64,000 bases of DNA. Origin: a bacterium (lineage in GTDB: Bacteria; Bacillota; Bacilli; Lactobacillales; Streptococcaceae). The stretch covers positions 1 to 64,000 of the forward strand of contig CAJNBS010000007.1 in assembly GCA_905221065.1 (NCBI GenBank), in the 5' to 3' direction. Below, in pieces: positions 1 through 64,000 of this stretch. The stretch's first letter is position 1. Every line of letters starts with the position of its first letter. The position numbers and the translations under genes were made by a program. The notes beneath the pieces are model-generated. The model saw nothing but the letters and a program-made list of their open reading frames with translations, made no database searches and was not told the DNA's origin.

Positions 1-28
1 GGATTTTCATCGCTCTGAATATCAAAAA

Positions 29-53
29 AGAAAGGACAAATTTCGTCCTTTCT
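29..53 (-). terminator. Terminator of the man operon
   Basis: A perfect 9-bp inverted repeat (29-37 with 45-53) is followed on the minus strand by a run of six T. It lies about 85 bases after the manN stop and fits a Rho-independent terminator for manLMN. Confidence 0.75.
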
Positions 54-96
54 CGATCTTAGCTTTTCTTCAACCCACTACAGTTGACAAAGAGCC

Positions 97-127
97 AAAG
101 GAATCAGGCTTAGAACCTGGTTCCTTT
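97..127 (-). other. Hairpin just after manN
   Basis: A 12-bp inverted repeat with one mismatch (97-108 with 116-127) sits directly behind the manN stop. No T-run follows on the minus strand, so it is more likely an mRNA 3'-stabilising structure than a terminator. Confidence 0.4.
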
Positions 128-139
128 TAAGTTGTTTGA

Positions 140-1051
140 TTACATGATGTGAAGAACATGTGCCACAATACCCACTGCGAAGAGTGCAAGGATAATAGTG
201 ATTGGAGATACTTTTTTCTTAAGCAAGTACATGCAAAGGAAAGTAAGGAGTAGTCCTGATAGTCCAGGAATCAACATATCCAAGTTTTGTTGGAAAGTAG
301 TAACTTTTTCAGGTGTTTGAGACAATCCTTGTCCTACTTGTGCGAATGCTTCTTGGATACCTTTAGATCCTTCTGGCAATTTATCCCAATGGATATAAGC
401 TTTTTCATCTAGTTGAACTTTGGCAACATCGAAAGCAAATTTAATATTTACCCAACGTTGAACAAGGACAGCAAGAATGAACATACCAAGGATAGAAGCT
501 CCTTTAGTGATGTCTTGAAGGATACCGCCAGACATATCTTTAGTGATTTCTGATCCAGCCTTGTATCCAATCTCTTGTGTATACCACAAGAATGACATAC
601 GAATCAAGTTCCAAAGAACGAAGAAGAGGATTGGACCTAAGATATTACCAGTAAGGGCAAGTGAAGCACCGAGTGATCCAAGGATTGGGCGTACTGTAAA
701 CCAGAATACTGGGTCACCGATACCAGCAAGAGGTCCCATCATACCGATTTTAACCCCTTGGATAGCAGCGTCGTCGATTTCAACACCGTTAGCACGTTCT
801 TCTTCAAGTGCAAGAGTAACCCCCATGATTGGAGCGGCTACGTATGGGTGAGTGTTGAAGAATTCAAGATGGCGTTCAAGAGCAGCGATTTGATCTTCTT
901 TTTTAGTGTAGAGTTTTTTAAGAGCTGGAATTAATGAGTAAGCCCAACCCAAGTTTTGCATACGTTCATAGTTCCAAGAACCTTGTAAGAAAGTTGAACG
1001 CCACCAAACTTTTTTACGATCTGATTTAGTTAATTGAAGTTTTTCAGTCAT
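140..1051 (-). CDS. manN: PTS mannose-family transporter subunit IID
   Basis: 303 residues, the usual size of a mannose-type PTS IID protein. With IIC it forms the membrane channel that imports mannose, glucose, glucosamine and related sugars while IIAB phosphorylates them. The N-terminal half holds the family segment with PIMGVTLALEEE and the glycine-rich GMMGPLAGIGDPVFW motif. Hydrophobic segments occupy about residues 115-155 and 185-200, and a last pair lies at the C-terminus. It is the third gene of manL-manM-manN, 23 bases after manM, with an AAAGGA-type ribosome site about 11 bases before the ATG. In class I bacteriocin-sensitive bacteria the IIC/IID pair is also the docking receptor. 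Confidence 0.95.
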   Translation of the reverse strand: MTEKLQLTKSDRKKVWWRSTFLQGSWNYERMQNLGWAYSLIPALKKLYTKKEDQIAALERHLEFFNTHPYVAAPIMGVTLALEEERANGVEIDDAAIQGVKIGMMGPLAGIGDPVFWFTVRPILGSLGASLALTGNILGPILFFVLWNLIRMSFLWYTQEIGYKAGSEITKDMSGGILQDITKGASILGMFILAVLVQRWVNIKFAFDVAKVQLDEKAYIHWDKLPEGSKGIQEAFAQVGQGLSQTPEKVTTFQQNLDMLIPGLSGLLLTFLCMYLLKKKVSPITIILALFAVGIVAHVLHIM

Positions 1052-1074
1052 GATGTTTTCAGTCCTTTCTTATC

Positions 1075-1878
1075 TTAGTAGTCTTCTAGGATATCGCCGA
1101 TTGGGTCGTTAGAAGTTGCGGCTCCTCCGCCACCATTTCCACCAGTTTTAGAAAGGTGAAGGTAGATAAGAGCGATAGCAACACCGATAGCACCAAATCC
1201 GATTAGAGTAATATCTGACACGGCAGCAAGCACGAAACCGATAGCGAAGAATGGCCATACTTCACGAGTTGCCATCATGTTGATAACCATAGCGTAACCA
1301 ACGGCAACGACCATACCACCACCGATAGCCATACCATCTTTAAGCCAATCAGGCATAGTATTTAGAATGCTTTGTACGGTTTCAGTTGGTACCATTAGAA
1401 GGAGTGCTGCAGGGACTGCAATACGAAGACCTTGAAGAAGAAGTGCGACAAAGTGAGCGCGTTCAACTGCTTTAAAGTCACCTTTTTTAGCAGAAGCATC
1501 AGCAGTGTGAACCAATCCGACAGAGAGTGTACGGACAATCATAGTCAAGAATAGACCAGCAACTGCAAGAGGGATAGCAACCGCTTGGGCAACACCGATA
1601 CCTGTCTTAGTAAAGTCGCCACCAAGAACCATGATAATGGCAGCAGCAACAGAAGCAAGAGCAGCGTCAGGAGCTACGGCAGCTCCGATGTTAGCCCAAC
1701 CAAGGGCGATCATTTGAAGAGAACCACCAAGGATAATCCCTGCTTCAAGGTTACCAGTAACAAGACCGATAAGGGTACAAGCTACGATTGGTTGATGGAA
1801 TTGGAACTGGTCGAGGATACCTTCAAGACCTGCTAGGAAGGCTACAACGACTACTAAAACCATAGAAATAATAGACAT
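1075..1878 (-). CDS. manM: PTS mannose-family transporter subunit IIC
   Basis: 267 residues, strongly hydrophobic, the membrane IIC component of the mannose PTS. The segment GLVTGNLEAGIILGGSLQM near residues 38-56 is typical of the family. Several more transmembrane helices follow, and the C-terminal tail is short, glycine-rich and acidic. Gaps of 25 bases to manL and 23 bases to manN indicate one transcript. An AAAGGA ribosome site lies 9 bases before the ATG. The function is assigned from family resemblance and gene order and is not in doubt. Confidence 0.95.
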   Translation of the reverse strand: MSIISMVLVVVVAFLAGLEGILDQFQFHQPIVACTLIGLVTGNLEAGIILGGSLQMIALGWANIGAAVAPDAALASVAAAIIMVLGGDFTKTGIGVAQAVAIPLAVAGLFLTMIVRTLSVGLVHTADASAKKGDFKAVERAHFVALLLQGLRIAVPAALLLMVPTETVQSILNTMPDWLKDGMAIGGGMVVAVGYAMVINMMATREVWPFFAIGFVLAAVSDITLIGFGAIGVAIALIYLHLSKTGGNGGGGAATSNDPIGDILEDY

Positions 1879-1903
1879 CTTTAAAATCCTTTCATAAAAT
1901 CGA

Positions 1904-2893
1904 TTATTGCACGTTTGCTTTGTTGATCAAGTCAAACAAATCTTTTTTCGTGTCGTTTGGTACTTTACGTACGTCAAATTCAACACCAAGGTCACGCATT
2001 TTTTCAAATGTAGCAACGTCATCTTTGTCCATAGACAAAACGTTGTTAACCATTGTTTTACCAGTTGAGTGAGCCATTGATCCAACATTAAGAGTTTTGA
2101 TTGGCACGCCACCTTCGATTGCACGAAGGGCATCTTGAGGTGTTTCAAACAAGATAAGGGCATGTGTTCCTCCGAAGCGAGGATCTTTTGCAACGTCGAT
2201 TAGTTTTTGGATAGGAACAACGTTTGCTTTCACTTTACCTGGAGCTGCTTGTTTAATCAATTCTTTACGTAATTCGTCTTTAGCTACGTTATCTGAAGCA
2301 ACGATGATACGGTCTGCTTTTGAATCTGGAGTCCAAGCAGTTGCAACCTGACCGTGAAGTAGACGAGTGTCTAGACGGGCAAGGTTGATTTTGAGTTTAC
2401 CGTCTCCGATGACAGTTCCTTCTGGAATAGCAGCTTGGGCAACTGGAGCAGCTGCAGCGCTTGCTACTTCCTCAACTGGGTTTAGCTCTTCTGGAAGAGC
2501 TTTGATGCCATCTTTGGCTTCTTTAATGATATTTGCAGCGACTTTTTCTACACCTGCAGCAGCGTCCATGAGTCGCTCTGTATAGGCTTGAATCAACATC
2601 GGTAAATTAAGTCCAGTGATGATGGCAAACTTACGCTCAGGATTTTCTCCCATCACGCGGCTAGCTTGGTTAAATGGAGATCCACTCCAAAGGTCAGCCA
2701 GAACTAGAACCTCATCTTCTGCGTCAAATGCAGCAACAGCGTTATTAAACTTAGCGTATAAATCATCAGGACCTTCATTTGGCATAAAGGTTACAACTTG
2801 AACCTTTTCTTGTTCACCAAAAATCATAGAACCTGACTGATGAATACCCGCAGCAAATTCGCCGTGGCTCGCAATAATGATTCCGATACTCAT
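1904..2893 (-). CDS. manL: PTS mannose-family transporter subunit IIAB
   Basis: Cytoplasmic IIAB protein that passes phosphate from HPr to incoming sugar. The IIA domain (residues 1-130) starts with [12 protein letters not shown], whose His10 is the phosphorylated residue. An Ala/Pro/Glu-rich linker (about 140-165) leads to the IIB domain, with [15 protein letters not shown] near residue 177 carrying the second phosphorylation histidine. I chose ATG 2893, giving 329 residues, because the CCTCCT complement at 2904-2909 is 10 bases from it but only one base from the alternative ATG at 2902. First gene of the man operon. ManL also contributes to glucose-linked catabolite control in streptococci (family knowledge). 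The promoter overlaps a cre-like site. Confidence 0.95.
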
Positions 2894-2952
2894 TATTGTC
2901 ATTCCTCCTTTTTTGTTTTAGTTTTCGTTTAAGAAAACTTTAAGACTTTTTA

Positions 2953-2981
2953 AGTATAAACCGTTTTCATCTAAAAATCAA
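2953..2981 (-). promoter_or_regulatory. manL promoter with overlapping cre-like site
   Basis: On the minus strand TTGATT (2981-2976), a 17-base spacer and TATACT (2958-2953) form a good sigma-A promoter. Positions 2969-2956 read TGAAAACGGTTTAT, with a perfect left half of the CcpA operator consensus TGWAANCGNTNWCA and two mismatches at the right end. It covers the spacer and the -10, a position expected to repress. Confidence 0.6.
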
Positions 2982-3081
2982 CTATTTATCATAAAATAAT
3001 TAAAAAGATTACATCTGAAAATATTGATATATTGAGTTTTAGAGAAGTTTTTTTGAATCCTTATTAAAAAATTTAATATAA

Positions 3082-3108
3082 AAAAGTTGGAAGCGCATTC
3101 CAACTTTT
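3082..3108 (-). terminator. adhP terminator
   Basis: A perfect 11-bp stem (3082-3092 with 3098-3108) around a five-base loop, with A/T runs on both sides, lies just after the adhP stop on the minus strand. Confidence 0.75.
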
Positions 3109-3127
3109 AAAATAAATTTTTATTAGA

Positions 3128-4147
3128 TTAGTGGGTGAAGTCGAGTACCATACGTCCTTGGATTTGACCTTTTTCCATTTCGTCGAAAATGGCTACGGCA
3201 TCTTCTACTGGACGTTTTTGGACAACTGGAACTACTAAACCTTCTGCACCGAATTGGAAGGCTTCTTCCAAGTCTTTACGAGTTCCAACGAGAGAACCGA
3301 TGACTTGGATTCCATCTAGAACGGTTTTTACGATACTTAGTTCCATCATTTCAGAAGGAAGGCCGACAGCGACAACGCGACCACCAGCACGAACTGAGTC
3401 AACAGCCTGGTTGAAGGCAACTTTAGATACAGCAGTTACGACAGCTGAATGAGCTCCTCCATCAGTTTTTTCCTTGATGAGTCCTGGTACATCATCAACT
3501 TCTAGGCCGTTAATAACGACATCAGCACCTACTTCTTTTGCAAGGGCAAGTTTGTCATTGTTGATATCAACGGCGATGACATGAGCATTGAATACTTTTT
3601 TAGCATATTGAACAGCTAGGTTACCAAGTCCACCAGCACCGTAAAGAACAACCCATTGGCCAGGTTCAACTTTGGCTTCCTTAATAGCTTTATAGGTTGT
3701 TACCCCAGCACATGTAATAGAAGAAGCTTGGGCTGGATCAAGTCCGTCAGGGACTTTAACAGCATAGTCTGCAGTTACGATACATTGTTCAGCCATACCA
3801 CCGTCTACTGAGTAACCAGCATTTTTTACTGTACGGCAAAGAGTTTCACGGCCAGTAGTACAGTATTCGCAAGTGCCACATCCTTCAAAGAACCAAGCAA
3901 CGCTGACGCGGTCGCCGACTTTAAGGCTTTTTACATCTGGGGCAATTTCCTTAACGATACCAACACCTTCATGTCCTAGAACACGGCCTGGTACCTGACC
4001 GAAGTCACCATGGGCAACGTGGAGGTCAGTGTGGCAAACACCACAGTATTCAATTTCTACAAGTGCTTCCCCAGTTTCAAGTGGACGGAGTACTTTTTCT
4101 TCAACAGCAACACCAGTGCTTTCTGGATTTACAACAACAGCTTTCAT
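3128..4147 (-). CDS. adhP: Zinc-dependent alcohol dehydrogenase
   Basis: 339 residues, the normal size for a bacterial medium-chain zinc alcohol dehydrogenase that interconverts ethanol and acetaldehyde with NAD(H). Catalytic zinc ligands are visible in CGVCHTDLH (about residue 36) and GHEGVG (about 59). The structural zinc loop is GCGTCEYC with a fourth Cys in RETLC. The nucleotide fold starts with [15 protein letters not shown] at about residue 169. It is a single gene between two terminators, with an AGGAGG-like site before the ATG. A Rex-like operator lies about 100 bases upstream, which fits control by the NADH/NAD ratio. Confidence 0.93.
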
Positions 4148-4243
4148 AGCTATCCTCCTTGATATTAACTGAGAGCAGGAGAAACAGGACTGGATTGATT
4201 TTGTGTCAACAGAGTCGAGTGTGACGAGCTCTCTTGTATTTAT

Positions 4244-4261
4244 ATGTGAAGTATATCACAA
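4244..4261 (-). promoter_or_regulatory. Rex-like operator upstream of adhP
   Basis: The minus strand reads TTGTGATATACTTCACAT, matching the Rex consensus TTGTGAnnnnnnTCACAA at 11 of 12 fixed positions. A TATAAA -10-like sequence follows at once. Inference: redox-responsive repression of adhP. Confidence 0.6.
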
Positions 4262-4343
4262 AAGAAAGCCTTTTCCAAGGTTTTGGAGGCAAAAAGTAGA
4301 ACAATCGATTAACTGGTTGATGAGACTGTGAAAAGAGCACAAA

Positions 4344-4363
4344 GACCAGCTCGCAAGCTGGTC
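4344..4363 (-). terminator. Terminator of the HAD gene
   Basis: GACCAGCT (4344-4351) pairs with AGCTGGTC (4356-4363) around a four-base loop. A T-rich stretch follows on the minus strand. It lies 8 bases after the HAD-gene stop. Confidence 0.65.
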
Positions 4364-4371
4364 AGTATGGA

Positions 4372-5184
4372 CTATAAGAATAAGTCTTGCAGGGTTTTGG
4401 CAACCCCATCTTGGTCATTGGTCAGGGCAATTTGCTCATCTGCATAGGGGAGTAGCTCTGGGTTGGCATTTTTCATGGCATAGCCCTTCCCAGCAAAAGC
4501 GAGCATTTCGGTATCATTGTGTTCATCTCCAAAAGAAATCAAATCCTTTTTGTCACGGTTCATTACCTTGAGCAAGTAGTCCAAAGCAAAGGCCTTGTTG
4601 ACACCTTTTGGGGTACATTCAAGTATATTGAGCGGACCTCCCCAGGTATTGATAGAAAGTTGATGCTGGTAGAAGGCGTTCATTTCTTTTGCCAAGGCAT
4701 ATTTGTCACTGGCTCTGGTCTGCAAGAGGATACAGTTAGGATCCTTGGTTACCAACTCAGGCTGGAATTGATCTTCAGGCTGGAAAGCTTCCACACCAAA
4801 TAGTTTGGGATTGGCAATTTCTTCATTAGGATTTGTAATGTAGAATTTTTTACGATATTCCCCAGCGATAAAATCGGCTTGAATGTCCTCTGAACGTTGA
4901 ACCATGTCTAGCAGATATTTTTTGTCTACCGTCAAACACTTTTCAAAATCCCAAACTTGGTCTGGTAAATGAGTAAGGGAGCCGTTGAAATTAATCATAG
5001 GAGTGTTTAAGCCTAGTTCACGGTAAAAATCTTTTGACATTCGGTAAGGGCGCCCTGTCGTAATAATAACTTGATGGCCTTTTTCAGTAACTTTTTTTAT
5101 GGTTTCTTTGGTAAAGTCAGAAATCTGACTGTCTGAGTTGAGCAGGGTTCCATCCAGGTCAACTGCAATAATTTTTTTCGTCAT
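4372..5184 (-). CDS. Cof-type HAD-superfamily phosphatase
   Basis: 270 residues. It starts with the HAD motif I DLDGTLLNSD (Asp8 nucleophile, Asp10 acid/base). Motif II is ITTGRP at about residue 41, and motif IV is ISFGDEHNDTEMLAFAG at about residue 216, with the large alpha/beta cap of subclass IIB between them. Such proteins dephosphorylate sugar phosphates, flavin or pyridoxal phosphates; the substrate cannot be read from sequence. It is transcribed divergently from the purine permease, with an AAAGG ribosome site before the ATG. Single gene, cytoplasmic. Confidence 0.88.
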   Translation of the reverse strand: MTKKIIAVDLDGTLLNSDSQISDFTKETIKKVTEKGHQVIITTGRPYRMSKDFYRELGLNTPMINFNGSLTHLPDQVWDFEKCLTVDKKYLLDMVQRSEDIQADFIAGEYRKKFYITNPNEEIANPKLFGVEAFQPEDQFQPELVTKDPNCILLQTRASDKYALAKEMNAFYQHQLSINTWGGPLNILECTPKGVNKAFALDYLLKVMNRDKKDLISFGDEHNDTEMLAFAGKGYAMKNANPELLPYADEQIALTNDQDGVAKTLQDLFL

Positions 5185-5307
5185 AGGGACCTTTCTAGTG
5201 TCTTTTCAGATAAGATGTCTACTATTATAACAAAAAGCAGGCAGAAAAGCAGATTCGAAACCAAAAAAGAAATTTCATCAAATTCTTAAATAAATCAAAC
5301 AAAGATA

Positions 5308-5336
5308 TTGAAAAAGTGAATGATAAATGATATAAT
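5308..5336 (+). promoter_or_regulatory. Purine permease promoter
   Basis: TTGAAA (5308-5313), a 17-base spacer and TATAAT (5331-5336) with an extended -10 TG at 5328-5329. The leader to the start codon is only about 30 bases, too short for a purine riboswitch. Confidence 0.7.
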
Positions 5337-5341
5337 TCTAT

Positions 5342-5354
5342 TATTGTTCGTAAA
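5342..5354 (-). promoter_or_regulatory. PurBox-like site in permease leader
   Basis: The minus strand reads TTTACGAACAATA. It matches the CGAACWWT core of the PurR target AWWWCCGAACWWT, with one mismatch at the preceding C. It lies just downstream of the -10 of the purine permease. PurR itself is encoded at 43279 in this window. Confidence 0.45.
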
Positions 5355-5373
5355 AATTAAAAGGAGATTGATA

Positions 5374-6792
5374 ATGGACAAATTATTTAAACTAAAAGAG
5401 AACGGTACAGACGTTCGTACAGAGGTTCTCGCTGGTTTAACAACTTTCTTTGCAATGAGCTATATTCTCTTTGTAAACCCACAAATTCTTTCGCAAACAG
5501 GAATGCCTGCTCAGGGTGTATTCCTTGCAACGATTATCGGTGCAGTAGCAGGAACCTTGATGATGGCCTTCTATGCTAACCTGCCATACGCTCAAGCGCC
5601 AGGTATGGGACTCAATGCCTTCTTTACCTTTACAGTCGTATTCGGACTTGGTTATTCATGGCAAGAAGCCTTGGCTATGGTCTTCATCTGTGGAATTATC
5701 TCATTGATTATTACCTTGACAAATGTTCGTAAAATGATCATTGAATCGATTCCAAATGCCCTTCGCTCAGCAATTTCAGCTGGTATCGGTGTCTTTCTTG
5801 CCTACGTGGGAATTAAGAATGCTGGACTTTTGAAATTCTCTATTGATCCAGGGAACTACACGGTTGCAGGAGAAGGGGCTGATAAGGCTCAAGCAGCGAT
5901 TACAGCAAATGCTTCAGCAGTTCCAGGATTGGTCAGCTTTAATAATCCAGCTGTTTTGGTGGCTCTTGCAGGACTTGCTATTACTATCTTCTTTGTCATT
6001 AAAGGGATTAAAGGGGGAATTATCCTCTCTATCTTGACAACAACTGTTCTTGCTATTGCAGTTGGTTTGGTAGATTTGTCTAGTATCGATTTTGCTAATA
6101 ACCATGTTGGTGCAGCCTTTGAAGACTTGAAGACAGTCTTTGGTGCAGCTCTTGGTTCAGAAGGTTTGGGAGCTTTGATTTCAGATACAGCTCGCTTGCC
6201 TGAAACTCTGATGGCCATTCTTGCCTTCTCATTGACAGATATTTTTGACACAATTGGTACCTTGATCGGTACAGGTGAAAAAGTTGGTATCGTAGCGACA
6301 AATGGTGAAAATCACCAATCAGCTAAGTTGGACAAGGCTCTTTACTCTGACTTGATTGGTACTTCAATTGGTGCCATCGCAGGTACTTCAAACGTAACGA
6401 CTTATGTTGAGTCTGCTGCTGGTATCGGTGCAGGTGGACGTACTGGTTTGACAGCCTTGGTTGTAGCTATCTGTTTTGCAATTTCAAGCTTCTTTAGCCC
6501 ACTTCTAGCGATTGTACCAACAGCCGCTACAGCCCCAATATTGATTATCGTTGGGATTATGATGTTGGCTAGCTTGAAAAATATCCATTGGGATGATATG
6601 TCTGAAGCAGTTCCTGCCTTCTTCACATCTATCTTTATGGGGTTCAGCTACTCTATCACTCAAGGGATTGCAGTTGGTTTCTTGACTTACACTTTGACTA
6701 AGCTTGTCAAAGGTCAAGCTAAAGATGTTCATGTCATGATTTGGATTTTGGATGCCTTGTTTATCCTTAACTACATCAGCATGGCCCTATAA
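5374..6792 (+). CDS. pbuO: NCS2-family purine permease
   Basis: 472 residues from ATG 5374, which has AAAGGAG 7 bases upstream; a longer in-frame extension upstream of this lacks a ribosome site. It is a polytopic membrane protein of the AzgA/PbuG branch of NCS2. Family motifs visible are TTFFAMSYILFVNPQIL near residue 22, APGMGLNAFFTFTV near residue 75, and LTDIFDTIGTLIGTGEK near residue 285, the last two being substrate-binding regions. Members import hypoxanthine, guanine or adenine by proton symport. The putative PurBox in its leader supports a purine role. The gene symbol is by family and exact substrate choice is unknown. Confidence 0.85.
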   Translation: MDKLFKLKENGTDVRTEVLAGLTTFFAMSYILFVNPQILSQTGMPAQGVFLATIIGAVAGTLMMAFYANLPYAQAPGMGLNAFFTFTVVFGLGYSWQEALAMVFICGIISLIITLTNVRKMIIESIPNALRSAISAGIGVFLAYVGIKNAGLLKFSIDPGNYTVAGEGADKAQAAITANASAVPGLVSFNNPAVLVALAGLAITIFFVIKGIKGGIILSILTTTVLAIAVGLVDLSSIDFANNHVGAAFEDLKTVFGAALGSEGLGALISDTARLPETLMAILAFSLTDIFDTIGTLIGTGEKVGIVATNGENHQSAKLDKALYSDLIGTSIGAIAGTSNVTTYVESAAGIGAGGRTGLTALVVAICFAISSFFSPLLAIVPTAATAPILIIVGIMMLASLKNIHWDDMSEAVPAFFTSIFMGFSYSITQGIAVGFLTYTLTKLVKGQAKDVHVMIWILDALFILNYISMAL

Positions 6793-6795
6793 ATG

Positions 6796-6835
6796 CTATA
6801 ATATAAAAAGGGGTTCTCCCCTTTTTATATTATAG
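6796..6835 (+). terminator. Strong hairpin terminator after the permease
   Basis: A perfect 18-bp inverted repeat (6796-6813 with 6818-6835) has a four-base loop. The GC-rich top and A/T arms give U-runs in either direction. It lies 4 bases after the permease stop. Confidence 0.85.
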
Positions 6836-6896
6836 TTACTTGAAAATTGCTTCAAACTAGGTAGGTGATTTTGATTGAATGGTAGGAGTATGATTG

Positions 6897-7604
6897 ATGA
6901 TAAAAAAGAATATTTGGGGTGAAGTATTAAACCGGGGGAAGTGGTTAATAATCTTTCTAGCAGGGCTTTTGTTTTCTCAGCTTCCTTTAGCCCTAGCAAC
7001 TTTTCTAACTAGCAGAAAATTTCCACTGTTTCAAACGGGACTATTAGTAGGGGCCTTATCTCTTGTGGTTTTAACTGTATTTATAATAGGTGCTAGGAAA
7101 ACACAGTTGGCTAGTTTTGGTTTATCGTTTTTCAAGGCTAAGGATTTGGCTAGATTGGCCTTAAGCTATCTAGTGATTCTTGCCTTTAATATTCTTGGTG
7201 TGGTCTTACTGCATTTGATGAATGAAACAACAACCAGCAATCAATCAAATATTAATGATTTGATCCAGAATAGTTCCTTAATTTCCAGTTTTTTCTTACT
7301 GGTTCTAATAGCTCCTATTTGTGAGGAGATTTTATGTCGAGGTATAATTCCTAAAAAGATTTTTAGAGGAAATGAAAATTTGGGATACATAATAGGTGCA
7401 ATTGTATTTGCTTTGCTGCATCTACCAACAAATCTGCCTTCTCTTTTAATCTATGGTGGCATGTCATCGGTTTTAACGTGGACTGTCTATAAAACCCAAC
7501 GTTTAGAAATGTCTATCTTACTTCATATGATTGTTAACGGAGTAGTCTTTTGCTTGTTTGCACTTGTGATTATTGTTAGTAGAACCTTTGGTGTGCCTAT
7601 TTAA
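6897..7604 (+). CDS. CPBP-family intramembrane metalloprotease
   Basis: 235 residues from ATG 6897, chosen because AGGAG at 6884-6888 is 8 bases upstream; TTG 6894 is the alternative. Six to seven transmembrane helices are predicted by eye. The CPBP/Abi motifs are present: APICEEILCRG (motif 1, EExxxR), FALLHLPTN (motif 2 His) and HMIVNG near the C-terminus. Such proteins are Rce1-like intramembrane proteases, and in streptococci some act in bacteriocin maturation or self-immunity. No bacteriocin gene is adjacent, so the role is unknown. It stands alone between two terminators. Confidence 0.82.
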   Translation: MIKKNIWGEVLNRGKWLIIFLAGLLFSQLPLALATFLTSRKFPLFQTGLLVGALSLVVLTVFIIGARKTQLASFGLSFFKAKDLARLALSYLVILAFNILGVVLLHLMNETTTSNQSNINDLIQNSSLISSFFLLVLIAPICEEILCRGIIPKKIFRGNENLGYIIGAIVFALLHLPTNLPSLLIYGGMSSVLTWTVYKTQRLEMSILLHMIVNGVVFCLFALVIIVSRTFGVPI

Positions 7605-7709
7605 GGTTCTCTACTTTAAAAGTTAAGGGCAATATTTTAAAAATGGGAGAAATGGTTCTGCTAAATGGAAGCAATTTTTCTTGAGGGAGAAATTGCCTCC
7701 TTCAACTGT

Positions 7710-7743
7710 GAAAAAGATGAATGCAATCGTGTCCATCTTTTTC
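7710..7743 (+). terminator. Terminator upstream of folP
   Basis: GAAAAAGATG (7710-7719) pairs with CATCTTTTTC (7734-7743), followed by TTTTT. It closes the CPBP gene. A further imperfect hairpin spans about 7670-7700. The folP -10 (TGGTAAAAT, 7750-7758) follows. Confidence 0.65.
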
Positions 7744-7760
7744 TTTTTATGGTAAAATAG

Positions 7761-8750
<990 letters not shown>

Positions 8751-8751
8751 G

Positions 8752-10074
8752 ATGAAAGAAATTGAAAATAATCAGTGGATTGCCAACTATCGGACGGACC
8801 AACCGCATTTTGGCTTGGAACGCATGGTGGAACTCCTAGCATTGCGTGGCAATCCCCATCTCAAACTCAAGGTCATCCATATCGGAGGGACCAATGGCAA
8901 GGGTTCAACCATTGCTTTTTTGAAAAATATGCTGGAAAAGCTAGGCCTGAGAGTTGGCGTGTTTAGCTCGCCCTATCTTATTCATTATACAGACCAGATT
9001 AGCATCAATGGTGCATCTACCCCAGAAGCGAGACTAGAGGCCCTCATGGTGGACTATCAGTCTTTGTTGGAGGGAGAAGCAACTGCCAATTTGCAGGGGA
9101 CAACTGAGTTTGAGATCATCACAGCTATAGCCTATGATTACTTTGCCTCAGAGCAAGTAGATGTGGCCATCATGGAAGTGGGCATGGGTGGCCTTCTGGA
9201 TAGTACTAATGTTTGCCAGCCCATTTTGACAGGAATTACAACTATAGGATTGGACCATGTAGCCCTACTTGGTGACACCTTGGAGGCCATAGCAGAGCAG
9301 AAGGCAGGTATTATCAAACAAGGGATTCCTTTGGTAACAGGTCGCATTGCTCCAGAAGCGCTAGCTGTAATTGATTCTATTGCGGCAACTAAAAATGCGT
9401 CAAGAATACGATATGAGAGAGATTATCAGGTCAGTCATCAAAAGAGTGTGGTAACGGGTGAAATATTTGATTATACCAGTTCTATCAGACAAGGCAGCTT
9501 CCAGACTGGCCTGCTCGGTTTGCACCAGATAGAGAATGCTGGGATGGCCATTGCTTTGCTTGATACTTTTTGTCAAGAAGATGCTCGAGAGCTAGCAAGC
9601 AATGACTTGATTGGTCAAGCCTTGGAAGAAACAAGATGGCCAGGGCGTCTGGAGGTCGTGTCAAGAGACCCCTTGATGATTTTGGATGGGGCGCATAATC
9701 CCCATGCTATCAAGGCTTTATTGACAACCTTGCAAGAACGCTTTGCGGATTATCATAAGGAAATCCTCTTTACCTGCATAAAAACCAAGGCCTTGGAGGA
9801 TATGTTGGATTTGCTGGGGGCAATACCAGATACCGAGCTTACCCTGACACATTTTGACGATAGTCGGGCAACTGATGAAAGCGTGCTGAAAGAGGCAGCT
9901 AAGTCTAGAAATCTCAGCTACCAAGGCTGGCAGGATTTTCTAGAGCAGAAATTGATAGATAAAAAAGAAGAGAAACAAACAGTTAGGATTGTCACAGGTT
10001 CCTTGTATTTCTTGAGCCAAGTGAGAGCCTATCTGATGGAGAGGAAGAACGAGAATGGATACACAAAAAATTGA
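8752..10074 (+). CDS. folC: Dihydrofolate synthase / folylpolyglutamate synthase
   Basis: 440 residues, Mur-ligase family. It adds glutamate to dihydropteroate (and possibly further glutamates to folate) using ATP. The P-loop [12 protein letters not shown] lies at residues 45-56, the Mur-ligase motif [12 protein letters not shown] at about 122-133, [13 protein letters not shown] at about 141-153, and the C-terminal domain starts near [10 protein letters not shown] (about 307). The ATG follows the folP stop by one base with no clear ribosome site, so translation is probably coupled to folP. This is the sulB position of the pneumococcal sul cluster. Its end overlaps folE by 20 bases. Confidence 0.93.
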
Positions 10075-10609
10075 AGCAGCTGTAAAAATGATTATCGAGG
10101 CTGTAGGAGAGGACGCTAACCGCGAGGGTTTGCAGGAAACACCTGCTCGTGTAGCCCGTATGTACCAAGAGATTTTTTCAGGTCTTGGCCAAACAGCGGA
10201 GGAACATTTGTCAAAATCCTTTGAGATTATTGATGACAACATTGTAGTAGAAAAGGATATCTTTTTCCACACCATGTGTGAGCACCACTTCTTGCCATTT
10301 TATGGTAAAGCGCATATTGCCTACATTCCAGATGGCCGTGTGGCAGGCTTGTCTAAGCTAGCCCGTACGGTTGAAGTTTATTCGAAAAAACCACAAATTC
10401 AAGAACGGTTGAATATCGAAGTGGCCGATGCCTTGATGGAGTATCTGGGTGCTAAAGGAGCCTTTGTTGTCATTGAGGCGGAACATATGTGTATGAGCAT
10501 GCGTGGTGTCAGAAAACCAGGTACTGCAACCTTGACGACAGTAGCTCGTGGTCTATTTGAAACAGATAAGGACCTAAGAAATCAGGCTTATCGTTTAATG
10601 GGACTATAA
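10055..10609 (+). CDS. folE: GTP cyclohydrolase I
   Basis: 184 residues, the typical type I length. It converts GTP to dihydroneopterin triphosphate, the first folate step. Zinc and active-site motifs are visible: [19 protein letters not shown] at about residues 73-91 (Cys and two His) and [16 protein letters not shown] near 147-162 (the third zinc ligand Cys). It starts inside folC (20-base overlap) with GGAGAGGAAG upstream, so the two are co-translated. A BOX element begins at its stop codon. Confidence 0.96.
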
Positions 10610-10723
10610 TACTCTTTGAAAATCAAATTCAAACCACGTCAGCTTCCATCTGCAACCTCAAAACAGTGTTTTGAGCAGCCTGCGGCTAGCTTTCTAGTTT
10701 GCACTTTGATTTTCATTGAGTAT
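10609..10723 (+). repeat. BOX element (shortened A, partial B, C)
   Basis: Starts ATACTCTTTGAAAATC, contains AAACCACGTCAGC of boxA, then the CAAAACAGTGTTTTGAG palindrome of boxB and the boxC end TTTGATTTTCATTGAGTAT. The middle of boxA is deleted. It sits between folE and folBK, in the transcript of the folate cluster. Confidence 0.85.
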
Positions 10724-10730
10724 AAAAAAG

Positions 10731-10752
10731 AATCCGCTTCAAGCGGATTTTT
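10731..10752 (+). terminator. Terminator between folE and folBK
   Basis: AATCCGC (10731-10737) pairs with GCGGATT (10743-10749), followed by TTTC. Together with the BOX it interrupts the folate gene run, so folBK may have lower or separate transcription. Confidence 0.65.
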
Positions 10753-10768
10753 CTAGAAAGGACTAGTT

Positions 10769-11581
10769 ATGGATCAACTGCAGATTAAAGATTTGGAAAT
10801 TTTTGCCTACCATGGTCTGTTTCCTAGTGAGAAAGAATTGGGGCAGAAGTTTGTCGTTTCAGCCATCCTATCCTATGATATGACCAAGGCGGCTACAGAC
10901 TTGGATTTAACGGCTTCTGTCCATTACGGAGAATTGTGTCAGCAGTGGACGACTTGGTTTCAGGAAACCACTGAGGATTTGATTGAAACGGTGGCCTACA
11001 AACTGGTAGAACGTACCTTTGAGACCTATCCTCTTGTCCAAGAAATGAAGTTGGAACTGAAAAAACCTTGGGCACCGGTTCATTTGCCGCTAGACACTTG
11101 CTCAGTGACCATTCATCGTCGCAAGCAAAGGGCCTTTATCGCCCTGGGAAGCAATATGGGGGATAAGCAAGCGAATTTGGAGCAAGCCATTGACAAACTG
11201 CGAGCGCATGGCATCCATATTCTCAAAGAGTCCAGTGTCTTAGCGACGGAGCCTTGGGGTGGAGTGGAGCAGGATAGCTTTGCAAATCAAGTGGTTGAGG
11301 TGGAAACCTGGTTGCCCGCGCCAGTCTTGTTAGAAACCTTGTTAGCCATTGAGTCAGAGATGGGACGGGTTAGAGAAGTGCATTGGGGACCTCGTTTGAT
11401 TGATTTGGACTTGCTCTTTGTGGAGGACCAGGTCATTTATACAGACGACCTTATTTTGCCTCATCCTTACATAGCAGAACGCCTGTTTGTTCTTGAGTCT
11501 CTACAAGAAATTGCGCCTCATTTTATCCATCCGACATTAAAGCAACCTATCCGTAACTTGTATGATGCTTTGAAAAAATAG
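10769..11581 (+). CDS. sulD: Bifunctional dihydroneopterin aldolase / HPPK
   Basis: 270 residues combining two folate enzymes. Residues 1-119 are FolB-like ([17 protein letters not shown] near 10-26), the aldolase giving 6-hydroxymethyl-dihydropterin. Residues 122-270 are FolK ([17 protein letters not shown] at about 125-141, [12 protein letters not shown] at about 204-215, and the LPHPY motif), the pyrophosphokinase that supplies the folP substrate. The folB-folK fusion at this position is characteristic of pneumococcus and close relatives (SulD). AAAGGA lies before the ATG. A strong bidirectional terminator follows. Confidence 0.95.
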
Positions 11582-11627
11582 AAAAACTCTAGTTTTCAGT
11601 TACTTGCAACTGAAAGCTAGAGTTTTT
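11582..11627. terminator. Bidirectional terminator sulD / DUF960
   Basis: AAAAACTCTAG (11582-11592) pairs with CTAGAGTTTTT (11617-11627), with an inner CAGTT/AACTG stem. Poly-A and poly-T flank it on both strands, and it lies between converging genes. It overlaps the last codon of the minus-strand gene. Confidence 0.85.
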
Positions 11628-11943
11628 AAAATAGGTCATTTTCTTCTGGGAGGAGGATAGTCTCTCTACCATCCAAATCTAAAACCAGTACTCTCGGGGG
11701 ATAAAGAGGGTCGAAAGGATGGTTAAAGTCAAAATCAATAGCTGTAGGGAGGTGTTGACTCGAAAAGTGGAAGGTAATTTTTCCTTGGTTATTAAGCAAT
11801 TGAAACTCGAGTTCTTCTTCCAATTCAAAGACGTTTTTTAAGAAATGGTCGATGATATACCAAAAAGAGTCAATGACATCATCAGGCAAGCTGGTAACAA
11901 TGCCAAAACTAGCAGACCGCATCTGGGTATTGGTAAAAGCCAT
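11626..11943 (-). CDS. DUF960 family protein
   Basis: 105 residues from ATG 11943. That start is preceded on the minus strand by an AAAGGGGGC ribosome site; a longer reading to 11997 has none. It resembles the DUF960 family of small cytosolic Firmicutes proteins of unknown function. The N-terminus AFTNTQMRSASFGIVTSLPD and an acidic, proline-rich second half (FDFNHPFDPLYPP) are visible. No signal peptide or membrane segment. Convergent with sulD and divergent from ccpA. No function can be inferred. Confidence 0.75.
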   Translation of the reverse strand: MAFTNTQMRSASFGIVTSLPDDVIDSFWYIIDHFLKNVFELEEELEFQLLNNQGKITFHFSSQHLPTAIDFDFNHPFDPLYPPRVLVLDLDGRETILLPEENDLF

Positions 11944-12067
11944 ATCTCTGCCCCCTTTCTTTCCCCTTATCATACAGCAAATAGGATTAAAAATCAAGAA
12001 AAGGTCATTTTTTCTTTAAAACTTAGGTTTTCTATGAAATTTTTTTCAAACAATCTTCAAAAAATAC

Positions 12068-12096
12068 TTGAAAGTGTTTACAAATAGTGATAAAAT
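12068..12096 (+). promoter_or_regulatory. ccpA promoter
   Basis: TTGAAA (12068-12073), a 17-base spacer and TAAAAT (12091-12096). About 20 bases downstream lies the palindrome TGAAAACGAAATTTTCA (12113-12129), which resembles a cre with three extra central bases and could serve autoregulation. Confidence 0.6.
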
Positions 12097-12181
12097 GGAA
12101 TAAGTAGAATCATGAAAACGAAATTTTCATACCGTCTCTTTTTTTAGAGTCTCGTGAGGTATGATATAGAAAGGAAATGGA

Positions 12182-13192
12182 ATGAATACAGACGATACAG
12201 TAACGATTTATGATGTCGCCCGTGAAGCAGGAGTTTCAATGGCGACGGTTAGCCGTGTAGTCAATGGCAATAAGAATGTAAAAGAGAATACTCGTAAAAA
12301 AGTGCTTGAGGTAATTGATCGTTTGGATTACCGTCCAAATGCCGTGGCGCGTGGTCTTGCAAGTAAGAAGACAACCACTGTCGGTGTTGTGATTCCAAAT
12401 ATTACTAATGGTTATTTCTCAACGCTTGCCAAAGGGATTGATGATATCGCTGAAATGTACAAGTACAATATCGTCCTTGCCAATAGTGATGAGGATGATG
12501 ACAAGGAAGTTTCAGTTGTCAATACACTGTTTTCTAAGCAAGTGGATGGTATCATCTTTATGGGGTACCACTTGACTGAAAAAATTCGTTCAGAGTTTTC
12601 TCGTTCTCGGACACCAGTTGTTCTTGCGGGAACAGTGGATGTGGAACACCAACTTCCAAGTGTTAATATTGACTACAAACAAGCAACGATTGACGCAGTG
12701 ACCTACCTTGCCAAAGAAAATGAACGCATTGCTTTTGTTAGCGGTCCACTAGTGGATGACATCAATGGTAAGGTTCGTTTGGTTGGCTACAAGGAAGCCT
12801 TGAAAAAAGCAGGGATTTCTTATAGCGAAGGATTGGTATTTGAGTCTAAATACACTTATGAAGATGGCTATGCCTTGGCAGAACGCTTAATTTCATCAAA
12901 TGCAACTGCAGCAGTTGTAACAGGTGACGAGCTGGCTGCAGGTGTCTTGAATGGTTTGGCGGACCACGGTGTGTCAGTACCGGAAGAGTTTGAAATCATT
13001 ACTAGTGATGATTCACAAATCTCACGCTTTACCCGTCCAAACTTGACAACGATTGCCCAACCTCTTTATGACCTTGGTGCCATCAGTATGCGTATGTTGA
13101 CGAAGATTATGCACAAGGAAGAATTGGAAGAACGTGAAGTTCTCTTACCTCATGGTTTGACAGAACGTCGTTCAACACGAAAACGGAAATAG
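12182..13192 (+). CDS. ccpA: Catabolite control protein A
   Basis: 336 residues, LacI/GalR family. The N-terminal helix-turn-helix and hinge are clear: TIYDVAREAGVSMATVSRVV at residues 8-27 and RPNAVARGLA at about 57-66. The rest is the periplasmic-binding-protein-like core that binds HPr-Ser46-P and sugar phosphates. It binds cre sites to repress or activate carbon genes when glucose is plentiful. In this window cre-like sites are seen at manL and pflA. AAAGGAAATGG precedes the ATG. Transcribed alone, ending in a terminator that also serves the converging asparaginase gene. Confidence 0.96.
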   Translation: MNTDDTVTIYDVAREAGVSMATVSRVVNGNKNVKENTRKKVLEVIDRLDYRPNAVARGLASKKTTTVGVVIPNITNGYFSTLAKGIDDIAEMYKYNIVLANSDEDDDKEVSVVNTLFSKQVDGIIFMGYHLTEKIRSEFSRSRTPVVLAGTVDVEHQLPSVNIDYKQATIDAVTYLAKENERIAFVSGPLVDDINGKVRLVGYKEALKKAGISYSEGLVFESKYTYEDGYALAERLISSNATAAVVTGDELAAGVLNGLADHGVSVPEEFEIITSDDSQISRFTRPNLTTIAQPLYDLGAISMRMLTKIMHKEELEEREVLLPHGLTERRSTRKRK

Positions 13193-13195
13193 AAA

Positions 13196-13226
13196 AAATC
13201 AGGGAATCGTGAAGATTTCCTGATTT
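13196..13226. terminator. Terminator ccpA / ansA
   Basis: AAATCAGG (13196-13203) pairs with CCTGATTT (13219-13226), with a further inner GAATC-GATT stem. It lies between converging ccpA and the asparaginase gene. Confidence 0.7.
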
Positions 13227-13244
13227 TGCTTTCTAGAGAAGAGG

Positions 13245-14207
13245 TTAGCCTTCCATATAGTCTTTCAAAGCTTGACCTGTTAGTCCGGCATTGAGGGCGA
13301 TAAGGAGTTTCAAACGGGCTTTTTGGGCGTTGAGTTCTTTAACAAAGAAGACACCAGATTTTTGCAACTGCACGCCCCCACCTTGGTAGGCATAAACAGG
13401 TTCTGCAATACCGTTAAAGCATCGTGAAACCAGGGCAACTGGGATTCCTTTTTGTAGAAGGGTTTCTAATTTTTGAGCCGTTTCTTTGGGAATATTACCA
13501 GCTCCGAAGGCTTGGATAATCAAACCGTCCAATTGATCTAAATCCAGCATATCAATCAGCTCATCTGTCATACCGGCATAAGCCGAGATGATAGGGACTA
13601 ATCCTTGTATGTGATCGAGGTCAAAGCGAACACGGGGCTCAGCTGTTTTGAAGTAGAGGATTTCGTGTTTCATAATCAGACCAAGTGGCCCGTGAGTAGG
13701 AGTCTGGAAGGTGCTGACGTTGGTTGTATGTGTTTTAGTAACATACTTAGCTGCGTGGATTTCATCGTTCATAACGACCAAAACTCCTTTGTCAGCAGCC
13801 CTGTCGTCGCTAGCCACTCGTAGAGCACTCAGATAATTATAGACACCATCACTGCCGAGTTCGTTGGAGCTGCGCATGGCCCCTGTTAGTATGATAGGCA
13901 TGTGGGGAACTTCCATTGTGTCAAGGAAATAGGCTGTTTCTTCCAAAGTGTCGGTCCCGTGTGTGATCACCACCCCATCGTAGTTAGCAGCTTCCTCTTT
14001 AATTTTTTGGTAGAGGGCCAGCATATGCTTGGGTTTGATATGGGGGCTTGGTAGGTTAAAAAAGTCTAGGGAGTGGACTTGGATTCCTTCGAGAGGATTG
14101 GACACATGGTTCATGGGATTATCTGAACTGGTCACAACAGCACCAGAAGCATCGGCCTGCATGGAAATAGTCCCACCAGTATGTAAAACAAGGATTTTCT
14201 TAGGCAT
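13245..14207 (-). CDS. ansA: L-asparaginase, type I
   Basis: 320 residues, cytoplasmic type I L-asparaginase, hydrolysing asparagine to aspartate and ammonia. The two signature threonine motifs are present: LHTGGTISMQ (residues 8-17, Thr nucleophile) and VITHGTDTLEETAYF (about 80-94), with the lysine in LTGAMRSSNE-like context after it. No signal peptide, which supports type I. It is divergent from the HAD-MazG gene, the two starts being 65 bases apart. Its own ribosome site (AAAGAGTGAG) is modest. Confidence 0.92.
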   Translation of the reverse strand: MPKKILVLHTGGTISMQADASGAVVTSSDNPMNHVSNPLEGIQVHSLDFFNLPSPHIKPKHMLALYQKIKEEAANYDGVVITHGTDTLEETAYFLDTMEVPHMPIILTGAMRSSNELGSDGVYNYLSALRVASDDRAADKGVLVVMNDEIHAAKYVTKTHTTNVSTFQTPTHGPLGLIMKHEILYFKTAEPRVRFDLDHIQGLVPIISAYAGMTDELIDMLDLDQLDGLIIQAFGAGNIPKETAQKLETLLQKGIPVALVSRCFNGIAEPVYAYQGGGVQLQKSGVFFVKELNAQKARLKLLIALNAGLTGQALKDYMEG

Positions 14208-14231
14208 GATTTACTCACTCTTTCTGAAATG

Positions 14232-14240
14232 TGGTATAAT
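14232..14240 (+). promoter_or_regulatory. Extended -10 of the HAD-MazG gene
   Basis: TGGTATAAT with TATAAT at 14235-14240. AGGGGAG at 14255-14261 is the ribosome site for ATG 14273. Confidence 0.6.
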
Positions 14241-14272
14241 CATTGTATCACAAAAGGGGAGATTGGGATAGG

Positions 14273-15664
14273 ATGGAAGTCAAAGCTGTTTTTTTTGATA
14301 TCGATGGAACCTTGGTTAACGATCGCAAGAGTGTTTTGAAATCCACTAAGGACGCGATTAAGATTGTCAAAGAACAAGGGGTACTGGTTGGCGTAGCAAC
14401 AGGACGAGGACCTTTTTTTGTTAAGGAATTGATGGACGATTTGGATTTGGATTTTGCGGTAACCTACAATGGCCAGTATATCTTTACTAAAGACAGGGTC
14501 TTGTTCACGAGCCCAATTTCCAAGTTGCATTTGCGCCATCTAATTAGCTATGCTAAAAAAGAGGGCAAGGAGATTGCCCTAGGGACCAAGGATGCCATGT
14601 TGGGTTCTAAAATCATGTCCTTTGGTCTGGGTTCTTTTTCTCAACGAATCAGTCGCTTCGTTCCCTCTGTTTTAACCCGGACGGTGAGTCATTCCTTTAA
14701 TCGTATGGTCAGCAAGGTTGTTCCCCAAAAGGAAGAAGACCTGCTTCATCTGATGAATCAGCCTATCTACCAAGTTTTGATGCTGATGACGCCAGAAGAA
14801 TCTGAGAAGGCAGCAGCTGATTTTGAAGACTTGAAATTGACACGTAGCAATCCTTTTGCAGCGGATGTCATCAATCAGGGAAATTCAAAATTGGAAGGCA
14901 TTCGCCGAGTTGGGAAAGAATATGGCTTTGACCTTAACCAAGTCATGGCCTTTGGTGACTCAGATAACGACCTTGAAATGCTGGCTGGTGTCGGTATGTC
15001 CGTTGCTATGGGAAATGGTAGTAGCAGTGTAAAGGAAGTGGCCAAACACATCACGACCAGCAATCAGCAAGACGGAATCCACAAGGCCTTGGAACATTTC
15101 GGTGTTTTGTCTTCAGAAAAAGTCTTTGTCAGTCGTGACTATCATTTCAATAAGGTCAAGACCTTCCACCACATGATGGATGAACGGACCCAAGAAGAGC
15201 CTCGAGCTTGGGATTTAGAAGGTGCAACCCATAGGGCTGGCTTTAAAATAGAAGAATTGGTGGAGTTTGTTCGAGCTGCCAGTCCTTCTGAAGAGGACTT
15301 TGGTCAAGCTCTATCGCAACTTCATCAGGCCCTTGATAAGGCAGCAGATAAAGTAGCCAAGAAGACACCTGCCCAGCAAGATTTGGTAGGGCAAGTGGAT
15401 GCCTTGATTGACACGCTCTACTTCACCTACGGTAGTTTTGTCTTGATGGGGGTGGACCCAGAACGTATTTTTGACATTGTCCATCAGGCCAATATGGGGA
15501 AAATTTTCCCAGATGGCAAGGCTCATTTTGATCCAGTGACCCACAAAATCTTAAAACCAGATGATTGGGAAGAAAAATACGCTCCAGAGCCTGCTATTAA
15601 AAAGGAACTGCAGCGCCAACTCAAGGCTTATGAACGCCATAAAGAGAGAAATAATACTCAATGA
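14273..15664 (+). CDS. HAD phosphatase fused to a MazG-like domain
   Basis: 463 residues from ATG 14273; the longer reading from 14243 starts upstream of the ribosome site. Residues 1-280 are a Cof-type HAD hydrolase (FFDIDGTLVN near 7-16, VGVATGRG near 40, MAFGDSDNDLEMLAGVG near 225). Residues 290-463 form an all-helical domain with KIEELVEFVRAA and VDALIDTLYFTYGSFVLMG, resembling MazG/phosphoribosyl-ATP pyrophosphohydrolase folds that cleave nucleoside triphosphates. The pairing suggests house-cleaning of nucleotides or sugar phosphates (inference). The last two residues and the stop codon come from the BOX element that begins at 15654. Confidence 0.85.
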   Translation: MEVKAVFFDIDGTLVNDRKSVLKSTKDAIKIVKEQGVLVGVATGRGPFFVKELMDDLDLDFAVTYNGQYIFTKDRVLFTSPISKLHLRHLISYAKKEGKEIALGTKDAMLGSKIMSFGLGSFSQRISRFVPSVLTRTVSHSFNRMVSKVVPQKEEDLLHLMNQPIYQVLMLMTPEESEKAAADFEDLKLTRSNPFAADVINQGNSKLEGIRRVGKEYGFDLNQVMAFGDSDNDLEMLAGVGMSVAMGNGSSSVKEVAKHITTSNQQDGIHKALEHFGVLSSEKVFVSRDYHFNKVKTFHHMMDERTQEEPRAWDLEGATHRAGFKIEELVEFVRAASPSEEDFGQALSQLHQALDKAADKVAKKTPAQQDLVGQVDALIDTLYFTYGSFVLMGVDPERIFDIVHQANMGKIFPDGKAHFDPVTHKILKPDDWEEKYAPEPAIKKELQRQLKAYERHKERNNTQ

Positions 15665-15870
15665 AAGACTAGGAAACTAGCCGCAGGCTGCTCAAAGCAC
15701 TGCTTTGAGGTTGTAGATAGAACTGACGAAGTCAGCTCAAAGCACTGCTTTGAGGTTGCAGATGAAACTGACGAAGTCAGCTCAAAACACTGTTTTGAGG
15801 TTGCAGATAGAACTGACGAAGTCAGTCACATATGTACGGCAAGGCGACGTTGACGTGGTTTGAATAGTAT
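15654..15870 (-). repeat. BOX element with three boxB copies
   Basis: Read on the plus strand it is boxC, three boxB and boxA. The three boxB units start at 15690, 15735 and 15780 and are exactly 45 bases each. The boxA core TACGGCAAGGCGACGTTGACG is at 15834-15854. The element covers the end of the HAD-MazG gene and most of the gap before the universal stress gene. Confidence 0.93.
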
Positions 15871-15913
15871 AAATAGTATACAAAAAGGAGCGCTGTGCTC
15901 CTTTTCTTCGTGA

Positions 15914-16366
15914 TTATAAGGTTTTTTCTTGTTCTCTCACAACCAGCAAATCGACCTTAGCATGGCGGAGGATGTATTCAGATGAAGAACCGACCAAGAG
16001 GCGTTCAAAGGCGTTGAGACCAGTTGCGCCAACGAGGATGAGGTCCACTTCTTCTGCATCTGGAATAGTACGTGCAAGTAGGGTCTTTGGATTTCCCATT
16101 TCGATGACGATATGAACATCTGTCACACCAGCATCTTTAGCGCGTTTTTCGTACTCTTTCATCAGACTTTCAGCGTCGACTTGGAGTTCTTCGTAAACTT
16201 CAGCATCAAAGGTGGATACGCTTTGGAGTGCGCGTGTGTCAATGACATGAGCGATGGTGAGTTTAGCGTCGTTTCGTAGAGCAGAATGAACTCCCTTGAC
16301 AAAAGCCAAGTCCGCTTCCTTAGAACCATCGATTGCGACCATAATATTTTGGTAACGTTGTGCCAT
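15914..16366 (-). CDS. Universal stress protein, UspA family
   Basis: 150 residues, a single UspA domain. The start is NIMVAIDGSKEADLAF, and the ATP-binding motif G-x2-G-x9-G-S is complete at LVGATGLNAFERLLVGSSSEY (about residues 114-134). It is therefore the nucleotide-binding type, a cytosolic dimer. An AGGAGGTTTC site precedes the ATG. Single gene. Cellular role in streptococci is stress and acid tolerance by family analogy only. Confidence 0.92.
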   Translation of the reverse strand: MAQRYQNIMVAIDGSKEADLAFVKGVHSALRNDAKLTIAHVIDTRALQSVSTFDAEVYEELQVDAESLMKEYEKRAKDAGVTDVHIVIEMGNPKTLLARTIPDAEEVDLILVGATGLNAFERLLVGSSSEYILRHAKVDLLVVREQEKTL

Positions 16367-16528
16367 AATGAAACCTCCTGAAATTTTCTTACTATAATTG
16401 TAAACCTTTTCACTATAGAAGTAAAGTAAAAAAAGTATTTTTTCAAAAGAATGTTAGCGTTTTAAATCTATATAAATATATGATAAAATAAAAGAAAGGA
16501 TAGCAGGAAAGAAGTGAAGGGAGGGAGA

Positions 16529-16831
16529 ATGATGAAAAACTCTTTTCAAGAAGCAAAAAAATCAAATTTCCTTTATTATGGAATCATCCTAGCCTCTGTC
16601 TTGGTAGAAGTGATCATGATCTGGCAATTAGAGAAGTTAATTCCTCTTCTCTATCCAGGTTTTATTGGCTTTTTAGTCTTTCATCTACTCTACCATCTGC
16701 TATTATTCCTAGTTGCAAAAAGAAGTGGTCGCTGGGATTACTTGATGATATGGGGACTTTTCCTCATGTTCAATCTTCTTTATGACTCCTTCTTAGGCCT
16801 GCTTTTTCTAGGTTTATCTTTTGGTATGTGA
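16529..16831 (+). CDS. Small membrane protein of unknown function
   Basis: 100 residues from ATG 16529 (GGGAGGGAG directly before; ATG 16532 is equally placed). Three or four hydrophobic helices fill the protein after a lysine-rich first 14 residues. No recognised motif. It probably forms its own transcript and ends with a terminator before the aminotransferase. I cannot assign a function. Confidence 0.6.
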   Translation: MMKNSFQEAKKSNFLYYGIILASVLVEVIMIWQLEKLIPLLYPGFIGFLVFHLLYHLLLFLVAKRSGRWDYLMIWGLFLMFNLLYDSFLGLLFLGLSFGM

Positions 16832-16869
16832 TATTTTTTGGCAAAACACCTGCTATCACCATTGTCTCG

Positions 16870-16892
16870 ACCTCGCTTTTAGCGAGGTTTTT
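16870..16892 (+). terminator. Terminator before the aminotransferase
   Basis: ACCTCGC (16870-16876) pairs with GCGAGGT (16882-16888), followed by TTTTC. Confidence 0.75.
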
Positions 16893-16927
16893 CTTCTATC
16901 CGCACCTAGTAACACATTTCAGCAAAC

Positions 16928-16956
16928 TTGTCGCATTCTCTTTCTAGTGGTATAAT
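16928..16956 (+). promoter_or_regulatory. Aminotransferase promoter
   Basis: TTGTCG (16928-16933), 17-base spacer, TATAAT (16951-16956) with a TGG extension. The leader carries GAGGAAA before ATG 16987. Confidence 0.7.
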
Positions 16957-16986
16957 GTTACTATCTCGATGAATTGAGGAAACAAG

Positions 16987-18201
16987 ATGAAAGAATATAA
17001 CAAGTCTAGTAAGTTAGAACATGTTGCTTATGATATCCGTGGTCCTGTTTTGGAAGAAGCCATGCGGATGCGAGCAAACGGAGAAAAGATTTTACGCTTG
17101 AATACAGGAAATCCAGCAGAATTTGGCTTTACAGCGCCAGACGAAGTCATTCATGACTTGATTATGAATGCGCGTGATAGTGAAGGATATTCTGACTCCA
17201 AAGGGATTTTCTCAGCCCGTAAGGCCATCATGCAGTATTGCCAATTGAAGAAATTCCCTAATGTGGATATTGATGATATTTACCTTGGAAATGGCGTCAG
17301 TGAGTTGATTGTCATGTCCATGCAGGGGCTTTTAGATAATGGAGACGAGGTCTTGGTGCCTATGCCAGACTATCCTCTCTGGACAGCCGCTGTCAGCCTA
17401 GCTGGGGGAAATGCCGTTCACTATATCTGTGATGAAGCTGCAGAATGGTACCCAGATATTGATGACATCAAGTCAAAAATCACTTCCAATACCAAGGCAA
17501 TCGTCCTTATCAATCCAAACAACCCAACTGGAGCCCTTTATCCTAAGGAACTCTTGTTGGAGATTATTGAGATTGCCCGTCAGAACGATTTGATCATCTT
17601 TGCGGATGAAATCTATGACCGCATGGTCATGGATGGACATGTGCATACGCCTGTGGCGAGCTTGGCACCAGATGTCTTCTGTGTCAGCATGAATGGTCTG
17701 TCAAAATCTCACCGTATCGCTGGTTTCCGTGTGGGGTGGATGGTCTTGTCTGGTCCTAAGACACATGTTAAAGGCTATATCGAAGGTCTCAATATGTTGT
17801 CCAATATGCGCCTTTGCTCTAACGTTTTGGCCCAACAAGTCGTACAAACTTCCTTGGGAGGTCACCAGTCAGTCGATGAATTGCTCCTTCCTGGTGGACG
17901 AATCTATGAGCAAAGAAATTTCATCTACAATGCTATTCAAGATATTCCAGGCTTATCTGCCGTTAAACCCAAGGCTGGGCTCTATATCTTCCCGAAAATC
18001 GACCGCACTATGTACCGTATCGATGATGATGAGCAGTTTGTCCTTGATTTCTTGAAGCAGGAAAAGGTTCTATTAGTTCATGGTCGCGGGTTCAATTGGC
18101 AGGAACCAGACCACTTCCGTATCGTTTACCTTCCTCGTGTTGATGAACTAGCCCAAATCCAAGAAAAGATGACTCGTTTCTTGAAACAGTATCGTAGATA
18201 G
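16987..18201 (+). CDS. alaT: Class I aminotransferase, alanine type
   Basis: 404 residues, fold-type I PLP enzyme close to AlaT/AlaA alanine-pyruvate aminotransferases. Visible motifs are RLNTGNPAEFGF near 36, GYSDSKGIFSAR near 66, INPNNPTGALYP near 175, the DEIYDRM segment near 205 and the PLP-lysine in SMNGLSKSHRIAGFRVGWM near 234-252. It probably makes alanine from pyruvate and glutamate. Monocistronic between a terminator and the rpmH promoter. The symbol is by family; other 2-oxoacids are possible substrates. Confidence 0.85.
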   Translation: MKEYNKSSKLEHVAYDIRGPVLEEAMRMRANGEKILRLNTGNPAEFGFTAPDEVIHDLIMNARDSEGYSDSKGIFSARKAIMQYCQLKKFPNVDIDDIYLGNGVSELIVMSMQGLLDNGDEVLVPMPDYPLWTAAVSLAGGNAVHYICDEAAEWYPDIDDIKSKITSNTKAIVLINPNNPTGALYPKELLLEIIEIARQNDLIIFADEIYDRMVMDGHVHTPVASLAPDVFCVSMNGLSKSHRIAGFRVGWMVLSGPKTHVKGYIEGLNMLSNMRLCSNVLAQQVVQTSLGGHQSVDELLLPGGRIYEQRNFIYNAIQDIPGLSAVKPKAGLYIFPKIDRTMYRIDDDEQFVLDFLKQEKVLLVHGRGFNWQEPDHFRIVYLPRVDELAQIQEKMTRFLKQYRR

Positions 18202-18242
18202 GGCTTACATTAGAAAAAGCTGGAAACATTTGCCTAGAGCTA

Positions 18243-18271
18243 TTGACAAAAGTGAAAGAATCAGATAGAAT
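18243..18271 (+). promoter_or_regulatory. rpmH promoter
   Basis: Consensus TTGACA (18243-18248), 17-base spacer, TAGAAT (18266-18271). The leader of about 70 bases ends with GAGGAGG. Strong, as expected for a ribosomal protein. Confidence 0.85.
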
Positions 18272-18345
18272 AGTAAAGTATGTTTAGTAACTGATCACTT
18301 TATAGCCGGCTAAACGAATACAAAATCTATGAGGAGGTATTCATC

Positions 18346-18480
18346 GTGAAACGTACTTATCAACCAAGTAAACTTCGTCGTGCGCGCAAACACGGATTCC
18401 GTAACCGTATGTCAACTAAAAACGGTCGTCGCGTATTGGCAGCTCGTCGTCGTAAAGGACGCAAAGTTTTGGCTGCATAA
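18346..18480 (+). CDS. rpmH: 50S ribosomal protein L34
   Basis: 44 residues from a GTG start at 18346, with GAGGAGG 7 bases upstream. Translation begins [19 protein letters not shown] and ends [11 protein letters not shown], the complete and highly conserved L34 sequence, very rich in Arg and Lys. It sits alone with its own consensus promoter and terminator. In streptococci it is not followed by rnpA, and here the next gene is a peptide-binding lipoprotein. Confidence 0.97.
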
Positions 18481-18497
18481 TCCAAACGAACTATATC

Positions 18498-18537
18498 AAA
18501 AATCAGTAGGAACTCGAGTCTACTGATTTTTATTTTT
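18498..18537 (+). terminator. rpmH terminator
   Basis: AAAAATCAGTAG (18498-18509) pairs with CTACTGATTTTT (18520-18531), followed by ATTTTT. Confidence 0.85.
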
Positions 18538-18556
18538 GTAAAAAAGTACAAAAGGC

Positions 18557-18585
18557 TTTATATTTTTGCTCAAATGGTGTATAAT
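18557..18585 (+). promoter_or_regulatory. Promoter of the AliB-like gene
   Basis: TTTATA (18557-18562), 17-base spacer, TATAAT (18580-18585). TGGAGA before ATG 18619 is the ribosome site. Confidence 0.55.
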
Positions 18586-18618
18586 ATTTCACATACTGTA
18601 AAAAAATGGAGAATAATC

Positions 18619-20583
18619 ATGAAGAAATCAAAAGTTATGCTGTTTGGAGCTATGGCTTTGACAGCAGGTCTAGCTCTAGCGGCATGTGGATCATCTCAAT
18701 CAAGTAATGCAGACAAGACTTACTCTTATATCTTTGTCAATAACCCAGACACCTTGGATTATATTACCTCTACACGAGATTCTACATCTAGTATCACAAC
18801 TAACTTGATTGATGGCTTGTTGGAAAATGACCAGTATGGCAATCTCATTCCATCTATGGCTGAGTCATGGACAGTATCAAAAGATGGTTTGACCTACACT
18901 TATAAAATCCGTCAGGGAGCTAAATGGTACACTTCTGAAGGAGAAGAGTATGCGGATGTAACGGCTTATGACTTTGTGACTGGTCTCAAGTATGCTGCTG
19001 ATAAAAAAGCTGAGAACTTGTACTTGGTACAAGACTCCATCAAGGGTCTAGCAGACTATGTTGAAGGAAAATCATCTGATTTTGGAACTGTTGGTGTGAA
19101 GGCAGTGGATGATTACACCCTCCAATACACCCTCATCCAACCAGAGACTTATTGGAACTCTAAAACAACAGCAAGTATTCTTAGTCCTGTAAATGAAGCT
19201 TTCTTGAAGTCTAAGGGAGATGACTTTGGAAGTGTGACACCATCAAGTATCTTGTCAAATGGTCCTTACTTGTTTAAGTCTTTCACATCAAAATCTTTGA
19301 TTGAATTTGACAAAAACCCTAATTACTGGGATAAGGACAATGTTAAAATCGAGAAAGTGAAACTCTCTTTCTTTGACGGATCTGACCAAGACAGTATTGC
19401 AAGAGGATTCTTAGAAGGCAACTATACAGACGGTCGTATTTTCCCAACCAGTTCAGTCTTTGCTGAACTCAAGAAGGGAAATGAGGACAAGATTACTTAT
19501 ACACCACAAAACTCAGTTACTTTCTACTATCTTTTCAACGTCAATCGTCAAAGCTACAAGCAGACTATGAAGCAGTCTGATAAGGAAAAGACAGATGCAC
19601 GCGCAGCTATGCAAAATAAAGATTTCCGTCAGGCTATCAACTTTGCTTTTGACCGTCATGCTTATGCAGCGCAGACAAATGGTGAAGATGGAGCAGACCG
19701 TATCTTGCGTAACACGGTTACACCAAGTAACTTTGTCCAAGTTGGCGATAAGAACTTTGGTGATATTGTCAATGAAAAAATTGTCAACTACGGTAAAGAT
19801 TGGGCAAATATCAACCTAAACGATGGTAAGCAAGCCTTCTTGAACCCTGACAAGGCCAAAGAGAAATTTGCGAAGGCCAAAGAAAGCCTGCAAGCTCAGG
19901 GAGTAACCTTCCCAATTCATTTGGATATGCCAGTTGACCAGACTGCTAAGTTAGATGTGCAACAGGCCGGATCTTTCAAACAAACAGTGGAAGAAACTCT
20001 AGGTAAGGAGAATGTAGTCATCGATGTTATCCAACTTTCTCCGGATGAAAAAGACCAGGCAACTTACTTTGCAGATACAGCAGAACAAAAAGACTATGAT
20101 ATCGACATCTCAGGATGGGGTGGAGACTACTCAGATCCTAAGACTTACCTAGCCATCCTTGATCCAGAAACAGGTTCTCAGTTGAAAAACATGGGCTTGT
20201 CTGAAGGAAAAGACAAGGAAGTCAAGGACAAGATTGGTCTTTCTGACTACAAGAAACTCTTGGATCAGGCTGATGCGGAAATCACAGATACTCAATCCCG
20301 CTATGAAAAATATGCTGAAGCCCAAGCTTGGTTGACAGATAGCGCCTTGTTCCTACCAGTTCAAAGTGGTGGAGCCAATCCAATCTTCCGCAAGACTGTA
20401 CCGTTTACAGGACCATTCTCATTTGTTGGACACAAAGGAGATGCAGACAACTATAAATATGTTGAATTGCAAAAAGAGCCAGTCACTGCTAAACAGTACC
20501 AAGAACTCTATGAAAAATGGCTAAAAGAAAAAGCTGAGTCAAATAAAAAAGCTCAGGAAGATTTAGCTAACCATATTCAATAG
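18619..20583 (+). CDS. Orphan oligopeptide-binding lipoprotein, AliA/AliB-like
   Basis: 654 residues from ATG 18619. The signal peptide ends in a lipobox LALAAC with Cys23 as lipidation site. The mature protein is a class 5 extracellular solute-binding protein: SMAESWTVSKDGLTYTYKIR near 88, GAKWYTSEGEEYADVTAYDF near 110, FRQAINFAFDR near 352. The C-terminal helical tail WLKEKAESNKKAQEDLANHIQ matches AmiA, AliA and AliB. No permease or ATPase lies nearby, so it probably delivers peptides to AmiCDEF, whose first genes are at the right end of this window. It is neither AliA nor AliB as I remember them. Monocistronic. Confidence 0.88.
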   Translation: MKKSKVMLFGAMALTAGLALAACGSSQSSNADKTYSYIFVNNPDTLDYITSTRDSTSSITTNLIDGLLENDQYGNLIPSMAESWTVSKDGLTYTYKIRQGAKWYTSEGEEYADVTAYDFVTGLKYAADKKAENLYLVQDSIKGLADYVEGKSSDFGTVGVKAVDDYTLQYTLIQPETYWNSKTTASILSPVNEAFLKSKGDDFGSVTPSSILSNGPYLFKSFTSKSLIEFDKNPNYWDKDNVKIEKVKLSFFDGSDQDSIARGFLEGNYTDGRIFPTSSVFAELKKGNEDKITYTPQNSVTFYYLFNVNRQSYKQTMKQSDKEKTDARAAMQNKDFRQAINFAFDRHAYAAQTNGEDGADRILRNTVTPSNFVQVGDKNFGDIVNEKIVNYGKDWANINLNDGKQAFLNPDKAKEKFAKAKESLQAQGVTFPIHLDMPVDQTAKLDVQQAGSFKQTVEETLGKENVVIDVIQLSPDEKDQATYFADTAEQKDYDIDISGWGGDYSDPKTYLAILDPETGSQLKNMGLSEGKDKEVKDKIGLSDYKKLLDQADAEITDTQSRYEKYAEAQAWLTDSALFLPVQSGGANPIFRKTVPFTGPFSFVGHKGDADNYKYVELQKEPVTAKQYQELYEKWLKEKAESNKKAQEDLANHIQ

Positions 20584-20630
20584 TATTCCTAGTCACGCTT
20601 TTCAGTTAAGCATAGTGGCTGGATTCAGAA

Positions 20631-20672
20631 AAAGGCCCTACCAGAGCTTCTTGATTCTGGTAGGGCCCTTTC
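20631..20672. terminator. Bidirectional terminator
   Basis: A perfect 12-bp stem (20634-20645 with 20656-20667), flanked by AAAA and TTT runs, separates the converging AliB-like and APC permease genes. Confidence 0.85.
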
Positions 20673-20673
20673 T

Positions 20674-22518
20674 TTATTCTTTTAAGTGATAGGAGTAGCT
20701 AGCGACAACGACGTCCTGGTGCCAACGAAGGGCGTATTTGAGTTTGAGACTCATCTGATTGTGTAGAATATTTTGCCAAGGTTTATTAGGGATAAACTGG
20801 GGTACAAGGACAGTGACTGTATAGTTCTTTTTCTGGGCTTCCTCAGAGATCCGTTTGACATACTTGACAGTAGGCGTGATGATGTCACGGTAGCTGGTCT
20901 TGATATTTTTCAGAGTAATGGTTGGGAAGTAATCGGCAAATTCTTGGAGAATTTCCTGGTCTTTCTCTGCTGTTTCCTTAGTAGAAATGTGCATGGCTAA
21001 GACTTCATCACCGATACTTTGAGCGTAGTTAATGGCTCCAACGCTGACGCGGGTGACATTTCCCACTAGAACGAGAACCAGATTGCCATCGTAGTTACGT
21101 TTTTCGATTCCTTCATAAAGACGCAATTGTTGGGCCACTTTTTGGTAATGACTGTGAATAGCCAAGAAAAGTAGGGTGAGTACGAGAATAATCGGGAAGA
21201 AAGGCCAGATATCACTGAGACGGAAAAAGAGCAGGATCAGCACGATAGCGTAGCAAATGATAGCTCCAAGGATATTGGCAAGGGCAGGTTTTAAGAAATT
21301 TGCCCCCTTTTCTTTTTTCCAATGGCGAATCATCCCAGTCTGAGAAAGGGCAAAGGGAACGAAGACCCCGATAGTATAAAGAGGAATCAAACGTTCGGTA
21401 TTGCCATTAAAAATGAGAAGAAGAATCATAGCCCCAAAGGCAAGAGTTAAGATTCCATTAGAGTAGCCTAGGCGGTCTCCTTTTTCCATAAAGAGATGGG
21501 GCATATATTTGTTTTTAGCCATATTGTAGGCCAGCATAGGGAAGGCTGAAAAGCCGGTATTTGCAGCTACGGCCAAAATCAAGGCTGTGGAGAATTGGAA
21601 GGTATAATAGCCAAGGTGACCTAAGAAAGAATCACCAAGGATGCCTTGAGCCATCTGTGAAAGAATAGTTTCTCCGTGTTGAGGCATAATCCCCATCCAG
21701 TAGTTTAGGAAGGTAATACCAGCAAAAAGAAATCCTAGAATCAGTGACATGATAGTCAAGGTCTGAGCAGCATTCTTTTCTTTCGGAGCCTTGAAAAAGG
21801 GAACGGCATTTGAAATAGCTTCAACTCCTGTCAGAGAGGCAGAGCCACTGGTAAAGGCTCTTAGAATGAGAACGATAGACAGGCTCGGGACGGCATGTCC
21901 AATAGGAGAAGTCGCCTGATAGCTGAGAGATCCTGTCATTAGTTGAAAGATTCCATAGAGCAATAGAAAGACAGTGCTGATGATAAAGAGATAGACAGGA
22001 AACATCAGTGAACTGGCAGATTCTTTCAGCCCCCGTAAGTTCAAGAGCATGAGCAAGCAAACTAGAAAAATGGAGATGTGGAGGTTGTAAGGATGGAGAG
22101 CAGGGAGGGCTGCTGTGATAGCATCAGCTCCAGATGATACCGATACTGCCACAGTCAGCATGTAGTCAACCAGCAGACTACCTCCAGCAATCAAGCCTAG
22201 CTCGGGCGATAGATTTTCTCGAGTAACCATATAGGCCCCTCCTCCCTGAGGATAGGCGTGGATGATTTGACGGTAGGAAACGGTTAAACTAGCTAGAAGT
22301 AGGAGGACAAAAAGGCCAATAGGAAGGCTCCACCATATAGCAAGTGGAGAGAGACTAGCCAAGACGAGGACTACTTGCTCAGGACCATAGGCAATGGAAG
22401 ATAGAGCGTCACTTGACAACATGGCCAAGGCCTGCATTTTTCCCAGCAGCCCTCCCTCACCTTCTGTTAAGGACTTAAGAGGACGACCGATAAATGTATG
22501 TTTTAATTTTGTAAACAT
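20674..22518 (-). CDS. APC-family amino acid permease
   Basis: 614 residues from ATG 22518, which has AAGGAAAA a few bases upstream; an in-frame ATG at 22545 is less well placed. About twelve transmembrane helices occupy residues 35-450. MLSSDALSSIAYGPEQ near 30 and YPQGGGAYMVTRENLSPELG near 85 are typical of the APC superfamily branch that includes Kup-like and basic amino-acid carriers. Residues 455-614 form a soluble C-terminal domain. The substrate is not determinable; potassium or amino acids are both possible. It converges on the AliB-like gene. Confidence 0.82.
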   Translation of the reverse strand: MFTKLKHTFIGRPLKSLTEGEGGLLGKMQALAMLSSDALSSIAYGPEQVVLVLASLSPLAIWWSLPIGLFVLLLLASLTVSYRQIIHAYPQGGGAYMVTRENLSPELGLIAGGSLLVDYMLTVAVSVSSGADAITAALPALHPYNLHISIFLVCLLMLLNLRGLKESASSLMFPVYLFIISTVFLLLYGIFQLMTGSLSYQATSPIGHAVPSLSIVLILRAFTSGSASLTGVEAISNAVPFFKAPKEKNAAQTLTIMSLILGFLFAGITFLNYWMGIMPQHGETILSQMAQGILGDSFLGHLGYYTFQFSTALILAVAANTGFSAFPMLAYNMAKNKYMPHLFMEKGDRLGYSNGILTLAFGAMILLLIFNGNTERLIPLYTIGVFVPFALSQTGMIRHWKKEKGANFLKPALANILGAIICYAIVLILLFFRLSDIWPFFPIILVLTLLFLAIHSHYQKVAQQLRLYEGIEKRNYDGNLVLVLVGNVTRVSVGAINYAQSIGDEVLAMHISTKETAEKDQEILQEFADYFPTITLKNIKTSYRDIITPTVKYVKRISEEAQKKNYTVTVLVPQFIPNKPWQNILHNQMSLKLKYALRWHQDVVVASYSYHLKE

Positions 22519-22751
22519 GGTATTTTCCTTTTCTGAAAATTTCAATAAGTGCTATTATACTGCTTTGAAGGGGCATCGTCAAGCAGAGATGATGGTTTTG
22601 TGAGAGTTCGAGATACCTCAAATGGATTATGTTATATTCTTAGATAAAAATCAATTAAAATTCATAAAACGGTATAATCTATTATAAATAAAAAATAGCA
22701 AATAGGGTAAATTTCTATATATTTTAATTAAAGTAAAAATTAGGCTAAAAG

Positions 22752-22781
22752 TGGACGGGGGGGGGGATTTCATGCTATAAT
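22752..22781 (+). promoter_or_regulatory. Putative phase-variable promoter with G10 tract
   Basis: An extended -10 TGCTATAAT (TATAAT at 22776-22781) is preceded by a run of ten G at 22757-22766. The best -35 candidate is TGGACG at 22752-22757, giving an 18-base spacer that includes the tract. Gain or loss of a G would shift the spacing. The gap 22519-22889 holds nothing else apart from AT-rich sequence, and the surface-protein leader is about 100 bases. Confidence 0.6.
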
Positions 22782-22889
22782 GTACGTAGATTCTTATTAC
22801 CTAAAGTGGATATATTATAATAAAATAGTATTATAGTTTATTGATTTTTTGAATAAGAGGAAATAAAAATAAAAAATGGAGATCAAAGA

Positions 22890-25800
22890 ATGAAGTACAA
22901 GAGAACTCAGAAACGCTCTAAGCAGATGTGGCAGCGTGTGGAAAAATTTTCGATTAGAAAGTTTAGCTTTGGAGCAGCGTCGTGTTTGATTGGGGCATCT
23001 TTAGTTGGGGTAGCTATAAATCCGAACATTGTAGATGCGGCATTTAAACAATTAAATGGCGAGGACGGTATTGTATCATTATATTCTAATTCTGGAGAAA
23101 CGCCTGAAAGTGCAGACGGTATTGAAATCGGATCAAAAGTAAATGTAGATAAAGAAATTGGAATCGATGTAGATTGGTCAGAATATACTCGAGAAAATCC
23201 AATTGTTAAAGTAACTTATACATTTAACGGCGGAGCAGACGGAAGTAGTGTAGCTGGATTTGGAGGACACCGTCCACGTTTCTGGTTCACAACACCAATA
23301 GGATTAAAAGAACCTAAAGAAATTACATTAAAGAAAAATGACGGACGACCAGTTTATGTAATGGAAAGCTGGAATAAAAATAAAAAATTCGGTTCGTTAT
23401 CAAATTCGATTAATTCACGTTTCCAAACAGAAGATGACATCAATAGAGCTTATCGAGAAATTGATTTCCGCGGTAATGATACTAAGTGGGAATCTTATAA
23501 TGAAACAACAGGTGAATCTTACCGAGAATATAGCGGAAGTTTTGCGAATAAGTTTTGGTATCATATTGGGGAAAGAATCTCAGATGATCCATATGAACAA
23601 GCTATTTATGAGAGTTTCCGTACAAACACAAAAACGATGTATGTCGATTGGGAACGTGGAGGAATTGAAAGAGCTACGATAACAGCTGTATATGAAGTTG
23701 CCGATCCAACATTTGGTAATGATCGTAGTACTTTAGAATTCGGAGCAGGGTTCAGAGTTGGTATCGCTCGAATGATGCAACATTACAAAACGGTATTAGC
23801 GCCAGTTCCAAGTCTATATAAATTAAATGAAATTTTTGAACCATCTGTTCCAACACGTGTTGCAGTAAAAGATACAAATAAACTTACAGAAGCAGAAAAA
23901 AATATTGTCAGAGATAGACTTTGGAGTGCAAATAAAGAAAATGTAACTTCGGTAGCGAGAACAGGGAAAAATAAATTAATAGAGAACCTTAAGAGTGAAG
24001 AAAAAACAGAATCTATTCTTATAGGTGATGATGGAACAGCGACAATTATTTATTCTGATAATACTAGAGATGTTATTCCAGGAACATCGCTTGTTTATAA
24101 AGTAACGGAAACGAATACGCATAGACAAGGTGGTGGATATGAGTATGATATTGCTCCAGTAGCTGTGAAAAACATGGATCAAATAACTGAAGAAGAAAAG
24201 AAAGCAGCTATTAAATCATTCTTAAAAGCAAATGGAATCGGAATAGAAAATTTACAATATCATAGTGGTAAAAGTGAACTTGATTTCGAGGGTGGAACGC
24301 TTCAGGATGACAAGGGGAATAAATGGTTTGCCTATGATGAGAATACAGCAAATGCCAAAAATATAGGAACACATATAGGGTTTACACCAAACAGTTCTAC
24401 AGTCATGTTATCAAGAGATGCAGGATTCTCTGGAGTATACACTATTCCAACTTCAGATCTTTATTATAAAGAGGGAACTAGCGCTCTAGATTTAGCTAAA
24501 AAGGATGCTGAAGCGGCAATTGACAACTTAAATTATTTATCTCCAAAAGAAAAACAAGCATTTAAAGAAAAACTAAAAGATAAGACTACTCAAGAAAGTG
24601 TCAATGCTGTTGTAGAAGAAGCTGTTGCTAAAAATAGTGAAAATGAGAGAGCATTAGAAGCTAAAAAACGTGAAGTGAAGGAAAAAATTAATAACAATCC
24701 TTACTTAACAACAGCGGAGAAAAAAGAACTAGTAGATCAAGTGTCAGCGGTAGTAATGACAGACCCAACTGAAGGGACTGCTACTCCTATTGAACATACA
24801 AAAGGTCTTGTCGATAAAGTTTTAGACAAAGCATTAGAAAAAACAAAAGAAAAAGCTAAAGCCATTATTGATGAAATCGATAAAAATGGTGGGCAAGCAG
24901 GATATTTAGAAAATCCAACAGCAGCTCAGTATAAAGAGCAAATTCAAAATGCTACTACCCAGGAAGCAATTACGAAAGTAATTGAAGACGCACAAAATCA
25001 AAAATCTAAAAAAGCTCATGATGCTGAAAAAGCTAAAACAGATGCTTTAAAAGATGAGTATAAGAAGAAAATTGATCAAGTTCCTGGGCTAACAGATGCT
25101 CAAAAAGATGAGTATAAGAAACAAATTGATGCAGCAACAACAAGAGATCAATTGGAAGATATTGTGAAGGATGCGGAAGTAAAAGCGTATCGTGATACAG
25201 CAAAAGCAAAAATTGATGCGCTTGAACACTTAAATGCTGCACAAAAAGCAGAATTAAAAACACAAGTTGATGCTGCAGGAAACAAAGCTGAAGTAGACAA
25301 TATTGTATCAATTGCTCAAGGTTTAGATTCTAAAATGGATTCTCTACAAAAATTAGTAGCAGAAGCTGAAAAAGTAAAAGCCTCTGATAAATATACTAAT
25401 CCTAATGTTCCTAAAGATAAGAAAACTGCTTTTGACACAGCAAATGCTGCTGCTTCAAAAGTAGCTGACAAAACAACAGCTGAACCAGAAAATGCGGCGG
25501 GTACATCAGAAGTAGCTACTCTAATTGATAATCTAGCAAAAGCTATAGAAGCTCTTACAGGTGAAAAAGTTGCTGTACCTGTGTCTAAAGATGCTTTGAA
25601 AGCAGAAATTGACTTGAACACAGATGATGCTGTTAAAAAATCACCAGCTTATGCTAAAGAGGCAAATGGCGCTAAAAAACAAGCTTATGATGATGCCTTA
25701 GTAAATGCTCAAAAAGTGTATGATAATCCAGATGCTACACAAACAGATGTGGATAATGCACTAGATACACTAAAACAAGCACGTTTAGCATTATCAGGTA

Positions 25801-28800
25801 AAGCGGAAGACTTCACTTTAGGAGTGAAAGATGGAGCAGCAAAAATCTCTGTAGAACCTAAAGCAGATGCGGAATTAGCTGAAGCTGATAAAGATGCAGT
25901 AAAAGCTAAAGTAACAGCAAACGGTAATGCTTTAGATGATACTTATACTGTAGAGTATGGAGCTATTGCAGAAAAAGGCGATAAGAAAGTAGTACCAGTA
26001 ACAGTCACTCATGATGGTATTACAAGAACAGTTGACGTCCCAGTAGAAGGGAACACTGCAGCGACAACAACACCGACAGCGGATACAGCAAAACTAAGCG
26101 AAACACCTAAGGTAAATGACATTGTTACAAAAGCAGAAGATGTGAAAGCAATCAAAGATGCTGTAAAAGTACCGGAAGGCACACAAGTAACAGATAAAAA
26201 ATTACTTGACGAAGGAAAAGTAGTAGAAGGTACAGACCAAAGTGCAAACGGTGGAGCAAATAACGCAGGTAAACCAGTAGTTAAAGTAGAAGTAACCTAC
26301 GGAGACGGAAGCAAAGATGTAGTAGAAGTGCCAGTAGAAGGCAACACTGCAGCGACAACAACACCAACAGTAGACACAGCGAAACTAAGCGAAACACCTA
26401 AGGTAAATGACACTATTACAAAACCAGAAGATGTAAAAGCAATCAAAGATGCAGTAAAAGTAACAGTACCAGCAGGACAAAAAGAACCAACAAAATCATT
26501 AGTTGATAATGGTAAAGTAGTAGCTGGAACAGACCAAAGTGCAAACGGTGGAGCAAATAACACAGGAAAACCAGTAGTTAAAGTAGAAGTAACATACGCT
26601 GACGGAAGTAAAGATGTAGTAGAAGTGCCGGTAGAAGGCAACACTGCAGCGACAACAACACCGACAGTAGACACAGCGAAACTAAGCGAAACACCAAAAG
26701 AAAATGACACTATTACAAAACCAGAAGATGTAAAAGCGATCAAAGACGCTGTAAAAGTAATAGTACCAGCAGGACAAGCAGAACCAACAAAAGAATTAGT
26801 TGATGGTGGAAAAGTAGTAGCTGGAACAGACCAAACAGCCAATGGTGGCGCGAACAACACAGGTAAGCCAGTAGTTAAAGTAGAAGTAACCTACGCAGAC
26901 GGAAGCAAAGATGTAGTAGAAGTCCCAGTAGAAGGGAACACTGCAGCGACAACAACACCGACAGCGGATACAGCAAAACTAAGCGAAACACCTAAGGTAA
27001 ATGACATTGTTACAAAAGCAGAAGATGTGAAAGCAATCAAAGATGCAGTAAAAGTAACAGTACCAGCAGGACAAGCAGAACCAACAAAAGAATTAGTTGA
27101 TGGTGGAAAAGTAGTAGCTGGAACAGACCAAAGTGCAAACGGTGGAGCAAATAACACAGGAAAACCAGTAGTTAAAGTAGAAGTAACATACGCTGATGGA
27201 AGTAAAGATGTAGTAGAAGTCCCAGTAGAAGGGAACACTGCAGCGACAACAACACCGACAGCGGATACAGCGAAACTAAGCGAAACACCTAAGGTAAATG
27301 ATACTATTACAAAAGCAGAAGATGTGAAAGCAATCAAAGACGCTGTAAAAGTAACAGTACCAGCAGGACAAGCAGAACCAACAAAAGAATTAGTTGACGG
27401 TGGAAAAGTAGTAGCTGGAACAGACCAAACAGCCAATGGTGGCGCGAACAACACAGGTAAACCAGTAGTTAAAGTAGAAGTAACCTACGCAGACGGAAGT
27501 AAAGATGTAGTGGAAGTACCAGTAGAAGGGACTGATGCTGCAAAAGCAACTCCAAAAGTGAAAGAAGAAATCACAGCAGGAGAAGTACCAGTAAGTGTCG
27601 ATCCGGCTACAGATAAAAAAGTAGCTGAAGCAGATAAAAAAGCAATTACAGAAGCTGTAGTAGTACCAGAAGGACAACCACAACCGGCAGACAAACAAGT
27701 TAAAAATGACGGAACAATCGTGGCTGGAACAGGAGCGAATGCAGGTAAGAAAGTAGTTGTCGTAGAAGTTACTTATGGTGACGGATCAAAAGATGAAATC
27801 GAAGTACCAGTGAGAAAAGAAAAAGATGCAGACAAAGCGACTCCAAAAGTGAAAGAAGAAATCACAGCAGGAGAAGTGCCAGTAAGCGTAGATCCATCTA
27901 AAGACAAACAAGTAGCGGAAGCAGACAAAAAAGCAATTACAGATGCAGTAGTAGTACCAGAAGGACAACCACAACCGACAGACAAACAAGTTAAAAATGA
28001 CGGAGCAATCGTGGATGGAACAGGAGCGAATGCAGGTAAGAAAGTAGTTGTAGTAGAAGTTACATATCCAGATGGATCAAAAGATGAAATCGAAGTACCT
28101 GTAAGAAAAGCTACTGATAAGGAAAAAGCCAAAGCTGACTTAACAGAAGCAGCTAACGCGGAAAAAGGTGAAATCGGAGGAGATACTACTCTAACTGATA
28201 AAGAAAAAGAAGACTTGAAAGCCAAAGTAGATGAAGTTAAGAAAGCTGCAGAAGAAAAGATTAATAATGCGAAAACATCTGAAGAAATAGCGAAAGCGAC
28301 AGAAGAAGGTAAAAAAGCAATCGCAGATGTTTATAATCCACAAACTGCTAAAGGTCAATCAACAAATGTCTTCAAGCCAGAGTTAGACTTACAAACTGCT
28401 TTAGTATCCGGAAAAGTAACTGTAGAAAAAGGTAAAGACTTAACTGACGAAGAAATCCTAAAACAATTAGCACTAGCTGATGGAGTAACAGCGAAAGTTA
28501 TTTCTAAACCAACTACAACTGAAACAGGAACTAAAGAAGCAGAAGTGGAAGTAACGCTCGCGGATGGTAACAAAGTAACTGTGAAAGTACCGGTTGAAGT
28601 AGTTGATTCCTTAGATACAGCTGATAAAGATAACGATCTTGCTAAGGCGAAAGAAGATGCTAAAAAACAAGTAGAAGAAGCTGCCAAAGCTAAAATCACT
28701 GAAATCAAGAAGGATACAGGTTTAACTGAAGAGCAAAAACAAAAAGCTGAAGAAGCAATCAATAAAGCTAAAGATGAAGCAAACAAAGCTATTGACGAAG

Positions 28801-31241
28801 CATCATCAGCAGGAACAGCTAAGCAAATTGCAGATCAAGCAAAAGAAAATATTGAAAAATATGATCCAAAAGCTGATACAGAAGTTAAGAAACCAGATGT
28901 AACAAACCTTGATGAAGAAAAAGCGAAAGCAAAAGCTGAGATACTAGAAGAAGCTCAAAAACGCATTGACGAAATCAAGAACAATAAAGATTTATCAGAC
29001 GAAGCGAAACAAAAAGCTATCGAAGAAATCAATAAGGCCAAAGATAAAGCGATTGAAGACATCAATAAAGGTCAATCTAAAGATGAAATCAATGCGGCGA
29101 AAGAAGCTGGTATTCATAAGATAAATGAAGTTCAACCAGAGGGCTCTATTGCATCTAAATTCGAACCGAAAGTTCCTGAAAACAAAGTGGAAGTGGAAAA
29201 TCCAGCAAAACTTTCAGATAAAGAAAGAGAACAAGTTCGTCAAAACATCGAAGGTGCGAACACATTCCCAGATGGAACAACAGTAGAAGTCAAACCAGAT
29301 GGAACAGCTGTTATCACATATAAAGATGGTTCAAGTGATACTATTTCTAAAGATAAATTAGCAACACCAGCTAAGAAAGAAACTGGAACAATTGCTTCTA
29401 GAACCGAGCCAGTTATCCCAGAAAGAACACAAGTAGGAAATACTACGAAGTTAACACCAGAAGAACAAGCTGCGGTTAAAAAAGCAGTTGAAGGTGCGAA
29501 TAACTTCCCAGCAGGAACTACAGTAGAAGTAAGACCTGATGGAACAGTAGTCATCACCTATCCAGATAAATCTGTAGATACAATAACAGGGGATAAACTT
29601 GTTGAAAAAGGAAGTAAACAAGAAACTCCAAAAGTTCAGACAGATGCAGAGAAGAACCCAGCGCAAATTCCAGGAAACTTTGTACCTGTTGAAAATACTC
29701 ACAACTTGACACAGGCGGAGCAAGATACAGTAGCAGCTAAGGTTAAAGAAGCAAATCCAGCGGCGACAGCTGTTAAGGTATCTAAAGATGGAACAGCGAC
29801 ATTGACATACTCAGATGGTTCAGTAAACACAATTCCAGGAACAAGTCTAGTAGTAGCCAAAGATACTGAAAATGAAGTTGCAACACAAGCTGCGCAAAAT
29901 CCAGCTGTGGTGCCAGCAACTACAGAAGTTGGAAATGCTCATAGCTTAACACCTGAGGAACAAGCTGCAGTAACAGCTAAAGTACAAGTAGCCAACCCAG
30001 CGGCGACAGCTGTTAAGGTATCTAAAGATGGAACAGCGACATTGACATACTCAGACGGTTCAGTAAATACAATTCCAGGAACAAGTCTAGTAGTTCAAAA
30101 AGAGGAAACTTCAACACAAGAGCAACCAACAATCGCAGAGAAGACAAAAGTAATCATCCCAGCTAACCCTACAAAAGTAGCAGAGGCTACAAGATTAACA
30201 GATGCAGAAAAAGAAGCTGTTAAAAAAGCTGTAGTAGAAGCAAATGGATTCGGAAGCGATGTGAATGTAGAAGTAGCCGGAGATGGCACAGCGACAATCG
30301 TCTTTAAAGATGGTTCAGCTGTTACAATTCCAGGAAATCAATTGGTAGCACAAGATCCAAAAGCACAAGATAGCACTAAACCAGCTGCTGAAAAATCAAC
30401 TGTTAAAGCGCCTGCTCAAAGAGTAGATGTAAAAGATATAACTCATTTAACAGATGAAGAAAAAGAAAAAGTTAAGGTTGCTATTTTACAAGCAAATGGT
30501 TCAGCATTAGATGGAGCGACAATCAATGTAGCCGGAGATGGCACAGCGACAATCACATTCCCAGATGGTTCAGTAGTGACAATTCTAGGAAAAGATACAG
30601 TTCAACAATTTGCAAAAGGTGAATCTGTAACTCAAGAAACGACACCAGAATATACTCCAGAATCAACACCAGGTGGAGATAACGGAGGGAATACTGGAAG
30701 CTCAGATGCTAATGCGAATGCAGGCGGTGGTAGCAATGCAGGCGAACCAGCTAACACAGGTTCACAAATCCCAGCTCAATCACAAGCTTCTAAGCAATTA
30801 GCAAATGCAAAAGAATCAGCTAAAAATGTCATTGAAAAAGCTGCCAAGGACAAGCAGGATGAAATCAATGGTGCACCGCTTTCTGATAAAGAAAAAGCAG
30901 AACTTTTAGCAAGAGTGGAAGCAGAAAAACAAGCAGCTCTCAAAGAGATTGAAAATGCGAAAACTGTGGAAGATGTGAAGGAAGCAGAAACGATTGGAGT
31001 GCAAGCAATTGCTAGTGTTACAGTTCCTAAGAAACCAGTGGCTCCTAATGCTGCGCCTCAGGCAACAAGTGCACCGCAAGCAACTGCAGGAACAATGCAA
31101 GATGTTACCTACCAGTCACCTGCTGGCAAACAATTACCTAACACAGGTTCAGCATCAAGCGCAGCACTTGCTAGTCTTGGTCTAGTGGCGGCAACCAGTG
31201 GTTTTGCTTTGCTAGGAAGAAAGGCTAGACGTAGAAAATAG
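22890..31241 (+). CDS. Giant LPXTG-anchored repeat surface protein
   Basis: 2783 residues, intact. ATG 22890 has TGGAGA at 22877-22882. The N-terminus is a YSIRK-type signal (FSIRKFSFGAAS) with cleavage near residue 50. Residues 50-310 are a unique domain I do not recognise. Then come GA-like three-helix modules (about 530-805), two FIVAR-like modules (810-970), five near-identical 97-99-residue repeats (1055-1547), two 97-residue repeats ending DGSKDEIEVPVRK (about 1553-1746), DUF1542-like helical modules (about 1745-2080) and six related beta modules (about 2091-2573). A final helical module precedes LPNTG (2749-2753), a hydrophobic segment and a RKARRRK tail. Sortase A would anchor it to the cell wall. 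An adhesin or albumin-binding role is inference. Confidence 0.93.
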   Translation: MKYKRTQKRSKQMWQRVEKFSIRKFSFGAASCLIGASLVGVAINPNIVDAAFKQLNGEDGIVSLYSNSGETPESADGIEIGSKVNVDKEIGIDVDWSEYTRENPIVKVTYTFNGGADGSSVAGFGGHRPRFWFTTPIGLKEPKEITLKKNDGRPVYVMESWNKNKKFGSLSNSINSRFQTEDDINRAYREIDFRGNDTKWESYNETTGESYREYSGSFANKFWYHIGERISDDPYEQAIYESFRTNTKTMYVDWERGGIERATITAVYEVADPTFGNDRSTLEFGAGFRVGIARMMQHYKTVLAPVPSLYKLNEIFEPSVPTRVAVKDTNKLTEAEKNIVRDRLWSANKENVTSVARTGKNKLIENLKSEEKTESILIGDDGTATIIYSDNTRDVIPGTSLVYKVTETNTHRQGGGYEYDIAPVAVKNMDQITEEEKKAAIKSFLKANGIGIENLQYHSGKSELDFEGGTLQDDKGNKWFAYDENTANAKNIGTHIGFTPNSSTVMLSRDAGFSGVYTIPTSDLYYKEGTSALDLAKKDAEAAIDNLNYLSPKEKQAFKEKLKDKTTQESVNAVVEEAVAKNSENERALEAKKREVKEKINNNPYLTTAEKKELVDQVSAVVMTDPTEGTATPIEHTKGLVDKVLDKALEKTKEKAKAIIDEIDKNGGQAGYLENPTAAQYKEQIQNATTQEAITKVIEDAQNQKSKKAHDAEKAKTDALKDEYKKKIDQVPGLTDAQKDEYKKQIDAATTRDQLEDIVKDAEVKAYRDTAKAKIDALEHLNAAQKAELKTQVDAAGNKAEVDNIVSIAQGLDSKMDSLQKLVAEAEKVKASDKYTNPNVPKDKKTAFDTANAAASKVADKTTAEPENAAGTSEVATLIDNLAKAIEALTGEKVAVPVSKDALKAEIDLNTDDAVKKSPAYAKEANGAKKQAYDDALVNAQKVYDNPDATQTDVDNALDTLKQARLALSGKAEDFTLGVKDGAAKISVEPKADAELAEADKDAVKAKVTANGNALDDTYTVEYGAIAEKGDKKVVPVTVTHDGITRTVDVPVEGNTAATTTPTADTAKLSETPKVNDIVTKAEDVKAIKDAVKVPEGTQVTDKKLLDEGKVVEGTDQSANGGANNAGKPVVKVEVTYGDGSKDVVEVPVEGNTAATTTPTVDTAKLSETPKVNDTITKPEDVKAIKDAVKVTVPAGQKEPTKSLVDNGKVVAGTDQSANGGANNTGKPVVKVEVTYADGSKDVVEVPVEGNTAATTTPTVDTAKLSETPKENDTITKPEDVKAIKDAVKVIVPAGQAEPTKELVDGGKVVAGTDQTANGGANNTGKPVVKVEVTYADGSKDVVEVPVEGNTAATTTPTADTAKLSETPKVNDIVTKAEDVKAIKDAVKVTVPAGQAEPTKELVDGGKVVAGTDQSANGGANNTGKPVVKVEVTYADGSKDVVEVPVEGNTAATTTPTADTAKLSETPKVNDTITKAEDVKAIKDAVKVTVPAGQAEPTKELVDGGKVVAGTDQTANGGANNTGKPVVKVEVTYADGSKDVVEVPVEGTDAAKATPKVKEEITAGEVPVSVDPATDKKVAEADKKAITEAVVVPEGQPQPADKQVKNDGTIVAGTGANAGKKVVVVEVTYGDGSKDEIEVPVRKEKDADKATPKVKEEITAGEVPVSVDPSKDKQVAEADKKAITDAVVVPEGQPQPTDKQVKNDGAIVDGTGANAGKKVVVVEVTYPDGSKDEIEVPVRKATDKEKAKADLTEAANAEKGEIGGDTTLTDKEKEDLKAKVDEVKKAAEEKINNAKTSEEIAKATEEGKKAIADVYNPQTAKGQSTNVFKPELDLQTALVSGKVTVEKGKDLTDEEILKQLALADGVTAKVISKPTTTETGTKEAEVEVTLADGNKVTVKVPVEVVDSLDTADKDNDLAKAKEDAKKQVEEAAKAKITEIKKDTGLTEEQKQKAEEAINKAKDEANKAIDEASSAGTAKQIADQAKENIEKYDPKADTEVKKPDVTNLDEEKAKAKAEILEEAQKRIDEIKNNKDLSDEAKQKAIEEINKAKDKAIEDINKGQSKDEINAAKEAGIHKINEVQPEGSIASKFEPKVPENKVEVENPAKLSDKEREQVRQNIEGANTFPDGTTVEVKPDGTAVITYKDGSSDTISKDKLATPAKKETGTIASRTEPVIPERTQVGNTTKLTPEEQAAVKKAVEGANNFPAGTTVEVRPDGTVVITYPDKSVDTITGDKLVEKGSKQETPKVQTDAEKNPAQIPGNFVPVENTHNLTQAEQDTVAAKVKEANPAATAVKVSKDGTATLTYSDGSVNTIPGTSLVVAKDTENEVATQAAQNPAVVPATTEVGNAHSLTPEEQAAVTAKVQVANPAATAVKVSKDGTATLTYSDGSVNTIPGTSLVVQKEETSTQEQPTIAEKTKVIIPANPTKVAEATRLTDAEKEAVKKAVVEANGFGSDVNVEVAGDGTATIVFKDGSAVTIPGNQLVAQDPKAQDSTKPAAEKSTVKAPAQRVDVKDITHLTDEEKEKVKVAILQANGSALDGATINVAGDGTATITFPDGSVVTILGKDTVQQFAKGESVTQETTPEYTPESTPGGDNGGNTGSSDANANAGGGSNAGEPANTGSQIPAQSQASKQLANAKESAKNVIEKAAKDKQDEINGAPLSDKEKAELLARVEAEKQAALKEIENAKTVEDVKEAETIGVQAIASVTVPKKPVAPNAAPQATSAPQATAGTMQDVTYQSPAGKQLPNTGSASSAALASLGLVAATSGFALLGRKARRRK
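26052..27530 (+). repeat. Five in-frame tandem repeats, 291-297 bp
   Basis: Units start at 26052, 26343, 26640, 26937 and 27234, each with AACACTGCAGCGACAACAAC. Unit 1 is 291 bp and units 2-5 are 297 bp. Each encodes 97-99 residues running from NTAATTTPT to DVVEVPVEG. Several differ by only a few bases, so copy number could change by recombination. Confidence 0.95.
27546..28127 (+). repeat. Two tandem 291-bp repeats
   Basis: Units start at 27546 and 27837 and encode ATPKVKEEITAGEVPVSVDP to EIEVPVRK. They are nearly identical to each other and related to the upstream 297-bp family by the shared VTY-DGSKD-EVPV end, resembling Rib-type stalk repeats. Confidence 0.85.
29164..30610 (+). repeat. 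Six diverged beta-module repeats
   Basis: Six modules of roughly 75-85 residues share the pattern LT-x2-E-x5-V then DGTATITY-DGS-x-TIPG. A segment of about 100 bp at 29757-29857 recurs at 29998-30098, exactly 240 bp later, with two silent differences, indicating recent duplication. Two weaker relatives lie near residues 312-410 in the N-terminal part. Confidence 0.75.
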
Positions 31242-31355
31242 GACAGCTAGAAAGTTATATTCTCTACTTAAAGTTAGATTATAAGGGGGATTTGGAGAAA
31301 TCATCAATCCTAGTGATGGGTGAGAGAAGTGAGAACCCAAGATAATCACATATTT

Positions 31356-31463
31356 TATACTCAATGAAAATCAAAGAGCAAACTAGGAAACTAGCCGTAG
31401 GCTGTACTTGAGTACGGCAAGGCGACGTTGACACGGTTTGAATTTGATTTTCGAAGAGTATTA
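31356..31463 (-). repeat. BOX element, A-C form without boxB
   Basis: Plus strand reads TACTCAATGAAAATCAAAG (boxC end) through GTACGGCAAGGCGACGTTGA (boxA) to TTTTCGAAGAGTATT. No boxB is present. It lies in the 409-bp gap 31242-31650 after the surface gene, in which nothing else except the tatD promoter and a terminator is seen. Confidence 0.9.
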
Positions 31464-31573
31464 GATGAATAGGGATGTTCTATCAATATAGCCAATCTCT
31501 TCCGTCTCTAACTGTGGAACAGGAGATGGGCAATATCGAGTAGAAAAGATAGCAGAATAGCTCTCTATAGAAG

Positions 31574-31615
31574 AGAGGAGGGAAACCGAAAAATTGGGTG
31601 CCCCTCCTCTTTTTT
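31574..31615 (+). terminator. Terminator upstream of tatD
   Basis: AGAGGAGGG (31574-31582) pairs with CCCTCCTCT (31602-31610), followed by TTTTT. The tatD extended -10 TGGTATAAT (TATAAT 31618-31623) follows at once. Confidence 0.75.
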
Positions 31616-31650
31616 GGTATAATAGAAGATAGAAAACGAGGTTAGAAGAG

Positions 31651-32424
31651 ATGATTTTTGATACACATACACACTTGAATGTAGAAGAATTTGCTGGTCG
31701 TGAGGCAGAAGAAATTGCCTTGGCTGCGGAGATGGGTGTGACGCAGATGAATATTGTTGGTTTTGATAAACCGACGATTGAGCGTGCTTTGGAGTTGGTG
31801 GATGAGTACGACCAACTCTATGCGACAATAGGTTGGCATCCGACAGAGGCAGGGACTTATACAGAGGAGATTGAAGACTACTTGCTTGATAAACTCAAAC
31901 ATCCCAAGATTGTTGCCTTGGGTGAGATTGGTTTGGACTACCATTGGATGACAGCGTCAAAAGAGGTGCAGGAGCAGGTTTTTCGCCGTCAGATTCAGTT
32001 ATCTAAGGACTTGGGTTTGCCTTTTGTGGTCCATACCCGTGATGCGCTGGAAGATACCTATGAGATTATCAAGAGCGAGGGCGTTGGTTCTCGTGGTGGC
32101 ATCATGCATTCTTTCTCAGGAAGTCTTGAATGGGCAGAGAAGTTTGTCGCGCTTGGTATGACCATTTCCTTCTCAGGAGTGGTGACTTTTAAGAAGGCAA
32201 CCGATATCCAAGAGGCGGCTAGAGAACTTCCTTTGGACAAGATTTTGGTGGAGACGGATGCGCCTTACTTGGCTCCTGTTCCTAAACGTGGTCGTGAAAA
32301 CAAAACAGCCTACACTCGCTATGTAGTAGATTTTATCGCGGATTTGCGTGGTATGACGACAGAAGAGCTAGCGGCGGCAACGACTGCAAATGCAGAGCGC
32401 ATTTTTGGATTGGACAACAAGTAA
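31651..32424 (+). CDS. tatD: TatD-family metal-dependent deoxyribonuclease
   Basis: 257 residues, metal-dependent TIM-barrel hydrolase. Metal ligands are visible in FDTHTHLNV (residues 3-11), ALGEIGLDYHW (about 89-99), VVHTRDA near 129, IMHSFSG near 150 and ETDAPYLAP near 206. TatD enzymes have 3'-5' exonuclease or DNA-repair activity. It overlaps rnmV by one base (TAATG), a conserved pairing in Firmicutes. GAGG and AGAAGAG precede the ATG. Confidence 0.92.
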   Translation: MIFDTHTHLNVEEFAGREAEEIALAAEMGVTQMNIVGFDKPTIERALELVDEYDQLYATIGWHPTEAGTYTEEIEDYLLDKLKHPKIVALGEIGLDYHWMTASKEVQEQVFRRQIQLSKDLGLPFVVHTRDALEDTYEIIKSEGVGSRGGIMHSFSGSLEWAEKFVALGMTISFSGVVTFKKATDIQEAARELPLDKILVETDAPYLAPVPKRGRENKTAYTRYVVDFIADLRGMTTEELAAATTANAERIFGLDNK

Positions 32425-32984
32425 TGAAAGAAAAAATTTCCCAAGTCATCGTGGTTGAAGGTCGCGATGACACGGCCAATCTCAAACGTTATTTCGATGT
32501 AGAGACCTACGAGACTCGAGGTTCTGCCATCAATGACCAGGATTTAGAGCGAATTCAGCGCCTGCACCAACGTCATGGAGTCATTGTTTTTACAGACCCG
32601 GATTTTAATGGGGAGCGGATTCGTCGCATGATTATGACGGCCATTCCAACAGTTCAGCACGCCTTCCTCAAACGAGATGAAGCTGTTCCCAAGTCCAAGA
32701 CAAAGGGGCGTTCTCTGGGAATTGAACATGCCAGCTATGAAGACCTGAAAACGGCTCTAGATCAGGTGACAGAACAATTTGAACATGAGAGCCAGTTTGA
32801 CATTAGTCGTAGCGACTTGATTCGTCTTGGTTTTCTAGCAGGAGCAGATAGCCGTAAGCGAAGAGAATATCTAGGAGAAGCTCTCCGAATTGGCTATTCC
32901 AACGGCAAGCAACTCCTCAAACGCCTAGAGTTGTTTGGAGTCACCTTGGCAGAAGTGGAAGAAGCCATGAAATCTTATGAGTAA
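32424..32984 (+). CDS. rnmV: Ribonuclease M5
   Basis: 186 residues, matching RNase M5, which matures the ends of 5S rRNA. The TOPRIM domain fills the N-terminal half: VVVEGRDDTANLKRYFD (about residues 8-24, catalytic Glu) and VFTDPDFNGERIRR (about 55-68, DxD). The C-terminal half is the M5-specific domain ending in a helical segment near LLKRLELFGVT. Translation is coupled to tatD by a one-base overlap. Confidence 0.95.
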   Translation: MKEKISQVIVVEGRDDTANLKRYFDVETYETRGSAINDQDLERIQRLHQRHGVIVFTDPDFNGERIRRMIMTAIPTVQHAFLKRDEAVPKSKTKGRSLGIEHASYEDLKTALDQVTEQFEHESQFDISRSDLIRLGFLAGADSRKRREYLGEALRIGYSNGKQLLKRLELFGVTLAEVEEAMKSYE

Positions 32985-33055
32985 GAAAGATGTAGCTGTT
33001 ACAATTTTTTAAGTTTCACAGTATTTTTCGAAGTAGGTAGAAGAGGAGGCGTCTG

Positions 33056-33955
33056 ATGTTAATTGGTCAAAAAATTAAAGAGATTCGGATAGAAAAAGGA
33101 ATTAGTCGTCCAGATTTTTGTGGAGATGAGCAAGAACTGACGGTTCGTCAACTATCGCGAATTGAAAGTGGAGCTTCGCAACCAAGTTTGCCGAAGTTAG
33201 ACTATATTGCTCGCCGGTTAGGAGTTCCAGCTTATAGCCTTATGCCGGATTTTTCAGCTCTTCCTTCTGCTTATTTAGAATTGAAATACCAGATTTTACG
33301 TGAACCAATCTATGGTAAAGAAGAGGAGTACGATAAGAAAGAAGCGTGTTTGGAAGAGATTTATAAAACATACTTTGATAATCTTCCTAAAGAAGAACAA
33401 TTAGCATGTGAAGTATTGCAGGCATGTTTGGATACTTCTAGAACTAGAAGGCCTGAATATGCAGAGTTAATACTTGAGGAACATATGCCCGAGATTATAG
33501 AAAAAGAAGCCTATTCAATAAATGATATGTTGTTGATTCGTTTGTTTTTTTATCAAATGCTCATTAGAAAAGATCTTGCAAAATTTGTGAATCAAATCGA
33601 AAAGATAATGTTCCTTCTTTTGGAACAGAAGAAGGTAACTCAAATAGAGAATTACTTTATAATTAGAGATACTCTTATTTCAGGAATGTGTTGTCTTGAA
33701 AAGGTAGGAGCGACTGATTGCTTTAATGATTATCTATCGTGTTTACAAGAAATTATGGATAAAACTCAAGATTATCAAAAGAAACCCCTTGTATTTATGT
33801 TTTTGTGGAAGCAAGCATTAAGAGAAGAAAGAGATTTTAGTTTAGCTGAATCATTTTATCAGTCTTCAAAAACATTTGCGCAGCTAATTGGAGATGAATT
33901 TCTAGTAAAGAAATTGACAGAGGAATGGCAAGAGGATGTAAAAAAATATTTATAA
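33056..33955 (+). CDS. PlcR/MutR-like transcriptional regulator
   Basis: 299 residues. Residues 1-65 form an XRE helix-turn-helix (IGQKIKEIRIEKGISRPDF, then LTVRQLSRIESGASQPSL). Residues 75-299 are all-helical and resemble the TPR-like peptide-sensing domain of the PlcR/Rgg/MutR group. It sits directly upstream of, and co-oriented with, the lactococcin-972-type locus, so it is probably the activator of those genes. A good AGAAGAGGAGGCG ribosome site is present. No short peptide-pheromone gene is obvious next to it. Which signal it reads is unknown. Confidence 0.82.
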   Translation: MLIGQKIKEIRIEKGISRPDFCGDEQELTVRQLSRIESGASQPSLPKLDYIARRLGVPAYSLMPDFSALPSAYLELKYQILREPIYGKEEEYDKKEACLEEIYKTYFDNLPKEEQLACEVLQACLDTSRTRRPEYAELILEEHMPEIIEKEAYSINDMLLIRLFFYQMLIRKDLAKFVNQIEKIMFLLLEQKKVTQIENYFIIRDTLISGMCCLEKVGATDCFNDYLSCLQEIMDKTQDYQKKPLVFMFLWKQALREERDFSLAESFYQSSKTFAQLIGDEFLVKKLTEEWQEDVKKYL

Positions 33956-33996
33956 ATATCGTGAAGCAATGACAAAAATGTCCTTGTCCTCGTATC

Positions 33997-34034
33997 AAAA
34001 CAGTTCTAAAGTTCGTCTTTAGAACTGTTTTTTT
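33997..34034 (+). terminator. Regulator gene terminator
   Basis: AAACAGTTCTAAAG (33998-34011) pairs perfectly with CTTTAGAACTGTTT (34017-34030), followed by TTTT. Confidence 0.88.
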
Positions 34035-34072
34035 AGATATAAGCTAAAAATAATATGAAATAGTTAGATTTT

Positions 34073-34090
34073 AAGGACATTGATGTCCTT
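34073..34090. promoter_or_regulatory. Palindromic putative operator of the bacteriocin genes
   Basis: AAGGACAT-TG-ATGTCCTT is a perfect 8-2-8 palindrome about 100 bases before the bacteriocin -10. A second ATGTCCTT half-site is at 33979-33986. No T-run follows, so it is not a terminator. It is the best candidate target for the adjacent regulator. Confidence 0.5.
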
Positions 34091-34193
34091 GATAGTGTGA
34101 TAAATATGGAGTATAATGACTATAAAAGTTCATTTCAGGGTGCTATTTTGACAATTTAGAAAAAACAAATAATTTTAGAGTATCATTTGGTAA

Positions 34194-34199
34194 TATAAT
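34194..34199 (+). promoter_or_regulatory. Bacteriocin -10 element
   Basis: TATAAT lacks a good -35 at the right spacing. A TTGACA at 34148-34153 is too far (40 bases). This fits an activator-dependent promoter. The leader is about 70 bases with a GAGGAG ribosome site. The whole 318-base gap 33956-34273 holds only the terminator, palindrome and this promoter. Confidence 0.5.
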
Positions 34200-34273
34200 A
34201 GTATCAACGTTGATAATGGAAAGAGGAGCAAGTAACTCAGCAATCTTGTAATCAAAAATAGAGGAGTATCAAT

Positions 34274-34570
34274 ATGAAACAAACAGTTAAAAAATTAGCT
34301 CTTGTAGCGAGCATTGCAGCAACATTAGGTGGAAGTGTAGCAGTAGTATCGGCCGCGGTTAAGTATCCAGGTGGTGGTGTTTGGACGTATGGTTCAGCTA
34401 ACGGCGGTGCGTACTCAAACTACTATCACCCGTCAAAATACCATAGTTCAACGGTTTCCAGCAGATGGAATAGTTCATCTGATAAGGGATATGCTAATGC
34501 AGGGGGAACATCTCGAGCTTGGATTCGTACTGCGTGGGCCGAGCAAGTAAGTTTCTATTATAATTATTAA
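34274..34570 (+). CDS. Lactococcin 972-family bacteriocin
   Basis: 98 residues with a classic signal peptide (KKLALVASIAATLGGSVAVV, cleavage near SAA at residue 28). The mature part of about 70 residues has AYSNYYHPSKYHSSTV and ends SFYYNY, close to lactococcin 972 (AYSNYHHGSKTHSATV, SFYYNFW as I remember it). Lactococcin 972 binds lipid II and blocks septum formation. Secretion is Sec-dependent, with no double-glycine leader. GAGGAG lies before the ATG. The membrane protein and ABC ATPase downstream are the usual self-protection partners. Confidence 0.9.
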   Translation: MKQTVKKLALVASIAATLGGSVAVVSAAVKYPGGGVWTYGSANGGAYSNYYHPSKYHSSTVSSRWNSSSDKGYANAGGTSRAWIRTAWAEQVSFYYNY

Positions 34571-34622
34571 AAATTACACACGAGAAAGTAAAAATATTTC
34601 TGGGTGAATTGATAACGATGCT

Positions 34623-34662
34623 TTACTTGGTCATCTTCTCACTAAGTGACCAAGTAACTTTT
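34623..34662 (+). terminator. Hairpin between bacteriocin and transporter genes
   Basis: TTACTTGGTCA (34623-34633) pairs perfectly with TGACCAAGTAA (34647-34657), followed by CTTTTTGG. The run of T merges into the GGAGG ribosome site of the next gene, so it can act as a partial terminator lowering transporter expression. Confidence 0.7.
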
Positions 34663-34673
34663 TGGAGGAAATG

Positions 34674-36704
34674 ATGAAACGCTTATTTATTTTGATTTCA
34701 ATGGTATTGGTATCGCTTTATATGGTGATAAATTCTGTTGACCATCGAGAAGAGATTTTATTTGGTAACTATCCCTCTGTTGACGTGATGGGTACTGGGC
34801 TAGACCAGCCAGTAGCTGGTCGCGAAGAGGTGACAGAGGCTTTGAGTAACTTGGCAGTAGAGCACAATAGTCTCATCGCCCGTCGGATCGTTGAGCCAAA
34901 TGAAGCTGGAGAAACACGCTTTACCTATGCTACTTATGGTGAGGGAGAACTTCCAGAAGGTTTGACCATTTCCTCCGAGGAGAGTGCAGAAACGAGTGAT
35001 TTATTAGGTTCTTACTTGATTGTGTCAGGGAGTCTGGATGGAGTGAGCTTACAGACCGCCCTGCAAGAACTGGGTTATAATGGTGTTGTCTCGAATAGAA
35101 CAGAGTCATTTTCGATGGTCGTCCTCTTGGCTGCTACCCCAATGGGGCTACTGAGTCTAGCTATTTTTCTGCTGACTTTTATGAGTCTGACCCTGATTTA
35201 TCGGATCAAGTCCCTTCGTCAGGCAGGGATTCGCTTAATCGCTGGTGAGAGCTTGTTTGGGGTGGCTCTCAGACCGGTGTTAGAAGATGTGAGACAGCTT
35301 ATCTGCTCAGTGCTGGTATCCAGTCTTTTGGGATTGGGGATTCTCTGGTATCAAGGTGCCTTGTTTATGGCAACGGTGCAACTGGTCATCATTGCTCTTC
35401 TATTTTATGGATTGATCCTGGCCGGGATTTCTACCTTACTAAGTGTCGTGTATCTACTTGGTTTACAGGAAAATAGTTTGGTGGATCTATTGAAAGGGAA
35501 ACTCCCTCTCAAACGTATGCTGACATTGATGATGGTGGGGCAACTCTTGGCCGTGTTGGTAGTCGGCTCGAGTGCGACTGCTCTCCTACCCCACTACCGT
35601 GAAATGCAGGAGATGGAGAAGGCTAGCGATAAATGGAGCCAGTCCTCAGACCGTTACCGTCTATCCTTTGGTTGGTCTAGTGCATTTGCCGATGAAGAAG
35701 GAATGCGTAAGGATAATCGTGAGTGGCAGACATTTACTGAAGAACGGTTAGCCAATACAGACTCTTTTTATATCATGAGCAATGTTGACAATTTCTCAGA
35801 TGGAGCAGAAGTGGATCTAGATGGCAATCGACTCAGTGACTATACACCGTCAGGGAATGTTATCTATGTCTCACCGCGCTATCTGATAGAAGAAAAGATT
35901 ACCGTTTCTTCAGAGTTTATGGACAAGATGCAAAACTTGTTTGAGGGAGAGTTTGGGCTGATCTTGCCTGAGAGCTTGCGAGAGCAGTCTGCCTACTATC
36001 AAGGCTTATTTACAGATTACCTGCAAAATTTTTCATCTGAAAGTGTAGAGGCGACGAGTCAGAAACACTATCTCCCACAGGTAACGCTAGCTTTTACAGA
36101 AACAGGACAGGAACATTTCCTCTATAACGATGGGTACAAGACGACACGTCAATACCTAAAAGATCCGATTATTGTAGTTTTAACGCCGCAAGCGACTGGA
36201 ACAAGACCTGTTGCAGGGATGTTGTGGGGAACTACGGCTAATAGTTCCTTGAAACTAGATCGATATGGAGACAGTATCACAGCTCTAAAAGAGCAAGGTC
36301 TGTATCACAAGGTCTCTTATTTGGTAAAAAGTCAGCTATTTTTTGCCAAGGTACTAAATGACAAACGGATGGAGTTTTACTCTCTCCTTATTGGGACGAT
36401 TTTGACCCTGTCTACGGCTATCTTGTTATTTGATTCCATGAATCTTCTCTATTTTGAGCAGTTTAGACGGGAGATCATGATTAAACGTCTTTCTGGTATG
36501 ACAATCTATGAGCTTCATGGCAAGTATTTACTGGCGCAAGGAGGAGTTCTCTTGCTTGGCCTAGTCCTATCTAGTGTTTTGACAGGAGATAGCTTGATTA
36601 GCGCTCTAGTGGTAGCTTTGTTTACGCTTAACGCCCTCGTGATTTTAGTAAGGCAGGATAAAAAGGAAGAAGCTGGTAGCATGGCAGTATTGAAAGGAAA
36701 ATAA
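34674..36704 (+). CDS. Bacteriocin-associated integral membrane protein
   Basis: 676 residues from ATG 34674 (GGAGG at 34664-34668; ATG 34671 is too close). One N-terminal membrane segment and a soluble region are followed by several helices around residues 145-285. A large extracellular region (about 310-555) comes next, then three or four C-terminal helices. This layout matches the seven-transmembrane immunity-type proteins found with lactococcin 972 homologues. It probably forms an ABC exporter-like complex with the following ATPase that removes or blocks the bacteriocin (inference from family and order). It ends one base before the ATPase start. Confidence 0.83.
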   Translation: MKRLFILISMVLVSLYMVINSVDHREEILFGNYPSVDVMGTGLDQPVAGREEVTEALSNLAVEHNSLIARRIVEPNEAGETRFTYATYGEGELPEGLTISSEESAETSDLLGSYLIVSGSLDGVSLQTALQELGYNGVVSNRTESFSMVVLLAATPMGLLSLAIFLLTFMSLTLIYRIKSLRQAGIRLIAGESLFGVALRPVLEDVRQLICSVLVSSLLGLGILWYQGALFMATVQLVIIALLFYGLILAGISTLLSVVYLLGLQENSLVDLLKGKLPLKRMLTLMMVGQLLAVLVVGSSATALLPHYREMQEMEKASDKWSQSSDRYRLSFGWSSAFADEEGMRKDNREWQTFTEERLANTDSFYIMSNVDNFSDGAEVDLDGNRLSDYTPSGNVIYVSPRYLIEEKITVSSEFMDKMQNLFEGEFGLILPESLREQSAYYQGLFTDYLQNFSSESVEATSQKHYLPQVTLAFTETGQEHFLYNDGYKTTRQYLKDPIIVVLTPQATGTRPVAGMLWGTTANSSLKLDRYGDSITALKEQGLYHKVSYLVKSQLFFAKVLNDKRMEFYSLLIGTILTLSTAILLFDSMNLLYFEQFRREIMIKRLSGMTIYELHGKYLLAQGGVLLLGLVLSSVLTGDSLISALVVALFTLNALVILVRQDKKEEAGSMAVLKGK

Positions 36705-36705
36705 G

Positions 36706-37347
36706 ATGATTGATATTCAAGGATTGGAAAAGAAATTTAATGACCGAGCGATTTTCTCTGGTTTAAATCTCAAGATGGAGAAGGGCAAGGTTTATGCCTT
36801 AATCGGAAAGAGTGGAAGCGGAAAGACGACTCTGCTGAATATCTTAGGAAAGCTAGAAAAGATAGATGGAGGAAGTGTTCTCTATCAGGGGAAAGATTTA
36901 AAAACCATTCCCACTCGTGAGTATTTTCGAGACCAGATGGGCTATCTCTTTCAAAATTTTGGCCTTTTAGAAAACCAATCAATCAAAGAGAATTTGGATT
37001 TGGGCTTTGTTGGTCAGAAAATCTCAAAAGTAGAACGTTTGGAAAGGCAAGTGGAGGCTTTAGAAAAAGTTAATCTAGGATATTTGGATTTGGAACAAAA
37101 AATTTATACTTTATCTGGGGGAGAAGCCCAACGAGTTGCCCTTGCGAAGACTATTTTGAAAAATCCACCCTTGATTTTGGCAGATGAACCAACAGCAGCT
37201 CTTGATCCTGAAAATTCAGAGGAGGTTATGAATCTCTTGGTGGACTTGAAAGATGAAAATCGAATGATCATCATTGCGACCCATAATCCCCTAGTCTGGA
37301 ATAAGGCCGATGAAATCATTGATATGAGGGAGCTTGCTCATGTGTGA
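36706..37347 (+). CDS. ABC transporter ATPase of the bacteriocin locus
   Basis: 213 residues, a complete ABC ATPase of the MacB/LolD-like type seen in lactococcin 972 loci. Walker A is IGKSGSGKTTLLN (about residues 33-45), signature LSGGEAQRVALAK (about 135-147), Walker B LILADEPTAALDP (about 155-167), and the switch His is in IIIATHN near 193. It begins one base after the membrane protein stop, so the two are translated together. It should power the membrane partner for self-immunity. Confidence 0.92.
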   Translation: MIDIQGLEKKFNDRAIFSGLNLKMEKGKVYALIGKSGSGKTTLLNILGKLEKIDGGSVLYQGKDLKTIPTREYFRDQMGYLFQNFGLLENQSIKENLDLGFVGQKISKVERLERQVEALEKVNLGYLDLEQKIYTLSGGEAQRVALAKTILKNPPLILADEPTAALDPENSEEVMNLLVDLKDENRMIIIATHNPLVWNKADEIIDMRELAHV

Positions 37348-37648
37348 AAAAATCCGTATTCGCAGGGTATCTGATTATCCTAGTGCCAGAGGTGGTTTGG
37401 AAGATATTCTCATCATGGAAAATATGACCAATCATCTCCTTTTGGTTCAAATCCGAGTGAATGGGTATTTGCTTGATTTTGCTAGTATTGAAGGTCAAAG
37501 ACAAAAGCATTATCGTTTGAAAAATTTACCTCAAACGGTTGAACTGACAGTGGATGATGTGGAGGAGGATGTAGATTTGACCCTACCCGAAAATCGAAGT
37601 TATCAGGAAGCTGATTTTTTTGAACGTATGTTTCGAGAGAAACGCTAA
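37340..37648 (+). CDS. Small protein of the bacteriocin locus, unknown
   Basis: 102 residues from ATG 37340, overlapping the ATPase by 8 bases with GAGGGAG 8 bases upstream. It is soluble, charged and without a signal peptide. The first part is basic (MCEKIRIRRVSDYPSARGG) and the end acidic, with a VDDVEEDVDLTLPE stretch. I do not recognise a domain. The tight overlap and the terminator after it make it the last gene of the bacteriocin transcript, so it is likely an accessory or immunity component. Confidence 0.72.
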   Translation: MCEKIRIRRVSDYPSARGGLEDILIMENMTNHLLLVQIRVNGYLLDFASIEGQRQKHYRLKNLPQTVELTVDDVEEDVDLTLPENRSYQEADFFERMFREKR

Positions 37649-37671
37649 GTCCCCCTTTAAAGATTTCCAAG

Positions 37672-37704
37672 ACTATCTTTCTTCATGAGGAAAGATAGTT
37701 TTTT
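37672..37704 (+). terminator. End of the bacteriocin operon
   Basis: ACTATCTTTC (37672-37681) pairs perfectly with GAAAGATAGT (37690-37699), followed by TTTTT. Confidence 0.85.
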
Positions 37705-37778
37705 GGTATGATTTTCACCCCCAAAATACAAGGGGAATGTGTTACAATAGAAGTAACAGATAATAGAAAAGAGAATAG

Positions 37779-38651
37779 ATGAGAATTGCAGATTATAGCG
37801 TGACAAAGGCAGTGCTGGAGCGTCACGGTTTTACCTTTAAAAAATCCTTCGGGCAAAATTTCTTGACGGATACCAATATCCTTCAAAAAATCGTGGATAC
37901 GGCTGAAATTGATGACCAGGTCAATGTTATCGAAATCGGTCCAGGGATTGGTGCTTTGACGGAGTTTTTGGCTGAGCGTGCAGCTCAAGTCATGGCCTTT
38001 GAAATTGACCACCGTTTGGTACCGATTTTGGCAGATACCCTACGTGATTTTGATAATGTAACAGTGGTTAACGAGGACATTCTCAAGGTCGATTTGGCAC
38101 AACATATCCAGAATTTTAAAAACCCTGACCTGCCAATTAAGGTAGTAGCCAACTTGCCTTACTACATCACGACGCCTATTCTCATGCACTTGATTGAGAG
38201 TGGCATTCCTTTTAGTGAGTTTGTGGTCATGATGCAAAAAGAAGTGGCGGATCGTATCTCAGCCCAACCTAACACCAAGGCTTACGGTAGCTTGTCGATT
38301 GCGGTGCAGTATTACATGACAGCCAAGGTTGCCTTTATCGTGCCTCGTACGGTCTTTGTGCCAGCGCCAAATGTGGACTCAGCCATTTTGAAAATGGTGC
38401 GTCGTCCAGATCCAGCCGTAGCAGTAGAAGATGAGAACTTCTTCTTTAAGGTTTCCAAGGCAAGTTTCACCCATCGCCGTAAGACCTTGTGGAATAATTT
38501 GACAGGTTACTTTGGCAAGACTGAAGAAGTCAAGGATAAGCTGACCAAGGCCTTGGACCAAGCAGGTTTGTCACCGAGTGTTCGTGGGGAAGCTCTCAGC
38601 TTGGCAGAGTTTGCCAGTCTAGCAGACGCACTTAAAGGGCAAGGACTCTAA
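37779..38651 (+). CDS. rsmA: 16S rRNA dimethyladenosine transferase
   Basis: 290 residues, KsgA/RsmA family. It dimethylates the two adjacent adenines in helix 45 of 16S rRNA with S-adenosylmethionine. SAM-binding motif I is [17 protein letters not shown] (about residues 48-64), and the catalytic motif [12 protein letters not shown] is at about 126-135. The C-terminal helical domain contains [12 protein letters not shown]. It starts a housekeeping run with rsgA one base after its stop. Loss of the protein gives kasugamycin resistance (family knowledge). Confidence 0.95.
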
Positions 38652-38652
38652 G

Positions 38653-39531
38653 ATGCAGGGACAAATCATTAAAGCCTTGGCAGGTTTCTACTATGTGGAG
38701 AGTGATGGTCAGGTTTATCAGACACGTGCGCGTGGGAATTTCCGTAAAAAAGGCCATACCCCCTACGTTGGGGATTGGGTAGATTTTTCTGCCGAGGAAA
38801 ATTCAGAAGGCTATATCCTCAAGATTCACGAACGGAAAAACAGTCTGGTTCGTCCGCCTATTGTCAATATTGACCAAGCTGTGGTAATCATGTCTGTCAA
38901 GGAACCTGATTTTAACAGCAATTTGCTGGATCGCTTCTTGGTTCTTTTGGAGCATAAGGGCATCCATCCCATCGTCTATATTTCTAAAATGGATTTGTTG
39001 GAAGATAGAGGAGAACTGGATTTTTATGAACAGACTTATGGTGACATCGGCTATGACTTTGTGACCAGTAAAGAGGAACTCCTGCCTTTGTTAACAGGCA
39101 AGGTTACAGTCTTTATGGGGCAGACAGGTGTTGGGAAATCAACTCTTCTCAATAAAATCGCACCAGACCTCAATCTTGAAACAGGAGAAATTTCAGACAG
39201 TCTGGGTCGCGGGCGCCACACTACTCGAGCAGTTAGTTTTTATAATCTCAATGGAGGTAAAATCGCAGACACACCAGGTTTTTCATCATTGGATTATGAA
39301 GTAACAACGGCTGAAGACCTCAATCAGGCTTTCCCAGAGATTGCTACTGTTAGTCGAGACTGTAAATTCCGCACTTGTACCCATACCCATGAGCCGTCTT
39401 GCGCAGTTAAGCCGGCTGTTGAAGAGGGTATCATTGCGTCCTTCCGTTTTGATAATTACCTGCAATTCCTCAGCGAGATTGAAAATCGCAGAGAAACCTA
39501 TAAAAAAGTCAGCAAAAAAATTCCAAAATAA
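38653..39531 (+). CDS. rsgA: Ribosome small-subunit GTPase RsgA
   Basis: 292 residues, circularly permuted GTPase that checks late 30S assembly. An OB-fold covers residues 1-65. G4 is [10 protein letters not shown] (about 110), G1 is [14 protein letters not shown] (about 154-167), G2 lies in [10 protein letters not shown] (about 189), and G3 is [10 protein letters not shown] (about 205). The zinc knuckle [17 protein letters not shown] follows near 237-253. It follows rsmA by one base and precedes rpe in the same direction. Confidence 0.95.
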
Positions 39532-39541
39532 GGAGAAACCT

Positions 39542-40198
39542 ATGTCTCAATACAAGATTGCTCCGTCAATTCTGGCAGCAGATTATGCCAACTTTGAACG
39601 TGAAATCAAACGTCTAGAAGCAACTGGGGCAGAGTATGCCCATATCGATATCATGGATGGTCACTTTGTACCACAAATCAGTTTTGGTGCAGGTGTGGTC
39701 GAAGCTCTTCGTCCTCATAGTAAGATGGTCTTTGACTGCCACTTGATGGTGGCGAATCCTGAACACCACTTAGAAGACTTTGCGCGCGCAGGTGCAGACA
39801 TCATCAGTATCCATGTAGAAGCAACGCCTCATATTCATGGTGCCATCCAAAAAATTCGTTCACTCGGTGTTAAACCTTCGATTGTCATTAACCCTGGTAC
39901 GCCTGTTGAAGCGATTAAGCACGTGCTTCACCTAGTTGACCAAGTCTTAGTCATGACAGTTAACCCAGGCTTCGGTGGGCAAGCCTTTCTACCAGAGACC
40001 ATGGATAAGGTTCGTGAGTTGGTTGCACTTCGTAAGGAAAAAGGCTTGAACTTTGAGATTGAAGTGGATGGCGGGATTGATGATCAAACTATTGCCCAAG
40101 CCAAAGAAGCTGGTGCGACCGTTTTTGTAGCAGGTTCCTATGTCTTTAAGGGAGATGTCAATGAGCGAGTACAAACTCTCAGAAAACAACTGGACTAG
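39542..40198 (+). CDS. rpe: Ribulose-phosphate 3-epimerase
   Basis: 218 residues from ATG 39542 with AAGGAGA 6 bases upstream; a longer in-frame reading from 39341 overlaps rsgA and is not needed. It interconverts ribulose 5-phosphate and xylulose 5-phosphate in the pentose phosphate pathway. Family motifs are APSILAADYANF (about 7-18), HIDIMDGHFVPQIS (about 36-49), MTVNPGFGGQ (about 141-150) and EVDGGIDD near 177. Its end overlaps thiN by 38 bases. Confidence 0.95.
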   Translation: MSQYKIAPSILAADYANFEREIKRLEATGAEYAHIDIMDGHFVPQISFGAGVVEALRPHSKMVFDCHLMVANPEHHLEDFARAGADIISIHVEATPHIHGAIQKIRSLGVKPSIVINPGTPVEAIKHVLHLVDQVLVMTVNPGFGGQAFLPETMDKVRELVALRKEKGLNFEIEVDGGIDDQTIAQAKEAGATVFVAGSYVFKGDVNERVQTLRKQLD

Positions 40199-40823
40199 GG
40201 TTGCTGTTTTTGCTGGCGGAGACCGCGGTCATTATCGGACGGACTTTGATAGCTTTGTCGGTGTGGATCGAGGCTCGCTCTGGGTCTTGGAAGAAGACTT
40301 GCCTCTTGCTCTAGCAGTTGGGGATTTTGATTCTGTGACGGAAGAAGAGCGACAGGTGATTCAAAAACGTGCCCAGTATTTTGTCCAAGCCCGACCAGAA
40401 AAGGATGATACAGATCTGGAATTGGCTCTCTTGACTATTTTTGAGAAAAATCCTCAGGCTCAGGTTACTATTTTCGGTGCTTTGGGTGGCCGTATTGATC
40501 ACATGCTGGCTAACGTCTTTCTACCTAGCAATCCTAAGTTGGCACCCTATATGCGTCAGATAGCGATTGAGGATGGACAAAACTTGATTACCTATTGCCC
40601 AGAAGGGACCAGTCAGCTTGAACCGCGTTCAGACTATGACTACCTAGCCTTTATGCCAGTTCGGGATAGTCAGCTGACCATTCTCGGTGCCAAGTATGAG
40701 TTAACAGAGGAAAATTTTTTCTTTAAAAAAGTGTACGCTTCTAACGAATATATAGATAGGGAAGTGTCGGTGACTTGCCCAGATGGCTATGTGGTCGTAC
40801 TGCATAGCAATGACAGGAGGTAG
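40161..40823 (+). CDS. thiN: Thiamine pyrophosphokinase
   Basis: 220 residues if ATG 40161 is used (AAGGGAG 8 bases before). In-frame ATGs at 40140 and 40155 exist, and a shorter start is possible because the conserved part begins at VAVFAGGDRGHYRTD. It transfers pyrophosphate from ATP to thiamine. Motifs visible are DRGSLWVLEE, GDFDSVTEEE near residue 60 and EKDDTDLELAL near 84, followed by GALGGRIDHMLAN. It overlaps rpe by 38 bases, a coupling also typical of other Firmicutes. Confidence 0.9.
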   Translation: MSEYKLSENNWTRVAVFAGGDRGHYRTDFDSFVGVDRGSLWVLEEDLPLALAVGDFDSVTEEERQVIQKRAQYFVQARPEKDDTDLELALLTIFEKNPQAQVTIFGALGGRIDHMLANVFLPSNPKLAPYMRQIAIEDGQNLITYCPEGTSQLEPRSDYDYLAFMPVRDSQLTILGAKYELTEENFFFKKVYASNEYIDREVSVTCPDGYVVVLHSNDRR

Positions 40824-40824
40824 G

Positions 40825-42081
40825 ATGGAAAGTTTACTTGTTCTATTATTAATTGCTAATCTAGCTGGGCTTTTTCTCATTTGGCAAAGGCAGGATAAGC
40901 AGGAGAAACACCTAAGTAAGAGCTTGGAGGATCAGGCAGATCATTTATCAGATCAGTTGGATTATCGTTTTGAACAAGCCAGACAAGCCAGCCAGCTGGA
41001 TCAAAAAGATTTGGAAGTGGCTGTCAGCAATCGCCTGCAAGAAGTGCGAATAGAATTGCACCAAGGTCTGGCTCAAGTCCGTCAAGAAATGACAGATAAT
41101 CTCTTGCAAACTAGAGACAAGACTGACCAACGCCTCCAAGCCCTGCAGGAATCAAATGAGCAACGTTTGGAACAAATGCGCCAGACGGTCGAGGAAAAGT
41201 TGGAAAAGACCTTACAGACACGCTTGCAGGCTTCCTTTGAGACAGTTTCCAAGCAACTAGAATCTGTCAATCGTGGTCTAGGAGAAATGCAGACAGTTGC
41301 CCGCGATGTTGGTGCTCTCAATAAGGTTCTCTCTGGGACCAAGACGCGAGGAATTCTGGGTGAATTGCAACTGGGGCAAATCATCGAAGACATCATGACT
41401 CCTGCCCAGTATGAACGAGAATATGCAACGGTTGAAAACTCCAGTGAACGAGTGGAGTATGCCATCAAGTTACCTGGACAAGGCGACCAGGAATATGTAT
41501 ACCTACCAATTGACTCTAAGTTTCCACTGGCAGATTATTACCGTCTAGAAGAAGCCTATGAAGCAGGTGACAAGGACGAGATTGAACGCTGTCGCAAGTC
41601 ACTCCTAGCCAGCGTCAAGCGTTTTGCCAAGGATATCAAGAGCAAGTATCTAGCACCGCCTCGGACAACCAATTTTGGAGTTTTGTTTGTTCCGACAGAA
41701 GGTCTCTACTCAGAGATTGTCCGCAATCCGGTCTTCTTTGATGATTTGAGACGGGAGGAGCAGATTATTGTCGCAGGTCCAAGTACCTTATCAGCCCTCC
41801 TCAATTCCCTATCCGTTGGCTTCAAAACCCTCAATATCCAAAAAAGTGCTGACCATATTAGCAAGACTCTTGCTAGTGTCAAGACCGAGTTTGGCAAGTT
41901 TGGTGGCATTCTGGTCAAGGCACAAAAACATCTCCAACATGCCTCTGGCAATATTGATGAATTATTAAACCGTCGCACTACAGCTATTGAGCGGACGCTC
42001 CGTCACATTGAGTTATCAGAAGGTGAGCCTGCGCTTGATCTACTCCATTTCCAAGAAGATGAGGAAGAATATGAAGATTAG
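40825..42081 (+). CDS. rmuC: DNA recombination protein RmuC homologue
   Basis: 418 residues from ATG 40825 with AGGAGG at 40815-40820. One N-terminal membrane anchor (residues 3-17) is followed by a long coiled coil (about 25-150) rich in Gln, Glu and Leu. The RmuC nuclease-like domain covers about 160-370 (GTKTRGILGELQLGQIIED, YVYLPIDSKFPLADYYRLEE). RmuC limits rearrangements at inverted repeats. The stop overlaps the start of yhaM by 11 bases. Confidence 0.92.
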   Translation: MESLLVLLLIANLAGLFLIWQRQDKQEKHLSKSLEDQADHLSDQLDYRFEQARQASQLDQKDLEVAVSNRLQEVRIELHQGLAQVRQEMTDNLLQTRDKTDQRLQALQESNEQRLEQMRQTVEEKLEKTLQTRLQASFETVSKQLESVNRGLGEMQTVARDVGALNKVLSGTKTRGILGELQLGQIIEDIMTPAQYEREYATVENSSERVEYAIKLPGQGDQEYVYLPIDSKFPLADYYRLEEAYEAGDKDEIERCRKSLLASVKRFAKDIKSKYLAPPRTTNFGVLFVPTEGLYSEIVRNPVFFDDLRREEQIIVAGPSTLSALLNSLSVGFKTLNIQKSADHISKTLASVKTEFGKFGGILVKAQKHLQHASGNIDELLNRRTTAIERTLRHIELSEGEPALDLLHFQEDEEEYED

Positions 42082-43012
42082 TCACATGAAAAAAGATGAG
42101 CTGTTTGAAGGCTTTTATCTAATCAAATCAGCTGACCTGAGACAAACTCGCGCTGGGAAAAACTACCTAGCCTTTACCTTCCAAGATGATAGTGGCGAGA
42201 TTGAAGGGAAGCTCTGGGATGCCCAACCTCATAACGTTGAGGCCTTTACTGCTGGTAAGGTTGTCCACATGAAAGGACGCCGAGAAGTTTATAACAATAC
42301 CCCTCAAGTCAATCAAATTACTCTCCGCCTGCCTCAACCTGGCGAACCCAATGATCCAGCTGATTTCAAGGTCAAGTCGCCAGTTGATGTCAAGGAAATC
42401 CGTGACTACATGTCGCAAATGATTTTCAAAATAGAAAATCCTGTTTGGCAACGAATTGTCCGAAATCTCTACACCAAGTATGATAAGGAATTTTACTCTT
42501 ATCCAGCAGCCAAGACCAACCACCATGCCTTTGAAACAGGCTTGGCCTATCATACGGCGACCATGGTACGTTTGGCAGATGCCATTAGCGAAATCTATCC
42601 TCAACTTAATAAGAGCCTGCTTTATGCGGGGATTATGTTGCATGACTTGGCTAAAGTTATCGAGTTGACGGGACCAGACCAGACGGAGTATACAGTGCGA
42701 GGCAATCTCCTTGGACATATCGCTCTGATTGATAGTGAAATTACTAAGACAGTGATGGAACTCGGTATCGATGACACCAAGGAAGAAGTCGTTCTGCTCC
42801 GTCACGTTATCCTCAGTCACCACGGTTTATTAGAGTACGGAAGTCCAGTTCGTCCACGTATCATGGAGGCAGAGATTATCCATATGATTGATAATCTGGA
42901 TGCTAGCATGATGATGATGTCAACAGCTCTTGCTTTGGTGGATAAGGGAGAGATGACCAATAAAATCTTCGCTATGGACAATCGTTCCTTCTACAAACCA
43001 GATTTAGATTAA
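42071..43012 (+). CDS. yhaM: 3'-5' exoribonuclease YhaM family
   Basis: 313 residues from ATG 42071, which lies inside the rmuC end (11-base overlap). The upstream in-frame extension from 41987 is rmuC shadow, and ATG 42086 is a second possible start. An OB-fold nucleic-acid domain (FTFQDDSGEIEGKLWDAQ) covers residues 1-110. An HD phosphohydrolase domain covers 150-300, with HHAFETGLAYHT, MLHDLAKVIEL and HVILSHHG metal-ligand histidines. In pneumococcus this protein (Cbf1) trims RNAs including small RNAs (family knowledge). Confidence 0.93.
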   Translation: MKISHMKKDELFEGFYLIKSADLRQTRAGKNYLAFTFQDDSGEIEGKLWDAQPHNVEAFTAGKVVHMKGRREVYNNTPQVNQITLRLPQPGEPNDPADFKVKSPVDVKEIRDYMSQMIFKIENPVWQRIVRNLYTKYDKEFYSYPAAKTNHHAFETGLAYHTATMVRLADAISEIYPQLNKSLLYAGIMLHDLAKVIELTGPDQTEYTVRGNLLGHIALIDSEITKTVMELGIDDTKEEVVLLRHVILSHHGLLEYGSPVRPRIMEAEIIHMIDNLDASMMMMSTALALVDKGEMTNKIFAMDNRSFYKPDLD

Positions 43013-43073
43013 TAATTTAAGAAAAATGAGCATTTTTTAGGATAAGAATGTTCGTTTTTTTATGTGAATATGG

Positions 43074-43079
43074 TATAAT
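43074..43079 (+). promoter_or_regulatory. purR -10 upstream of the BOX
   Basis: TATAAT with a TGG extension, about 200 bases before the purR ATG. It places the BOX element at 43099 inside the purR leader RNA. Confidence 0.55.
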
Positions 43080-43098
43080 AAGTAAAAGAAAAAAATTA

Positions 43099-43258
43099 AT
43101 ACTCTTCGAAAATCTCTTCAAACTAGGGTAGCATCGCCTTGTCGTATGTATATATGTAGGTATATTACAGACTTTGTCAGTTCTATCGACAATCTCAAAA
43201 CAGTGTTTTGAATCACCAGCGACCAGCTTTCTAGTTTGCTTTTTGATTTTTTGAAGAA
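43099..43258 (+). repeat. BOX element (A-B-C) in purR leader
   Basis: Starts ATACTCTTCGAAAATCTCTTC, has GCATCGCCTTGTCGTA (diverged boxA), then CTTTGTCAGTTCTATC and CAAAACAGTGTTTTGAA (boxB), and ends GTTTGCTTTTTGATTTTTTG (boxC). It fills most of the 266-base gap between yhaM and purR. Confidence 0.88.
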
Positions 43259-43278
43259 AAATAGAATGGGAAATAGAA

Positions 43279-44106
43279 ATGAAATTAAGAAGAAGTGATC
43301 GGATGGTTGTCATTTCCAACTATTTGATTAATAATCCTTATAAACTAACTAGTCTCAATACGTTTGCTGAAAAGTATGAATCTGCTAAATCATCCATCTC
43401 AGAAGATATCGTGATTATCAAACGTGCCTTTGAGGAAATCGAAATCGGTCATATCCAAACAGTAACTGGTGCTGGTGGAGGTGTCATCTTCACGCCTTCT
43501 ATTTCGAGCCATGATGCTAAGGAAATGGTTGAGGACTTGCGTGCCAAGTTGTCAGAAAGTGACCGTATCTTGCCTGGTGGCTATATCTACTTGTCAGATT
43601 TGCTTAGCACACCAGCTATCTTGAAAAATATTGGACGCATTATTGCCAAGAGCTTTATGGACCAAAAAATTGACGCGGTTATGACAGTAGCGACTAAGGG
43701 TGTGCCACTTGCAAATGCAGTTGCCAATGTCCTCAATGTTCCTTTTGTCATTGTGCGCCGTGACTTGAAAATTACCGAAGGTTCAACAGTCAGCGTCAAC
43801 TATGTTTCAGGTTCAAGTGGTGACCGTATCGAGAAAATGTTCCTTTCAAAACGCAGTCTAAAGGCCGGCAGCCGTGTCTTGATTGTGGATGACTTCTTAA
43901 AAGGTGGAGGAACTGTCAACGGGATGATCAGCCTCTTGCGTGAGTTTGATTCAGAATTGGCTGGTGTCGCAGTCTTTGCGGACAATGCCCAAGAAGAACG
44001 TGAAAAGCAATTTGACTACAAGTCACTCTTGAAGGTAACCAATATTGATGTCAAGAACCAAGCCATCGATGTTGAGGTTGGCAATATCTTTGACGAAGAT
44101 AAATAA
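43279..44106 (+). CDS. purR: Pur operon regulator PurR
   Basis: 275 residues. Residues 1-70 form a winged helix (RRSDRMVVISNYLINNPYKL). Residues 90-275 are a phosphoribosyltransferase-like domain with the PRPP loop RVLIVDDFLKGGGTVNGM (about residues 198-215). Gram-positive PurR binds PurBox sites and senses PRPP, acting as activator in lactococci and repressor in Bacillus. A PurBox-like site in this window lies at the purine permease (5342-5354). A BOX element is in its leader, and the ribosome site GGGAAATAGAA is modest. Confidence 0.95.
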   Translation: MKLRRSDRMVVISNYLINNPYKLTSLNTFAEKYESAKSSISEDIVIIKRAFEEIEIGHIQTVTGAGGGVIFTPSISSHDAKEMVEDLRAKLSESDRILPGGYIYLSDLLSTPAILKNIGRIIAKSFMDQKIDAVMTVATKGVPLANAVANVLNVPFVIVRRDLKITEGSTVSVNYVSGSSGDRIEKMFLSKRSLKAGSRVLIVDDFLKGGGTVNGMISLLREFDSELAGVAVFADNAQEEREKQFDYKSLLKVTNIDVKNQAIDVEVGNIFDEDK

Positions 44107-44172
44107 GAGATAGAACTAAAGGTTGGAACGATTGTCCCAGCCTTTCTTTGCAAATAGAATAGAAGGAAGCTT

Positions 44173-45423
44173 ATGAAAACACCATTTATCAATAAAGAAG
44201 ACTTAGAAGCGATTGTTGCTGAGTTCCCAACTCCCTTTCACTTGTATGATGAGAAGGGAATTCGTGAGAAGGCAAGAGCCGTCAACCAAGCCTTTTCTTG
44301 GAACAAAGGTTTTAAGGAATATTTTGCAGTTAAGGCAACTCCAACACCAGCTATCTTGAAAATCCTACAAGAGGAAGGTTGCGGTGTGGACTGTTCTAGT
44401 TATGTAGAGCTCTTGATGAGCCATAAACTGGACTTTCCAGGTTCTGAGATTATGTTCTCTTCTAACAACACGCCTGACAAGGAATATGCCTATGCGCGTG
44501 AATTGGGTGCGACCATTAACTTGGATGCATTTGAAGATATTGAACATCTAGAGCGTGCAGCAGGAATTCCAGAAATTATCTCTTGTCGTTACAATCCTGG
44601 CGGTGTTTTTGAACTGGGGACAGACATTATGGACAATCCTGGAGAAGCCAAGTTTGGTATGACCAAGAACCAGCTCTTTGAAGCCTTTGCTATCTTGAAG
44701 GAAAAAGGAGCTAAGACCTTTGGAATTCATTCTTTCCTAGCATCCAATACCGTGACCCATCTCTACTATCCAGAGTTAGCGCGTCAGCTCTTTGAATTGG
44801 CTGTTGAAATCAAGGAAAAGTTGGGCATTTCTCTAGACTTTATCAATCTTTCTGGTGGTATTGGTGTTAACTATCGTCCAGATCAGGAACCAAATGACAT
44901 CGCCTTGATTGGTGAGGGAGTTCGTAAGGTTTATGAAGAAGTCCTTACACCAGCAGGTCTTGGTGAGGTCAAGATTTTCACAGAATTGGGTCGCTTTATG
45001 TTAGCTCCTCATGGAGCTCTCGTCACAAGAGTCACTCATAAGAAAAAAACTTACCGTACCTATCTAGGTGTGGATGCATCAGCAGTCAACCTCATGCGTC
45101 CAGCCATGTATGGAGCCTATCACCATATCACCAATCTGACTCACCCAGATGGACCAGCTGAAGTAGTAGATGTGGTCGGTTCACTCTGCGAAAACAATGA
45201 TAAATTTGCAGTGAATCGGGAACTGCCTCATACAGAAATCGGTGATTTGCTGGTAATTCATGATACAGGTGCTCACGGTTTTTCAATGGGCTACCAGTAC
45301 AACGCCAAACTTCGTTCTGCGGAAATCCTCTATACCGAAGAAGGTAAAGCCCGCCAAATCCGCCGTGCAGAGCGCCCTGAGGACTATTTTGCAACCTTGT
45401 ATGGTTTTGATTTTGAAGAATAA
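44173..45423 (+). CDS. lysA: Diaminopimelate decarboxylase
   Basis: 416 residues, fold-type III PLP decarboxylase making lysine from meso-diaminopimelate. The PLP lysine is in YFAVKATPTPAIL (about residues 50-62). Glycine-rich phosphate-binding loops are NLSGGIGVNYRP near 228 and ELGRFMLAPHGALVTRV near 275. The active-site Cys is in VGSLCENNDKFA near 336. Related carboxynorspermidine decarboxylases are shorter, so lysA is preferred. No other lysine genes are adjacent. An AGAAGGAAG ribosome site precedes the ATG. Confidence 0.85.
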   Translation: MKTPFINKEDLEAIVAEFPTPFHLYDEKGIREKARAVNQAFSWNKGFKEYFAVKATPTPAILKILQEEGCGVDCSSYVELLMSHKLDFPGSEIMFSSNNTPDKEYAYARELGATINLDAFEDIEHLERAAGIPEIISCRYNPGGVFELGTDIMDNPGEAKFGMTKNQLFEAFAILKEKGAKTFGIHSFLASNTVTHLYYPELARQLFELAVEIKEKLGISLDFINLSGGIGVNYRPDQEPNDIALIGEGVRKVYEEVLTPAGLGEVKIFTELGRFMLAPHGALVTRVTHKKKTYRTYLGVDASAVNLMRPAMYGAYHHITNLTHPDGPAEVVDVVGSLCENNDKFAVNRELPHTEIGDLLVIHDTGAHGFSMGYQYNAKLRSAEILYTEEGKARQIRRAERPEDYFATLYGFDFEE

Positions 45424-45508
45424 AATGATAATTAATTGAAAATGAAATTGAAAAACAGATTGCTTTCTAAAAAATAGACAAAAATCTTGTTTTTCCTTCA
45501 AGTCGTGA

Positions 45509-45534
45509 TATAATAAAACTATAAAACGTTTTCA
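45509..45534 (+). promoter_or_regulatory. pflA -10 and cre-like site
   Basis: TATAAT at 45509-45514 is followed by ATAAAACGTTTTCA (45521-45534). The right half of the cre consensus is perfect and the left has two mismatches. Position at +1 fits CcpA repression. Confidence 0.45.
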
Positions 45535-45548
45535 AGGAAGGTAACGAT

Positions 45549-46343
45549 ATGTCTGAAGAAACAATTGATTATGGACAAGTGACAGGAATGGTGCATTCGA
45601 CAGAAAGCTTTGGTTCGGTAGATGGGCCTGGGATTCGCTTTATTGTCTTTTTGCAGGGCTGTCACATGCGTTGCCAGTATTGCCACAATCCTGATACTTG
45701 GGCTATGGAGTCCAATAAATCACGTGAACGGACGGTAGATGATGTCTTGACAGAGGCCTTGCGCTATCGCGGTTTCTGGGGAAATAAGGGCGGTATTACA
45801 GTCAGTGGGGGAGAAGCCCTCTTGCAGATTGATTTCCTGATTGCCCTCTTCACCAAGGCTAAGGAACAAGGAATCCACTGTACCTTGGATACCTGTGCTC
45901 TTCCTTTCCGTAATAAACCACGTTACCTTGAAAAGTTTGACAAGCTCATGGCTGTCACTGACTTGGTTCTCTTGGATATCAAGGAAATCAACGAAGAACA
46001 GCACAAGATTGTCACTAGCCAAACCAATAAAAACATCCTGGCCTGTGCCCAGTATCTATCAGATATTGGAAAACCTGTCTGGATTCGCCACGTGCTAGTT
46101 CCAGGATTGACAGATAGAGACGATGACCTGATTGAACTTGGGAAGTTCGTCAAGACCCTCAAAAATGTTGATAAGTTTGAAATTCTTCCTTATCACACCA
46201 TGGGTGAGTTCAAGTGGCGTGAACTTGGGATTCCTTATTCACTCGAAGGAGTCAAACCACCAACAGCAGACCGTGTGAAAAACGCTAAAAAACTCATGGA
46301 TACCGAAAGTTATCAAGACTATATGAAACGTGTACATGGATAA
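45549..46343 (+). CDS. pflA: Pyruvate formate-lyase activating enzyme
   Basis: 264 residues, radical SAM enzyme that installs the glycyl radical on pyruvate formate-lyase during fermentation. The iron-sulfur cluster motif C-x3-C-x2-C is in GCHMRCQYCHNPDTW (about residues 37-51). The SAM-binding GGE is VSGGEALLQ (about 80), with DTCALP and LLDIKEINEEQHK following. The pfl structural gene is not here, which is normal in streptococci. AAGGAAGG precedes the ATG, and a cre-like site overlaps the promoter. Confidence 0.95.
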   Translation: MSEETIDYGQVTGMVHSTESFGSVDGPGIRFIVFLQGCHMRCQYCHNPDTWAMESNKSRERTVDDVLTEALRYRGFWGNKGGITVSGGEALLQIDFLIALFTKAKEQGIHCTLDTCALPFRNKPRYLEKFDKLMAVTDLVLLDIKEINEEQHKIVTSQTNKNILACAQYLSDIGKPVWIRHVLVPGLTDRDDDLIELGKFVKTLKNVDKFEILPYHTMGEFKWRELGIPYSLEGVKPPTADRVKNAKKLMDTESYQDYMKRVHG

Positions 46344-46348
46344 AAAAG

Positions 46349-46374
46349 AAGCCTGATGGAAACATCGGGCTTTT
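46349..46374 (+). terminator. pflA terminator
   Basis: AAGCCTGATG (46349-46358) pairs with CATCGGGCTT (46363-46372) with one G-U, followed by TT. About 125 AT-rich bases follow before the ABC operon. Confidence 0.75.
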
Positions 46375-46502
46375 GAGTTTACACAAATCTAGATAATTAA
46401 ATGATACAAAATTTTAAAGATTTTAAATTCTGAAAAAAATCCGAAAATGAGTGTATAAGATATAGTTACTTTTAGAAATATTAAATAGAATAGGAGAACA
46501 TC

Positions 46503-47213
46503 ATGGAACAAAGTATTACCATTAAAAAATTATGTAAGTCATATGGGCAAACTCAAATTTTAAATGATATTTCTTTTGAAGCAAAAGCAGGTAGAGTGAC
46601 TGCTTTCTTGGGGCCAAATGGAGCTGGTAAAAGTTCAACCTTACGTATTTTATTAGGATTAGACAAAGCAACATCTGGTCTTACCAAAATTGGAGATCAA
46701 ACTTATAAGGAATTAAAATTTCCTCTAAAGACTGTAGGAGCTTCATTTGACAGTGTAGGTGCTCCTGATGATCGGACTGTTTATCAACATTTGAAAATTG
46801 TTGCTACTAGCAATGGGATATCCAGTCAGCGAATTGATCAAGTCTTGGATATGGTGGATATTAGCCATAAGAAAAAATCTAAAATTGGAAAATTATCATT
46901 AGGCGAAGGACAACGCTTGGGAATTGCAACAGCTCTATTAGGAAATCCTCAATATCTGATATTGGATGAACCGACAAATGGGTTGGATCCAAGAGGAATT
47001 CGGTGGTTTAGAGAGTTTATAAAAAAACAAGCTCAAGAAGGGAAGACCGTCTTACTGTCATCTCATATATTATCGGAAGTGGAAGCAGTAACAGATGATG
47101 TAGTTATCATAAATAAAGGAAAAGTTCTTATAAAAGGGACTTTACAAGAAGTGATGAAAAATCTTTCCTCATTAGAAGAAGTCTTCTTTAATTTAACAGA
47201 GGGAGGAAAGTGA
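46503..47213 (+). CDS. ABC transporter ATPase, BcrA-type
   Basis: 236 residues. Walker A is LGPNGAGKSSTLR (about residues 36-48), Walker B YLILDEPTNGLDPRG (about 152-166), with the switch His in LLSSHILSEVE. The signature reads LSLGEGQRLGIA instead of LSGGQ, as in BcrA and LanF proteins. These partner with two small permeases to remove peptide antibiotics or lantibiotics from the membrane. First gene of a three-gene exporter followed by its own two-component system. AGGAGAACATC precedes the ATG. Codon use is AT-rich compared with the flanking pflA and yidC. Confidence 0.88.
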   Translation: MEQSITIKKLCKSYGQTQILNDISFEAKAGRVTAFLGPNGAGKSSTLRILLGLDKATSGLTKIGDQTYKELKFPLKTVGASFDSVGAPDDRTVYQHLKIVATSNGISSQRIDQVLDMVDISHKKKSKIGKLSLGEGQRLGIATALLGNPQYLILDEPTNGLDPRGIRWFREFIKKQAQEGKTVLLSSHILSEVEAVTDDVVIINKGKVLIKGTLQEVMKNLSSLEEVFFNLTEGGK

Positions 47214-47214
47214 C

Positions 47215-48000
47215 ATGGCACTTATTTACTCTCTTCATTCTGAAATATTGAAATTACTTTATAGGAGAGCTACTCATGTTGTACTATTCTTGATACTGGT
47301 ATTTCAAACGTTTTTAGCAAATATTGGCGCTTCTCAGATTGTTTCAGTTGGTATCCATGCTACACCAGAGACAAATCCAGATTTAGCAGAGGCCATACCT
47401 CCTATTGAATTTTTAGGTTTTGATGTCACTTTATTTGGTGTTTTTATTATGATTATCCTAGGATCAATTTACGGAGCCGAGGAGTACAAAGGCTCGGCTA
47501 TTCGTACAAGCCTTCTCTCTATTACAAATCGAAGTACTTTCCTAGTTTCAAAAACATTAGTTTGGTTTATATTTTCTTTCATCATTTCCTTTCTATCAAT
47601 ATTCCTTACGATTAACATGACACATTATGTTTTAGGACAAGATGGCTTATTACTTTTTTCACTAAATGGGACAGTTTGGTTCTATATATTTTTAGCCAGT
47701 ATAGCTTGGACCTTGTTGGGACTGCTGGCCTATATTATGGCTTTGACATTTAAAACAGCTATTGTTCCTCTATTATTTTTGCTTCCTCAAGTCTACAATT
47801 TAGGAACATTCTTAGCAAACTATATATCAGCTGCAAAATTTCTTCCAGTTGCATTGGGGCAAGGATTGATTGCTACATCTCCTCAAATGTTAGAACATAA
47901 TAGTTTACAAAATATTTTACTTTTGCTTTGTTGGAACTTCTCATTCTTGGCTTTAGCAATTTACCGATTACTTAAGTCAGATATCGGGGGAGGTGAATAA
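47215..48000 (+). CDS. ABC-2 type permease, first subunit
   Basis: 261 residues with six hydrophobic helices, of the ABC-2/LanE-LanG size class. It starts one base after the ATPase stop (GGAGGAAAGTGACATG). The segment IYGAEEYKGSAIRTSLLS near residue 87 is the typical coupling region of BcrB/LanE permeases (compare GQEFTGSSLRTSFL in the next subunit). Together they would form a heteromeric exporter or flippase with the BcrA-type ATPase. Confidence 0.85.
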   Translation: MALIYSLHSEILKLLYRRATHVVLFLILVFQTFLANIGASQIVSVGIHATPETNPDLAEAIPPIEFLGFDVTLFGVFIMIILGSIYGAEEYKGSAIRTSLLSITNRSTFLVSKTLVWFIFSFIISFLSIFLTINMTHYVLGQDGLLLFSLNGTVWFYIFLASIAWTLLGLLAYIMALTFKTAIVPLLFLLPQVYNLGTFLANYISAAKFLPVALGQGLIATSPQMLEHNSLQNILLLLCWNFSFLALAIYRLLKSDIGGGE

Positions 48001-48001
48001 G

Positions 48002-48721
48002 TTGAAAGAGCAACTTAAAAGTGAGTATCTCAAGTTTATGATGAATCCTTGGCACTGGTTGATTATAGGTGCTCTGTTACTGTGTGTTCCGGCGATGGTT
48101 ATTTTTTTAAATAGTAAGCCAGACCAGTTGACCCTACAGTTTGTTTTGGAACAGCTACTGCAAAGTCTCTATTTAGGACAGGCAGGTTTTATTAGTCTAG
48201 CTGTCCTATTTATAGGTCAAGAATTTACAGGTTCTAGCCTTCGTACCAGTTTTCTTACCTGTCCAAATCGTTTAAAATTTATAATATGTAAACTAGCTAT
48301 TCTATTATGTATGGAAATTGTATTATTGGTCGCTGTAATATCATTATGTATACTAATCGCCCAAGGATACTACAATATTAATCTTTTGAGCAATATTAAA
48401 CATGTTCTAACAATTCTATTTCCAGCTTGTATTTCTATTCTAACCTTCGCTCTTTTAAGTGGTATTTTTGTATTTATTTCTCAGTCTTTTATCTTAATTT
48501 TGGGAATCAGTTTATCCCTTTTATTGGGGTTGGGACAAATGTTACTACAATTCAGTTCTTTTTTTAGAAATTTACCATTATTAGCTAGTATGAATTGTTT
48601 TTATACCTATCCATTGTCTCTTTATTATCCAGTGTGGCAAGGCTTAGGGATACAAATAGTTTGGTTATTAATTGTTTTTGTATTTGCTACACTGATACTT
48701 ATAGGAAGAAATGTAGGCTAA
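48002..48721 (+). CDS. ABC-2 type permease, second subunit
   Basis: 239 residues if TTG 48002 is the start; GGGGGAGG at 47986-47993 is then about 8 bases away. A GTG at 47993 overlaps the previous stop but is too close to that site. Six hydrophobic helices are present, and GQEFTGSSLRTSFLTCPNR near residue 74 is the coupling segment homologous to that of the first permease. Last gene of the exporter unit, closed by a short hairpin. Confidence 0.82.
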   Translation: MKEQLKSEYLKFMMNPWHWLIIGALLLCVPAMVIFLNSKPDQLTLQFVLEQLLQSLYLGQAGFISLAVLFIGQEFTGSSLRTSFLTCPNRLKFIICKLAILLCMEIVLLVAVISLCILIAQGYYNINLLSNIKHVLTILFPACISILTFALLSGIFVFISQSFILILGISLSLLLGLGQMLLQFSSFFRNLPLLASMNCFYTYPLSLYYPVWQGLGIQIVWLLIVFVFATLILIGRNVG

Positions 48722-48745
48722 AGACGGGGGATATCCTGTCTTTTT
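48721..48745 (+). terminator. Terminator after the exporter genes
   Basis: AAGAC (48721-48725) pairs with GTCTT (48738-48742) around a GGATATCC inner palindrome, followed by TTT. Modest stability. Confidence 0.5.
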
Positions 48746-48757
48746 CTCGGTTAGTGC

Positions 48758-48763
48758 TATAAT
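48758..48763 (+). promoter_or_regulatory. Promoter of the two-component genes
   Basis: TATAAT with a TGC extension, 20 bases before ATG 48783. It gives the regulator-kinase pair its own transcript apart from the exporter. AGGAGGG is the ribosome site. Confidence 0.55.
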
Positions 48764-48782
48764 ATAGTTAGGAGGGTGAGTT

Positions 48783-49469
48783 ATGGCTTATAAAGTTTTG
48801 GTGGTAGATGATGATCTTGCTATTCTTCGCCTAATAAAAAAAGTACTAGAATATGAAAAATATGAAGTAGTCATACGAAATAAGATAGAAGAGATTGATC
48901 TTTGTGATTTTACAGGATTTGACTTGATTTTATTAGATATTATGATGCCTGTTAGTGGTTTAGAAATCTGTCAGATGATTCGCGAGCAGATAACTGTTCC
49001 TATCTGTTTTATAACTGCCAAGGATATGGATGAAGATTTAGTAGCTGGAATCAATGCAGGTGCTGATGATTATATTATGAAGCCCTTTAGTATGCAAGAA
49101 TTGTTAGCACGTGTTAAAATGCACTTACGTCGTGAAGAAAGGACTAAAGGAAATGTTCATCAAATAAAGATTGGGAAGCTTACACTATATACGGATAGTA
49201 AGGAACTATTTGTAAACGATGATAAGATTTCCTTGACAAGGAGGGAATTTGACATAGTGAATCTTTTAGTAAGCACCCCAAGTAGAATATACTCTATAGA
49301 GGAAATTTATAATTATCTATATCCACAAAGTTCCGAAGCACTTTTACGTTCGGTTTCAGAGTACATTTATCAAATTCGTCAAAAGCTGAAACCTTATCAA
49401 TTAAATCCAATTAAAACCTTGTACGGTGGAGGATATCAATGGGTAGAATCAAAAGTTTTAGACAATTAA
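48783..49469 (+). CDS. OmpR-family response regulator
   Basis: 228 residues. The receiver domain (1-118) has VVDDDLAIL (acidic pocket), the phosphorylated Asp in LILLDIMMPVSG (about residue 52), Thr in ITAK (about 79) and Lys in MKPFSM (about 100). The C-terminal winged helix (130-226) has LTRREFDIVNLLVS and LKPYQLNPIKTLYGGGYQW. It is paired with the histidine kinase downstream, overlapping it by 31 bases. Its likely target is the exporter operon just upstream (inference from context). Confidence 0.9.
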   Translation: MAYKVLVVDDDLAILRLIKKVLEYEKYEVVIRNKIEEIDLCDFTGFDLILLDIMMPVSGLEICQMIREQITVPICFITAKDMDEDLVAGINAGADDYIMKPFSMQELLARVKMHLRREERTKGNVHQIKIGKLTLYTDSKELFVNDDKISLTRREFDIVNLLVSTPSRIYSIEEIYNYLYPQSSEALLRSVSEYIYQIRQKLKPYQLNPIKTLYGGGYQWVESKVLDN

Positions 49470-50527
49470 TTCGAGAAACCTGTTGGAGAATTATTTGGCA
49501 GTTTAGTCTTGGCTTACTAATGGCCTATATTATTCCCTTAGCTTCAGTATCTATACAAATAAATGAAGATGGGCAACCTCTAAACAATAGTGGTGTTCTA
49601 TCAATTTTTTTCAATGTGTCATCATGGATATATATTTGTGTTTTATTGATTGTTCTAATAAGTTATCACATTGGAAAATTGTTGAAAAAACTGAGTTATG
49701 AAATGACTTTGATTTATGAAAATAGTATGTGGTTGGAGAAGGAATGTACAGAAAGTTTAACGGTTAAAGAATTTCGTGAGACAGGAAATCGGATTATTGT
49801 GATGCAAGATAGAATTCGACAATTAATAGTTGATGAGAAACAGCAGAAAGAAGATTTGATGTTTCAGGTTTCAGCAGCTTCTCATGATTTAAAGACTCCC
49901 TTAACCATTATTAAGGGGAATGTGGAATTTTTGCAGGCGATAACTGAAAACGACCAATCTCAAGAATGCTTAGCAGATATAGAAAGAGCTAGTCAACAGT
50001 TACTAGATTACTTCAATCAATTGATTCACTATTCGAAAACCTATTATGATGATGAGACAGGTTGGAAGGAGTATTCTTCTTCAGATTTTATTAATGAATT
50101 AGAGAAAGAAGTCTCTTTTTTGATAAAAAATCAGATGAAGTTTTCTTTTGAAAAGAATGTGAACGGAACTGAAAGATATTATATAAATCCATCTCTTCTG
50201 ATTCGTGCCATACAAAATATTTTAACAAATGCTTTGGAATACGCCGATAAACAGAATCCTAAAATTAAAATTAGAGTAGAGCAAGAGGGGAAGGAATTGA
50301 AAATAGGTATATGGAATAATGGTTCGGAATTTCCAGATGAAGTTTTAACTAATTTTGGAAAGCTCTTTTATCGTATGGATAAAGCTAGATCGTATAAAGA
50401 GCAACATTATGGTATTGGACTCAGTTTTGTATGTAGAGTTGCAAAACTACACAAAGGCCGAGTTGAGCTTAGAAATAGAGACGAGGGAGCAGAAGTTTTA
50501 ATAACTTTCAATTGTTTTAAATCATAG
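49439..50527 (+). CDS. Sensor histidine kinase
   Basis: 362 residues from ATG 49439, with GGAGG 6 bases upstream and inside the regulator gene. Two membrane helices (about residues 17-38 and 52-76) frame an extracellular loop of only about 15 residues. The signal is thus probably sensed in or near the membrane or through the exporter. The H-box is AASHDLKTPLTIIKGN (about 147-162), the N-box AIQNILTNALEYAD, and G-boxes IGIWNNG and HYGIGLSFVCRVAKLHKG. It is complete. The cognate signal is unknown; a peptide antibiotic is plausible. Confidence 0.88.
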   Translation: MGRIKSFRQLIRETCWRIIWQFSLGLLMAYIIPLASVSIQINEDGQPLNNSGVLSIFFNVSSWIYICVLLIVLISYHIGKLLKKLSYEMTLIYENSMWLEKECTESLTVKEFRETGNRIIVMQDRIRQLIVDEKQQKEDLMFQVSAASHDLKTPLTIIKGNVEFLQAITENDQSQECLADIERASQQLLDYFNQLIHYSKTYYDDETGWKEYSSSDFINELEKEVSFLIKNQMKFSFEKNVNGTERYYINPSLLIRAIQNILTNALEYADKQNPKIKIRVEQEGKELKIGIWNNGSEFPDEVLTNFGKLFYRMDKARSYKEQHYGIGLSFVCRVAKLHKGRVELRNRDEGAEVLITFNCFKS

Positions 50528-50594
50528 TGATGCGAGGACTGTTCGTTTATGGGGCATTTTTTAAACGATGCGAGCGTCATATCTTTCTAAGAGT

Positions 50595-50690
50595 CTTACT
50601 GACTACATAGATTTCATATGGGGATTCAAAGCAAGGTTTTGGCTAATTTTGTAAAGCTTCAGTAGTTACGTTTTGATTTTTATTGAAGTA
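50595..50690 (+). repeat. Decayed BOX-like remnant
   Basis: TTACTGACTACATAGATTTC, TCAAAGCAAGGTTTTGG and the end TTTTGATTTTTATTGAAGTA align loosely with boxB and boxC in order. Many mismatches make this tentative. Otherwise nothing is seen in 50528-50722. Confidence 0.4.
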
Positions 50691-50722
50691 GCATTCTAAC
50701 TATTTTTGATATTACAAAAAAA

Positions 50723-50740
50723 CTTAGCAAACTAGCTAAG
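50723..50740 (-). terminator. yidC terminator
   Basis: CTTAGC (50723-50728) pairs with GCTAAG (50735-50740). On the minus strand seven T follow. It lies 12 bases after the yidC stop. Confidence 0.65.
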
Positions 50741-50751
50741 CCTTTTTCTTC

Positions 50752-51678
50752 TTATCTCGAACGTTGTTTTCCAGCGTTACGATTTTTGTGTTTTTTCTTG
50801 CTTGTGATAGCAGTTGGTTGTTCAGGGGTAACGTCTTTTCGTCCACTTGGTGTAGAGAAAGCACGTGCTTTTGGTGGGTTCTTCGCCAGTTCCTCACGGA
50901 CTTTTTTGCGAAGTTTTGGACGAACGATATAGTTGACGATAAACTGTTGGAGAATCATCATGAAACCACCGACAACCCAGTAAAGTGTGACACTGGCTGG
51001 TGAAATGAGGGAGAAGACGACAATCGTGATTGGGCTCACGTAAGCCATTTTCTTGATTTGTTCTCTTTGCGTTTCGTCTTCTACTCCGTGAAGTGAAAGG
51101 AGCGATTGAAGATAGTAAAGGACACCTGCGCAGGCAACCAAAATCATACTTGGAGAACCTAGAGGAATGCCTAGGTAGCTTGCTTGAGCAACCCCTTCAG
51201 TATGTTGGGCAGCAAAGTAAATAGCAGAGAAGAAAGGCATTTGAAGGAGGATAGGGAAGCATCCTACACCACCAAACATGCTGATGCCGTGCTCTTTTTG
51301 AGCGGCAAAGAGGGCTTGTTGGGCTTCGAGTTTTTCTTCTTGAGTAGTCGCTTCCTTGAGACGAGTTTGATGTGGCTCAAGGACGTGCTTAAGGGCGTTC
51401 ATCTTTTCAGAGTGAAGCGTTGCCTTCCATGATTGGTAGATACCAAGTGGCAAGATAATCAAGCGCACGATAATGGTTACGATAATGATAGCGACACCAA
51501 AGTCTAGACCTTTATCAGTAGCGAAGTACTTGATAGCTTCTCCCATTGGAGCGCCCAAGAAATCCCAAACGGGACCAATTGGCTTACCTGTTGCTTTATC
51601 GATCTGAACGCAACCTGCCAAGACTAATAGCATAGCCACTCCCATAGCCGAGAGTGCAAAACGTTTAATAGATTTCAC
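50752..51678 (-). CDS. yidC: Membrane protein insertase YidC, lipoprotein form
   Basis: 308 residues. The lipoprotein signal ends LVLAGC with Cys23. The five-helix Oxa1/YidC core follows: VAIIIVTIIVRLIILPLGIY near 62-81 carries the conserved Arg, and GCFPILLQMPFFSAIYFA near 139-156 is present. The last 55 residues are very basic (KKKHKNRNAGKQRSR at the end), a tail that binds ribosomes. Streptococci carry two YidC proteins, and the long basic tail suggests the YidC2 type. It inserts membrane proteins with or without SecYEG. Confidence 0.92.
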   Translation of the reverse strand: MKSIKRFALSAMGVAMLLVLAGCVQIDKATGKPIGPVWDFLGAPMGEAIKYFATDKGLDFGVAIIIVTIIVRLIILPLGIYQSWKATLHSEKMNALKHVLEPHQTRLKEATTQEEKLEAQQALFAAQKEHGISMFGGVGCFPILLQMPFFSAIYFAAQHTEGVAQASYLGIPLGSPSMILVACAGVLYYLQSLLSLHGVEDETQREQIKKMAYVSPITIVVFSLISPASVTLYWVVGGFMMILQQFIVNYIVRPKLRKKVREELAKNPPKARAFSTPSGRKDVTPEQPTAITSKKKHKNRNAGKQRSR

Positions 51679-51755
51679 TGTTTTTATTCCTTCTTTAAAA
51701 ATTATACCTTTCTATTCTACTGTTTTTTTACAAAATATACAATAGTTCTAGAGAC

Positions 51756-52034
51756 CTAATTTGCGATTTTGAAGTCAGGGTAAGGAGGAAAGTTACTCAA
51801 TTGGACATCTAAGTAGCTGACTTTTGAAAAAGGTGTGGGTCCTTTTCGGATTTCTTGGATAAATTTCGCCATGATAGCAGATGAGTCTGCTTGAGCTAAG
51901 ATTTCGACTGTGCCATCGTCGTTATTCCATACTCGGCCTGTGATGCCACCAATTTCAAGCGCCAGGCTGTAAACACCCCAACGAAAGCCAACTCCCTGAA
52001 CCCTGCCTTGGGCAATCATTCTAACCTTTTGCAT
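51756..52034 (-). CDS. acyP: Acylphosphatase
   Basis: 92 residues, a complete acylphosphatase that hydrolyses acyl phosphates. The phosphate-binding loop GRVQGVGFRWGVY (about residues 10-22) contains the catalytic Arg, and the catalytic Asn is in RVWNNDDGTVEILAQ (about 35-49). AAAGGGG is 7 bases before the ATG. Its start codon is only 33 bases from that of the divergent methyltransferase gene, so its promoter must overlap the methyltransferase coding start. Confidence 0.93.
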   Translation of the reverse strand: MQKVRMIAQGRVQGVGFRWGVYSLALEIGGITGRVWNNDDGTVEILAQADSSAIMAKFIQEIRKGPTPFSKVSYLDVQLSNFPPYPDFKIAN

Positions 52035-52052
52035 ACCAAACCCCTTTGATTG

Positions 52053-52079
52053 TGTTATAATATTTCTATGACTATTATA
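52053..52079. promoter_or_regulatory. Face-to-face -10 elements of the SpoU gene and acyP
   Basis: Plus strand: TGTTATAAT with TATAAT at 52056-52061, six bases before the methyltransferase ATG at 52068. Minus strand: TATAAT at 52079-52074, inside codons 3-4 of that gene and pointing to acyP. The two start points would nearly coincide. Confidence 0.55.
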
Positions 52080-52808
52080 ACCTCAAAAGCCAATTCTGTG
52101 GTAAAAAATGCCAAGAAATTACACCAAAAAAAATATCGCAAGTCTGCCTATTTGATTGAAGGATGGCACTTGTTTGAAGAAGCTGTTCAAGCTGGAGTGA
52201 CGATTGAGAAGATCTTTGCCCTAGAAACTTATCGAGATCAGTTAGCCTCGTTTCCGCAAACTGTCTGGGTGTCAGAGGATATTTTGCTAGATTTGGCGGA
52301 TTCTCAGACTCCACAGGGAATTGTTGCTGTCGTTCAAAAAGAAGAAGTAGGACAAGCTGATTTTAGTCAGGGCAAGTTCTTGTTTTTGGAAGATGTGCAA
52401 GATCCTGGTAATGTGGGAACCATCATTCGTACTGCGGATGCAGCAGGTTTTACAGGAGTGATTGTTTCAGATAAGTCGGCAGACATCTACAGTCTCAAGA
52501 CCCTACGTTCTATGCAAGGCAGTCATTTTCATCTACCCATTTATCGGATGTCGAGCCAAGCGCTTCTAGAGGAAGCTAAAAATGCTGGTATCCCAGTACT
52601 AGCAACCACTCTTTCCAAGGATTCTAAAGATTATCGTTACTTGCCTCATCTTGATCATTTTGTCTTGGTCATGGGAAATGAGGGTCAAGGAATTAGTCCC
52701 CTCATGGCTGAAAGTGCAGACCAGTTGGTCCATATTATCATGAAGGGTCAGGCTGAGAGTCTCAATGTTGCAGTTGCAGCCGGTATTTTGATTTTTCATT
52801 TAAGCTAA
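52068..52808 (+). CDS. SpoU/TrmH-family RNA 2'-O-methyltransferase
   Basis: 246 residues from ATG 52068. An N-terminal substrate-binding domain begins ITSKANSVVKNAKKLHQKKYR. The knotted methyltransferase domain carries motif 1 LEDVQDPGNVGTIIRTADAA (about 110-129), motif 2 FVLVMGNEGQGIS (about 200-212) and motif 3 ESLNVAVAAGILIFHL (about 229-244). It is probably a 23S rRNA ribose methylase; the target base is unknown. No ribosome site exists before the ATG and the -10 is 6 bases away, so the mRNA is probably leaderless. Confidence 0.88.
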   Translation: MTIITSKANSVVKNAKKLHQKKYRKSAYLIEGWHLFEEAVQAGVTIEKIFALETYRDQLASFPQTVWVSEDILLDLADSQTPQGIVAVVQKEEVGQADFSQGKFLFLEDVQDPGNVGTIIRTADAAGFTGVIVSDKSADIYSLKTLRSMQGSHFHLPIYRMSSQALLEEAKNAGIPVLATTLSKDSKDYRYLPHLDHFVLVMGNEGQGISPLMAESADQLVHIIMKGQAESLNVAVAAGILIFHLS

Positions 52809-52863
52809 TTTTAACTTTCTTTGTTATAATCAAGGAAAGACATTCATAGAAAAGGAGACAAGG

Positions 52864-53547
52864 ATGAATCATACTATTATACAAGACCGTACTGGTCTCA
52901 ATCAATTTTACGCTAAGGTCTATGCCTTTGTTGGACTAGGCATCGGATTATCCGCTTTGGTATCTGGCCTCATGTTGACTGTTTTTCAGTCTCAGTTGGT
53001 TTACTTTTTGATGCAGGGACGTCTCTGGTTGACCATCGCAACCTTTGCAGAGCTAGCCCTAGTCTTCGTTGCTAGTAACATGGCTTCAAAGAATAGTCCA
53101 GCTGCTCTTCCAGTATTTTTACTTTACTCCGTTTTAAACGGCTTTACCCTAAGTTTTGTGGTGGCCTTCTATACTCCGGGTACAGTTTTATCTGCCTTTG
53201 TATCGAGCGCCCTTCTCTTCTTTGTCATGGCGGCAGTTGGTATGTTCACCAAGAAAGACTTGAGTGGGATCGGTCGAGCTATGATGGCAGCTTTAATTGG
53301 TTTGCTGATTGCCATGGTAGTCAATATTTTCTTGGCTAGCGGTTTCTTTGATTATATGATTAGTGTAGCCATGGTTTTGGTCTTCTCAGGGTTGATTGCT
53401 TGGGACAACCAAAGAATTCGCTATGCTTATGAACAATCGCAAGGTCGTGTAGCGACAGGCTGGGTTGTGTCAATGGCTCTCAGTATTTATCTTGATTTTA
53501 TCAATCTTTTCCTAAGTATTTTACGTATCTTTGGTCGCAATGACTAG
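52864..53547 (+). CDS. Bax inhibitor-1 family membrane protein
   Basis: 227 residues with seven hydrophobic helices, of the BI-1/YccA/YetJ family, whose bacterial members are pH-sensitive calcium leak channels. The characteristic first motif QFYAKVYAFVGLGIG lies near residue 15, and the C-terminal part SMALSIYLDFINLFLSILRI carries the conserved Asp in the last helix. AAAGGAGACAAGG precedes the ATG. Single gene closed by a strong terminator. Confidence 0.9.
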   Translation: MNHTIIQDRTGLNQFYAKVYAFVGLGIGLSALVSGLMLTVFQSQLVYFLMQGRLWLTIATFAELALVFVASNMASKNSPAALPVFLLYSVLNGFTLSFVVAFYTPGTVLSAFVSSALLFFVMAAVGMFTKKDLSGIGRAMMAALIGLLIAMVVNIFLASGFFDYMISVAMVLVFSGLIAWDNQRIRYAYEQSQGRVATGWVVSMALSIYLDFINLFLSILRIFGRND

Positions 53548-53559
53548 AGGGTTCATGAC

Positions 53560-53590
53560 ATCAGTGTTCCAAGGAGCACTGATTTTTTTT
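53560..53590 (+). terminator. Terminator after the Bax1 gene
   Basis: ATCAGTG (53560-53566) pairs with CACTGAT (53577-53583), with an inner TCC/GGA, followed by seven T. Confidence 0.88.
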
Positions 53591-53657
53591 AATTTTCTCT
53601 TTTCTTTTCTTGGAAATAGGTGTATAATGCTTTTAATTAATTTTTGAGGAGTAGCCT

Positions 53658-54650
53658 ATGAAGAAAAGTTTTATTCATCAACAAGAAGAAATTTCCTTTG
53701 TCAAAAACACTTTTACCCAGTATTTAAAAGATAAGCTAGAAGTTGTCGAAGTTCAAGGTCCTATCTTGAGCAAGGTCGGTGACGGGATGCAGGATAACCT
53801 GTCTGGTGTGGAAAATCCAGTATCTGTCAAGGTTCTCCAGATTCCTGATGAAACCTATGAAGTGGTGCACTCACTTGCTAAATGGAAACGCCATACTTTG
53901 GCCCGTTTTGGTTTCGGTGAAGGTGAAGGTCTTTTTGTTCACATGAAGGCCCTTCGTCCGGACGAAGATTCGCTTGATGCGACTCACTCTGTTTATGTTG
54001 ACCAGTGGGACTGGGAAAAAGTCATTCCAAATGGACAACGTAACATTGCCTACCTAAAAGAAACAGTTGAGAAAATTTATAAGGCCATTCGCCTGACTGA
54101 GCTTGCTGTTGAAGCCCGCTATGATATTGAATCGATTTTGCCAAAACAAATCACCTTTATCCACACAGAAGAGTTGGTAGAACGCTACCCAGACTTGACT
54201 CCGAAAGAACGTGAAAATGCTATCTGTAAAGAATTTGGAGCTGTCTTCTTGATTGGTATCGGTGGGGAATTACCAGACGGTAAACCGCACGATGGACGTG
54301 CACCAGACTACGATGACTGGACAAGTGAGTCTGAGAATGGCTACAAGGGTCTGAATGGCGATATTCTTGTCTGGAATGAATCTCTAGGTGGAGCCTTTGA
54401 GTTGTCTTCTATGGGGATTCGTGTAGATGAAGAAACCCTTCGCCGTCAGGTAGAAATCACCGGTGATGAAGACCGCTTGGAATTGGAATGGCACAAGGCT
54501 TTGTTGAATGGTCTATTCCCATTGACAATTGGTGGAGGAATTGGACAATCTCGTATGGCCATGTTCTTACTTCGCAAGAAACATATTGGAGAAGTGCAAA
54601 CAAGTGTTTGGCCTCAAGAAGTCCGCGATACTTACGAAAATATTTTGTAG
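53658..54650 (+). CDS. asnA: Aspartate-ammonia ligase
   Basis: 330 residues, the usual length of AsnA, which makes asparagine from aspartate, ammonia and ATP. It is related to class II aminoacyl-tRNA synthetases. Conserved segments are [16 protein letters not shown] at the start, [11 protein letters not shown] near 115-125, [20 protein letters not shown] near 202-221 and the C-terminal [21 protein letters not shown] near 293-313. GAGGAG precedes the ATG, with a TGTATAAT -10 about 30 bases upstream. Confidence 0.96.
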
Positions 54651-54655
54651 AGAAT

Positions 54656-54676
54656 CGAACCGCAAGGTTCGGTTTT
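54656..54676 (+). terminator. asnA terminator
   Basis: CGAACC (54656-54661) pairs with GGTTCG (54666-54671) around a GCAA tetraloop, followed by GTTTTC. Confidence 0.75.
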
Positions 54677-54698
54677 CTTTCTCTTTTCGCCCATAATT

Positions 54699-54707
54699 TG
54701 GTATAAT
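54699..54707 (+). promoter_or_regulatory. Extended -10 of rsmD, leaderless
   Basis: TGGTATAAT with TATAAT at 54702-54707 (the TG is at 54699-54700, spanning the final letters of TTTG). Only 7 bases separate it from ATG 54715, so the transcript probably begins at the start codon. Confidence 0.6.
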
Positions 54708-54714
54708 AAACGGT

Positions 54715-55254
54715 ATGAAAATCGTATCAGGAATCTATGGGGGACGTCCCCTCAAGACACTAGAAGGCAAGACGACAAGGCCCACTTCGGATAAGGTTAG
54801 GGGAGCTATTTTTAACATGATTGGTCCCTACTTTGAAGGGGGGCGGGTCTTGGACCTTTATGCAGGTAGTGGTGGCTTATCTATTGAGGCAGTATCGCGT
54901 GGCATGTCCAGTGCTGTTTTGGTGGAGCGAGACCGTAAGGCTCAGGCTATCGTGGCTGAAAATATCCAGATGACCAAGGAAGTTGGAAAATTTCAACTTC
55001 TCAAGATGGATGCGGAAAGAGCCTTGGAGCAGCTATCAGGTGCCTTCGACCTCATTTTCTTAGACCCTCCCTATGCCAAGGAACAAATCGTAGCAGATAT
55101 TGAAAAAATGGCTGAGAGAGAGCTTTTTTCTGAAGATGTCATGGTCGTCTGTGAGACGGATAAAGCTGTTGAACTTCCAGAAGAAATTGCCTGCCTGGGC
55201 ATCTGGAAGGAAAAAATTTATGGAATTAGTAAGGTGACAGTCTATGTCAGATAA
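54715..55254 (+). CDS. rsmD: 16S rRNA guanine-N2 methyltransferase
   Basis: 179 residues. It methylates a guanine (G966 in E. coli numbering) of 16S rRNA. The motifs are [16 protein letters not shown] (about residues 22-37), SAM motif [19 protein letters not shown] (about 45-62) and catalytic LDPPYAKEQ (about 119-127). No ribosome site precedes the ATG; see the -10 placement. It overlaps coaD by 11 bases, and coaD in turn overlaps sepM, giving a rsmD-coaD-sepM operon. Confidence 0.93.
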
Positions 55255-55732
55255 GATTGGCTTATTCACAGGCTCATTTGATCCGATGACAAATGGGCAT
55301 TTGGATATGATTGAGAGGGCTAGCAAACTCTTTGATAAGCTCTATGTGGGTATTTTTTTTAATCCCCACAAACAAGGATTTCTCCCTATCGAAAATCGTA
55401 AACGGGGACTAGAAAAGGATTTGAAACATTTGGGAAATGTTGAAGTCGTGTCTTCTCATGATGAATTGGTAGTTGATGTTGCAAAAAGACTGGGGGCTAC
55501 TTGCCTAGTGCGAGGCTTGAGAAATGCAGCGGATTTGCAATATGAAGCCAGTTTTGATTACTACAACCATCAGCTGTCTTCTGATATAGAGACTATTTAT
55601 TTACATAGCCGACCGGAACATCTCTATATCAGTTCATCCGGTGTTCGAGAGCTGTTGAAATTTGGTCAGGATGTTGCCTGCTATGTTCCCGAGAGTATTT
55701 TGGAGGAAATAAGAAATGAAAAAAAAGATTAG
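55244..55732 (+). CDS. coaD: Phosphopantetheine adenylyltransferase
   Basis: 162 residues. Fourth step of coenzyme A synthesis, transferring AMP from ATP to 4'-phosphopantetheine. The nucleotidyltransferase motif [20 protein letters not shown] lies at residues 6-25 (T/HxGH type), [13 protein letters not shown] at about 88-100, and [17 protein letters not shown] near 127-143. It overlaps rsmD by 11 bases and sepM by 17 bases, so all three are translationally coupled. Confidence 0.96.
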
Positions 55733-56753
55733 ATGGCCCTTATATGTCATTGCGGCCTTGATTGTGACTTTCTTGGCATTTGTAGTGCCCTTGCCCTACT
55801 ATATAGAGGTTCCAGGTGGTTCGGAAGATATTCGCCAGGTCCTCAAAGTCAATGACACAGAAGATAAGGAAGCTGGTGCCTATCAATTCGTTACGGTTGG
55901 TGTCCAACATGCCACTTTAGCCCATATGATTTATGCGTGGTTGACGCCTTTTACAGATATTCGTAGTGCTCAGGAGACTACAGGTGGCTCTTCCGATGTT
56001 GAATTTATGCGGATCAATCAATTCTACATGCAAACATCGCAAAATATGGCCAAGTATCAAGGGCTAAAAACAGCTGGTAAGGATATTGAATTAAAATATC
56101 TTGGGGTTTATGTTTTGACCGTGACGGATAATTCGACCTTTAAAGGGATTCTCAACATCTCTGATACGGTCACAGCAGTCAATGATCAAACCTTTGATAG
56201 TTCCAAAGATTTGATTGATTATGTCAATTCTCAAAAACTAGGGGACTCCGTCAAGGTAACTTATGAAGAGGATGGACAAACCAAATCTGCAGAAGGTAAG
56301 ATTATCACCTTGGAAAACGGCAAAAATGGGATTGGAATCGGCTTGATTGACCGTACGGAAGTGACCAGTGATGTCCCAATTCGCTTTTCAACAGCTGGTA
56401 TCGGCGGTCCAAGTGCAGGTCTTATGTTTAGTCTAGCTATCTATACCCAAATAGCTGACCCTGGTCTTCGTAATGGTCGTATCGTTGCCGGTACAGGAAC
56501 TATTGACCGCGATGGCAATGTGGGGGACATTGGAGGTATTGATAAGAAAGTTGTAGCTTCGGCTAGAGAAGGTGCTGCTATTTTCTTTGCCCCGGATAAC
56601 CCTGTTAGCGAAGAAGAACAAAAAGCGCATCCGGATGCGAAAAACAACTACCAAACAGCTTTGGAAGCAGCTAAAACAATTAAGACGGATATGAAAATCG
56701 TGCCAGTTAAAACCCTACAAGATGCAATTGATTACTTGAAAAACAATCCCTAG
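55716..56753 (+). CDS. sepM: SepM-family PDZ/Lon-like serine protease
   Basis: 345 residues. One N-terminal membrane helix (about residues 8-27) anchors the protein outside the cell. A PDZ domain lies at about 125-205. The Lon-type catalytic domain follows, with Ser in [14 protein letters not shown] (about residues 229-242) and Lys in [15 protein letters not shown] (about 273-287). In S. mutans SepM trims the competence-stimulating peptide; the role in this organism may differ. It overlaps coaD by 17 bases. The start lies at GGAGGAAATAAGAAATG. Confidence 0.9.
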
Positions 56754-56795
56754 TTTTTGAGTGAAGTTTCCAAACTAGCGCACAAACAGAGAAGA

Positions 56796-56804
56796 TGGTA
56801 TAAT
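56796..56804 (+). promoter_or_regulatory. Extended -10 of the DUF1146 gene, leaderless
   Basis: TGGTATAAT with TATAAT at 56799-56804, six bases before ATG 56811 with no ribosome site. Same geometry as at 52056 and 54702. Confidence 0.55.
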
Positions 56805-56810
56805 AGTCAA

Positions 56811-57041
56811 ATGGTTCAATTATTATTCACTCTAAGCAGTCATATGCTCTTTATTTATGTGAGTTTTTACCTTTTAAAGGATCTTGTTCGATGGGAAAAG
56901 GTTTTAAAAGTGACAGCTGAGAATACAGGAAAAGTTCGTTTATTAGTAGCCTTTTTCAGCATTGTAATGGGTTACATCATGAGTTCTTTCTTTATCAGCC
57001 TATATCAGTTGTGGCAAGAAGCGCTTAGAGGATTATTATAA
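56811..57041 (+). CDS. DUF1146 small membrane protein
   Basis: 76 residues from ATG 56811. Two transmembrane helices (about residues 4-24 and 45-68) match the DUF1146 family, which in Firmicutes usually sits next to murA or the ATP synthase genes, as here (murA begins 24 bases later). A longer in-frame reading from 56757 has no ribosome site. Function unknown. It is probably transcribed together with murA. Confidence 0.8.
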
Positions 57042-57064
57042 AGTCAAATGTAAAGGAAATAAGT

Positions 57065-58340
57065 ATGGAAAAAATTGTGGTTCAAGGTGGCGATAATCGT
57101 CTGTTAGGAAGTGTTACGATCGAAGGAGCAAAGAATGCAGTCTTGCCTTTGCTAGCTGCAACTATTCTAGCAAGTGAAGGAAAGACTGTCTTGCAGAACG
57201 TTCCTATCTTGTCAGATGTTTTCACTATGAATCAGGTGGTTCGTGGTTTGAATGCCAAGGTGGATTTTGATGAGGAGGCTCATCTTGTCGAGGTGGACGC
57301 GACTAGCGATATCACTGAGGAAGCTCCTTACAAGTATGTCAGCAAGATGCGTGCATCCATCGTTGTTTTGGGACCAATCCTTGCTCGTGTAGGTCGTGCC
57401 AAGGTATCCATGCCAGGTGGTTGTACAATTGGTAGCCGTCCTATTGATCTTCATTTGAAAGGTCTGGAAGCTATGGGGGCTAAGATTAGCCAGACAGCTG
57501 GTTATATCGAAGCCAAGGCTGATCGCTTACATGGGGCCCATATTTACATGGACTTTCCAAGTGTTGGTGCTACGCAGAATTTGATGATGGCGGCGACTCT
57601 GGCTGATGGGGTGACAGTGATTGAAAATGCTGCGCGTGAGCCTGAGATTGTGGACCTAGCCATTCTCCTGAATGAAATGGGAGCCAAGGTTAAAGGTGCT
57701 GGTACAGAGACCATTACAATTACTGGTGTGGAGAAACTTCACGGCACGACTCATAATGTAGTCCAAGACCGTATCGAAGCAGGAACCTTTATGGTAGCTG
57801 CTGCCATGACTGGTGGTGATGTCTTGATTAAAGATGCTGTCTGGGAGCACAACCGTCCCTTGATTGCCAAGTTGCTTGAAATGGGAGTGGAAGTGACGGA
57901 GGAGACTGAAGGAATTCGCGTTCGCTCTCAACTAGAAAATCTAAAAGCTGTTCATGTGAAAACCTTGCCCCACCCAGGATTTCCAACAGATATGCAGGCT
58001 CAATTTACAGCCTTGATGACCGTCGCAAAAGGCGAATCAACTATGGTGGAGACAGTTTTTGAAAATCGTTTCCAACATCTAGAAGAAATGCGCCGCATGG
58101 GCTTGCACTCTGAGATTATCCGTGACACAGCCCGTATTGTTGGTGGACAGCCTTTGCAGGGAGCAGAAGTTCTTTCAACTGACCTTCGTGCCAGCGCAGC
58201 CTTGATTTTGACAGGTTTGGTAGCACAAGGAGAAACTGTGGTTGGTAAATTGGTTCACTTGGATAGAGGTTACTACCGTTTCCATGAGAAATTGGCGCAG
58301 CTGGGGGCCAAGATTCAGCGGATTGAGGCAAGTGATGAAG

Positions 58341-58348
<8 letters not shown>
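57065..58348 (+). CDS. murA: UDP-N-acetylglucosamine 1-carboxyvinyltransferase
   Basis: 427 residues, the first committed enzyme of peptidoglycan precursor synthesis and the target of fosfomycin. The catalytic Cys is Cys120 in [16 protein letters not shown]. Other motifs are [13 protein letters not shown] (about 21-33), [11 protein letters not shown] near 95, [10 protein letters not shown] near 239 and FPTDMQAQF near 305. Gram-positive bacteria have two MurA paralogues, and this is the copy next to epuA-endA. It is 24 bases after the DUF1146 gene and overlaps epuA by 8 bases. Confidence 0.95.
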
Positions 58349-59392
<1,044 letters not shown>

Positions 59393-59403
59393 AAGATAAG
59401 ATA

Positions 59404-59440
59404 AACTCCTATGTCACTTGTGAATGTAGGAGTTCTTTTT
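59404..59440 (+). terminator. endA terminator
   Basis: AACTCCTA (59404-59411) pairs with TAGGAGTT (59427-59434), with an inner CACTTGTG hairpin, followed by CTTTTT. Confidence 0.8.
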
Positions 59441-59544
59441 GCTTGTTCAAGTAGGGCTAGAATAGACTTTGAGAAAAAATAATATGTACTGGACTAAATT
59501 TTGTGATATAATAGAGGGTAAGATACTATTTTAGGAGAAGAACT

Positions 59545-60876
59545 ATGGAAGACCCAAGTAGTCAGAATTTGTTGCTACAATTTGTTTTATTGTTTATCTT
59601 GACGGTATTAAATGCCTTTTTCTCAGCCACAGAAATGGCCATGGTGTCATTAAACCGTGCTCGTGTTGAACAAAAGGCAGAAGAAGGAGATAGACGCTAT
59701 ATCCGTCTACTGAAGGTGCTAGAAAATCCTAACCACTTTTTATCAACCATTCAAGTAGGGATTACCCTGATTACGATTTTGTCAGGGGCGAGTTTGGCAG
59801 AGACTCTGGGACGAGAAATTGCATCTTGGCTTGGAAATAGCGAAACAGCTTATGCCATTGCAAGTTTTCTATCTTTAGCATTTTTGACTTATATTTCTAT
59901 CGTTTTTGGGGAATTGTATCCTAAGAGAATCGCTCTTAATCTAAAGGACGCTTTAGCGATTCGTACAGCGCCAGTTATTATTGGCCTGGGGAAACTAGTT
60001 AGTCCCTTTGTCTGGCTCTTGTCTGCGTCTACCAATCTTTTGAGTCGTTTGACTCCTATGACCTTTGATGATGCTGACGAAAAAATGACCCGTGATGAAA
60101 TTGAGTACATGCTGACAAATAGTGAAGAAACACTAGATGCTGACGAAATTGAGATGTTACAGGGGATTTTTTCACTGGACGAATTGATGGCCAGAGAAGT
60201 CATGGTTCCTCGAACGGATGCCTTTATGGTCGATATTCAGGATGACAATCAGGCTATTATTGAAAGTATTTTAAAGCAAAATTATTCTCGTATCCCTGTC
60301 TATGATGGAGACAAGGATAATGTCATCGGTTTGATTCATACCAAGCGCCTGCTCAATGCAGCCTTTGTGGACGGCTTTGACAATATAGTTTGGAGACGTA
60401 TTTTACAAACACCGCTTTTTGTACCAGAGACGATTTTTGTGGATGATCTTTTGAAAGCTCTTCGCAATACGCAAAATCAAATGGCAATTTTGCTGGATGA
60501 GTACGGTGGGATGGCTGGTTTGGTAACCCTAGAAGACCTCTTAGAGGAAATTGTAGGGGAAATTGATGACGAAACAGATAAGGCTGAAATTGAAGTTCAT
60601 CAAATTGGTGAAGATACTTATATCGTTCAAGGTACCATGAATCTCAATGACTTTAATGACTACTTTGATGTTGAACTGGAAAGTGATGACGTTGATACCA
60701 TCGCTGGTTATTATTTAACAGGAGTTGGGACCATTCCAACGACTGAGAAACTCAGCTATGAATTGGTCAGCCAAAACAAACAGCTTATCTTAACCAATGA
60801 TAAAGTGAAAAATGGACGTGTTACCAAGGTAAAAGTTCAAATCACAGAAGTAGAAATTGAAGAAGAAACAGAGTAA
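59545..60876 (+). CDS. CNNM/CBS-pair transporter, HlyC/CorC type
   Basis: 443 residues. An N-terminal DUF21/CNNM membrane domain (about residues 1-190) begins with AFFSATEMAMVSLNRARVE and contains VFGELYPKRIALN. A CBS pair follows (about 205-330), with MVPRTDAF and LLDEYGGMAGLVTLEDLLEEIVGEI. The C-terminal CorC_HlyC domain is at about 350-435. Often annotated hemolysin, but relatives are magnesium/sodium exchangers or regulators. TTAGGAGAAG precedes the ATG, with an extended TATAAT (59507-59512) upstream. Single gene. Confidence 0.9.
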   Translation: MEDPSSQNLLLQFVLLFILTVLNAFFSATEMAMVSLNRARVEQKAEEGDRRYIRLLKVLENPNHFLSTIQVGITLITILSGASLAETLGREIASWLGNSETAYAIASFLSLAFLTYISIVFGELYPKRIALNLKDALAIRTAPVIIGLGKLVSPFVWLLSASTNLLSRLTPMTFDDADEKMTRDEIEYMLTNSEETLDADEIEMLQGIFSLDELMAREVMVPRTDAFMVDIQDDNQAIIESILKQNYSRIPVYDGDKDNVIGLIHTKRLLNAAFVDGFDNIVWRRILQTPLFVPETIFVDDLLKALRNTQNQMAILLDEYGGMAGLVTLEDLLEEIVGEIDDETDKAEIEVHQIGEDTYIVQGTMNLNDFNDYFDVELESDDVDTIAGYYLTGVGTIPTTEKLSYELVSQNKQLILTNDKVKNGRVTKVKVQITEVEIEEETE

Positions 60877-60883
60877 ATTAGAG

Positions 60884-60915
60884 GCTTTTGTCATCATGAG
60901 TGACAAAGCTTTTTT
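60884..60915 (+). terminator. Terminator after the CNNM/CBS gene
   Basis: GCTTTTGTCA (60884-60893) pairs with TGACAAAGC (60901-60909) with one bulge, followed by TTTTTT. Confidence 0.75.
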
Positions 60916-61017
60916 CAGTTGATTTTAAAAGGGAATAGTATCCTCGAAAAACTCAGCCCCCAAATCCGCCCCAAAACTTTTCTAAATCTATCCTTATTTA
61001 TCCAAAGAAAAAGAAAA

Positions 61018-61039
61018 AAAGCCCTTCAAATTGGGCTTT
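61018..61039 (-). terminator. tRNA-Cys terminator
   Basis: AAAGCCC (61018-61024) pairs with GGGCTTT (61033-61039). A long T-rich run follows on the minus strand, about 36 bases after the tRNA. Confidence 0.75.
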
Positions 61040-61074
61040 CTGTTCATTTGAAACCTGATAAATCAAGTTATAGA

Positions 61075-61145
61075 AGGCGGTAGACGGATTTGAACCGACG
61101 ATCAAGCTTTTGCAGAGCCGTGCCTTACCACTTGGCTATACCGCC
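61075..61145 (-). tRNA. tRNA-Cys (GCA)
   Basis: 71 bases, read on the minus strand. The acceptor stem GGCGGTA pairs with TACCGCC. The anticodon loop CTGCAAA gives anticodon GCA. The T-arm GTTCGAA is present and the short D-arm is typical for Cys. The discriminator base is U, a known identity element. The 3' CCA is not encoded. No other tRNA lies nearby. Confidence 0.95.
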
Positions 61146-61237
61146 TTAACGTTTATTATTATACCTTGAAAATGATTTTCAGTCAATAGCTTTTTCAGAT
61201 TTTTTGTGTCAATAAGCCTAAATATTCTGAAAATTCG

Positions 61238-61266
61238 TTTACTTTTCTTGAAATCTATGGTATAAT
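61238..61266 (+). promoter_or_regulatory. amiA promoter
   Basis: TTTACT (61238-61243), 17-base spacer, TATAAT (61261-61266) with a TGG extension. The leader of about 30 bases has AGAGGAG. Confidence 0.75.
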
Positions 61267-61302
61267 TGATGATAACCTATACTTTATAAGAGGAGTAAAG
61301 AA

Positions 61303-63291
61303 ATGAAAAAAAGTCAAGTGCTTGCTGTAGCAGGAGCTACCTTATTAGCGTCAGGAGTTCTAGCTGCGTGTTCAAACACTAGTTCAAATAATGCTAAACT
61401 AGCAAAAGATTACCAATATGTTTATCAAACAGATCCAGAAACCTTGGATTACATCGTTAGCAATATCGATTCAACATCTTTCATCACAACAAATGCTGTA
61501 GATGGTTTGTTGGCTAATGATAAATATGGTAATCTAGTTCCTTCTATTGCTGAATCATGGACAGTTTCAAAAGATGGTTTGACTTATACCTATAAAATCC
61601 GTAAGGATGCTAAATGGGTAACTGCAGAGGGAGAAGAGTATGCTCCTGTCACTGCTAAAGATTTCGTTACTGGTTTGAAACATGCGGTAGATGGAAAATC
61701 AAAAGGACTTTCAATCGTTAGCTCTTCTATTAAAGGATTAGAAGCATACATCAAGGGTGAAACAAGTGATTTTTCAACCGTTGGAGTAAAAGCAGTTGAT
61801 GATCAAACACTAGAATATACTTTGAACCAGCCAGAAACTTTCTGGAATGACAAGACAACTAGTGGTGTTTTGATGCCAGTTAATGAAGAATTCTTAGCTT
61901 CAAAAGGGGAAGGTTTTGGTGCCCCAACAGATGCCAACTCTATTCTTTATAACGGTCCATTTGTCTTGAAGGCTGTAACTCCTAAATCATCTATCGAGAT
62001 GGCTAAAAATGATGCATACTGGGATAAAGAAAATGTAAAAATTGAGAACGTTAAGTTCACTTTCTGGGACGGTAAGGATCAAGATGTAATTGCCAAAGGT
62101 TTTTCTGATGGTCAATATAGCAAGGCTCGTATCTTCCCTACAAGTTCTACATATGAAAAATATGCAGCTGACTTCAAAGATAACATTTACTTTAACGAAC
62201 CAGGTGCGGGTGTTGCGACTGTCAGCTTGAACTATGGCCGTACAGCTTATAACCACACTGCTAAGACAAGTGATGCTCAAAAGACATCTACTAAGAAGGC
62301 TTTGTTGAACAAAGAATTCCGTCAAGCCTTGAACTTTGCGGTAGATCGCAGTTCTTATTCAGCTCAAACAAATGGTACTGATGGTGCTGCAGTAGCCATT
62401 CGTAATACATTCGCACCATATAATCTTCAAGTTGGTAAGAAAACATTTGGTGAATTAGTACAAGATAGCTTGGCTAAGACAAATTCTTCTACTTGGTCAA
62501 ATGTATCTCTAGCAGATTCTCAAAATGGCCTTTACAATGAAGAAAAAGCGAAAGAAGTCTTTGCTAAAGCTAAGTCAAGCTTGCAAGCTGAAGGAGTTGA
62601 ATTCCCAATTCACTTGGATGCTTTGGTTATCCAAGAATCAACAGCGGTTGTAAACCGTGTCCAATCATTGAAGCAATCGATTGAAAAAGTATTGGGTTCA
62701 GAAAATGTTGTTGTAGACTTGCAACAAATGACTCAAGCAGAAGCTTTACCAATTTCATTTAGTGCTCCAACAGCTAAAGAGCAAGACTGGGATATCCATA
62801 CCTTGCTAGGATGGAACCCTGACTATCAAGATCCTTCTACTTTCTTGGATCAGTTCGTCCTTAAGGGAGGAAGTACTCGTCTTTACCTTGGTATTGACCA
62901 AAACACTGATGCATCAGTATTAAGCAAACTTGGTTTAGCTGACTATGGAAAATTACTTGATGACGCAAACAGCGAAAACCAAGATGTTCAAAAACGTTAT
63001 GAAAAATACGCAGTAGCACAAGCTTGGTTGACTGACAATGCTTTGACAATTCCAGTAATGGCTTCTCCAAAAGAAACAGCCGTTTCATATGTTTCAAAAG
63101 TTCTACCATTTAGCTCTTCATATTCTGTAGCTGGTCTTAAAGGTGAAAATGCAGGATACTTGAAGTATACTGAAGTTGGTGAAAAAGCAATCACCAAAGA
63201 AGAGTATGAAAAAGCTCGTGAAAAATGGTTGAAAGAAAAGACTGAGTCAAACGAGAAAGCTCAAAAAGAATTGGCAAGTCATGTGAAGTAA
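61303..63291 (+). CDS. amiA: Oligopeptide-binding lipoprotein AmiA
   Basis: 662 residues. The signal peptide ends in lipobox VLAAC with Cys23. It is a class 5 solute-binding protein: SIAESWTVSKDGLTYTYKIR near 87, AKWVTAEGEEY near 109, LNKEFRQALNFAVDRSSY near 341. The C-terminal tail WLKEKTESNEKAQKELASHVK is shared with the orphan AliB-like protein at 18619. It captures peptides for the AmiCDEF importer, which feeds nutrition and peptide signalling of Rgg/PlcR-type regulators. The next gene is amiC, 66 bases on, after a hairpin. Identity as amiA rests on that order. Confidence 0.93.
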   Translation: MKKSQVLAVAGATLLASGVLAACSNTSSNNAKLAKDYQYVYQTDPETLDYIVSNIDSTSFITTNAVDGLLANDKYGNLVPSIAESWTVSKDGLTYTYKIRKDAKWVTAEGEEYAPVTAKDFVTGLKHAVDGKSKGLSIVSSSIKGLEAYIKGETSDFSTVGVKAVDDQTLEYTLNQPETFWNDKTTSGVLMPVNEEFLASKGEGFGAPTDANSILYNGPFVLKAVTPKSSIEMAKNDAYWDKENVKIENVKFTFWDGKDQDVIAKGFSDGQYSKARIFPTSSTYEKYAADFKDNIYFNEPGAGVATVSLNYGRTAYNHTAKTSDAQKTSTKKALLNKEFRQALNFAVDRSSYSAQTNGTDGAAVAIRNTFAPYNLQVGKKTFGELVQDSLAKTNSSTWSNVSLADSQNGLYNEEKAKEVFAKAKSSLQAEGVEFPIHLDALVIQESTAVVNRVQSLKQSIEKVLGSENVVVDLQQMTQAEALPISFSAPTAKEQDWDIHTLLGWNPDYQDPSTFLDQFVLKGGSTRLYLGIDQNTDASVLSKLGLADYGKLLDDANSENQDVQKRYEKYAVAQAWLTDNALTIPVMASPKETAVSYVSKVLPFSSSYSVAGLKGENAGYLKYTEVGEKAITKEEYEKAREKWLKEKTESNEKAQKELASHVK

Positions 63292-63303
63292 ATAATTTTC
63301 AAT

Positions 63304-63336
63304 AGAACTTTCTCTCCATGAGGAGAAGGTTCTTTT
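63304..63336 (+). terminator. Imperfect hairpin between amiA and amiC
   Basis: AGAAC-TTTCTC-TCC (63304-63317) pairs imperfectly with GGAGAAGGTTCT (63322-63333), followed by TTT. Probably a partial terminator giving more amiA than amiC mRNA. Confidence 0.5.
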
Positions 63337-63357
63337 GGGATTTTTAAAGGAAATGAT

Positions 63358-64000
63358 ATGAAAAAATATATTTTTATGCGTGTTTTGCGGTCATTGGTTT
63401 CTATCTTCTTAGTAACAACCTTGACTTACACGATTATCTATACAATGGTTCCTCGAAAATTGATTTTCAAACAGGATACCAACTATAACAAGATTGCGAC
63501 AACTGCTGATAAACGTGATAACTATGAAAATACTGTTTATGAGCGTATGGGCTATATCGAGTACTACGATACCAAAGAGTTGCAAGAAAAAGCTAGCCAG
63601 ATGGATGCCTCTGTAACAGTTGAAGCTAATGACACCAACAAGGCTATCTATGAAAAATACATCAAACAAATCGGTCATGGTTGGACCCTGGGAGAATTTA
63701 CTGAAAGTGGCCAATTCTACGCTACTCGTGAAATCCCAATTTTTGAACGTGTTTTCAAATTCTATGCTAACTTGATTGACATTGACCATACAAATAAAAT
63801 TCAAGACCCTGAAAACCCAGACTTGAAACGTTACCTTCGTTTTGAAAATGATCCAGCTATCGGATGGTCATTGGTTGGTTCAGGAACTAAACACAAATAT
63901 CTCTTGTACTTCAACAGTCAGTTCCCATTTGTGCATCAAAACTTTGTGAACATTAATTTAGGTGATTCTTATCCAACCTATGCTAATAGCCCTGTTTTAC
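63358..64000 (+). CDS. amiC: Oligopeptide ABC permease AmiC, 5' part
   Basis: Open from ATG 63358 to the window end, 214 codons without a stop, so the gene is cut by the window edge; the whole protein is, from memory, about 500 residues. AAAGGAAATGAT precedes the start. The N-terminus MKKYIFMRVLRSLVSIFLVT is a membrane helix of the OppB-type permease. A long extracellular loop typical of AmiC follows (NYNKIATTADKRDNYENTVYER's first half, then GYIEYYDTKELQ). The membrane core with the EAA loop lies beyond the window. Works with AmiD, AmiE and AmiF. Confidence 0.93.
   Translation, partial: MKKYIFMRVLRSLVSIFLVTTLTYTIIYTMVPRKLIFKQDTNYNKIATTADKRDNYENTVYERMGYIEYYDTKELQEKASQMDASVTVEANDTNKAIYEKYIKQIGHGWTLGEFTESGQFYATREIPIFERVFKFYANLIDIDHTNKIQDPENPDLKRYLRFENDPAIGWSLVGSGTKHKYLLYFNSQFPFVHQNFVNINLGDSYPTYANSPVL

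Follow-up and report, generated by a model that had tools for sequence, protein, structure and literature searches.

The promoter predicted for a very large surface protein gene carries ten consecutive G between its -35 and -10 elements. The best explanation, to which we give roughly four chances in five, is that this tract is an evolved slippery spacer, in which slippage would tune the -35/-10 distance and so vary transcription of the giant protein. The window (the whole 64-kb stretch of DNA that was analysed) comes, judged by its relatives, from a mitis-group streptococcus, and the closest promoter found is that of Streptococcus mitis (L003), with 92% identity. An initial annotation of this DNA had interpreted the tract as a likely site of phase variation. 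That interpretation is supported by sequence comparison, as tract length differs between relatives and the arrangement recurs in the genus, mostly before genes with surface signatures. These findings make it likely that the bacterium switches its surface through slippage in its DNA.

The promoter and its locus

The elements of the locus are as follows.

20674..22545, minus strand: amino acid permease, divergent neighbour (domain matches)
22752..22757, plus strand: -35 hexamer TGGACG, 4/6 match to TTGACA (promoter scan and alignment)
22757..22766, plus strand: G10 homopolymer in the spacer, 9-11 G across 10 orthologous promoters
22773..22781, plus strand: extended -10, TGCTATAAT (promoter scan and alignment)
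22788, plus strand: putative transcription start, an A 7 nt past the -10 (from promoter geometry)
22878..22881, plus strand: ribosome binding site GGAG, 8 nt before the ATG (sequence; unchanged across the ortholog alignment)
22890..31241, plus strand: surface protein, 2783 aa (ORF and domain matches)
31651..32424, plus strand: TatD-family DNase, right-hand neighbour (window and eight fetched relatives)

Read off the window sequence, the G run occupies exactly 22757-22766, and its first G doubles as the final base of the -35 hexamer. The location between TGGACG and an extended -10 that had been proposed for it was confirmed by a promoter scan, which independently reported TGGACG-18-TATAAT at 22752-22781, with 10/12 consensus matches and a TG preceding the -10. 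The 1.8-kb region scanned is rich in promoter-like sites (nine, vs 5.1 +/- 2.3 in shuffles), so that the consensus match constitutes by itself weak evidence. Promoter geometry gives a putative 5' leader of about 100 nt, and the scan found no terminator-like site from the promoter to the ATG (between 22782 and 22889). The ortholog alignment also displays a conserved AT-rich sequence upstream of the -35.

As the initial annotation stated, the tract is conspicuous in AT-rich surroundings. The flanking 330 bases have 25% GC, no other run of G or C longer than 6 exists in the window, and no other run of any base is longer than 8, the next longest being 8. G8 is found nowhere else in the 64 kb on either strand; its three overlapping matches in the window compare with a shuffle mean of 0.49, at least three being reached in 5/100 shuffles. 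By run statistics, G runs of at least 10 are expected about 0.017 times on the plus strand of the entire window and about 0.00015 times in the 330 bases around the tract.

The gene behind the promoter had been described as encoding a very large exposed protein, and the prediction agrees: the 2783-aa product has a YSIRK signal (aa 17-40), an LPXTG anchor (aa 2743-2781), GA modules, FIVAR, DUF1542 and Rib/aRib repeats. For the permease a separate promoter-like site exists, TTGACG-17-TATAAT at 22582-22554. In the window and in L003 the permease gene precedes the giant gene; in L004-L010 a solute-binding protein gene takes that place. TatD follows the giant gene in all eight genomes for which the right side was fetched. 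The giant gene and its promoter look like an accessory unit. Orthologous ORFs measure 2329-3187 aa in seven of the fetched genomes; in the other (L127, G140) the ORF stops after 713 aa without an anchor, as in a truncated or interrupted allele. We also found an empty site (L133, G001:C1 near 714525) in which permease and TatD are adjacent, about 130 nt apart, without the giant gene.

Tract length in orthologous promoters

A tight ortholog pattern matched only 1/284 Streptococcus genomes because the flanks vary, and it was replaced by a DNA search of the 284. This gave any match in 24 genomes: eight close, three distant (G169, G105 and G238) and 13 short and weak, the latter being left out of the relatives. 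The eight close genomes were joined to 8 loci from one other search and, as seven of them are the same contigs as L004-L010, the set comprises ten distinct promoters including the window.

Counting the tract in related genomes was a check suggested in the initial annotation. The tract was kept in 10/10 orthologous promoters, with 9 G in four (L003, L005, L009 and G140), 10 G in five (the window, L004, L006, L008 and L010) and 11 G in one (L007); the compared genomes are one per species, these length differences are thus between strains, and a one-G assembly error is possible in any single genome. TGGAC upstream and TG and TATAATGTACG downstream are invariant in all ten aligned promoters. Across 329 aligned upstream bases, L005 and L010 are separated by 1 substitution, but L005 has 9 G and L010 has 10. 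With the tract left out of the tree, a minimum of five changes in length has to be assumed; this figure is an estimate, since only two of the seven inner branches are firmly supported. In five of the eight loci, the first 300 residues of the protein are down to 51-55% identity with those of the window, so that the promoter and its tract are much more conserved than the protein.

The distant relatives, with 67-78% DNA identity, also have the tract at this position. In L022 (G238), TTGAC is followed by G11 and ATTTATAGTAAAAT. Two G169 contigs terminate exactly at G10, and in the G105 scaffold an N run adjoins a broken G run. Such breaks are what a hard-to-assemble tract would give, and do not constitute proof of heterogeneity.

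Homopolymers mutate quickly, and the tract might be a neutral, fast-mutating G run that is carried along with the gene and has no regulatory consequence, all the more if the extended -10 does not need a precise spacer. Its retention in all ten orthologues, and at the corresponding position in the more distant relatives, argues against this explanation, which is considered again below.

Recurrence of poly-G spacer promoters in Streptococcus

The pattern G8-N3-14-TATAAT occurs in 40/284 Streptococcus genomes, at 55 places once overlapping rows are merged; this exact pattern is absent from the other 244, and its reversed form was found in 0/284. The 55 places are an undercount, since the pattern misses tracts of 8-10 G abutting TATAAT (e.g. 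L202). In 38 of 53 places a TTGA begins 4-16 nt ahead of the G run, vs 5, 3 and 9 of 53 in shifted windows of equal width (two of the 55 had no upstream sequence), so that the tract really lies between -35 and -10. Tract lengths go from 8 to 18. When the best -35 hexamer was sought at 13-24 nt, spacers of 15-24 were inferred in the 47/55 places with a recognisable -35, 23 of the 47 being at 17 or 18.

These ranges bear on the idea of a tract that is fixed as a structural element in a strong promoter, with a length polymorphism due to noise or assembly error. The spacers of 17-19 at the giant-gene locus are indeed all plausible for activity, but lengths of 8-18 and inferred spacers of 15-24 across the 55 promoters are too wide for one optimum, and the five or more changes on the ortholog tree also speak against it. 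We regard a fixed element as highly improbable.

With the gap widened to 15-44 nt, matches were found in 7/284 genomes, in three of them because the same tract has a nearer TATAAT as well, vs 27/284 for the reversed control, with TAATAT placed 15-44 nt upstream of G8. AT-rich hexamers are therefore common near such tracts, and the pattern discriminates only at the close distance. Across the order, 8/246 genomes match, that is 5/34 Streptococcus and 3/212 others, and the reversed control at 5/246 places the three non-Streptococcus matches at background. No surface-protein gene was recognised behind these three, two of which lie across long open frames. Streptococcus (40/284) and the other genera of the order (3/212) differ with p = 1.5e-7.

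Poly-C in the same position matched 9/284 genomes, and its reversed control 5/284. A poly-C equivalent was rejected: six of the nine share C8 or C9, GAAAAA and TATAAT, and the one inspected (G159, L136) is a G13 on the opposite strand, ahead of a secreted-protein-like ORF. On these counts, the arrangement favours G on the coding strand. The shared C8-C9/GAAAAA/TATAAT element is present in G072, G090, G092, G101, G159 and G198.

Genes behind the promoters

Surface-protein signatures, defined as an N-terminal signal or a C-terminal sorting signal, were found in 47/55 downstream genes vs 0/38 control promoters (Fisher p = 1.5e-18). Per protein cluster the counts are 16/24 vs 0/38 (p = 2.7e-9), these p values treating kinship only through protein clustering. 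As controls, every fourth of 150 consensus promoters among the matches listed was taken, 38 in all and from nine of the same genomes; 34 of them had an ORF under the rule used, and the count includes all 38. The giant-gene locus of relatives accounts for eight of the 55 places. No surface signature was present at eight of the 55, seven by the classifier plus L087, which was rejected as a surface protein on its Pfam assignment as an MFS transporter.

Pfam was run on 20 representatives, each truncated at 900 aa; the surface set supplied 14 of them and the rest 6. YSIRK, KxYKxGKxW, FctA, pilin-backbone, SpaA or Gram_pos_anchor were matched by 13/14 of the surface set, the sole exception being L099, which has an LPATG motif, and by 0/6 of the non-surface representatives.

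A neutral run carried along with one gene does not account well for a spacer position that recurs with a reversed control of zero, nor for the association with surface genes, and together with the ortholog data this leads us to consider neutrality quite improbable. We find it reasonably probable that Streptococcus has a class of poly-G spacer promoters that arose repeatedly on different surface genes, in which case the coat of wall proteins would be a combinatorial set of independently slipping promoters. This reading is based on the 16/24 clusters, which include YSIRK, serine-rich-repeat-type KxYKxGKxW and pilin genes, and on the presence of up to four such promoters per genome by the strict pattern.

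Proposed mechanism and relation to known systems

In the slippery-spacer model, replication slippage would add or remove a single G in the tract, and each such change would shift the -35/-10 distance by one base, so that 9, 10 and 11 G correspond to spacings of 17, 18 and 19; the arithmetic given for this in the initial annotation is right. RNA polymerase would use these spacings with differing efficiency, and transcription of the giant protein would vary heritably and reversibly between cells, as phase variation or as graded expression. The benefit may be immunity avoidance or adhesion tuning. Both the change in expression and its reversibility within a clone are what we infer from sequence. 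A -10 of the extended TGn type might give graded expression instead of an on/off switch; it could also make the promoter tolerant of spacing, which is a point against slippage control. The best -35/-10 spacing is 17, and 9 G is therefore predicted to be the strongest state and the 10 G of the window an intermediate one. The window promoter would then be one of a set of poly-G spacer promoters preceding YSIRK, KxYKxGKxW and pilin-type genes.

Variable expression through -10/-35 spacing is reported for porA of Neisseria meningitidis (van der Ende et al. 1995, J Bacteriol 177:2475, as listed in the references of PMC5084427). The locus described here resembles meningococcal porA in having a homopolymer between -35 and -10 and a surface product, in our case a predicted one, and, as in a spacer promoter of the porA type, the tract is polymorphic among related strains while its flanks are conserved. 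Unlike porA, which is a Gram-negative porin, the product here is a sortase-anchored giant adhesin-like protein of a Firmicute, and the arrangement also precedes many other surface genes of the genus. The homopolymer of the porA spacer is reportedly poly-G. A slipped-strand change of the -35/-10 spacing, as in porA, is the parsimonious reading.

Other streptococcal repeats act in different ways. In S. pyogenes R28, the transcript level changes with one-base indels of a T tract, which the authors attribute, in their model, to the binding or spacing of the Spy1337 regulator's sites (excerpts of PMC7098570). According to the same excerpts, the T tracts of R28/Spy1337 and GBS bca are, as the tract here, homopolymers that precede the gene of a streptococcal LPXTG protein bearing Rib-type repeats; they differ in base and lie between divergent genes, with a regulator-site spacing model, and those excerpts contain no description of the T tract as a -35/-10 spacer. 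At the window locus we found a G tract and a permease, and not the T homopolymer and divergent regulator gene of the R28/bca type.

The tract could, as proposed for the R28 T tract, shift the spacing or binding of a regulator and not of RNA polymerase. The R28 transcript does differ between 9T and 10T strains (PMC7098570, excerpts), the AT-rich sequence upstream of the -35 is conserved, and the six streptococcal G tracts without an adjacent -10 that are described below precede YSIRK or KxYKxGKxW genes. However, the tract of the window lies strictly between -35 and -10, its divergent neighbour is a permease and not an AraC-type regulator, and the recurrent pattern is fixed on the -35/-10 geometry. 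We consider a regulator-based effect improbable, and slippage of the promoter spacer the preferred reading.

In S. gallolyticus pil1/pil3, GCAGA repeats in a leader peptide act on a terminator (excerpts of PMC3894217). Repeat-number variation at a streptococcal surface gene is common to both cases, and there it produces phase variation (same excerpts). A leader-peptide attenuator of the pil1 type was not found at the window locus, the tract being upstream of the -10 and 22782-22889 being free of terminator-like sites. The spacing mechanism is already known from meningococcal porA, and its poly-G version on streptococcal surface genes was not found in the literature searched, as no report of poly-G spacer promoters on such genes was among the matches listed (open-licence literature, titles and abstract openings).

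Streptococcal surface proteins serve as adhesins and are considered for vaccines. Should their promoters slip at a G tract, a single culture would not be representative of expression in the population, and an antigen could be lost rapidly and reversibly. Tract length can be extracted from reads that already exist, which would permit a cheap survey of phase state across carriage and disease collections, and at least eight G placed 3-14 nt before TATAAT provide a simple rule for predicting phase-variable surface genes in the genus.

Other G tracts in streptococcal genomes

Eight genomes contain 34 further tracts of nine or more G, of which 32 were inspected and read by eye. In nine, a near-consensus -10 follows within 5 nt, and all but one of the nine precede surface-type or secreted-type N-termini. 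Six, of G9-G12 (L002, L139, L209, L214, L216 and L218), precede YSIRK or KxYKxGKxW genes and have no -10 directly after the tract, while L136 and L221 are ahead of genes for further proteins that are secreted or anchored. For eight tracts, no connection with a surface gene is evident. The inspected tracts indicate that the spacer promoters belong to a wider set of G-tract loci.

Five tracts, of G10-13, lie inside coding regions of surface-type genes in mitis-group genomes (L137, L159, L210, L211 and L213), and in the gene common to L137, L159 and L210 the tract length varies between genomes; translational switching is possible at such positions. The remaining two, a G9 in L203 (G085) and a G10 in L220 (G161), are found near base 200 of their stretches, counted in the direction of the G run, beside or in methyltransferase-like ORFs, where phase-variable methylation is possible. 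The ORF of L220 carries a DPPYNT motif and is presumably a DNA methyltransferase.
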